Assembly: GCA_022729855.1 (NCBI GenBank)
Contig: DZBG01000018.1
Location: 1 to 34,581, forward strand
Direction of reading: 5' to 3'
Source of the DNA: Bdellovibrio sp.
GTDB lineage: Bacteria; Bdellovibrionota; Bacteriovoracia; Bacteriovoracales; Bacteriovoracaceae
DNA: 34,581 nt
Shown piece by piece: positions 1 to 34,581 of this stretch. The notes beneath the pieces were generated by a model, which was not told where the DNA came from, made no database searches, and was given only the letters and a program-made list of their open reading frames with translations. Position 1 is the stretch's first letter, and each line of letters starts with the position of its first letter. A program made the translations under genes and the position numbers.

Positions 1-5
1 TTATT

Positions 6-53
6 GACTTAAATTAAGACCGATTTTGTGTCATAGGTGCTCGGACAGGACAA
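6..53 (+). repeat. 48-bp terminal inverted repeat, left copy
   Basis: This segment is the exact reverse complement of 34484-34531 near the other end of the window (48 of 48 bases by eye). It contains the small palindrome CTTAAATTAAG at its outer end and finishes with GGACAGGACAA. The two copies diverge on both sides: outward the left copy has only 5 further bases in view. Inward it runs directly into the truncated hydroxylase gene. No transposase or integrase is nearby. It could be a genuine dispersed repeat or a chimeric assembly end. Confidence 0.9.
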
Positions 54-776
54 TGGGCCAATAATCTTGTCCGTTATTTTTTAGTCGCAGGTTTAACTTA
101 TCTCATTACTTGGAAGTGGTTATTTCCACTCTTTAAACACCGCTATCTTTATAAAGAGGTTCCCGAGAAAAAAGAAATTCATCGTGAGATAAAGTATTCA
201 TTATTAAGTACGATAATTTTTTTATTCCCTTCGGTCATAGTGATCATTGCAAAACAGTATGGTTACTCAAAACTCTATTTGAATATTAGTGACTATAGTA
301 TGACTTGGTATCTCGTAAGTTTTGTGCTGGTTTTCTTTTTGCACGATACTTATTTTTACTGGACCCATCGACTGATGCACACAAAGAAACTCTTTCCTTA
401 TTTTCATCGAGTTCATCATCTCTCACATAAACCATCCCCAATGGCCGCCCTTGCATTTCATCCGTTGGAGGCAATGGTAGAAGTTTTTCTCTTCTTATTG
501 ATTCCAATCTTTTTGCCGGTTCACTTTAGTGTGATCGTGCTGTTTACGTTCTTTTCTTTATTTATGAATGTCTATGGGCATCTTGGATTTAATCTCTTCT
601 CCATTGAGAGACAAAAGAAGTTTCCTTTGAATCTTCTTAGTCATTCAACTAACCATAGTTGGCATCATCAGTACCATCGCGGGAATTATGGATTCTATTT
701 ACAGTTCTGGGACCGCATGATGAAAACTTGGAAAGGGGAGTTAAAAGAAATCGATCACAACAGCAGTGTTAATTGA
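18..776 (+). CDS. fatty acid hydroxylase / sterol desaturase family protein, 5'-truncated
   Basis: Membrane di-iron hydroxylase that would insert a hydroxyl group or double bond into a lipid such as a sterol, sphingoid or fatty acyl chain. The three histidine boxes are clear: HDTYFYWTHRLMH, HRVHH and HSWHHQYH, with hydrophobic segments before and between them. The frame is open from base 18, just after an in-frame stop, but no credible start is present. The part that resembles the family begins near base 54 with a first membrane helix (RYFLVAGLTYLITWKWLF). The codons before that belong to the 48-bp inverted repeat, so the native N-terminus has been lost or lies outside the assembled molecule. 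A GTG at 240 could begin a 178-residue product but would lack the first helices. The 3' end overlaps the convergent TonB receptor gene by 36 bases. Substrate unknown; a sphingoid lipid is only a guess from the ceramidase operon downstream. Confidence 0.8.
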   Translation, partial: DRFCVIGARTGQWANNLVRYFLVAGLTYLITWKWLFPLFKHRYLYKEVPEKKEIHREIKYSLLSTIIFLFPSVIVIIAKQYGYSKLYLNISDYSMTWYLVSFVLVFFLHDTYFYWTHRLMHTKKLFPYFHRVHHLSHKPSPMAALAFHPLEAMVEVFLFLLIPIFLPVHFSVIVLFTFFSLFMNVYGHLGFNLFSIERQKKFPLNLLSHSTNHSWHHQYHRGNYGFYLQFWDRMMKTWKGELKEIDHNSSVN

Positions 777-2831
777 TCTTCCAACTCCGGCCACAGGTGT
801 ATGTGAAGCCCCTGTATTATTCACTAAGTTAATTCCACCAAGTGGCTGGCCATATTGGTGGTCAAGAATATTTGTGACACGTAGATCAACCTTGATGAGC
901 TTTGTCGCTTGATAACTTGTCCCAAGATCAATCAAGGCATAGCCAGCAGTTTCAGGTTCAAGGCGAAGTTTGCTTATTTGTTTTTTTGAATTCACTAAAT
1001 GAACAGTGAGATCAGAGTTCCATTTATTGATAGAGTGAGCAAGCGTGACTTTGCCGTTAAGGGGCATGAGGTGATAGAGATCAGTCATCCCATCTTTGCG
1101 GTAACCACGTGTATAACTTCCTTTAAAACTGAGAGCAAGATCTCCCATGTTTTGGGTTTGAAGAATCTTTGCATCAGCTGACAAATCCAATCCGAAAATC
1201 ACGGCATCATGATTGGCAAACTTAAGATAATTGACTCCACCAGAAGTCGAGACAAGATCAACATCAATAAAGTTTTTAACATCAGTGTAGTAGGGAGTGA
1301 CTTTAATCTTCCAGTCTTTGCTGTCTTTATTATGTAATAAGAGAGAAGTACTCAGAGTGTGAGCGACTTCAGGTTTAAGGTTTGTGTTCCCTATATAACC
1401 ATTACCGTCTCCTACCCAGTTTATCATTCTGGTATCCATACGAGCGGCACCACTTGTCGCAGGATCAGTTGCTGTGCCGGCCCAAGCATATCTCTCATAG
1501 AGATTAGGTGATCTGGTTTTACGGGCCAGACCGAATTCTAGTTCCGCTTTCTCATTTAACTTATAATTTGTAAGCAATGTTGCATCGTAATTATGATCAC
1601 GTTTATCTTTGCTCTTATTATTAAAGCTTGCTTGATCTGCTGGAAGATTATTGGTTGAGTTATAGCCTTGAACATTTCTTGTATCCATACTTACAATATC
1701 AGTTCTAAGGCCAATATTTGAAGTCAGATCCGCACTCCAAACAGAATCAGCTTCTACGAAAAGTCCGAGCCTATCTCTTTGCCCATTATTAATACTATCA
1801 TACTGGTTTGGCCCCATCATCATTGAAGCGGGGACTGCCGGCCACCAATCGTCTAAGCGGTAGCGATCATAATCACTTCCAACTTTTAGCAGGTGATTCT
1901 TATTTAATTCAAAACTCGCCTTAATATTATAACCAGATTCATCTGATCTTGTGTACATGGGCATGCGTCCAGCTCTTTGAGATTGGAGCATATTCATATA
2001 ATGATTTGTATGTTGGTGAAAAATATTAGATTCAATATAGGCTGCTCCAATATGACCTTTATAAGTGAGATTACCTGAATTAGAGACATTATCGTTGAGA
2101 TCCATATACTGGTTCACGAAACCTTGATAGGGAACAACGGCGCGAGAAAGTTTAAGCGAGACAAGTCCGTCATTGAGTTTATGGCCAACAATGAGAGACT
2201 GATTATTTTGATTATAAAGAGTACTTTTTATTCTTGTCCCATCACCGCTGCGGTAGTTATTGGCCTTCTCATCTAGTCCTGCATATTCCAGACTTAATTT
2301 TTTTGTGGCGATACCGTAGTGAACAGCGGCGCCACGGTTTTCATTATTACTTTTAAAAAAAGTACTTAATTTTAGTTTTTGTTTTACTGACTCATCCTCA
2401 CCGGCAAACTCGGGGTCTTTGGTTTTAACAATGATCGATCCACCAATACTGTCTCCCCCCTGACTCACAGGTGTGATTCCTGCGATAGATTCGATCGAAG
2501 CCACTTTAGTGGGATCAATATAGGAAAGAGTTGGGTTCATATGATTGGGACAAGAAGAGGTTATCTGAGCGCCATCAATTTTTATATTCACTCGGTCGCC
2601 TTCCATTCCGTGAATCACTGGAACTGACGAGAGTCCACCACCAGTTTGAAGATAAAGACCATCAGCATTTGTTAATAGATCAGCGGCATTTCCACCGGCG
2701 GTAGCAAGACTTGTGAGATCACTTGGTTCTTTTTTTGCTGTGACCTCGACTGCATGAAGTTTATGGTCTGCCAAAGCCGAATTAAGAGTCAGAGTAAAGA
2801 GGAGAGAAGCTGAGAGTATGAAGTGAAGCAT
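741..2831 (-). CDS. TonB-dependent outer-membrane receptor, OprC/NosA-like copper receptor
   Basis: Outer-membrane beta-barrel with N-terminal plug, about 696 residues, ending in Phe as barrels do. Numbered from the longer open frame that begins at 2900, the plug has SSCPNHMNP (C117, M121) and a later loop has NHYMNM (H300, M302). OprC of Pseudomonas aeruginosa binds copper through a CxxxM-HxM site with almost the same separation, so both halves of that site are present. The segment LDDWWPAVPASMMMGPN is also typical of this receptor group. I chose the ATG at 2831 because it is preceded by AAAGG at 5 bases and begins a clean signal peptide (MLHFILSASLLFTLTLNSALA). The earlier ATG at 2900 would add 23 basic residues across an A10 tract. 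It is the last gene of the siderophore operon, 49 bases after the PepSY gene. Copper or a copper chelate is the most likely substrate; a metallophore is the alternative. Confidence 0.85.
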   Translation of the reverse strand: MLHFILSASLLFTLTLNSALADHKLHAVEVTAKKEPSDLTSLATAGGNAADLLTNADGLYLQTGGGLSSVPVIHGMEGDRVNIKIDGAQITSSCPNHMNPTLSYIDPTKVASIESIAGITPVSQGGDSIGGSIIVKTKDPEFAGEDESVKQKLKLSTFFKSNNENRGAAVHYGIATKKLSLEYAGLDEKANNYRSGDGTRIKSTLYNQNNQSLIVGHKLNDGLVSLKLSRAVVPYQGFVNQYMDLNDNVSNSGNLTYKGHIGAAYIESNIFHQHTNHYMNMLQSQRAGRMPMYTRSDESGYNIKASFELNKNHLLKVGSDYDRYRLDDWWPAVPASMMMGPNQYDSINNGQRDRLGLFVEADSVWSADLTSNIGLRTDIVSMDTRNVQGYNSTNNLPADQASFNNKSKDKRDHNYDATLLTNYKLNEKAELEFGLARKTRSPNLYERYAWAGTATDPATSGAARMDTRMINWVGDGNGYIGNTNLKPEVAHTLSTSLLLHNKDSKDWKIKVTPYYTDVKNFIDVDLVSTSGGVNYLKFANHDAVIFGLDLSADAKILQTQNMGDLALSFKGSYTRGYRKDGMTDLYHLMPLNGKVTLAHSINKWNSDLTVHLVNSKKQISKLRLEPETAGYALIDLGTSYQATKLIKVDLRVTNILDHQYGQPLGGINLVNNTGASHTPVAGVGRSINTAVVIDFF

Positions 2832-2880
2832 GGGTACCTTTGTCGAGTTCGTTTTACCTCTAGAAATGTACCTTTTTTTT

Positions 2881-3978
2881 TTAGAATGTCGATGTCGCAT
2901 TTTGTCGCACTTTGCGTCGTTTTAGAGTCAGGGTGAGACCAGTTAAATACATCAGCATGAGACTGATTCCACCGAGGAGAACAACGATTCTTCCAAAAAG
3001 ACCTAGGTATTCACCCGTGTGGATGGGGTAGACGGTGAGTCTGACAGTATTCCAGCTTGTGGGGTCAGTGCTTGAATCAAAAGCTTGAACTCTTTCTTGA
3101 GTTGTTGGATCAATAATAAGACGCCCATAACCATTTAAAAAATTTTGATCATGAAGTCCATAGCTCACTTTCATTAAAGCATTTTTGGTCGAGCAGAAAT
3201 GGATTGATACAAGCCTATTGGCAATATCAGTTGAGATTCCACGAAGAGTTTCTATTTGTTGCTCAGTCGTGCATTTTCCCACTTTTACTGCTTCTTGAAT
3301 CTTCTCCGGCTGACCAGTTAAGGGACGCATGACAAGATAAGAAATATCAAAAATGATCAAGCTACCAGTGATGGCACTTATAAGAAGAGGGACAGAGAAG
3401 AGGAGACCAAAACTGTGATGGAGATGCTGTACAAGGTGGAGCCTCGGAAAGCTGAAGCTGCGTTTTAATTTATGCTTAATCGTTTGAGTTGCTGGGTACC
3501 AAATATAAACACCACTAATGACAAAAAAACTAAGAACAAGCCCTAGAAAACCAACAAAATATTTTCCCGTATTCCCAAGGAAAAAATTTGAATGCATGAA
3601 TAGCATGATCGCAAAAAAATTCTTAATCATTCCCATCTCTCCCACCACTTCTCCAGTGTAAGGATTGAGAGTGAGCATTACTGGAAATGATTTCGCAGGA
3701 TCTTTGTATAAAAGAAGGAAAGCCTCATCATGATGTTCAGAGGCATAGAGATTGGTAATGAGCTTCTCTTCACCAAGATAGCTTTGGGCCTTACTATAAA
3801 GAGTTTCTAATGGGAGCTTATTTTGCGCTGGTGAGATTTTAAAAAGAGATTCATAAACTACTGGCAGAAGCTCATGACGGAAAGTAATACCCACACCACT
3901 CAGGGCGAGCAGAAAAATAAAAAAGCCCAGTGTTAATCCGGCCCATTTATGTATTTTGTAGATATTCTTCTTATTCAT
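2881..3978 (-). CDS. PepSY-associated transmembrane protein (PiuB-like)
   Basis: Inner-membrane protein of about 365 residues. It starts with a basic stretch and a helix (KIHKWAGLTLGFFIFLLALSGVGITF), has PepSY-type soluble segments, three more membrane helices including VGFLGLVLSFFVISGVYIWY, and ends with a basic tail. Histidines sit at helix ends (HKW, HLVQHLHHSFG), as in family members thought to bind haem and reduce ferric siderophores after uptake. It lies between two TonB receptors in one transcript, which fits reduction of the imported metal. The ATG at 3978 is preferred over the TTG at 3987, which would overlap the receptor stop codon. The TAA stop is embedded in an A10 tract. Reductase activity is inferred from the family and neighbourhood, not shown by the sequence. 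Confidence 0.8.
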   Translation of the reverse strand: MNKKNIYKIHKWAGLTLGFFIFLLALSGVGITFRHELLPVVYESLFKISPAQNKLPLETLYSKAQSYLGEEKLITNLYASEHHDEAFLLLYKDPAKSFPVMLTLNPYTGEVVGEMGMIKNFFAIMLFMHSNFFLGNTGKYFVGFLGLVLSFFVISGVYIWYPATQTIKHKLKRSFSFPRLHLVQHLHHSFGLLFSVPLLISAITGSLIIFDISYLVMRPLTGQPEKIQEAVKVGKCTTEQQIETLRGISTDIANRLVSIHFCSTKNALMKVSYGLHDQNFLNGYGRLIIDPTTQERVQAFDSSTDPTSWNTVRLTVYPIHTGEYLGLFGRIVVLLGGISLMLMYLTGLTLTLKRRKVRQNATSTF

Positions 3979-3980
3979 AA

Positions 3981-6041
3981 TTACCAATAATAGTTTAATC
4001 TCGCTCCCAGCTCACGAGGGGCATTTACACGGTGGTAACTTGCCTGATAGGGAGATGTGGTGCTGCGAGGGGCGCCATTTAGAAGGCGATACTTTTGGTC
4101 AAAAATATTTCTGACGTAGAACTCTACCATATAACTACTGAAATTATACTGAGTATTAAAATCTGTATAAAACTGCTCAGGCGAGCTTCTGCTATTATCT
4201 GGATCAGTGTACGACTTACCTACATAGCGAGCTGAAACGATGGACTTCCAGCTATCGTTAAACACTTTCCAGTATGATGCCTGAGAAGTCACAGTGGCCG
4301 CATCTGGAAAAAAGTTTCCAGTATAAGTTTTGCTATTATTTTTAAAACTTAAAAACTGTGTATGAACATAACCTGCATTAAATCTTAGGCTATCGGCATT
4401 CTCAAGCTCATATGAAGCTTCAAGCTCGGCTCCGTAGAGTTCAGATTGAGAAGCGTTTTGAACTTGAGTATCAAATGAGTTTGAAAAAATAACTTCAACC
4501 TGCTGATCTTTCCATTTTGTATAAAAAGCGTTCATGGTGAAGAGAAATTTCTCACGCATATATTTATACGAAACTTCGTAATTATCAGTCTTCTCAGGGT
4601 CATAAGTGTTAGTAGTGGCCTTCCATCTATTTACTGATAGTCCACCAGTTCGGTAGCCTTGAGTATAGAAGGCCCCAAGAGAATAATTTCCATTATGATA
4701 GTTATAGCCAATCTTTGGAAGAATCACTGTATTGGTTGATGTGTCCTCATGGTTTCCTGCAAGACTTGCATAGGGCGAAGTTGAAGGAATGCCAATGTCT
4801 GCACCAAATTGATTTTTGACAACTTCAAAACGGGCACCGAGTATGAGCGAGTGTTTTTCAGTGAAGTTATAAGTAAATGAATCAAAAATTGCATAGGTAT
4901 GGCGAGTTTTTTCATTTTCCTGAGTCACTGGATACATCTGAGTTGTGGTGAACATCAGGTTCATGGCATACTTATTTCTCAGATCGTATTGATGCAAATG
5001 AAAACCCAGTAGGTTTTTGATCTTTTTTGATTTATAGAGGAGTTGATTCTCAATACTCATGAACTGATCGTTGTCTTTACCAACTCGTGTTCCGGCCTTA
5101 TTCACAGCTGTCCCATCTTCATCAGATTTAGTTATCGAGTCTGATCGAGACACTCCGATAATGAGTTTATCACTTAAATTTGAGCTAATGGCATTTGTAT
5201 AGGTGAGCCCGGCCTGAATATTATTAGTGATTTCTTTGTAGTCTTGATCTTCTGCTACTTGAAATTTTTTATAATTATCTTGTACGTAAGAGCCTCCACG
5301 ATTCATGCGAAGAAGCTTTAGGTTTAGTCTGAGTTCTTCAGTTGAACTTAAGCGGTATAAAAAATCTGTGACAAAATGGTCTTTGTTATGAGCATTCCAC
5401 TTATCATTACGTGTCGTTTTGTTTTTGATATAACCATCAGTGTATTCTTTGTTATACGAAGCTCGCACTGAGAATTTATCAGTGACTTTTTGATTAATAA
5501 GGAAGGCCCCTTCTTTACGACCGAAGTTTCCTGCGGAGAGTTTTGCCGCTCCTTCATCTTGCTCAGTAGGTTTTGAATGATAAAGGAGAATGTTCCCGGC
5601 CAGAGAGTTAACCCCTTGAGTGGTCGACTGGGCCCCTCTGTGAACTTCTACTGATTCAAGATCCCAGTTCTCAAAGCTTCCGGCCTTCAGTGCGAGGGGA
5701 GTTTGAAAAACATCGTCTACGAGAATACTGGCAAGGTTATCTTTTTGATAACCAGTAACCCCCATATCGGAGATCCCTCTAATACTAAATGTACTTCCAT
5801 TCTTATCAGTTTGAGTTTGAACGTTACTAAGTCCATTAAGCATTTGGACTGAGTTATTTAAATCCCCTCGATTTAAATTCTTAGGCTTTAAGACAGAGAT
5901 ACTTTCATTACTTTCAAGAAATGAAGTCTGGTCTTTATTACCCTTCACATCATTGACTTCAATTGTGTCAAGTTGGTAGCGAGTCTCAGCAGAGAGCACT
6001 GGGCTTAAAGTAAAGAGGGCGATAATCGTTAATTTTTTCAT
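3981..6041 (-). CDS. TonB-dependent siderophore receptor in the iutA position
   Basis: Outer-membrane receptor of 686 residues expected to import the ferric siderophore made by the adjacent enzymes. It has a signal peptide (MKKLTIIALFTLSPVLSAE), a TonB-box-like segment (DTIEVNDV), a plug with STFSIRGISDMG and VEVHRGAQSTTQGVNSLAGNI, and a barrel ending in LNYYW. The start ATG at 6041 lies one base after the iucD stop; an upstream in-frame start would run back into iucD. By eye it resembles general CirA/FyuA-type receptors and not the E. coli aerobactin receptor IutA, so I give no symbol. Its place directly after iucD argues that it recognises the same siderophore. Confidence 0.85.
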   Translation of the reverse strand: MKKLTIIALFTLSPVLSAETRYQLDTIEVNDVKGNKDQTSFLESNESISVLKPKNLNRGDLNNSVQMLNGLSNVQTQTDKNGSTFSIRGISDMGVTGYQKDNLASILVDDVFQTPLALKAGSFENWDLESVEVHRGAQSTTQGVNSLAGNILLYHSKPTEQDEGAAKLSAGNFGRKEGAFLINQKVTDKFSVRASYNKEYTDGYIKNKTTRNDKWNAHNKDHFVTDFLYRLSSTEELRLNLKLLRMNRGGSYVQDNYKKFQVAEDQDYKEITNNIQAGLTYTNAISSNLSDKLIIGVSRSDSITKSDEDGTAVNKAGTRVGKDNDQFMSIENQLLYKSKKIKNLLGFHLHQYDLRNKYAMNLMFTTTQMYPVTQENEKTRHTYAIFDSFTYNFTEKHSLILGARFEVVKNQFGADIGIPSTSPYASLAGNHEDTSTNTVILPKIGYNYHNGNYSLGAFYTQGYRTGGLSVNRWKATTNTYDPEKTDNYEVSYKYMREKFLFTMNAFYTKWKDQQVEVIFSNSFDTQVQNASQSELYGAELEASYELENADSLRFNAGYVHTQFLSFKNNSKTYTGNFFPDAATVTSQASYWKVFNDSWKSIVSARYVGKSYTDPDNSRSSPEQFYTDFNTQYNFSSYMVEFYVRNIFDQKYRLLNGAPRSTTSPYQASYHRVNAPRELGARLNYYW

Positions 6042-6042
6042 T

Positions 6043-7323
6043 CTATTCAATCTTCCCATAGTGAACGAAGCTTGGGGCAACGTGATCATTTTTATAAATA
6101 GTTTTTTGAGTCATATCATTAATAATAGTAGCAGAACGCCAGGCCATTAAACTTGTTTGTGGTTCTGCAATACCGTGACGATGACGACTAAAGTTTAGTG
6201 CATAAATTTTGTTTTTTGAAGGCCCATTCCATTTTAAATCAAAATTTCTATTAATGATAAAACGCCCTTCTTTATCAAATTCAAGTAGGTGCTTAATTGG
6301 TTCAAGGATCTTAGGGGCGCTAATAGTGAAGCCTGTACTCAAGATAATGATGTCGGCTTCAATGGTTTCATTGGCCTTTAAGAAATTATTCTCAATGACT
6401 GCTTGGTATGAATCACCGGTTTTTTTAAGACCAGTGAGACTTCTTTGAGGTAGAATCTTAAAATCGATCTCTTTTTTATTCACATGAGTCATATAATATA
6501 AATCATTATAGAGCTTATCTAAGTAGTCAGGTGTGTTGCCGTCACTGGCCAACTTTTGGGCCTTAACAATAGGGTCCTTGTGCTCTTGCTCAAGTGTGAA
6601 GAAGTCGGCTACATAACTTGGTGTAAAGTATTCATTTGTAAAGGGAGACTCATCAAGGGGTTCTAAATTTTGGCGACGTGAGATGAGACGAATATTTTTT
6701 ACTTCTCCCCATTTACCGAGAACTCCATTTCTAAAAATTTCAACACCGGTTTGTCCTCCACCAATAATAAGAACACGCTTACCAGTGAGATTGAGATCTT
6801 TGAGTCCCGCTGATTTTGCATGAAAGACTTTCTCCGATATTAGATCTTTGGCGCAATCAGGGATTCTGGGAACGAGTCCTGTAGCAATAGAGAGGTTATC
6901 ACTGGTATAGGTTTCAGTTTTTGTTTGGACAATAAATTTGTCATCCTTAAAGTTCACTTGTTCAATGCTTGAATTGAATTTTAATTTGTTTTCAAGCTTC
7001 TCACTTACCCATTGGCAATAGAGCTCAAACTCACGACGAGAAACAACCTTGCGGTTAGTATTCATAAATGAATAAAACAAACCATGCTCAACCAAGTAGT
7101 TTAAAAATGAATGGGGATTTGTAGGATCAACAGGGGTGACTAAATCTTTTAAAAAAGACGTCTGCATGTCTGCATCGTTGAACATAAGCTCTGGGTGCCA
7201 GAGGAAATTTGGTTTTTGATCTAAAAATAAAAACTTTTGGTCAGGAACTTTATTCATCAGAGCAGCAAGACTGAGATGAAAAGGACCAATCCCCACACCG
7301 ATTAAGTTAAAATGATTTGTCAT
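6043..7323 (-). CDS. iucD: lysine N6-monooxygenase (aerobactin-type amine hydroxylase)
   Basis: FAD- and NADPH-dependent cytoplasmic enzyme that hydroxylates the terminal amine of lysine (or a related diamine), the first step towards the hydroxamate arms. Residues 7-22 hold the FAD motif GVGIGPFHLSLAAL. The substrate and FAD region has FLWHPELMFNDADMQTSFLKDLVTP in the expected place, residues 184-193 are the NADPH motif (VLIIGGGQTG), and the C-terminal part has ILSTGF and HGIAEPQTSLMAWRSA. At 426 residues it matches IucD in length and aligns with it along its whole length by eye. It overlaps iucC by ATGA and is followed after one base by the receptor gene. Relatives AlcA, PubA and RhbE act on diamines; no decarboxylase is present here, which favours lysine. 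Confidence 0.9.
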   Translation of the reverse strand: MTNHFNLIGVGIGPFHLSLAALMNKVPDQKFLFLDQKPNFLWHPELMFNDADMQTSFLKDLVTPVDPTNPHSFLNYLVEHGLFYSFMNTNRKVVSRREFELYCQWVSEKLENKLKFNSSIEQVNFKDDKFIVQTKTETYTSDNLSIATGLVPRIPDCAKDLISEKVFHAKSAGLKDLNLTGKRVLIIGGGQTGVEIFRNGVLGKWGEVKNIRLISRRQNLEPLDESPFTNEYFTPSYVADFFTLEQEHKDPIVKAQKLASDGNTPDYLDKLYNDLYYMTHVNKKEIDFKILPQRSLTGLKKTGDSYQAVIENNFLKANETIEADIIILSTGFTISAPKILEPIKHLLEFDKEGRFIINRNFDLKWNGPSKNKIYALNFSRHRHGIAEPQTSLMAWRSATIINDMTQKTIYKNDHVAPSFVHYGKIE

Positions 7324-9050
7324 AAATGGCCTGCATCTTTTTTAGGGTAAAGGGGATTTAAGAGCTCACTTCCAACCATAGGAAGAGGGCGCTCTGCAGA
7401 GTCTGAATAACCAATAGCAAAGCGAACTTTATTAAGAAGCACTCTTGGGATGGTTCTTTTGAGAAGACTTTGTCTTTCATCAATTTTTTTATCTATTATA
7501 TAAGCCTTAATTTCTGTAGAGAGTATTTCGTAAAATCTTTCCTCTGAAATTTTGTCACATTCATTCATGACTTCAGAGATAAAGCGCAGCACGGTAATAA
7601 AATGACCAGTGATAAGATCATGTATCAGATAATCAGGCGGTAATTTTGTTAAGGCCGATTCAACTGAACTAAAATACTTCTTACCGATTTCGGGAAGCTC
7701 GGTTGAAAGTCTAAGATCCCCTTGGAAATCTTTAAGAATCATGCCAGCTGGGGTAAAATTTTTGAGCTTTAAAATAATATTCTGGCCATGGGCCACCATT
7801 CCCACTCCATACTGAATTTGTATATGGTAGAGGGGAATAACGACTGTTTTAAAATATTGCTTGAGCCACTGCTCTTGGGTGAGGCCAGATCTTTTTATGT
7901 ATTCACCGATAAGAGAATTCTTTTTATCGTCTTGATAAAATAATGCCGCCGTAATGATGGCCAGTTCACCATTATCAATTTTTGACTTTGCACTTTCTCG
8001 CCAAACTGCCCCAAGATATTCATGATAACGGTAGGGAGCATTTTTAACTGAAGCAAAATCTGGATGAACGAAAGCCGCCCCTGATTTTTCTTTTAGCACC
8101 TCAGTTCCTGATTCATTTAAAAACTGATCCGCTTTGATCATTTCACTGAGGACTTTTGAAACTTTTGTTCCTGCCGCCACAGATGCTGCCGGTAGACCTC
8201 TAATGCATGAAGTATTAAGAATTGAGAGCGGGAGTTTTATATCTGTTTTTTCAGCTCTCGTGTAATTAGAAAGAGTTCTGATTGAGATCTGAGGACGATA
8301 ATCATCCCCATGGACTCCAAGATCAATAATCTTCTCAGCGCAGATAAGCCCTGCAAATTGAATTTTTATATAATGATCCCATTGCCATGGATGAACTGGA
8401 ATGAGTGAGTAAGAGTCAAGATTGATTTTTTTCTCTTTAATGAGCGTAAGGAAATTATTTTTACTGATTTGGTCAAATGATTCATCCAATATATCGAGGG
8501 AAATATTCTCGCCTTGAAGGTCGTTTTTCTGAATCGCTATCCAGCGAAGTTTAAAAACTGCTTTGGTTTCAGGAGAGAATTTTTCTAAGTCAGATGCACC
8601 TAGGCCTATGCGTCCTTTATTTAAAAGAATTTTGGGGTGACCGTTCAAAATGAATTGTAGCTCTTCACCATCAAGAGTGGCCGCCAATTGAGCCGAGACA
8701 TTTTTTGAATTTTCTAGAAGAGTTAGATCTGAGTAAAGAGTGTTGTGCATCTCTTCTAAAAAATTTCCAAGAACGATATCAGACATTTTTGTTTCAAATT
8801 GCGAATCAATAAAAAACTGAGCAGCTGATTTGACAGGTTCACTATTACGTTTAAGAGTTGGGGCAGCAATCTTTAGATGCTCCCAGATGCTCATGACTCC
8901 CATGAATGAATACGTCACACCTGAAGCGAGCTTAAGTGTCCACTGACCATCTTCTAGAGAAGGAGTTAGAATCTGTTCAAAAGTCAGCTCCCCAATACTC
9001 TTAGCAATAAGGTGTTCATTGACTTTGATCCAGCTCTCTTGATTCATCAT
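7320..9050 (-). CDS. iucC: NRPS-independent siderophore synthetase, second condensation (IucC-like)
   Basis: ATP-dependent synthetase of the IucA/IucC family, about 576 residues, which would join a second N6-acetyl-N6-hydroxylysine to the citrate monoamide. Family landmarks visible: PVHPWQWDHYI, ISIRTLSNYTRAEKTDIKLPLSIL, AAFVHPDF, YGVGMVAHGQNIILKL and an FHUF-like C-terminal region. I assign it as the IucC type from its position between iucB and iucD and from its similarity in the HGQN segment. Start: ATG at 9050, with GGAGG 9 bases upstream and overlapping the iucB stop; the next codon is also ATG. The exact acceptor (lysine or another hydroxylated amine) cannot be read from the sequence. 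Confidence 0.88.
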   Translation of the reverse strand: MMNQESWIKVNEHLIAKSIGELTFEQILTPSLEDGQWTLKLASGVTYSFMGVMSIWEHLKIAAPTLKRNSEPVKSAAQFFIDSQFETKMSDIVLGNFLEEMHNTLYSDLTLLENSKNVSAQLAATLDGEELQFILNGHPKILLNKGRIGLGASDLEKFSPETKAVFKLRWIAIQKNDLQGENISLDILDESFDQISKNNFLTLIKEKKINLDSYSLIPVHPWQWDHYIKIQFAGLICAEKIIDLGVHGDDYRPQISIRTLSNYTRAEKTDIKLPLSILNTSCIRGLPAASVAAGTKVSKVLSEMIKADQFLNESGTEVLKEKSGAAFVHPDFASVKNAPYRYHEYLGAVWRESAKSKIDNGELAIITAALFYQDDKKNSLIGEYIKRSGLTQEQWLKQYFKTVVIPLYHIQIQYGVGMVAHGQNIILKLKNFTPAGMILKDFQGDLRLSTELPEIGKKYFSSVESALTKLPPDYLIHDLITGHFITVLRFISEVMNECDKISEERFYEILSTEIKAYIIDKKIDERQSLLKRTIPRVLLNKVRFAIGYSDSAERPLPMVGSELLNPLYPKKDAGHL

Positions 9051-10024
9051 AGAGCATTTCCTCCAAAGAAGATTTTTCTTGAGCACTCAAGGAGAGCCGC
9101 ACGTTTATGAGGAAAATCAAATTCTTTTAATTTTTTCCAGCCAATAGAAGCTTCTGCATATTTTAGAACTTTTTGATTATCGTGACGTGGTTCGGCCATA
9201 AGGCGTCTGGTGCGGGCCTCATCTAAAAATAATAAATGGAGACCTGATTTTATGACCGAGTCAGTGATTTTATGTCCTAAGAAGTTTTTATTTCCAATAA
9301 GAAAATGGAATCCTCGATCAAAAGCCTCTGATTCATAATATGGCCCAAGTCGATCTTCTTTTACCCAATACATTTCATAATAGCCTAAGGGAGTGCCATC
9401 CATCTCTACTAAAACGGGAATCTGGTGAGGGTCTTTAAGACCTTTTTCCATATAGTCTTTAAGCTCTTCTTTCGGTTTGTTTAATTCCCAAAAAAATGAA
9501 ACTCGGTGCTGGTTATGCCACTCATGAAAAATATCCAAGTCTTTCTGAGGATCAGTCAGTCTGAAAGACACAGTTTTCTCTAAATGCGGAAGGTAGCGGC
9601 GATAAAGATAACCATTATGGGGCAAGGGACGAATAGGGTGAGTCCTGCCATTTGTTTCAGTCCATTTCTCAGGTGCTATGAGGTAGGCAGCTTGGTGGTG
9701 CCATAAACTTGGAATTTGGAAAAATTCTGAACGATCAAATTCAGATCCCAAAAGATCAAAAGGATAATCCTTCACAGTGGTCTCTTGTAATTTAATGCTT
9801 GTTAAATTTAAGTCATGGCCGAGCATATACTCTAAGGCAATAAGTAAAAGAGCTGAATCAGTTGACCCCGTTTTTAGAATAAGTGTTTTATCTTGAATCG
9901 AAATTGTTCCCGTAAGAATTTGATCAGTGCTTGATTTAACAGTAAGTGTATTGTTTTCAAGACAGGCTTTAAAGCTTTGATTCATTGAGAGAGGAGAGTA
10001 ATGAACTTCTTTTATGGACAACAT
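9047..10024 (-). CDS. iucB: N6-hydroxylysine O-acetyltransferase (IucB-like GNAT)
   Basis: Acetyl-CoA-dependent enzyme that acetylates N6-hydroxylysine to make the hydroxamate. About 325 residues: a variable N-terminal domain (1-140) followed by a GNAT domain. In the GNAT domain VSFRLTDPQKDLDIFHEWHN, GYYEMYWVKEDRLG, AFDRGFHFLIG, LFLDEARTRRLMAEPRHDN and KEFDFPHKRA match IucB and other siderophore acyltransferases (IucB/RhbD/VbsA group). The ATG at 10024 is one base after the iucA stop and has AAAGG 10 bases upstream; an ATG at 10042 inside iucA is possible. It lies between the two synthetase genes as in aerobactin operons. An acyl group other than acetyl cannot be excluded. Confidence 0.88.
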   Translation of the reverse strand: MLSIKEVHYSPLSMNQSFKACLENNTLTVKSSTDQILTGTISIQDKTLILKTGSTDSALLLIALEYMLGHDLNLTSIKLQETTVKDYPFDLLGSEFDRSEFFQIPSLWHHQAAYLIAPEKWTETNGRTHPIRPLPHNGYLYRRYLPHLEKTVSFRLTDPQKDLDIFHEWHNQHRVSFFWELNKPKEELKDYMEKGLKDPHQIPVLVEMDGTPLGYYEMYWVKEDRLGPYYESEAFDRGFHFLIGNKNFLGHKITDSVIKSGLHLLFLDEARTRRLMAEPRHDNQKVLKYAEASIGWKKLKEFDFPHKRAALLECSRKIFFGGNAL

Positions 10025-10025
10025 A

Positions 10026-11759
10026 TTATAAATACCTTTCATACAGCGGATTTGAGATTTTAGTATAAATGCTAAGAGGATTTTTCTCTGTATTCTCGTT
10101 TATATTTTTAAAACAACAAAGAAAGTTCCCTTTATGCATAAGAACAGGAGAGGTGAGTAGATAATCAAGAAAACTTGGATCTTTGGGGTCTTTTGATTTA
10201 AGTTCAATTAAAAATGCTTTGAGATGAGTGAGTAATTCATCCTCAGTGACTGATCCATTGTGAGCGATGGCACTTATGGTATTAAAGGTTGAGTTAATGA
10301 TGACGTAATAACCGAACAAGAAGCTCGCGACTTCATTGTCCAGAACATTTCCATTTTCTGGAGTGAGGCTTCTGACAGTGTCTGCAAAAAGTTTAAAACC
10401 AAGTGTACTCTGTCCTGTCCCATTGCAATCTCTAAAATAAGATTTCACTGGAAGTGAATTTTTCATTTCAATCACCATGTTTTGTTGGTGGGATCCAAGA
10501 AGAATTCCATAGTCAGCTTGAGCAGTAAGAAGAGGTTTTAAACAGACTCGCAAAAATTCTTTAAACCAAGCTGAACTTGCCTGACGAAGATCCATTTTTT
10601 GTGAGACTGCTAACTGCTTAATATAAAAATCAGTAAGATTTGATTTTAATTCAGGGTGATCTTGAGTCATTGTTGCAAGAACAACAGTTTCTGATTTTTC
10701 TTTAAATGGATTAAATCTTCCCACCACAAGTGTTTCTTGAAGTGGTGAGCCGTCTAGTCCAAGAATCCCTGCAAAGGCCGGCTCATACATGACTTCAAAT
10801 TCGGGGTGATCCTTTAAGAAGGTCTGGCCCAATGGATGGGTAAAGAGATCATGAACCTGAAGTCCACGATCAAGCTCATGGACTAAAAGGTGACGAATAG
10901 AATTAGTGAGTCTCACATTCATTGAGAACTTGAGCATGAAATCTGATTCTGGGTTAAATAAAGTTCGAAGTGATGATGTTGGAAACCACTGCTTGTCTGA
11001 ATCACCAAGAATGATTATTTTTTTCTCAGTAATATCGTTTTGTATTTGTGGATCATTAAAGATGAATTGTTTCTGCCATGGGTGCAGGGGATAGGGAATA
11101 TAACCCTCTTGAAGCTTAGTTCTGGCCATGTGCTGATCATTAAAGTCATTGAGGTAGGTTTCCTCTATCCAAAAAGTTTCAGTGAAATCCTGTGATGTCT
11201 TTTGAAAATAAATATCTTTTGAAACAAGAATCCAGAACAAAGGGAAGCTTCCTCCCATTTCAGGCGAATATCTTTTATAGTCCTCAAACGTAAATTCACT
11301 GCGACTCTTTGGTGTCGGATGAAAAGTATGTCCTATGAAAAGACCTTGCTCAGTGGATTTGAAATCAAGTTTTCCTTCATAGAGATCTTTAATGTCTTGA
11401 GTTCTTTGTTCAAGACTCAGCTTAATATTTTCATCACTATTTAGAACTCGCTCAATGAACTGCTTTTTCTGCTCAGGCGCGGTTTGGAATTTAACTGAGA
11501 GATACTGGGCCAGTTTATGAATAATTTCAGAGAAGCCAATTTCTGAAATAGTATTTCCTGTTTTAAGACTAAAGAGTCTTCCATAATGATGGCGCCCAAG
11601 CTTTGAGTGAAACAGGATTGGGATAAGAAGCTGCTCACCATTTTCAAGATCAAGAATAAACTCTGAATCAGATCTTTGAACTTCATTCCATTCAAGAAAG
11701 AATGAGTTAAAAAAACAAGTCAGAGAATGATGATGAGCAAGTTCGGCCGCAGTTAGCAT
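10026..11759 (-). CDS. iucA: NRPS-independent siderophore synthetase, first condensation (IucA-like)
   Basis: ATP-dependent IucA/IucC family synthetase, 577 residues, which would condense citrate with the first hydroxamate amine. Landmarks: YPLHPWQKQFIF, FPTSSLRTLFNPESDFMLKFSMNVRLTNSIR (the nucleotide and citrate region), YGILLGSHQQNMVIEM in place of the AHGQN segment of its partner, YFRDCNGTG, and a C-terminal FhuF-like part. Two paralogous synthetases in one operon are what an asymmetric citrate-centred siderophore such as aerobactin requires. Start ATG at 11759 has GGTGAG just upstream and overlaps the preceding MFS gene by 7 bases. Assignment as IucA, not IucC, rests on gene order. Confidence 0.87.
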   Translation of the reverse strand: MLTAAELAHHHSLTCFFNSFFLEWNEVQRSDSEFILDLENGEQLLIPILFHSKLGRHHYGRLFSLKTGNTISEIGFSEIIHKLAQYLSVKFQTAPEQKKQFIERVLNSDENIKLSLEQRTQDIKDLYEGKLDFKSTEQGLFIGHTFHPTPKSRSEFTFEDYKRYSPEMGGSFPLFWILVSKDIYFQKTSQDFTETFWIEETYLNDFNDQHMARTKLQEGYIPYPLHPWQKQFIFNDPQIQNDITEKKIIILGDSDKQWFPTSSLRTLFNPESDFMLKFSMNVRLTNSIRHLLVHELDRGLQVHDLFTHPLGQTFLKDHPEFEVMYEPAFAGILGLDGSPLQETLVVGRFNPFKEKSETVVLATMTQDHPELKSNLTDFYIKQLAVSQKMDLRQASSAWFKEFLRVCLKPLLTAQADYGILLGSHQQNMVIEMKNSLPVKSYFRDCNGTGQSTLGFKLFADTVRSLTPENGNVLDNEVASFLFGYYVIINSTFNTISAIAHNGSVTEDELLTHLKAFLIELKSKDPKDPSFLDYLLTSPVLMHKGNFLCCFKNINENTEKNPLSIYTKISNPLYERYL

Positions 11760-12934
11760 AATCTCACCTTTCTAAAACTCATCAGACTGACAAAAACAAG
11801 TGAGATGATAATAAGATAAGAGAGAGTATTAATACTTGGACCTAGAAAAAAAGAAGCGAGTGTTCCACCCAAGGCATAGCCAATAGTATTTCCAGATGAA
11901 AGGAGACCCACTTTTTTTCCAAGGGAGTTTTTGTCACTGCTTTGATGAACGAGGGCCAAATTACTTGGATGAATCAGAGCAAAGCCTAAACTTATTAAAC
12001 CAATGCTCACCCATAATTCTTGAGACTCTTTCATTAAGGCGAGTATGACAGAACCCGCGGCCAGTGAGGCAAGCCCAAGTGATAAAGTAAGACGAAGATG
12101 ATTTTTGACAAAAATTCTTCCAATAATTTGTGTGAGTGCCATGACCACACTTCCGGCCATAAGAACTTTTGCCATGAGAGTACTGGCGGCCATGCTATCC
12201 ATTGAAAACTTTAACTGAAGTGTTCCACCAAGACTTGAGTGAAGAACACCTGTATAAGTCGTGAACAAGATAGTAATGAGTAGAGGCCAAATAATTTGTC
12301 CCCCAATATCACTCCATTTTAAATGAGTGGCATGGACCTGAGATTTTGAAACCTCTCGATTCCTAAAAAATAAATTCAGAATAAGAAGCATTAAAGACCA
12401 AAGTGAAATAATAAGAAGAAGTGTTTGAATATGCCCATTGCTTAAAATTAAAAGAAGTGGGCCGAGAGTTCTTCCAAGACTTAAAGTGAGAGAGTGAGCA
12501 AACATGGACTTGGTTTGTTCATCAACGGAGCTCATCTCACTTCGGGTGAGTTGGGCCACAGGGACAATGGCCGAGGCCAGTGATCCATAAATAATTCTAC
12601 TTAGTACTAAAAAAATTAAGGCGAGGGTTGGATTCAGGACTATTTGAAAATGAATCAGGGCCACTATGATTGAAAACGAAAGGCCAAGGCCCATCAATCC
12701 ATAAGACATGATCTTATCTCGCCCGTGCACATCACTTTTAGCACTCCAGTAAGGAGCTCCCCATAAAAATAGAAAAGTTCCAAGGGAGAAAGTCATCACA
12801 ATCGTTGAAAGTGGGAGGGCCAGCTTTTCTGATAAAAGAGGAAATAAAGTGAAGAGTAAGATTTGGGTGCTTGCAAACGTGAGAGTATTAAAACTCAGCA
12901 AAACTTTCTTAATAAATACTGATTTCGCATTCAT
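11753..12934 (-). CDS. MFS transporter, ShiF-like siderophore exporter
   Basis: Major facilitator of about 393 residues with twelve hydrophobic segments and the loop 2-3 signature in the form WSAKSDVHGRDKIMSYG. Its gene sits directly upstream of iucA, the place of shiF in aerobactin plasmids, so export of the siderophore is the likely role. I prefer the ATG at 12934 (MNAKSVFIKK) to the open frame that begins at 13045. The upstream extension would cross a promoter-like sequence and palindrome, and it encodes a Cys/Pro/Asn-containing segment unlike an MFS N-terminus. It ends 7 bases inside iucA. Export direction is inferred from context. Confidence 0.8.
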   Translation of the reverse strand: MNAKSVFIKKVLLSFNTLTFASTQILLFTLFPLLSEKLALPLSTIVMTFSLGTFLFLWGAPYWSAKSDVHGRDKIMSYGLMGLGLSFSIIVALIHFQIVLNPTLALIFLVLSRIIYGSLASAIVPVAQLTRSEMSSVDEQTKSMFAHSLTLSLGRTLGPLLLILSNGHIQTLLLIISLWSLMLLILNLFFRNREVSKSQVHATHLKWSDIGGQIIWPLLITILFTTYTGVLHSSLGGTLQLKFSMDSMAASTLMAKVLMAGSVVMALTQIIGRIFVKNHLRLTLSLGLASLAAGSVILALMKESQELWVSIGLISLGFALIHPSNLALVHQSSDKNSLGKKVGLLSSGNTIGYALGGTLASFFLGPSINTLSYLIIISLVFVSLMSFRKVRLC

Positions 12935-12977
12935 AGAAATAGGCCCTTCACGCCTCTCAAAATAAGAGCTTAGAAGA

Positions 12978-13009
12978 CTTTTAAACCAAGGTGTTTGATA
13001 TGTCAAACA
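12978..13009 (-). promoter_or_regulatory. promoter with overlapping palindromic operator upstream of the siderophore genes
   Basis: On the minus strand a perfect TTGACA (13001-13006) is followed after 17 bases by TAAAAG (12978-12983). This gives a start near 12971 and a leader of about 37 bases to the MFS ATG. The -35 box lies inside TGTTTGACATATCAAACA (12992-13009), a perfect inverted repeat with 7-base arms and a 4-base centre. A repressor bound there would block RNA polymerase. It does not fit the canonical Fur box, so the regulator is unknown. Confidence 0.55.
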
Positions 13010-13019
13010 ACTGTTGTAA

Positions 13020-13958
13020 TTAGGCCCTTTGGCGTGTGTTACCAAGATGAGGGAGAAAGTGTCTGCCAGAGATCATGAGAGTGATAAAAATCACAAAAGA
13101 GGTGGCCCCTAAGGCCTGAAGAAATGTGAGTTGCTCAAAAGTATAAACAGACGAGAAAACCATCCCTAAGGCCGGATAGGCGAGTTCGATAAAAGAGACT
13201 TTTCCTACTTCCATTCCCTTAAAGCCTGAGTAATAGAAATACATCGAAAAAATTCCTGCCACTAAACTGATATAGATAAAGCGCCAGATATATTCAGTCT
13301 CAAAAACGATTTCCCAAGGTGTGGCTTCGTGTTTATAGGCCATAGAAAAAATAAGGGCAAAGACGAAGGCAAAGAACCATCTGACAGTGAGAATCGACAT
13401 CACAGAATGAGTTTCTACTAATTTTTTGGCCGCAATTGTACAGAGTCCCCAGATTCCCATCACACCTAAGGCAATGAGAGTTTCTAATGGATAAGAGAAA
13501 AGATCTCCCTCTATTAAGGCCAGCTCAATGTCTTGTGAGTACATAAGCACAGCACTAAAAATGACCCAAATTCCCCAGAAGAAATAGAGATTATCTACTT
13601 TTTCTTTAAGGAAGCGACTGGCGAGATAAACGACAAATAACGGTTGGAAAATTTGAAAAAATGAAAATGTCCCAGGGCTGGCCCTCTGGATACAGAAAGT
13701 AAAAAGAAGACCGGCCACTGTCATCCCAACACCACCTAAAAAAGCAGAGAGAATCCAGTCTATTTTTGAGAATTTTTTAAATTCTTTGCGACCATTTTTA
13801 ATTAACCATGGAAGGAGAAAGAGAAGGCCAATAAAACTTTCAATCAAAACAATACTTGTATAACCCATTTTTAAAGTAATGGGATAGCGAACGAGAAGAT
13901 CAGTTGCCCATAGGAAACATGCGACTAAAATAAATAGTGAATTACGTTTTTCGTTCAT
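13020..13958 (-). CDS. EamA/DMT-family transporter
   Basis: Inner-membrane protein of 312 residues with about ten hydrophobic helices arranged as two EamA halves (roughly 5-135 and 155-300); the duplicated ends resemble each other as usual in this family. It is the first gene of the minus-strand metal operon, ending 85 bases before the ShiF-like ATG, and those 85 bases hold a separate promoter. Members export amino acids, metabolites and, in a few systems, siderophores; nothing in the sequence decides the substrate. No strong ribosome site precedes the ATG at 13958. Whether it belongs to the siderophore regulon is uncertain. Confidence 0.75.
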   Translation of the reverse strand: MNEKRNSLFILVACFLWATDLLVRYPITLKMGYTSIVLIESFIGLLFLLPWLIKNGRKEFKKFSKIDWILSAFLGGVGMTVAGLLFTFCIQRASPGTFSFFQIFQPLFVVYLASRFLKEKVDNLYFFWGIWVIFSAVLMYSQDIELALIEGDLFSYPLETLIALGVMGIWGLCTIAAKKLVETHSVMSILTVRWFFAFVFALIFSMAYKHEATPWEIVFETEYIWRFIYISLVAGIFSMYFYYSGFKGMEVGKVSFIELAYPALGMVFSSVYTFEQLTFLQALGATSFVIFITLMISGRHFLPHLGNTRQRA

Positions 13959-14032
13959 AGGTTTAAATAATTAGGCGAGGAAAACTCCTTTGTAAATGAG
14001 TGCCAGAATGTCACCAGAAGCGGGTGTAAGGA

Positions 14033-14068
14033 ATAGAACCAATCCCCTTAAAAGGACATTGGTTCTAT
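14033..14068. promoter_or_regulatory. 11-bp perfect inverted repeat in divergent intergenic region
   Basis: ATAGAACCAAT (14033-14043) and ATTGGTTCTAT (14058-14068) are perfect complements around a 14-base centre that can itself pair (CCTT/AAGG). It lies between the divergent EamA and ldcA genes, where no terminator is needed. Its right arm overlaps the TTGGTT that could be the -35 of ldcA, and the left arm presents the same TTGGTT on the minus strand. A two-way operator is the simplest reading. Confidence 0.5.
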
Positions 14069-14087
14069 CTTTGAAAGCTGATAGAAT
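14059..14087 (+). promoter_or_regulatory. possible ldcA promoter
   Basis: TTGGTT (14059-14064), a 17-base spacer and TAGAAT (14082-14087, five of six consensus bases). Transcription would begin near 14094, immediately before AGAGGA and 14 bases before the ATG. The -10 is embedded in the small palindrome TGATAGAATTATCA (14080-14093). Only the -10 is strong, so this is tentative. Confidence 0.35.
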
Positions 14088-14107
14088 TATCAAAAGAGGA
14101 TATAATT

Positions 14108-15037
14108 ATGACTGGCAAAGTTTGGGACTTTCTTAAAAAGGGCGATATTGTCGATATCATTGCTCCGGCTTCACATTCACCTGATTTTAAAATTGGTTCA
14201 GGTTTAGAGTGGATTGAATCCCTTGGACTTACTCCCCGAGTACCAAAAAACCTGATTAAACCGGACGCTTTTTTTGCTTCATCTTTAGAGTCGCAGTTTG
14301 AGCATTTAAAAGAGGCCCTTTATTCAGATTCAAAGGCCATTTGGTGCTTGCGAGGAGGGTATGGAAGTATGAGGCTTATTCCTCTTTTAAAAAAAATACG
14401 TCCTCCGAAAAAGAGCAAATTTTTTATTGGCTTCAGTGATATTACTTCGCTTCATCTGTATTTTAATCAGGCCTGGGGATGGCCCACTATTCATGGAAGA
14501 ACTATTAGTCAGCTCTCACCTGAATTAGCGGGAACCAGAGATCGCAAAGAGCTTAAAAAAATTCTTTTTGGTGAGGTGGATCAGGTCGTTTTTAAAAACT
14601 TAAAGCCTCTCAATGAAGCCGCCCGAGTTGAAAAAGTCATTAGTGGAAAAATTGTAGGTGGGAATTTGCGTATTCTTCAATCCTCTCTTGGGACGGATTG
14701 GGAACTTCAGGCCAAAAATAAAATTCTTTATATAGAAGATGTGAGTGAGCGAGGTTACAGCATCGATAGAATGTTTGAACAAATGATTCAGGCAAAAATC
14801 ATTGATAAAGGTTTGAAGGCGATTGTTCTTGGAGATTTTACTGGTGGTCTTGAAAAAGATGGAAAGGATCTCAGTCACGTGGCCTTTAAGAGATTGGCCG
14901 AACGAGTTCCTTACCCAGTAGTCAAGGGAATGCTGGCGGGCCATGGGGCCCTAAACTTCTCAGTTCCTTTTAATACAACTTCTAAGCTCTCGTTAGGTAA
15001 AAAAATTGAGCTGACTTCTTTCACAGGTGGCAAATAG
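14108..15037 (+). CDS. ldcA: murein tetrapeptide LD-carboxypeptidase, peptidase S66
   Basis: Cytoplasmic serine peptidase that removes the terminal D-alanine from murein tetrapeptides during peptidoglycan recycling. Length 309 residues is normal for the family. The catalytic triad is visible: Ser110 in FIGFSDITSLH, Glu210 in LYIEDVSERGYSIDRM and His279 in AGHGALN. The N-terminal segment GDIVDIIAPAS and the CLRGGYGSMRLIPLL motif are also typical. Start ATG at 14108 is preceded by AGAGGA at 7 bases. It stands alone on the plus strand, divergent from the metal operon. A predator could also use it on prey-derived muropeptides, but that is speculation. S66 also includes MccF-like immunity proteins; this sequence looks like LdcA. 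Confidence 0.88.
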   Translation: MTGKVWDFLKKGDIVDIIAPASHSPDFKIGSGLEWIESLGLTPRVPKNLIKPDAFFASSLESQFEHLKEALYSDSKAIWCLRGGYGSMRLIPLLKKIRPPKKSKFFIGFSDITSLHLYFNQAWGWPTIHGRTISQLSPELAGTRDRKELKKILFGEVDQVVFKNLKPLNEAARVEKVISGKIVGGNLRILQSSLGTDWELQAKNKILYIEDVSERGYSIDRMFEQMIQAKIIDKGLKAIVLGDFTGGLEKDGKDLSHVAFKRLAERVPYPVVKGMLAGHGALNFSVPFNTTSKLSLGKKIELTSFTGGK

Positions 15038-15058
15038 CCTGTCTAAACTTTAGACAGG
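15038..15058 (+). terminator. hairpin directly after ldcA
   Basis: CCTGTCTAA, ACT, TTAGACAGG form a perfect 9-bp stem starting at the base after the ldcA stop codon. It is followed by GGGAGATA and not a U-tract, so it is not a textbook intrinsic terminator; it may stabilise the 3' end or assist Rho-dependent termination. Confidence 0.5.
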
Positions 15059-15093
15059 GGAGATACAGTTTACAGGGCATATCCAATTTACTC

Positions 15094-15131
15094 GGCCTTT
15101 TGAGTATGATAAAGAGATCAAACAAAAGGCC
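15094..15131 (+). promoter_or_regulatory. inverted repeat sequestering the ribosome site of the ankyrin gene
   Basis: GGCCTTTTG (15094-15102) and CAAAAGGCC (15123-15131) are perfect complements separated by 20 bases. The right arm contains the likely Shine-Dalgarno AAAAGG, and the ATG follows 4 bases later. In RNA, CCUUUU would pair with AAAAGG, the geometry of a fourU-type thermometer. The centre holds TATGAT (15105-15110), a possible -10; if that is used, the left arm would not be transcribed. Confidence 0.5.
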
Positions 15132-15135
15132 TTAT

Positions 15136-15759
15136 ATGAAATTTCTTCTACTCGCATGTTCTCTGGTTTTTACTCTCTCAGCTTTTGCTCAAAGCAAGGC
15201 AACGGTAAAACTTTTTGATTCTGTAGAGGACAATAGTTTAAAGAATGCTACTAAGGCGATTAGAGATGGGGCGGATGTAGATGCGAGAACAACGACAACC
15301 ACAGTTCTTCTTCGCGCGGTTAAGTTAAATAGAGTCGCTATCGCAAAACTTCTTCTTGATAATCATGCAGATATTAATCAAACAAGACCAATAGATCTTT
15401 TTTCAGGTTTAATGCTGGCCTCAAAACTTAACCAAGTCGATATGGCCCGTTTATTTATCTCAAAAGGGGCGGATGTCTCTCTCTATACAGTTTCTATGAG
15501 AAATGCTCTTCATATTGCTGCTTTAAATAATTCAATTGAAGTGGCAAAAATTCTAGTGAATGAAACAAATATTAATGTAAATGACCGTGAAGAATTATGT
15601 GCCCTTGCCGTGGCCGCACGCCAAGATCACCGTGAAATAGTAAGCCTACTTAAAAACCTTCAAGGAAGCCGTGCTCCTACAGCAAAATGCTTAGAGCGTG
15701 CTATCGATATGGCCGATTTCAATGACCATGAAGAAGTGCTAAAGATCCTTAGAGGCTAA
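15136..15759 (+). CDS. exported ankyrin-repeat protein
   Basis: Small secreted or periplasmic protein of 207 residues. The ATG at 15136 follows AAAAGG by 7 bases and begins a good signal peptide, MKFLLLACSLVFTLSAFA, cut before Gln. An in-frame ATG at 15100 would bury the signal. The mature part consists of about four to five ankyrin units, for example DGADVDARTTTTTVLLRAVKLNRVAIAKLL, HADINQ...LMLASKLNQVDMARLFISKGADV and NALHIAALNNSIEVAKILV, with a C-terminal capping segment containing single cysteines. Ankyrin repeats bind other proteins; the partner is unknown. It lies alone between ldcA and the phospholipase gene. Confidence 0.8.
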   Translation: MKFLLLACSLVFTLSAFAQSKATVKLFDSVEDNSLKNATKAIRDGADVDARTTTTTVLLRAVKLNRVAIAKLLLDNHADINQTRPIDLFSGLMLASKLNQVDMARLFISKGADVSLYTVSMRNALHIAALNNSIEVAKILVNETNINVNDREELCALAVAARQDHREIVSLLKNLQGSRAPTAKCLERAIDMADFNDHEEVLKILRG

Positions 15760-15779
15760 ACTCAAGTAAATTCGTTGAT

Positions 15780-15820
15780 TCTCCGATATGATAACTAAGA
15801 TCTTAAGGTCCTATCGGAGA
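15780..15820 (+). promoter_or_regulatory. inverted repeat sequestering the ribosome site of the phospholipase gene
   Basis: TCTCCGATA (15780-15788) and TATCGGAGA (15812-15820) pair perfectly around 23 bases, which include the palindrome TAAGATCTTA. The right arm contains the Shine-Dalgarno GGAGA, and the ATG follows 4 bases after the arm. TATGAT occurs at the left arm/centre junction, as in the repeat before the ankyrin gene. There is no U-tract, so a terminator for the upstream gene is less likely. Confidence 0.5.
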
Positions 15821-15824
15821 GAAA

Positions 15825-17129
15825 ATGCGAGCTCACTTACTTATCATCCTAGTTTTAGTCAATCTCGCCGCTGCCTGCTCAACTACTCAATCACCAACCA
15901 ACCGAGAAATTTCATCTGTACATACTGCTGAGAGCTTAGATCTTGAATCTTTTGCCATTGATGATGAAGAAGATGAGGCGCTCTCAAAAATCGCCCCGGC
16001 CAAGGAAACAATTTGGTCTCGTTGGTTTAATAAAAAGGTAGGCTTTTTTAATAACCCAGATCATGTCATTGCCTTTGATCTCATCAAACTTGCCAAAAAA
16101 ACGATCGATATTGAAATTTATGAAATGAAGGACCCAAAATTTAGAGACCTCATTATTGGAGCTCTCAAACGTGGTGTAAAAATTCGAATCATTAAGGATT
16201 CAAATACTGTGGCCGATAGCTGTGATGAACTCTCTGACACTAAAGAGCTCAGTAAACCGGACTGCATGAGAGAGAAGGCCTATGTTCAGGAGATTCTAAG
16301 TCTTGGGGCCCAATATGTTTATTTTAATAAAATGAAATTATGTGCAGAAGAAGGAAAGCGAGGGTGCTTTCAACACGGGAAGATGATTATTGTAGATAGT
16401 CGTTTTCTTCTTCTGAGTACAGGGAATTTCAATAGTTCTAGTTTTTGTAATCTAGAGACAAAACCCAGTAAATGTAACCGAGATTATTCTTATGTGACAA
16501 AAAATAAGAAAGTCATAAAATTCTTAGAAAGTGTTTTCAACAAAGATATCACACGAGAAAGATGGGATATGAAATCTGGTATCGCCAGTGGAAATATGGG
16601 AGTGACCGTGAGTCCATTTTCTCAACCACGCTTAGTTTCATTGATTAAATCGGCGAAGAGATCGGTGATTATTCAAAACCAATACCTAGAAGAGCCGGCC
16701 ATTAATGAGGCGATCAATGAGAAAGCCGCCGAGGGAGTTGAAGTAAAGGTTATGGTCTCTGATTTTTGCAATTATGGACGTCCTACCGCTTCAAAAAAGA
16801 AAAAAACTTTTAATATCTATACATCATTTGATAGCTCAGGTGTGAAAACCAAAATTTTCACTCCACAAATGAAAATTAATGGGAAGGCCGGTTATCTTCA
16901 TGCGAAGGCCATTGTCATTGATGAAAAACTTGCTTGGATTGGATCAGTCAATGGGTCGCTTAACTCGACAAGTAAGAACAGAGAGTTTGGGATTATTTTT
17001 AAAACGAAAAAAGCCGTAAGAAAACTTCTTAAGGTCATGAATGAGGACTTTAATCATCCCCAATCAATTTCTTGGGAGAGAAGTCTGAGTTGCGAGAAGC
17101 CAAGTTCAAATGAAGTCGAAGACGACTAA
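15825..17129 (+). CDS. phospholipase D / cardiolipin synthase-like lipoprotein
   Basis: Member of the HKD superfamily, 434 residues, predicted to cleave or transfer phosphodiesters at the cell envelope. The N-terminus is a lipoprotein signal ending at Cys18 (VNLAAAC), followed by an acidic linker (35-55). Two complete catalytic motifs are present: His184-Lys186-Asp191 in QHGKMIIVDS with downstream GNFNSSS, and His359-Lys361-Asp366 in LHAKAIVIDE with GSVNGSLNST. The extra cysteines between 133 and 218 suggest disulfides outside the cytoplasm. It lacks the membrane helices of cardiolipin synthases, so a secreted phospholipase or nuclease is as likely. It is convergent with the sphingolipid operon (4-base overlap), which makes a phospholipid or sphingomyelin headgroup role attractive but unproven. 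Confidence 0.82.
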   Translation: MRAHLLIILVLVNLAAACSTTQSPTNREISSVHTAESLDLESFAIDDEEDEALSKIAPAKETIWSRWFNKKVGFFNNPDHVIAFDLIKLAKKTIDIEIYEMKDPKFRDLIIGALKRGVKIRIIKDSNTVADSCDELSDTKELSKPDCMREKAYVQEILSLGAQYVYFNKMKLCAEEGKRGCFQHGKMIIVDSRFLLLSTGNFNSSSFCNLETKPSKCNRDYSYVTKNKKVIKFLESVFNKDITRERWDMKSGIASGNMGVTVSPFSQPRLVSLIKSAKRSVIIQNQYLEEPAINEAINEKAAEGVEVKVMVSDFCNYGRPTASKKKKTFNIYTSFDSSGVKTKIFTPQMKINGKAGYLHAKAIVIDEKLAWIGSVNGSLNSTSKNREFGIIFKTKKAVRKLLKVMNEDFNHPQSISWERSLSCEKPSSNEVEDD

Positions 17130-18406
17130 ACTCCAAAAATATCTTTTAGATGTGAATTCAAAAAACGACCATGGGGATCAAGTCCTTCTCTGATTGCTTT
17201 AAACTCATTCCATTTTGGATAAACCTTTTCAAAATCTTTATCTTTGAGAGAATGCCATTTCCCCCAATGAGGTCTTCCGCCATGATTTTTAAAAATGGCC
17301 TCAACTGTATTAAAATACGGTTTATAATCTTCTTGAATATAAGTGTGAATGGCCAAATAGACTGAGTCTCTTCCATAGGCCGGAGAAAGCCAAATATTAT
17401 CACCTTTGACAAATCTGATCTCAATGGGAAACAGAGTTTGATATTTATTTTTTTTGATCGCGGCCTTGATCTCTTCAAAGACATCATTAAACTTTTCAAG
17501 AGGGAAGTTGTACTCCATTTCCATGAAACGGATGCTTCTGTCAGTAGGAAAGGCCTTATGAGACCAGGCCACCCGAGAATGAGGAGTGACAAAATTTCTC
17601 ATAATCTTATCAATGCCATTATAAGTGTTCATTCTAAAGGCAATTTTATTTAATAATTCATAAAGATAATTTTCTAAAACCACATCATTAAATTTTTGGA
17701 GGAGTCCATTCTTGTGAACAGGTTCATCGGTTTTATCCATCATCTTAACCATGGACCAGTCACCTACAGGAAAATAAAACATTTCAAGATGTCGATGTTT
17801 TGCCAGTCTCTCGGAGAGTTTTAATAAAGCACGATCCATTTCTTCCGCAAAACTTGTGACCTTTAATTTATAGGCGGGCACTAATTTTAATGTTGCTTCA
17901 GCGATTAGTCCTAGTGAGCCAAAACTCACCCTTGCTGCTTGATAAAGATTTTCATCGTGAGCTGTATTGATAGTTTGTATTTCACCGCTGGCCAAAACCA
18001 TTTTTAACTCACGGGCCTGATTAGAAACTGATTGAAGACCAATTCCTGTTCCATGAGTTCCAGTACTCATGGCACCGGCGAGGGATTGTTTATCAATATC
18101 ACCTTGGTTTTCCATAGAAAAACCGTGAGCAAAAGCTTCGTCACCAAAACGCGAGAGTTTAGTTCCTGCAAAAGCTGTGACTGTGGAATTAGTTTGATCG
18201 CAGCGAGTGATTCCTTGCATCTCATTGAGATGAAAAAAATAATCATCAGAGGCGACAAGTCCAGTCCAAGAATGGCCTGAACCTATGGGGCGAATCGTTT
18301 TATTATTTTTACCCGCCTCATTCACCATGGCTTGAATATCGGAGATAGATTGAGGTTCAAAAATTTTTTCAGGATTAAAGTTTAAGTTTCCGGCCCAGTT
18401 TTTCAT
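17126..18406 (-). CDS. FAD-linked oxidase, D-arabinono-1,4-lactone / alditol oxidase family
   Basis: VAO-type flavoprotein of 426 residues that oxidises a primary alcohol or lactol and passes electrons to oxygen or another acceptor. The FAD domain has PIGSGHSWTG with His45 in the position that carries covalent FAD in this family, and GAMSTGTHGTG at 111-121. The substrate domain keeps residues known from alditol oxidase: Glu329 and Arg331 in FPIEIRFVKGDNIWLSP and Lys383 in RPHWGKWH. No signal peptide, so cytoplasmic. Last gene of a four-gene operon; its ATG overlaps the PLP-enzyme stop by 4 bases. In that context I infer that the substrate is an amino-alcohol or lipid alcohol released by the ceramidase and not a sugar lactone; this is a hypothesis. 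Confidence 0.82.
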   Translation of the reverse strand: MKNWAGNLNFNPEKIFEPQSISDIQAMVNEAGKNNKTIRPIGSGHSWTGLVASDDYFFHLNEMQGITRCDQTNSTVTAFAGTKLSRFGDEAFAHGFSMENQGDIDKQSLAGAMSTGTHGTGIGLQSVSNQARELKMVLASGEIQTINTAHDENLYQAARVSFGSLGLIAEATLKLVPAYKLKVTSFAEEMDRALLKLSERLAKHRHLEMFYFPVGDWSMVKMMDKTDEPVHKNGLLQKFNDVVLENYLYELLNKIAFRMNTYNGIDKIMRNFVTPHSRVAWSHKAFPTDRSIRFMEMEYNFPLEKFNDVFEEIKAAIKKNKYQTLFPIEIRFVKGDNIWLSPAYGRDSVYLAIHTYIQEDYKPYFNTVEAIFKNHGGRPHWGKWHSLKDKDFEKVYPKWNEFKAIREGLDPHGRFLNSHLKDIFGV

Positions 18407-19560
18407 AAAAATGCTTTACCTTCACCACGATAGGTTTTAACAATTTTCTCAATTCGATTTCCTCGGAGAAGATGAATCTCATTGAAGCGTTCACAAATTT
18501 CTCCCGCTTTTGCATGTCTGAAAAAAACAAGATCACCTAATTTCATTTTATAGGTAGATTCAAAAGGAGTTTGAACCTCTCCTGCTTGTTCATGTTTAAG
18601 AAGCTTAATTCCCTCTGGAAGAAAAGGCAGGGGAAGCTTAGAGGGATCTTGTGCCCCAGAGGCGATATAGCCTCCACCTAAAGCTGTATAAATATTTTCT
18701 TTAGGGTTTCTCACAATAGGGAGCGAGAAACACAGTGCCGGTTTAAGTTTAAAGTCTTGGTAGTCGTCAAAGAGATGAGGTGCGTAGATTCCTGACCCGA
18801 CTGTGACTTCTGTGACTGAGGCTTCTGTAGAAGTTGAATTGAGGCTTCCTGTTCCTCCACCATTCACAAAACGAAGCTCGTGATGGTGAGATTTAATCAA
18901 GTCCACAATAGCGGCACGTCGACTTTGAAGTTTTAAAATGGAGATCTTTTTGAGTGATCTAATGAGTGGTGATTTTAAATCAGTGACTCCGGCAATTTGC
19001 GCCTCATAACCCATGAGACCCACTAATTTTAAATATGGTGTTGTCGTGAGTGTTTTTAGAAAAATTTCGACTTGAGAGACTGTTTGGAGTGAAGAGCGAT
19101 AAACTCCAAATCTCAAACCTGGTAAATCAAGAGAGAGATCAATATCAACACAGATTTGAAAAACTCCATTCTCTGATTTTGCAATTTCATTCAGGGCCGT
19201 GAGATGCTCTGGTAGATCCACCATAAGAACGATCTCAGCAGGGTTTTTAGCGAGCTTTTTTAAAGCTTCTTTGTCAACGGTAGGATATCCCATGAGTATA
19301 TCCTTAAACCCCATATCTCTGAGCCAGAGGGCCTCATCTAATGTGAAACACATGAGTCCTTGAAAGCGACTATTTTTAGACTGGATCATTTTAATGATTT
19401 CAGTTGAGCGAAGTGATTTTGTGGCCAGACGAATATTTTTTGGCCCAGCATTTTCTAGGGCCCAGTCAATATTGGATTCAAAAAAATCCATATTCAAAAT
19501 GATGGCAGGGGCTGGTGAGTGCTGAAGGGCCTCGGTATAATTGAGATAAATATTTTTCAT
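18403..19560 (-). CDS. fold-type III PLP enzyme, D-threonine aldolase / D-serine dehydratase-like
   Basis: Cytoplasmic PLP enzyme of 385 residues with an alanine-racemase-like barrel (about 15-255) and a C-terminal beta domain. Lys48 in RLATKSLRS is the expected Schiff-base lysine, and FVNGGGTGS is the phosphate-binding loop. Family members cleave D-beta-hydroxy-alpha-amino acids to glycine and an aldehyde, or dehydrate D-serine. The usual C-terminal metal pair HxD/HxC is not obvious: the matching region reads RHAKAGEICERFNE with His349 and Cys356, so metal use may differ. The gene overlaps its neighbours by 4 bases on each side, between the sphingomyelinase-like and the FAD oxidase genes. 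The substrate is unknown; a long-chain D-amino acid derived from sphingosine is my inference. Confidence 0.78.
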   Translation of the reverse strand: MKNIYLNYTEALQHSPAPAIILNMDFFESNIDWALENAGPKNIRLATKSLRSTEIIKMIQSKNSRFQGLMCFTLDEALWLRDMGFKDILMGYPTVDKEALKKLAKNPAEIVLMVDLPEHLTALNEIAKSENGVFQICVDIDLSLDLPGLRFGVYRSSLQTVSQVEIFLKTLTTTPYLKLVGLMGYEAQIAGVTDLKSPLIRSLKKISILKLQSRRAAIVDLIKSHHHELRFVNGGGTGSLNSTSTEASVTEVTVGSGIYAPHLFDDYQDFKLKPALCFSLPIVRNPKENIYTALGGGYIASGAQDPSKLPLPFLPEGIKLLKHEQAGEVQTPFESTYKMKLGDLVFFRHAKAGEICERFNEIHLLRGNRIEKIVKTYRGEGKAFL

Positions 19561-20417
19561 AATGAGATCTTGGCCTCAATCGGTCTGTGATCAGAAAGAT
19601 AACATTCTTTATTTTTCTTAAAGATACCTTTAAATTCAAGAGCATTTCTGTAGATCACAACGGCCTTAGATTGGTGTGGGTCTAACCAAACATGATCTAG
19701 CCATTGAGGAGTATTATCTTTTCCTGGTTTTTTATAGCAATCAATGGTGTATCCATTAGTTGCAGGTTGAGAGCTATTAAGTGGGGCAGATGACATATTT
19801 AAAATTTGCAAAGCTTGGTCATACTCGCCTGGAATTAATCCATCAATATTTAGATCACCCACTAAAACCTGGGGAATATCTGCGTTGAAGTTTGCTGCAA
19901 AAAGTTTTTGAATTTGGTGAAGTTGAAAAACGCGTGTTTCTACTGCCTTCTGATCTTCCCATGCTTGCAGGTGAGTGGTGGCAATTTGAATTTTCTTTTT
20001 ATCAGGCATGGTTACTTCAACGAGGATAACACCCTTAGCAGCAAAACAATCAGTGTGAACACATTTTTTATAGTAATCTTTCCCTATCACTTTAATGGAG
20101 TAACGAGAAAAAACAAGAAGACCACTTCCTAAAAAATGCGGAAACTTTTTATCACTATCAAGGGCCGCATGGAAAGGATGACTTCTTTTAAAGGCCTTTG
20201 TGAGTTTCTTTTTTGTCAGTCCTGCAAAAGCCTCTTGGAAAAAATAGATATCATGACCTGTAGTGGGCAGAAGCTCAGTCATTAATTTGGTTCTGGTTCT
20301 TTGCAAAGAAAAATTGATTGGTTTTGGGAGCATAAAAAGATTCCATGATAAAATCTTTATCTCTGACGCCTGGGCCAGAAAGGGAAAGAGAATCAAGGCG
20401 AATAAGATTTTTTTCAT
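19557..20417 (-). CDS. secreted sphingomyelinase C-like phosphodiesterase (EEP superfamily)
   Basis: Endonuclease/exonuclease/phosphatase-fold hydrolase of 286 residues with a cleavable signal peptide (MKKILFALILFPFLAQA). Metal and catalytic residues of the fold are all visible: Asn26 in LSWNLF, Glu62 in FFQEAF, His149 in TTHLQAW, Asp188 and Asn190 in VGDLNIDG, Asp241-His242 and Asp276-His277 in LSDHRPIEA. The insert with paired cysteines and CFAAKGVILVEV resembles neutral sphingomyelinases more than nucleases. It would release ceramide and a phospho-headgroup from sphingomyelin or a related phosphosphingolipid in the periplasm or outside. It starts at the base after the ceramidase stop codon and overlaps the next gene by 4. 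A nuclease or phosphoinositide activity cannot be excluded by sequence alone. Confidence 0.8.
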   Translation of the reverse strand: MKKILFALILFPFLAQASEIKILSWNLFMLPKPINFSLQRTRTKLMTELLPTTGHDIYFFQEAFAGLTKKKLTKAFKRSHPFHAALDSDKKFPHFLGSGLLVFSRYSIKVIGKDYYKKCVHTDCFAAKGVILVEVTMPDKKKIQIATTHLQAWEDQKAVETRVFQLHQIQKLFAANFNADIPQVLVGDLNIDGLIPGEYDQALQILNMSSAPLNSSQPATNGYTIDCYKKPGKDNTPQWLDHVWLDPHQSKAVVIYRNALEFKGIFKKNKECYLSDHRPIEAKISL

Positions 20418-22031
20418 TTATTGCTCGTTTGTTCTTCTTGCTAGCTCTTTTGGCGGATAGATAAAAGAGGGCAGATCGGTGATTATATTTTTTTGCTGAA
20501 TTGATTTCGCGAGTTCAATAAAACTATAGATGATCGCCTCTAAAGTATTGCGCCCATAAACTGTATGGCCGCCTTCATAATACTGGAGATCATATTCTTC
20601 TGGAGTAGTGATATATCCCATATAGGCATTGGCATAAGAACAAATAATAATTTCTTTGGTTTTTAACTCTGTTTCTAAGGCAAGTTTAAGCCTTTCCGCT
20701 GCTTGAGTTGTTATCTCACCTGGAACACCAATTAAAAAAATATTTCCAAGTTTGATTATTTGAGAGGGCAGTATTGGCGGAATCCACGGAAGAGTATCAA
20801 TGGAATTCTTCTTTGCTGCTTTAATAAAATTACCCACCACTGGATCAGGAATATGAGGAAGCTTTTTCCAAAGGGATAAAGGAATTCCAATAAACTCACC
20901 TGTGCGGTGATCAAGTAGAATATCTTTCTGACCTTGGGCCTCATAAAAAGATTTATTCTTATCACTCGCAAATAATAGTTTTGAAGTCTTAAGACTTTGA
21001 GAAAGGATTCTCAAAATGAATCCTAGTGTTCTAGGTATTCCTGGGCCTTCCAAAGTTCCTTCAAAAAAGCTGACTCCGTGGGCAGGGAAAGCAGCACGCT
21101 TTGTTATATCGTGATAGAGATGGTGACAAGTCACCTCACCTTCAACAATAAGATGCTCTTTAATAAGTTCTGAGGCATTGGCCTGAAGTTCGCCGTTGTA
21201 GTGGGCATTTTCGTATTGATTTGAAAATTTTCCTCTCATTCTTTTAAGTTTTTTATCCCAAATATAATTGGGAGAAACATCCCCAGCTGCGGCTTGTGCA
21301 AAGATCGCCATGGCCCCATGATTTTTTTTCTCAATGAGAGAAGCCGCTACACCTTTATTGTCATGGTGAATTCTTTGATTAAAACTTGAGATACTTGTGG
21401 CGTGTACTCCGAACCAATTAAAATGAACACGAAGTTTACCGTTCTGATCATAGATATTGAGTCCTTGCATTTGGCGGTTCACGGCCAAATGCGATTCATC
21501 CAAATCAAGTTTTTTGACTTCAGGATTATTGAGATAGGCCTTAAGGGACCTATTAAAGGCCACTTCTTTATCTGGAGAAATAGAGTGAGAACCAAGTTTT
21601 AGAACAGACGGGGCGATGGTTTTTGAGGCCATGAGAACTGCTTCGACAACACTTGAAACCACGGCCTCAAATATTTTGGTTCTGAAATCTGGGATCGTAA
21701 AATTATAAAATGGGTAATGTGTATAGCCACCAGGGGCCGAGTGCGTGTGTTGTGAGCACATTAAAATATTGGCCATAGTCAGATTCCAATGAGGAAAATG
21801 AGCACTCAGTCTATTTGTGACTTCTTCTTTAACTGCAATAGAAACAAAGGCGAGTTCCACATTAATAAAAATAAAGGCTGACTGAGATGTGTTTTGAAAA
21901 ATCACAGCACGCGCATAAAGGGGAGTGGCCACTTCTTTCACGATATTATGAGGCTGCCCGTAGCCCATCATTCCAATTCCTGGAATAAAGCAGGGGATCT
22001 CAGTTTTAGCAAAACCGACTTGCATACTCAT
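20418..22031 (-). CDS. neutral/alkaline ceramidase
   Basis: Hydrolyses the amide of ceramide to a sphingoid base and a fatty acid. Signature elements: NVELAFVS, metal histidines in MCSQHTHSAPGG (95-97) and FGVHATS (His210), catalytic Ser253 in AAAGDVSPN, IGVPGEITT and the Tyr-containing GYITTPEEYDLQYYEGG. Length 537 is shorter than the roughly 640-670 of Pseudomonas-type neutral ceramidase. The protein ends about 60 residues after the YYEGG motif, so the C-terminal beta domain seems to be missing. No signal peptide is evident, unlike the secreted family norm, which would place it in the cytoplasm. First gene of the operon; the ATG at 22031 and another at 22025 (MQVGF) are both possible, with AGAAG upstream. 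Confidence 0.87.
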   Translation of the reverse strand: MSMQVGFAKTEIPCFIPGIGMMGYGQPHNIVKEVATPLYARAVIFQNTSQSAFIFINVELAFVSIAVKEEVTNRLSAHFPHWNLTMANILMCSQHTHSAPGGYTHYPFYNFTIPDFRTKIFEAVVSSVVEAVLMASKTIAPSVLKLGSHSISPDKEVAFNRSLKAYLNNPEVKKLDLDESHLAVNRQMQGLNIYDQNGKLRVHFNWFGVHATSISSFNQRIHHDNKGVAASLIEKKNHGAMAIFAQAAAGDVSPNYIWDKKLKRMRGKFSNQYENAHYNGELQANASELIKEHLIVEGEVTCHHLYHDITKRAAFPAHGVSFFEGTLEGPGIPRTLGFILRILSQSLKTSKLLFASDKNKSFYEAQGQKDILLDHRTGEFIGIPLSLWKKLPHIPDPVVGNFIKAAKKNSIDTLPWIPPILPSQIIKLGNIFLIGVPGEITTQAAERLKLALETELKTKEIIICSYANAYMGYITTPEEYDLQYYEGGHTVYGRNTLEAIIYSFIELAKSIQQKNIITDLPSFIYPPKELARRTNEQ

Positions 22032-22048
22032 GTTTAAACTTCTTGGTA

Positions 22049-22067
22049 ATTAAGTGTCAGGCTTAAT
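22049..22067. promoter_or_regulatory. small inverted repeat between divergent genes
   Basis: ATTAAG (22049-22054) and CTTAAT (22062-22067) flank 7 bases in the short divergent region between the ceramidase operon and a small exported ORF. On the minus strand TTGTCC followed after 17 bases by CTTAAT would give a weak promoter for the ceramidase operon, with its -10 in this repeat. Suggestive only. Confidence 0.25.
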
Positions 22068-22128
22068 CATAGGACAAAAATCATTGATGTATCTATGGTT
22101 TTTCTAAATTTATTTCTGTGAGGATTTG

Positions 22129-22338
22129 ATGAAGATTTTACTTATATTTCTTCTCTTGTTGGCTTCAGCTTTTGAACATGAAAAAAACTTTAAGACTCGT
22201 GCAGAACACCAGATAGAAGTGCAGGCCCAAGATTTCGTAGGGAATAACACCAATCAGAGCTTTAGTTGGGACCTTCAATATGGTAAGTTTTACAAAATCT
22301 TAGTTAAAATCTATCCATCGTTCATTCTATTTGATTAA
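22129..22338 (+). CDS. small exported protein of unknown function
   Basis: Encodes 69 residues beginning with a convincing signal peptide (MKILLIFLLLLASA) followed by a charged segment and an aromatic C-terminal half (SWDLQYGKFYKILVKIYPSF). GAGGA lies 4 bases before the ATG, which supports real translation. I recognise no family, and the abrupt end could mean a truncated remnant. It is divergent from the ceramidase operon and ends at the foot of the inverted repeat preceding the next gene. Confidence 0.45.
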   Translation: MKILLIFLLLLASAFEHEKNFKTRAEHQIEVQAQDFVGNNTNQSFSWDLQYGKFYKILVKIYPSFILFD

Positions 22339-22375
22339 GTCCATCTATTAATTTTTGATATTAAGGATGGACTTA
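22336..22375 (+). promoter_or_regulatory. inverted repeat abutting the start codon of the next gene
   Basis: AAGTCCATC (22337-22345) and GATGGACTT (22366-22374) are perfect complements around 20 AT-rich bases, extended by one pair to the A of the ATG. The AAGGA ribosome site (22363-22367) overlaps the start of the right arm. Centre length and placement copy the repeats at 15094-15131 and 15780-15820, while the arm sequences differ. Confidence 0.5.
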
Positions 22376-22830
22376 TGAAACGCTCACTAATTCTTGGAAT
22401 TTGTCTTTTTTACTCTTTCTCATCTTTCGCAGCACTCACGTGTAAGCAAATCGAATCAAAACAAGATTCGGACGGAAATTTTTCTTATTTTACTGAAGTC
22501 GAGAATCTTAAAATTAATTCTGCTGTGACAGCAAAACTTTTCCGTTTGGCCGTAGCCGACTTCTACGGTAAATGTGGTGTGACTTGGAATGAGGATTATT
22601 GTTACCGTGAAGAGATGACTGATGCTGAGGTAGATGAACTAGGTGAGGGTGTTTACTTCCATGCTTATAAAACTCCTTCTAAAAAGCTTTATTACGGTAT
22701 TAACGTAGGGTTTGGCGGCGGAAATAGTGCCACTTATTACTTTTCTCCAAAAGAGCTAAAAATGGAGAAAGTAATGGTTGTTGATGGCGCTGACTGTGGC
22801 CCTATTCAAAGTATTCTTGGTTATAACTAA
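22375..22830 (+). CDS. exported cysteine-containing protein of unknown function
   Basis: Protein of 151 residues with signal peptide MKRSLILGICLFYSFSSFA cut before Ala. The mature part has five cysteines (LTCKQIES, YGKCGVTW, EDYCYREE, GADCGPIQ and near the start), acidic segments and a glycine-rich stretch NVGFGGGNSATYYF. The pattern suggests a small disulfide-bonded periplasmic or secreted protein. I do not recognise the family. AAGGA lies 7 bases before the ATG, and the start is enclosed by an inverted repeat. Confidence 0.65.
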   Translation: MKRSLILGICLFYSFSSFAALTCKQIESKQDSDGNFSYFTEVENLKINSAVTAKLFRLAVADFYGKCGVTWNEDYCYREEMTDAEVDELGEGVYFHAYKTPSKKLYYGINVGFGGGNSATYYFSPKELKMEKVMVVDGADCGPIQSILGYN

Positions 22831-22905
22831 GAAACTTCTCGCCTCTGGCTTTTCATTTCTTCTTTTTTTAAGTAATTTGAGGAATTAAAACAGCTAGGGG
22901 CCAGC

Positions 22906-23958
22906 ATGAACTTTGATCCAAATAACAAAATTTCTTATAAAGACGGTATTTACGGTCTTCCCTTCAAAAAACAAGATTGCAAAATGGTTTATATCCCAGT
23001 TCCTTGGGATGTGACGACTTCATACAAATCAGGAACTCATAAAGGACCTGAAGCGATCTTAAAGGCCAGCGAGCAGATTGATTTCTTTGATCTAGACTAC
23101 AAGGATCCCTATCTTGCGGGCCTTCATATGCTCCCTATTCCTACAAAAATTAAAGCAATGAATAAAACTGTTCGTCTAAAGGCCGAAAAAATTATCGCAG
23201 CTGACGAAGAGAAAGTTCAGAAGTCAGCAGTCCTTAAAAAAACTCTGGCCGAAGTCGACAAGGCGAGCCATTTCGTAAATGATTGGGTTTACCAAAATTC
23301 AAAAGAGCTTTTAAAGAATAATCAAATTCCTGTTGTGGTCGGTGGTGATCACTCAACACCTTTTGGTGCGATCAAAGCTTATGCGGAAAATTTTGATGAT
23401 TTTGGAATTCTTCATATAGATGCACACTCAGACACAAGAGTTGCATATATCGGCTTTGAGCACTCTCATGCCTCAATTATGTATAATTCGATGGAAAAAT
23501 TTAAAGGTGTGAAAAAACTAGTTCAAGTAGGGATCAGAGATTTCTGCGAAGATGAATTTAATTACACAAAAAACCATTCAAAAATTGATGTTTATTTTGA
23601 TGCTGTTTTAAGTCGCAGGAAAAATGGTGGAGAGAGTTTTAAAAAAATTGCTGAAGAAATTGTAAGTAAGCTTCCAAAAAATGTTTACCTTTCATTTGAT
23701 ATTGATGGCCTTGAACCAAGATTTTGCCCAAACACTGGAACTCCAGTTCCGGGGGGAATTGATTATCCAGAATTTTTGCTCCTTATTGAAACTTTGATTG
23801 AATCTGGTAAAAAGCTAGTAGGTTTTGATCTAGTAGAAGTGGCCCCTTCAGGAAAAAAAGATGACGAATGGGATGCCAATGTAGGGATGAGACTTCTCTA
23901 TAAACTCAGTGCTCATTGCTTGTATTCTCACGGACATATTAAAAAACATTCAAATTAA
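22906..23958 (+). CDS. ureohydrolase, agmatinase/arginase family
   Basis: Binuclear manganese hydrolase of 350 residues that would release urea from agmatine, arginine or another guanidino compound. Metal ligands are all in place: His149 in VVVGGDHSTPFG, Asp172, His174 and Asp176 in HIDAHSDTR, and Asp265 and Asp267 in LSFDIDGLEP. Glu270 replaces the usual Asp of the SFDxDxxDP motif. The segment CPNTGTPVPGG and the insertion at 85-125 place it in the longer branch, common outside enterobacteria. AGGGG precedes the ATG by 6 bases. The gene stands alone and is followed by a hairpin. Substrate choice between agmatine and arginine is open. Confidence 0.82.
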   Translation: MNFDPNNKISYKDGIYGLPFKKQDCKMVYIPVPWDVTTSYKSGTHKGPEAILKASEQIDFFDLDYKDPYLAGLHMLPIPTKIKAMNKTVRLKAEKIIAADEEKVQKSAVLKKTLAEVDKASHFVNDWVYQNSKELLKNNQIPVVVGGDHSTPFGAIKAYAENFDDFGILHIDAHSDTRVAYIGFEHSHASIMYNSMEKFKGVKKLVQVGIRDFCEDEFNYTKNHSKIDVYFDAVLSRRKNGGESFKKIAEEIVSKLPKNVYLSFDIDGLEPRFCPNTGTPVPGGIDYPEFLLLIETLIESGKKLVGFDLVEVAPSGKKDDEWDANVGMRLLYKLSAHCLYSHGHIKKHSN

Positions 23959-23969
23959 CTCAAGTAATA

Positions 23970-24000
23970 ATTGCCCTACTCATTTTTGGTGTAGGGCAAT
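23970..24000 (+). terminator. hairpin after the ureohydrolase gene
   Basis: ATTGCCCTAC and GTAGGGCAAT form a perfect 10-bp stem with an 11-base loop, 12 bases after the stop codon. Only a short AT stretch follows, so termination would be moderate. The stem also ends 14 bases before the GTG of the next gene. Confidence 0.6.
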
Positions 24001-24014
24001 GCTATTATTAAGTA

Positions 24015-24872
24015 GTGAAAACAGACCTATCAAATTTAGCGAACTATTCAACGGCCCAAAAAGTAATTCCACCTAAGAATGGAAAGCTTCCCCAATTGGC
24101 CGGAGGGAAACTTCCTGAGACGGGTGTAAAACCATCAGGGAAGGACTATCATGTTGAGTTGTCTGGTAATAAACCTGCTATCGAAATTCCAGAACTTCCA
24201 AGTCTTCCGACACCACCAGCACCTTCGTTGCCTGAAACTCCCTCTCTAGCAAAGCCAGAGGGCCCAAAGGTAGATGAAGCCGTTAAAGAAGTGGCGAAAG
24301 AAAAAGTTAAAATAAATAAGCCTGAGGCGAAAGATGGGTCTCAAAAAAAACCACTTATTGTTTTTATCAAAGGCCTTGATGTTTTTAGTTCTCCCTCAAA
24401 ATCAGAGATGGGATATGCAGGAGTAGGTCATATGGCCGAAGCTGTAGAGGGGGCGCGTATTTACGGTTATGATCAGAAAGATCAAATCATTAATGAAATT
24501 AAAAAAACTCACAAAGATTATCCAATTATACTTGTGGGACATAGTTTTGGTGGAGATACAGCTGTTGAAGTGGCCAATGAATTAGACTCACTTGAGCATA
24601 ATTCTAGAAAAGTTAATTTGCTCGTGACTATGGATGCAGTTGGATTTGGAAATGATATCATTCCTCAAAATGTGAAAGAGCATTTAAATATTTTTGGAGA
24701 AAATGATTTCTTTCTTAACGATGGACCTCATGTGGCCCGCAGACATGAAATGACGAATGTAAAAAATATTCTCTCACCTCTAGATCACACTGAGATTGAT
24801 GACGATAAACAAGTACAATTCGAAGTGATGTCGCTTATTCAAGAAACTCTTAGTAAAAATAATATCTTTTAA
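24015..24872 (+). CDS. alpha/beta-hydrolase-fold protein with proline-rich N-terminus
   Basis: Protein of 285 residues in two parts. Residues 1-105 are low-complexity, rich in Pro and Lys (IPELPSLPTPPAPSLPETPSL), probably disordered. Residues 110-285 look like a lipase/thioesterase-type hydrolase: PLIVFIKGLD as first strand, nucleophile elbow ILVGHSFGGDTA, a possible acid in LLVTMDAVGFG and a histidine in SPLDHTEID. No signal peptide or lipobox. The start is GTG with no visible ribosome site. TATTAT (24003-24008) lies at a distance that would put transcription start on the GTG itself, so a leaderless message is possible. Substrate unknown. It overlaps the convergent regulator gene by 4 bases. 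Confidence 0.6.
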   Translation: MKTDLSNLANYSTAQKVIPPKNGKLPQLAGGKLPETGVKPSGKDYHVELSGNKPAIEIPELPSLPTPPAPSLPETPSLAKPEGPKVDEAVKEVAKEKVKINKPEAKDGSQKKPLIVFIKGLDVFSSPSKSEMGYAGVGHMAEAVEGARIYGYDQKDQIINEIKKTHKDYPIILVGHSFGGDTAVEVANELDSLEHNSRKVNLLVTMDAVGFGNDIIPQNVKEHLNIFGENDFFLNDGPHVARRHEMTNVKNILSPLDHTEIDDDKQVQFEVMSLIQETLSKNNIF

Positions 24873-25570
24873 GAATCAATCTCATCTTTTAGGGCGTCAA
24901 GATCAAGAATGACAATCGTTTTACCTTCTTGTGTAATTAATCCTTCATCTTTAAAGTCAGAAATTAAACGAATAACAGTTTCAGTAGCACCACCAACAAT
25001 AGAGGCGAGCTCTTCTCGAGTGAGCTTAATATCAAGATATGTTTTTCCGTCTATCTCTTTTCCAAAATTTTTACATGCATCCACAAGGAAAGTTGCAAAT
25101 CTTGCTCTTACAGTTTTTTGAGTCAGATCAGAGATGGACTTAACCGCTGCTCCCATTTCCTTGGCCATCTGTGAGACGAGCTGTAATGATACACTAGGCT
25201 CTTCTTGTAAAAGATCAAAAAAGAATTTTTTCTCTATGAAGCATACTTTAGATTCTTCGATAGCAATCGCCGAAGTTTGATAAACTTGATTATTGAAAAC
25301 ATTCTTATGGGCAAATAACTCGCCAGGTGATGAAATCGAAATAATTGTTGATTTACCATCATTGCTGATCGATGAGAGTTTTACTTTTCCGTCGTGAACA
25401 CAGTAAAGTCCAGCAGGGTTTGCGCCTTGGTGATAAATAATTTCGCCTTTTTTATAAATGCCCATGCATTTATTATCTGAGACTTTTTTTATTCCCGACG
25501 TTTTGAGATCGCAAAAAACACTTTTGCTTCTCATCTCACAATTTTGACAATCTAGGTTTGCTGTTTTCAT
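24869..25570 (-). CDS. Crp/Fnr-family transcription regulator, FNR-like
   Basis: Cytoplasmic DNA-binding regulator of 233 residues: N-terminal cysteine cluster, cyclic-nucleotide-type beta barrel (about 35-125), dimer helix and winged helix (about 150-230). Cys8, Cys11 and Cys20, plus Cys110 at almost the FNR spacing, could hold an oxygen-sensitive 4Fe-4S cluster; Cys35 and Cys57 are extra. The recognition helix reads GATETVIRLISDF. Glu197 and Arg201 match the conserved Glu and Arg of FNR, but the FNR serine that reads the TTGAT half-site is Ile. Altered site preference is therefore likely, which fits the palindrome before ccoI. Divergent from the cbb3 locus, which it probably controls. Confidence 0.85.
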   Translation of the reverse strand: MKTANLDCQNCEMRSKSVFCDLKTSGIKKVSDNKCMGIYKKGEIIYHQGANPAGLYCVHDGKVKLSSISNDGKSTIISISSPGELFAHKNVFNNQVYQTSAIAIEESKVCFIEKKFFFDLLQEEPSVSLQLVSQMAKEMGAAVKSISDLTQKTVRARFATFLVDACKNFGKEIDGKTYLDIKLTREELASIVGGATETVIRLISDFKDEGLITQEGKTIVILDLDALKDEIDS

Positions 25571-25600
25571 TCATTTCACCAGAGTAAGTATTCAGGTTTA

Positions 25601-25628
25601 TATATACACTAAGGTGAGATTTAAGTCA
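25601..25628 (-). promoter_or_regulatory. possible promoter of the FNR-like gene
   Basis: On the minus strand TGACTT (25623-25628), a 16-base spacer and TATATA (25601-25606), about 30 bases before the ATG. The -10 is reasonable and the -35 weak. Confidence 0.3.
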
Positions 25629-25696
25629 TATCATCGTTTCTTAATATTCCTCTAACTAGCTAAAAAGACACAGTTCAAAAGTCCTGTAAGTTACCG

Positions 25697-25718
25697 AAAC
25701 ATGACCTAGTTCATGTTT
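25697..25718 (+). promoter_or_regulatory. Crp/Fnr-type operator upstream of the cbb3 locus
   Basis: AAACATGA, six bases (CCTAGT), TCATGTTT: a perfect 22-bp palindrome with the TGA-N6-TCA geometry of Crp/Fnr-superfamily sites. If TAAATT at 25737-25742 is the -10, transcription starts near 25749 and the centre sits at about -41.5, the class II activator position. It differs from both the CRP (TGTGA) and FNR (TTGAT) half-sites. Confidence 0.6.
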
Positions 25719-25769
25719 TCAGAATTATAAGTGTGCTAAATTACAGATAATCAAAAACGGTAAAAAAGT

Positions 25770-28124
25770 ATGGAAAGCTGCGTACATTGTGATGAAACAA
25801 TCCTGATCCCCTATTTTGCGGATCACGAGAAAGAACAAAAAGGTCCTTTCTGTTGTCAGGGATGTGTAACTGTCTACGAAGCTCTTCATCAAAAAGGTCT
25901 TCAGGATTACTACACTGTTAAGCATGACTCAGCGTTATTCAAACGTCGCGCCCCTGTTGAAATTCGAAACGATACTTTTCTCTATCTTGATGGGGAAGAG
26001 TTTCTAAGTGAATACTCATATCAGTTATCAGATAATCAAAGATCAATGGAGTTCTACCTAGAGGGAATTCATTGCCTGGCCTGTCTTTGGTTGATTGAAA
26101 AACTTCCTGATTTTGTTTCGGGTGTCATTTCTTCTAAATTAAATCTAGAAAAATCAGTTGTCGTCATTACTATCAATTCATTTGGAAAGTTTTCTGCTAT
26201 TGCGAGTGAATTAAATAAGCTTGGCTACAGACCCCATGCTTTAAAGCGAAGTACTGAGGCCCAAAAATTTCATCGAATTGAAGAACGTAAAACACTTATT
26301 CGTATTGGGATCTCTGGAGCAGCCGCCGGCAATATAATGATTTATGCGGTTTCTCTGTATGGTGGGGCAAATGAAAAGATGGGAGATCTTTTCAATCTTC
26401 TCACTTTAATCTTATCACTTCCAGTTCTTACTTATTGTGCCTGGCCATTTTATCAAAGTGCGTGGGTTGCTTTGAGGAATAAAACTCTCTCTATTGATGT
26501 TCCAATCTCTTTGTCGCTCATCTTAGGAGCTGCAATGGGAATTATAAATGTGTTTATGGGTGTGAGTGAGAATTATTTGGATTCATTGTCTACTCTGGTA
26601 TTTTTATTACTTCTTTCTCGATATTTTTTAAAAACAATCCAAGAAAAAGGTTTGTCGGTTTCAGATCTGAGTTATTTTTATCAAACAGATTCTGTCCTAA
26701 GGCAGAAGATAGATGATATTAATATTTATGAAGAAATTCACTCTAGGTTTTTAAACGAAAATGATATTTTAAAGATTAGGGCCGATGATTTTTTCCCTGC
26801 TGATGGAATATTACTCTCAAAGGAAACTAGAGTTAACAACTCACTTCTAACTGGTGAGTCGGATCCTGCTAAGTTATATCTTGGTGACAAGCTCTTTTCT
26901 GGGACACAGAATCTTGGAGCTGACGTTTTAATGCGAGTGACTGAGACTAATCATAATAGTCGACTTGGAAAAATGCTAAAAAATGTTGAAAATGGTTGGG
27001 GAAATATATCTAAAACAGTAGATATCACCGCTCATATTTCAAAATACTTTACAGCCGCAGTTATTCTTCTATCAGTCATTCTTTTCACTTATGTGTATTA
27101 TCAGTTTGGCTTTGAGCAAGCACTCATTCGAGCAGTGACATTGCTTATTGTTACATGTCCATGTGCTTTAGCACTTTCTGTTCCTCTTACTTTCAATCGA
27201 TCTCTTTCTCTTGCTGGGAAAAATGGACTTATCATAAAAAATGACAAGACCATAGAAAAATTAGCAAATACAGAAAATATATTTTTAGATAAAACAGGAA
27301 CTATTACTGAGGGAAAGCCTCGTGTAAGTAATTTTATCATCAGAAAGGTAACTGATTCCAGAGTTGAAGACATCATTCTTAGCCTCGAACAAGCTTCGAG
27401 GCATCCAGTTGGTAAGGCCCTTGTTAATTATGTGCTACCACTGAGGGCCAATACGCTTAATGTTGAAGATAGGGTTGAGATTCCAGGAATTGGGGTTAGT
27501 GGATATATCAATAATAAATTCTATGAAATTAATAAGAATGGAATTTTAGAGAATGGCAATATTATAGCTACATTTTGCGTGAAAGACATCATTCGCAATG
27601 ACTCAAAAAAAATTATAAATAGACTGCTCGCAGATAATATATCAGTTTGTATTCTCTCTGGTGACTCAAATAATTTTGTTCAAGAACTCGGTCAAAATGT
27701 TGGAATCGGAAATCACTTTCTTTTCGGTGAGATGTCTCCAGAAGAAAAATTCGAAAAAATAAAGAAGAGTTCGCATTCTTTGATGGTAGGGGATGGCGCT
27801 AATGATGCTCTTGCTCTACAGGTCGCAGATGTCGGGATTGCTGTCTCTGGGGCAATGGATATTTCATTACGTGCCTCAGATGTTTATTTAACAGTTCCTG
27901 GTCTTGCTGGGGTTGAGAAATCAATTGTACTCGCTAGGGAAACAATGAAGGTTGTGAGGAGAAATTTAGTTCTCTCACTCATCTATAATTTTATCTCAGT
28001 CGTATTTGTTTTTAATGGGGTCATTTCTCCATTAATGGCGGCGATTATTATGCCAGTAAGTTCATTGACTGTTTTGGTGTCTTCAGTTGTAGGAACAAAA
28101 AAAATGAGGAACTTATGGAAATAA
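25770..28124 (+). CDS. ccoI: cbb3 oxidase assembly copper P-type ATPase CcoI/FixI
   Basis: Inner-membrane P1B-type ATPase of 784 residues that moves copper towards the cbb3 oxidase assembly site. In order: N-terminal cysteine domain (CVHC at 4-7, CCQGC at 28-32), heavy-metal-associated domain with Cys102 and Cys105 in GIHCLACLW, membrane helices, TGES actuator motif, Cys463-Pro-Cys465 in the ion path (VTCPCALA), phosphorylated Asp507 in DKTGT, the HP motif in RHPVGKALV, and GDGANDA with Asp675. The N-terminal cysteine domain and its neighbours make this CcoI and not a CopA exporter. Starts the cco cluster; ccoS overlaps its end by 10 bases. Confidence 0.93.
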   Translation: MESCVHCDETILIPYFADHEKEQKGPFCCQGCVTVYEALHQKGLQDYYTVKHDSALFKRRAPVEIRNDTFLYLDGEEFLSEYSYQLSDNQRSMEFYLEGIHCLACLWLIEKLPDFVSGVISSKLNLEKSVVVITINSFGKFSAIASELNKLGYRPHALKRSTEAQKFHRIEERKTLIRIGISGAAAGNIMIYAVSLYGGANEKMGDLFNLLTLILSLPVLTYCAWPFYQSAWVALRNKTLSIDVPISLSLILGAAMGIINVFMGVSENYLDSLSTLVFLLLLSRYFLKTIQEKGLSVSDLSYFYQTDSVLRQKIDDINIYEEIHSRFLNENDILKIRADDFFPADGILLSKETRVNNSLLTGESDPAKLYLGDKLFSGTQNLGADVLMRVTETNHNSRLGKMLKNVENGWGNISKTVDITAHISKYFTAAVILLSVILFTYVYYQFGFEQALIRAVTLLIVTCPCALALSVPLTFNRSLSLAGKNGLIIKNDKTIEKLANTENIFLDKTGTITEGKPRVSNFIIRKVTDSRVEDIILSLEQASRHPVGKALVNYVLPLRANTLNVEDRVEIPGIGVSGYINNKFYEINKNGILENGNIIATFCVKDIIRNDSKKIINRLLADNISVCILSGDSNNFVQELGQNVGIGNHFLFGEMSPEEKFEKIKKSSHSLMVGDGANDALALQVADVGIAVSGAMDISLRASDVYLTVPGLAGVEKSIVLARETMKVVRRNLVLSLIYNFISVVFVFNGVISPLMAAIIMPVSSLTVLVSSVVGTKKMRNLWK

Positions 28125-28285
28125 TGGTCATTTTACTTCCACTAGCACTTGGACTTGGCCTTGCCTTTGTGTTTTTTTTTATTTGGGCCGTAAAACGTGG
28201 TCAGTACGATGATCTAGAAACTCCAAAACATAGAATGTTAATTGATGAAGAAGTTAAACTTGTGAATAAAAGGAAAAAGCTATGA
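28115..28285 (+). CDS. ccoS: cbb3 oxidase maturation protein CcoS
   Basis: Small single-helix membrane protein of 56 residues needed for cofactor insertion into the cbb3 oxidase. It begins MEIMVILLPLALGLGLAFVF, then WAVKRGQYDDLETPKHRML, which carries the family motif W-x-GQ-[FY]-DDL-x(2)-P-x(2)-R. The ATG at 28115 has GAGGA 5 bases upstream; a second ATG at 28124 is in frame. It overlaps ccoI by 10 bases and ccoN by 4, as expected for a coupled cluster. A run of nine T inside the helix coding region is a potential slippage site. Confidence 0.9.
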   Translation: MEIMVILLPLALGLGLAFVFFFIWAVKRGQYDDLETPKHRMLIDEEVKLVNKRKKL

Positions 28286-30462
28286 GTAGTCAGGTTGAAT
28301 CACCTCCAGTTGGGAAGAGGGAAAGTTTTAGTTATGATGACAATATTGTTAAACTATTTGTTATTGCAACTCTCATATGGGGAGTGGTTGCTCTTCTCTT
28401 AGGTGTGACAATTGCATTCCAACTTGCTGACTGGAGAGTGAATTTAGGTCTTCCTTGGACAACATTTGGCCGACTTCGTCCACTTCACACTAATGCTGCC
28501 ATTTTTGCTTTTTGCGGGAATGCAATTTTTGCAGGGATATATTATTCTCATCAAAGACTTTTAAAGGCTCGATTATTTAATGATGTACTTTCTCAAATAC
28601 ACTTTTGGGGATGGCAACTTATTATTGTTTCGGCAGCAATTACATTACCATTTGGAATAACAACTGGTAAAGAATATGCCGAATTGGAGTGGCCAATTGA
28701 TATTGCGATTACCCTTATTTGGGTTGTTTTCGCAGTCAACTTTTTTGGGACAATCGTCCGTCGTCGTGAAAGGCATATCTATGTCGCTATTTGGTTTTAT
28801 ATTGCAACAATAATTACTGTTGCTGTCCTTCACATCGTAAACTCACTTGAAATACCTGTTTCATTTTTAAAGTCATATTCTTTATATGCCGGTGTTCAAG
28901 ACGCCCTTGTTCAGTGGTGGTACGGGCATAATGCAGTGGCATTTTTTCTCACGACACCATTTCTTGGTCTAATGTATTACTTTATTCCAAAGGCCGTTAA
29001 TCGTCCTGTGTACTCTTATCGTTTATCAATTATTCATTTTTGGTCATTGGTCTTTATTTATATTTGGGCCGGTCCCCATCATTTACTCTATTCAACACTT
29101 CCGGAATGGGCCCAAACTTTGGGTATGGTTTTCTCTGTAATGTTGTGGATGCCAAGTTGGGGAGGAATGATTAATGGACTAATGACTTTAAGAGGAGTTT
29201 GGGACAAAGTTCGAACTGAACCATCTGTACGCTTTATGGCCACCGCTCTTACATTCTATGGTATGGCCACTTTCGAAGGTCCTCTTCTTTCTATAAAATC
29301 TGTAAACGCTATTGCTCACTTTACTGACTGGATACCTGGTCATGTTCACGCAGGTACAATTGGATGGAATTATATGCTTATCTCAGGAGTATTGTTCTAT
29401 TTAGTTCCAAAACTGTGGAATTCAGAACTTTATTCTAAAAAACTTGCTCATACTCAATTTTGGTTTGCAACTATTGGTCTCATTTTATACATCGTCTCAA
29501 TGTGGGTTGCAGGGATTACCCAATCCCTTATGTGGAGTGCAATGGATGATGCAGGTAATTTAATTTATCCAAACTTTATTGAAACAGTTATTAAGATTGT
29601 CCCAATGTATTGGGTTCGTGCCATCGGTGGAACTTTCGTTCTTATTTCTTTTGTGATCATGATCATCAATTTATATAAAACAGCGAAAGCGGGTAAGAAA
29701 ACAGCAGAGAAAATTTATGAGGCCAATGCTCTAGATGATTCATCAATTGAACATAATGCATCTGCGCATAGAAAGCTTGAAGGCTGGCCAATGATTTTCG
29801 CTGTCCTTTCATTAATCGCGATCTTGGTAGGTTCAGGAATTGAAATTATTCCTTCACTTGTTGCGGATAAATATATTCTGAAAATTGAGGCCATCAAGCC
29901 TTATACATCACTTGAACTCTATGGACGTGATGTGTACATCAAAGAAGGGTGTTACTTGTGTCACTCTCAGACTGTTCGTCCAATGTCTCATGAAGTTGTG
30001 AGATATGGTAAACCTTCAAATGCAGCAGAGTTTGTTTATGATCATCCATTTCAATGGGGATCAAAACGTACAGGACCAGATCTTGCACGTGTGGGTGGTA
30101 AGTATCCTAACATGTGGCACTACAGACATTTCCTAGATCCACGTCAAGTAACACAAGGATCAATCATGCCTCGTTATACTTGGCTTTTCGAAAATAAAAT
30201 TGACTATAGTGATCTGTCAAAAAAATTGCAAGTGATGAAGCAACTTGGTGTTCCTTATTCTGATGAAGAAATTTTGAATGCAGTTGAGAATGCTAAAGGA
30301 CAAGCACAAGGGATTGCAGACGAATTAGTCGAGAATGGTAAAGTTCCTGAAAAAATTGTTCAAATGGATGTTGTCGCACTCATCGCTTATATACAGAGAT
30401 TAGGGGTGGATTATAGTGCAGTTGAAGAGGAGGAAAGTGATGAAGCAGCAAGCGTTAAGTAA
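28282..30462 (+). CDS. ccoNO: cbb3-type cytochrome c oxidase, fused subunits I and II (CcoN-CcoO)
   Basis: Catalytic core of the high-affinity terminal oxidase, 726 residues. Residues 1 to about 475 are CcoN, a haem-copper subunit with a dozen helices. Its ligands are visible: LRPLHTNAAIFAF for the low-spin haem, WWYGHNAVAFF and AGPHHLLYS for CuB, and IPGHVHAGTIG for the haems. After a linker, residues from about 500 form CcoO: a membrane anchor (WPMIFAVLSLIAILVG), haem c site EGCYLCHSQTVRPM and methionine ligand in GSIMPRYTW. The fusion is uninterrupted in frame and is known in Bacteroidota and some other groups. Protein acts in the inner membrane with CcoP. Confidence 0.95.
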   Translation: MSSQVESPPVGKRESFSYDDNIVKLFVIATLIWGVVALLLGVTIAFQLADWRVNLGLPWTTFGRLRPLHTNAAIFAFCGNAIFAGIYYSHQRLLKARLFNDVLSQIHFWGWQLIIVSAAITLPFGITTGKEYAELEWPIDIAITLIWVVFAVNFFGTIVRRRERHIYVAIWFYIATIITVAVLHIVNSLEIPVSFLKSYSLYAGVQDALVQWWYGHNAVAFFLTTPFLGLMYYFIPKAVNRPVYSYRLSIIHFWSLVFIYIWAGPHHLLYSTLPEWAQTLGMVFSVMLWMPSWGGMINGLMTLRGVWDKVRTEPSVRFMATALTFYGMATFEGPLLSIKSVNAIAHFTDWIPGHVHAGTIGWNYMLISGVLFYLVPKLWNSELYSKKLAHTQFWFATIGLILYIVSMWVAGITQSLMWSAMDDAGNLIYPNFIETVIKIVPMYWVRAIGGTFVLISFVIMIINLYKTAKAGKKTAEKIYEANALDDSSIEHNASAHRKLEGWPMIFAVLSLIAILVGSGIEIIPSLVADKYILKIEAIKPYTSLELYGRDVYIKEGCYLCHSQTVRPMSHEVVRYGKPSNAAEFVYDHPFQWGSKRTGPDLARVGGKYPNMWHYRHFLDPRQVTQGSIMPRYTWLFENKIDYSDLSKKLQVMKQLGVPYSDEEILNAVENAKGQAQGIADELVENGKVPEKIVQMDVVALIAYIQRLGVDYSAVEEEESDEAASVK

Positions 30463-30622
30463 TTTTGATATGCCATGGTTACCAATTTCTGCACTGATTA
30501 TTTTTGTGGTTTGTTTTTGTTTTTACACTTGGTGGACCTATAAAAAAGATCGGATTGATCAATATATTCTAATGAGTAAAATTCCACTTGAGGACGGCGA
30601 GGAAAGAAAGGACAAAGTATGA
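30440..30622 (+). CDS. ccoQ: cbb3 oxidase small subunit CcoQ-like
   Basis: Protein of 60 residues with one membrane helix (WLPISALIIFVVCFCFYTWW) and a charged tail beginning YKKDRID, as in CcoQ/FixQ. The ATG at 30440 follows GAGGAGG by 6 bases, so it is preferred over an upstream in-frame ATG. It overlaps ccoNO by 23 bases and ccoP by 4. Assignment rests on size, topology and position, because CcoQ sequences are poorly conserved. Confidence 0.8.
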   Translation: MKQQALSNFDMPWLPISALIIFVVCFCFYTWWTYKKDRIDQYILMSKIPLEDGEERKDKV

Positions 30623-31215
30623 GTGAGCATAATAATGAAAAGCTTGATGTTAAAGAAGATGAAATACATCTTCTGCTTGACCATAGCTATGATGGAATTC
30701 AAGAGCTGAATCACCCTTTGCCAAGTTGGTGGAATGCAACGTTTTATATCTGTTGTGCATTTGCTTTAGGTTATTTTGTCTATTATCAGTTTATGAATGG
30801 CCCAAGTCTTAATGACGAGTTTAAAAAAGACTATAAGGTTGTTCTTGCAGCAAAAGAAGAATTTAGAAAAGCGAACTCAGTATTCAATCAAGAATTCTAT
30901 GACAAAACTGTAAGTAAAGATGGTGTTAATAATGGTAAGGTCGTCTATGAAATTAACTGTATGCCATGTCACATGGAAGGTGGTCGTGGTGATGTCGGGC
31001 CTAATTTAACAGATAATTATTGGTTACTTGCTAAGGGAACTCCACCTACGATTCATAAAGTCGTTTTTGGAGGTTCTGAAGAAAATGGAATGCCAGCTTG
31101 GGGAGAAATTCTTAAACCGGAAGAAATTTATCAAGTTATTTCCTATGTCATGACTTTTAAAAATACTTTTGTTGTAGGTGGTAAAGAGCCACAAGGTGAA
31201 AAAGTAGATGAGTAA
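30619..31215 (+). CDS. ccoP: cbb3 oxidase subunit III, monohaem CcoP
   Basis: Membrane-anchored cytochrome c of 198 residues that delivers electrons to CcoN. The N-terminal motif DHSYDGIQELNHPLPSWW and the helix after it (about 37-58) are diagnostic of CcoP. There is only one haem site, Cys114-x2-Cys117-His118 in NCMPCHMEGGRGDVGPNL, with the methionine ligand in NGMPAWGE near 158. Classical CcoP is about 300 residues with two haems, so this is the short monohaem form. Overlaps ccoG by 8 bases. Confidence 0.9.
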   Translation: MSEHNNEKLDVKEDEIHLLLDHSYDGIQELNHPLPSWWNATFYICCAFALGYFVYYQFMNGPSLNDEFKKDYKVVLAAKEEFRKANSVFNQEFYDKTVSKDGVNNGKVVYEINCMPCHMEGGRGDVGPNLTDNYWLLAKGTPPTIHKVVFGGSEENGMPAWGEILKPEEIYQVISYVMTFKNTFVVGGKEPQGEKVDE

Positions 31216-32611
31216 AAAGAATATCTTCGATTTAGATCCCGAGCGCCTAGGAACTACTGATGAGTTTGGTCATCGTGTTTATATGTACCCTGAGGATGTG
31301 AAAGGAGTTTGGAAAGATCGAAGAAAATTTTTCTATTGGTTTTTGATTCTCATTTATTTAGTTCTGCCTTGGTTTAATATTAATAATAAGCCGGCCATTC
31401 AGATAGATATTTTCCATCGTGAATTTACATTTTTGGGATGGACTCTTCATGGTATAGAACCTATTTTATTTTTCTTCCTTGTTGCTTCTGGCCTTTTCTT
31501 TATTGCTTTTATTACCTCTCTTTTAGGACGAGTTTGGTGTGGATGGGCCTGCCCTCAAACTGTCTTTATTCAAACTATATTTTGGAAGATTGATGAACTT
31601 ATTGAGGGAAAACCAAAAGCAAGAAGAGAACTAGAAGCGGCACCTTGGAGTTTTAATAAAGCATGGCGAAGAATGGCAAAATGGGCCCTTTTTATCATTG
31701 TATCAAGTCATATAGCACATACCTTTATTGGATATATTGTTGGCCCACGTAATTTACTGATGATTACTGTTCATCATCCTGCTGAAAATTGGGGACTCTT
31801 TCTTGCGACACTCATTCTTACCGCAATATTTCTTCTCGATTTTGGATGGTTTAGAGAACAGTTTTGTATTATTGCTTGTCCATACGGGCGTATTCAGTCT
31901 GTCTTTTTAGATGAGAATTCTCTGGTTGTGGCCTACGACCAAAAAAGAGGAGAGCCTAGATTTGGAACTGTTGAGAAAGGTAGTGAAGGAGATTGTATCA
32001 ATTGCTATCACTGTGTAAAGGTTTGCCCGACTGGGATTGACATCCGCCGAGGGACACAGCTTGAATGCATTCATTGCACTCAGTGTATTGATGCGTGTGA
32101 TTCAATTATGGAGAAACTGCATAAGCCAAAAGGTTTAATTCGTTATGCTTCAGAGAATGAGCTTGAGGGCAATAAGCATAAAGTTCTAACTCCAAGATCA
32201 GTTATTTATGCCAGCATTGGAGTTTTATTTATCTCTGCTTTTGCTTTTTTCTTAAATAAAAGTACCAGCATTAATATGGTTTTTATCAGATCCAGAACGC
32301 CTTTTACTCTTTCAAGTGAAGGAAAGATTTTAAATAATTTTCAACTGAAGCTTTCTCACCAAGGTGACTCGGGGCCACAAGTAGAGTTTCGTGTTAAACA
32401 AGAGAATCTAAGAAATGATATCGAGCTTATTACACCCTCTCATCCTACAGTGCTAAAAGAAGCTGAACATAAAGTTGTCTTTTTTATTAGATTCACCCCA
32501 GAGGTTCTAAAAAAAACGAATGGCAAAATTACTATTGAAGCTTTTGATAATACTACCGGTGAGGTATTAAGCGAAAAGGAGGTTTCACTTGTTGGACCAC
32601 TTTCTGAGTAG
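31208..32611 (+). CDS. ccoG: CcoG/RdxA/FixG cupric reductase of the cbb3 assembly pathway
   Basis: Membrane iron-sulfur protein of 467 residues that reduces copper for cbb3 assembly. Features: helices around 36-55 and 75-105, the conserved VWCGWACPQTVF with DELIEG after it, further helices (150-180, 195-215), CIIACPYGRIQ, and a two-cluster ferredoxin region starting at Cys263 (GDCINCYHCVKVCPTGID, then ECIHCTQCIDACD). After another helix near 340 comes a beta-rich periplasmic domain to the C-terminus. It follows ccoP with an 8-base overlap and overlaps the next gene by 23. Length is normal. Confidence 0.93.
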   Translation: MSKKNIFDLDPERLGTTDEFGHRVYMYPEDVKGVWKDRRKFFYWFLILIYLVLPWFNINNKPAIQIDIFHREFTFLGWTLHGIEPILFFFLVASGLFFIAFITSLLGRVWCGWACPQTVFIQTIFWKIDELIEGKPKARRELEAAPWSFNKAWRRMAKWALFIIVSSHIAHTFIGYIVGPRNLLMITVHHPAENWGLFLATLILTAIFLLDFGWFREQFCIIACPYGRIQSVFLDENSLVVAYDQKRGEPRFGTVEKGSEGDCINCYHCVKVCPTGIDIRRGTQLECIHCTQCIDACDSIMEKLHKPKGLIRYASENELEGNKHKVLTPRSVIYASIGVLFISAFAFFLNKSTSINMVFIRSRTPFTLSSEGKILNNFQLKLSHQGDSGPQVEFRVKQENLRNDIELITPSHPTVLKEAEHKVVFFIRFTPEVLKKTNGKITIEAFDNTTGEVLSEKEVSLVGPLSE

Positions 32612-33314
32612 TTTAGGCGAAGTAAAAAACTTCCTTCCTTATGTCTCATTCGTTGCAGGGGTGAGTGGCAGTTTACATTGTGTGGGCATGTGTGGAGGGC
32701 TAGTTACAGCAAGTTGCTCTGATCGAACTGATATTTTTAAATATCAAGTTGGCAGGCTTGGTGGATATATGTCTCTTGGATTAGTTGCAGGGCTTATTGG
32801 CCAGAGCTTTTCACCTCTTTTCGAGTATAAAACTGTGACTTTAATCGGTGCACTTATGATGGGTGGGCTATTTATTTTTTGGGGAGTTTCTAATTTCTTT
32901 GGAAGAAGAGCCGAATTACCCGTTCCTTCATTCATTTCTAAGCTTTACCAAAATCTATGGGGAAAACTCATTAGAAATAATAAGCGTGCCTCGAGATCAT
33001 TTTTTGTAGGATTAATCTCAATTCTTCTGCCTTGTGGGCTCTTGTATGGTGTGGTGATAACCACATTTGCAATGGGGAATTTTTATGAGGCGATAATTTC
33101 AATGCTCTTTTTTTGGCTTGGAACTTTGCCTGCGATGGTAACTGCTCCAACTATTATCCAACGCTTTTTAAAGCCTTTTAAGAATAAACTTCCAAAATTT
33201 TACGCTGTGGGATTAATTTTGATTGGACTTGTGACAATTTATTCCAGATTACCAACACGACATATAGATCACTCTCATCAGATTCCTAATGGCAAAGATC
33301 ATCTTTGCCATTAG
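32589..33314 (+). CDS. COG2836-type membrane protein (TauE/SafE-like, cco-associated)
   Basis: Inner-membrane protein of 241 residues with about six helices. Motifs SGSLHCVGMCGG (His30, Cys31, Met34, Cys35) and LLPCGLLYG are typical of the group often encoded beside ccoS/ccoG and thought to handle copper for cbb3 oxidase. The soft-ligand cluster H-C-x2-M-C and the histidine-rich tail HIDHSHQIPNGKDHLCH fit metal binding. The start is TTG at 32589, supported by a full AAGGAGG 6 bases upstream. Last gene of the cco cluster; its final ten codons form the left half of the terminator palindrome. No FixH/CcoH gene is seen. Copper transport is inferred. Confidence 0.83.
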   Translation: MLDHFLSSLGEVKNFLPYVSFVAGVSGSLHCVGMCGGLVTASCSDRTDIFKYQVGRLGGYMSLGLVAGLIGQSFSPLFEYKTVTLIGALMMGGLFIFWGVSNFFGRRAELPVPSFISKLYQNLWGKLIRNNKRASRSFFVGLISILLPCGLLYGVVITTFAMGNFYEAIISMLFFWLGTLPAMVTAPTIIQRFLKPFKNKLPKFYAVGLILIGLVTIYSRLPTRHIDHSHQIPNGKDHLCH

Positions 33315-33317
33315 GAA
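33283..33317. terminator. bidirectional terminator, 35-bp near-perfect palindrome
   Basis: Seventeen-base arms (33283-33299 and 33301-33317) pair perfectly around one central base; the stem core is AATGGCAAAGA/TCTTTGCCATT. On the plus strand it is followed by CGATTTTCTC, a usable U-rich tail. It lies between the convergent cco cluster and protease gene, and it includes the last codons and the stop codon of the plus-strand gene. Confidence 0.8.
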
Positions 33318-33330
33318 CGATTTTCTCTAA

Positions 33331-34500
33331 TTAAAGAGTATCAACAAATTGAGCTCCAGTATTTGCGGAGTCTAAGTGCGATTTTAAGCTTGTTGTTTTA
33401 GTTCCGCCGCCATTCCATGAAGTGAAAAAGCGTCCATAGTAATCTGACTCCTCATTCTCACAAGCAGCACCCCCACCATGAAGTTGTCCAATCACTCGGT
33501 GATTTTGATCAAAAAGGGGAGATCCAGATGATCCTGGCTCAGTTGTTCCATTATCCCAATCTACAATTCTCACGTGCGTTCCATCACCAGGAGTTGCACC
33601 TGTTCCAAGATATGTATTAATTTCTGTGGGATCATTTTCAAACGAAATAGATTTTTCATCAACATTTGGATGGTGGATTCCAACTGCACTTGAGGCGATT
33701 TCCCCTGAGCGATCCCAACCAGCAAAATTCACATGCCATTCAGGATTAGGAGCTGAATTAAGTTTAAGGAGGGTCATGTCCGATTTTGCGTAGGAAGCAA
33801 GATGAACAGCTCCTGTTTGGAATTGATTTAATTTTCCGTCACGAGCACCACCACACTTAGAAGTTTGATAGTTCCAATAGGCCACGAGAGTGGGAGCGTT
33901 ACTTTGAGTCAGACGACAGTGATTTGCAGTCATAAAAAATGGTGTCCCATCATTAGATGTATTATTCACCATAAACCCTGTACAAAATCTATCTCCGCCA
34001 GTTGAGATGACTGCCACTGAGTTCACTTCTTTTTCCCAACCTTAAGATTCTGAACAAGAGACATCAATATTACATGAACCAGATTTATTTGTTCTTTGAG
34101 CAAAAGTTCTAAAGCCTTGTCCGATATGAGTTAATTCAAAACTAAGCTCAGACAGTTTATCTGAGGGAACAGTGAGTTCAATTTCAACTTCATCAGACAT
34201 AATGACTGGAGACCATAACTCTTGGGCAGTATTATTATCCGCTGAGGTAAATGGACGGATATATTCTTTTAGGTTCGCTGCTTGAATTGTTAAAGTCGCC
34301 CCTTCTGGAAGATAAAATTTTGAGAAACCAAAATTAAGAGAAACCGCATTTGGTGCAGTCACTTTGTGACGCCAAGTGACAGTTGAACCATTTTCTTCCC
34401 ATTGAATGGGTGAAATTTTTACCTGATGAGCAACAGCGAAACGTGGAGCTTCACCTTTTTTCTCTATTTGAACTTCCTGATCGTTGTCCTGTCCGAGCAC
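33331..34500 (-). pseudogene. lysyl-endopeptidase-like trypsin-fold protease, broken by an in-frame stop and lacking its 5' end
   Basis: Reads as one frame of 390 codons interrupted by a single TAA at 34042-34044. Upstream part: APRFAVAHQVKISPIQWEENGS...VSLNFGFSKFYLPEGATL and SGSCNIDVSCSES. After the stop: GWEKEVNSVAVISTGGDRFCTGFMVNNT, FFMTANHC (catalytic His), KSDMTLLKL (Asp) and TEPGSSGSPLFD (Ser). This is the domain order of lysyl endopeptidases: an N-terminal propeptide-like beta domain and an S1 protease. A one-base change of CAA, GAA or AAA would restore it. No signal peptide is found: the frame is closed by TAG immediately before the GTG at 34500, inside the 48-bp repeat. Either a decayed gene or a gene with sequence errors; a GTG at 34024-34026 could start the protease part alone, without export signal. 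Confidence 0.75.
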
Positions 34501-34531
34501 CTATGACACAAAATCGGTCTTAATTTAAGTC
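34484..34531 (-). repeat. 48-bp terminal inverted repeat, right copy
   Basis: Exact reverse complement of 6-53. The first six codons of the open protease frame lie within it. Inward of it the protease sequence continues; outward another 50 bases follow (34532-34581) that are not repeated at the left end within the 5 bases visible there. I see no gene or motif in those last 50 bases. Confidence 0.9.
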
Positions 34532-34581
34532 CCGAAAAATTTTTCCTAGTGCAACTCCACATTTAAGTTGCTGATTTCAGA

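Follow-up and report, generated by a model that had tools for sequence, protein, structure and literature searches.

A ceramidase-linked operon of Bdellovibrio sp. that may degrade sphingolipids by a variant of the Pseudomonas SphC/SphD route

Overview

The window analyzed here, a stretch of 34,581 nucleotides of Bdellovibrio sp. DNA, contains a four-gene operon that appears to be a well-conserved unit of sphingolipid degradation, with a downstream pair that is best described as a variant of the SphC/SphD module and for which a sphingoid substrate is predicted. We consider it moderately probable that the operon breaks down external sphingolipids by a cytoplasmic, O2-using and ceramidase-linked version of the SphC/SphD route that has been proposed in Pseudomonas. 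The four protein families, their active-site motifs, the conserved linkage of the genes and the homology to SphC-type proteins are read directly from the sequences. In the scheme that we infer from them, including the substrates, the order of the steps, an acid or an aldehyde as intermediate, the retro-aldol reaction and the compartments, the secreted EEP enzyme would strip the phospho-head group from an external sphingolipid and the ceramidase would free the sphingoid base. The ALO-type flavoenzyme would then use O2 to oxidize the C1 primary alcohol of the base to a 2-amino-3-hydroxy aldehyde or acid, which the PLP enzyme would cleave between C2 and C3 to give a long-chain aldehyde together with glycine (or with an aminoaldehyde).

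Organization of the operon and assignment of its protein families

Four minus-strand ORFs are transcribed in the order CER, EEP, PLP and FAD. ORF analysis of the window gives 0 bases between CER and EEP and overlaps of 4 bases at both the EEP/PLP and PLP/FAD junctions, exactly as the initial annotation had described them. The genes and the residues discussed below are as follows.

20418..22031, minus strand: CER, neutral/alkaline ceramidase of 537 aa (PF04734)
19557..20417, minus strand: EEP-family phosphodiesterase of 286 aa, sphingomyelinase-like and predicted to be secreted (Exo_endo_phos)
18403..19560, minus strand: PLP, fold-III PLP enzyme of 385 aa, proposed aldolase on an oxidized sphingoid base (Ala_racemase_N)
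19417..19419, minus strand: K48 of PLP, the predicted Schiff-base PLP lysine, a Lys in 102 of the 102 relatives that have a residue there
18490..18519, minus strand: C-terminal motif RHAKAGEICE of PLP, with K351 and E354 in 103/103 relatives and R348 in 102/103
17126..18406, minus strand: FAD, VAO/ALO-family flavoprotein of 426 aa, proposed sphingoid-base primary-alcohol oxidase (PF04030 and PF01565, ALO and FAD_binding_4)
18272..18274, minus strand: His45 in the GSGHSW motif of FAD, the predicted site of covalent FAD attachment, aligned with GSGHSF of 2vfr
18101..18103, minus strand: Gly102 of FAD, at the position of the Ala113 gatekeeper of galactonolactone dehydrogenase, by alignment to the wild-type (Ala) and A113G chains

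A PLD-family protein is encoded convergently at 15825-17129 on the plus strand, its end overlapping the end of the FAD gene by 4 bases.

Comparison with solved relatives located the known active-site motifs in CER, EEP and FAD. CER matches PF04734 at 288 bits and the Pseudomonas ceramidase 2zws at an E value of 1e-57, and it carries both the zinc ligands and the catalytic serine motif of the neutral ceramidases (QHTHS at 94, VHATS at 209, AAGDVSPN at 248, PGEITT at 437 and YANAY at 466). EEP is the only one of the four proteins with an obvious signal peptide, its N-terminus MKKILFALILFPFLAQA resembling a Sec signal; CER is probably cytoplasmic because it has none, and neither FAD nor PLP bears an export signal. 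The EEP catalytic motifs (QEAF, THLQ, GDLN, LDH and SDHRP) were found, and the protein matches the sphingomyelinase 1zwx at an E value of 7e-7. As its score against the sphingomyelinase model TIGR03395 is 54 bits, below the cut-off of 248, we call it sphingomyelinase-like, and the sphingomyelinase label itself is tentative.

FAD scores 389.6 bits against TIGR01679, above the cut-off for that model, and the solved structures nearest to it are alditol (xylitol) oxidase (2vfr) and galactonolactone dehydrogenase. The residues expected of the VAO/ALO family are present, namely the FAD-binding His, the catalytic E-x-R and K, and a Gly gatekeeper; His45 is kept in every relative for which that alignment column is filled.

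The PLP protein is an Ala_racemase_N enzyme with weak similarity to the beta-hydroxyaspartate and D-threonine aldolases (Pfam/NCBIfam). Its AF2 model (pLDDT 93.5) best matches the beta-hydroxyaspartate aldolase 6qkb and the D-threonine aldolase 4v15 in the PDB, with which it shares the fold-III PLP fold at a TM score of ~0.8, and the fold also resembles those of D-serine dehydratases and alanine racemases. The D-threonine-aldolase-like character assigned by the initial annotation thus holds for the fold and the invariant PLP lysine. The enzyme is nevertheless not a canonical member of that class: its identity to 4v15 and 6qkb is only 16-21%, and the metal-binding PF14031 domain was found in 0 of the 24 members of the PLP family tested, whereas a control fold-III homologue in locus L166 does have it. 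Where D-threonine aldolases have their metal domain, the family has instead the RHAKAGEICE segment with its invariant R..K..E motif. PLP may be a metal-independent aldolase, with a racemase or dehydratase as the less likely reading.

The stereochemistry proposed in the initial annotation is correct under the CIP rules. At C2 of (2S,3R)-sphingosine, priority goes to C3 (O,C,H) over C1 (O,H,H). Oxidation of C1 to (O,O,O) reverses this ranking, and the unchanged arrangement at C2 is then named 2R. By this reasoning, oxidized sphingosine would be an amino acid of the D type, its C2 and C3 standing in the allo (2R,3R) relation.

Conservation of the operon and its linkage to ceramidase

All four genes occur in the same order in two relatives, L031 and L034, at ~40-58% identity to the window, and because the order is kept at this distance it is, by these comparisons, not due to chance. 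A third relative, L033, has CER, EEP and PLP linked and its ALO homologue elsewhere, on a separate contig; linkage of EEP was seen only in these three close relatives. Within the phylum, the PLP gene was found in 25 of the 192 genomes sampled. Ceramidase is present in 12 of these 25 as compared to 11 of the 167 PLP-less genomes (Fisher 9e-7, a test that ignores shared ancestry), and in 11 of the 12 it adjoins the PLP gene. An ALO homologue (at least 150 bits) is encoded by 11 genomes of the phylum, 11/11 of which also have PLP, in a test that again takes no account of phylogeny.

A single-sequence scan of genome contigs returned 0 relatives; an alignment-based scan returned 80 loci out of at least 573 relatives, and the locus survey came to 103 PLP loci in total. 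In 21 of the 103, a ceramidase gene is found no more than 7 kb away from PLP. These loci represent three or more phyla (among them Bdellovibrionota, Bacteroidota and Nitrospirota), and parsimony requires 13 changes in the ceramidase state on the PLP tree, on which many forks are open. Divergent layouts of the two genes (L038, L042, L043 and L045) occur as well as co-directional ones, so that more than one arrangement unites them. Two loci from Flavobacteriales MAGs show CER and PLP followed by a gene for a caspase-domain/TPR protein (L076) or a related gene (L078).

No ceramidase is found near 44 of the 51 ALO/PLP loci. A search of 39 ALO-pair genomes found a strong ceramidase elsewhere in 7, a weak PF04734 match in 6 and none in 26, and the ALO-pair genomes of the Bacillota have almost no ceramidase. 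These counts rule out that only bacteria with a ceramidase carry the pair. The initial annotation had suggested a survey of co-occurrence, with the proviso that a pair existing mainly without ceramidase, in organisms with no access to sphingolipids, would speak against its proposal; the linkage in several phyla favors that proposal, and the ceramidase-less loci, along with the lack of ceramidase in most of the genomes checked, weigh in part against it.

Because pairs without ceramidase are common, the substrate of the pair may be a free sphingoid base or some other amino diol. Carried further, this would make ALO and PLP a general module for some other 2-amino-1,3-diol or amino alcohol, one that in the window merely follows ceramidase or handles a non-sphingolipid, ceramide-like lipid. 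The wide distribution of ceramidase-less pairs (in Paenibacillus, Bacillus, Chloroflexota and a Heimdallarchaeota MAG) is in keeping with such a module, which we regard as unlikely but still the strongest of the alternatives: the ceramidase linkage recurs across phyla, the Pseudomonas homologues belong to the sphingosine regulon (PMC3900636), and free sphingoid bases of the soil could account for the pairs that have no ceramidase.

Relationship to the SphBCD system of Pseudomonas

The SphR regulon of Pseudomonas aeruginosa was defined by LaBauve and Wargo in 2014 (PMC3900636). The sphBCD genes are induced by sphingosine and SphR together with a ceramidase (PMC3900636, PMC5150637), and the annotations of sphC and sphD name the same Pfam families as those of the window FAD and PLP proteins (PMC5150637). 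The oxidation and PLP-dependent cleavage steps envisioned here were proposed for SphC and SphD in that 2014 study (PMC3900636), and for this reason the statement in the initial annotation that no pathway of this form had been described is incorrect; the idea of the pathway is plausible but not new. More recently, sphBC were found to be required for the loss of sphingosine in P. aeruginosa and sphD to be dispensable (DiGianivittorio 2025, PMC11893366), and several attempts at identifying the SphBC-dependent product of sphingosine failed (PMC11893366).

Among the surveyed loci, L183-L188 are ALO and PLP pairs of the Pseudomonadaceae, with a cytochrome c in L183-L186 and L188 and an AraC regulator confirmed in L183. 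Their architecture, and the close similarity of the published SphC Tat signal (PMC6085387) to that of L184, lead us to identify them as the probable sphBCD loci. Their SphC-type flavoproteins match the window FAD protein at 238-302 bits and are clearly homologous to it. The SphD-type proteins have only ~24-27% identity to the window PLP protein over the aligned part and form a distant branch of the PLP family; a closer relationship to SphD was looked for and not found.

The SphR regulon and the window have in common an ALO-family flavoprotein, which in the window adjoins the Ala_racemase_N enzyme, an association with neutral ceramidase, and the proposed two-step chemistry. The differences lie in location and linkage: SphC is a periplasmic (Tat) protein whose partner is the cytochrome c SphB, whereas the window pair is without the signals for export and no cytochrome is encoded in the window operon; cerN is unlinked in P. 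aeruginosa, whereas the window ceramidase and EEP share one operon with the pair.

The oxygen gatekeeper and exchange of the oxidizing partner

In galactonolactone dehydrogenase, Ala113 blocks access of O2, and the A113G replacement converts the enzyme to an oxidase (PMC11099136). Because the window flavoenzyme has Gly at this position, it is predicted to use O2, whereas SphC would hand its electrons to cytochrome c. Outside the Pseudomonas set, 53 PLP-linked ALO proteins have Gly (52 of them) or Cys (1) as this residue, as against Ala or Ser in five cytochrome-linked Pseudomonas SphC-type proteins. It is Pro in L187, and L191 and L193 have Gly and neither a Tat signal nor a nearby cytochrome.

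The oxidizing partner itself is not constant. Beside the PLP gene, the 103 loci have ALO in 51 cases, a GMC oxidoreductase in 16 and both in 0 (p 8e-6), and the starred branches of the PLP tree force at least 5 changes in the GMC state. Several of the loci that lack ALO combine the GMC oxidoreductase with a small companion protein (no Pfam match) and often with an aldehyde dehydrogenase, the latter being present in 10 of the 16 GMC loci. The companion is fused to aldehyde dehydrogenase in L045:5951-7894 and L050:9173-11110. In these neighborhoods the ALO flavoprotein is thus replaced by a GMC oxidoreductase, which is frequently accompanied by aldehyde dehydrogenase. As a broader and more tentative proposal, to which we give somewhat less than even weight, a phosphate-independent route for sphingoid bases may exist across many phyla, its fixed core being a new class of fold-III PLP aldolases that need no metal, around which the alcohol-oxidizing flavoenzyme has repeatedly been swapped (ALO working with O2 or with a cytochrome, or else GMC together with aldehyde dehydrogenase). 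What is new relative to the Pseudomonas work is the ceramidase linkage in 21 of 103 loci, the exchange of ALO and GMC, and the contrast of Gly with Ala/Ser at the gatekeeper.

In these loci PLP is what stays the same and the flavoenzyme is what is exchanged, which argues against detoxification of sphingoid bases, and not feeding, as the role of these genes. Under such a scheme only the flavoenzyme would matter and the PLP enzyme would clear a reactive aldehyde, as might be thought from P. aeruginosa, where sphBC protect against sphingosine and sphD can be dispensed with (PMC11893366); the ties to ceramidase and to a secreted hydrolase point to catabolism, and we find detoxification quite improbable. 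Least probable are independent functions, PLP as a racemase or dehydratase of small D-amino acids and the flavoenzyme as an alditol/aldonolactone oxidase, which would suit the family annotations, the nearest characterized flavoenzyme (2vfr) and the fold matches to D-serine dehydratases and alanine racemases but not the conserved association, across phyla, of the PLP gene with ceramidase and with either ALO or GMC, nor the mutual exclusion of ALO and GMC oxidases.

S1P lyase, the source of sphingolipid and other known routes

Sphingolipid degradation by way of the ALO and PLP pair, the reading that we prefer, has to be set beside the sphingosine kinase/S1P lyase pathway, which likewise converts a sphingoid base to a long-chain aldehyde but requires phosphorylation and yields phosphoethanolamine; the window route is proposed to do without either. 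The initial annotation had the pair bypassing both kinase and lyase. The genome of the window has no DAGK-type kinase above the cut-off, though it encodes, at an unlinked site, a homologue of S1P lyase (a 400-bit match to S1P lyase 1; 8ayf, 4q6r), and a bypass of the lyase cannot be claimed for this reason. Nor is the pair a general replacement for S1P lyase, a role ruled out by their co-occurrence in the phylum (lyase in 14 of 25 PLP-bearing versus 16 of 167 PLP-less genomes). Of the initial annotation, the assignment to sphingolipid degradation is thus supported, by a gene context that links PLP to ALO or GMC and, in several phyla, to ceramidase, and by the place of the Pseudomonas homologues in a sphingosine-induced regulon; its novelty, the lyase bypass and a reading of PLP as a canonical D-threonine aldolase are not supported.

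Upstream of the lyase homologue of the window genome (L217:8605-11019, G000:C130) lie a TonB gene and two small genes, both of the latter being conserved in L227, L228, L229 and L231. In ceramidase-bearing, PLP-less genomes of a related genus (g41), an FGGY-family carbohydrate kinase lies beside S1P lyase (L196:7907-12717, L198:3799-8625, L204:1386-4480 and L220:4797-7882); the lyase of L196 scores ~600 bits to 3mad, and ceramidase is also there in L196 and L198. As a candidate sphingoid-base kinase, the FGGY protein would come from an unexpected family.

Among the named PF00155 matches of the window genome (a 99% complete draft with seven matches, part of them run through NCBIfam), there is no alpha-oxoamine-synthase/SPT candidate. 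An SPT-like enzyme being absent from these matches, synthesis by the cell itself was rejected as the source of sphingolipid, and the result is consistent with an external substrate.

A close chemical parallel is found in chloramphenicol catabolism (chdABCD/capO; PMC13400229, PMC9590159), in which a primary-alcohol oxidase and an aldolase act on a 2-amino-1,3-diol. There, a GMC oxidase, ALDH, an amide hydrolase and a threonine aldolase process an N-acyl 2-amino-1,3-diol (PMC13400229); the system differs in its aromatic substrate, its annotated L-threonine aldolase and its different amide hydrolase.

Implications

The cytoplasmic and apparently O2-using pair of this ceramidase operon would offer an easier biochemical entry than SphBC, with H2O2 and glycine as the read-out. 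If the proposal is true, bacteria would possess a second way of turning sphingoid bases into long-chain aldehydes, one that needs neither the kinase nor S1P lyase, and a large and widely distributed PLP family, known until now by its fold alone, would gain a function.
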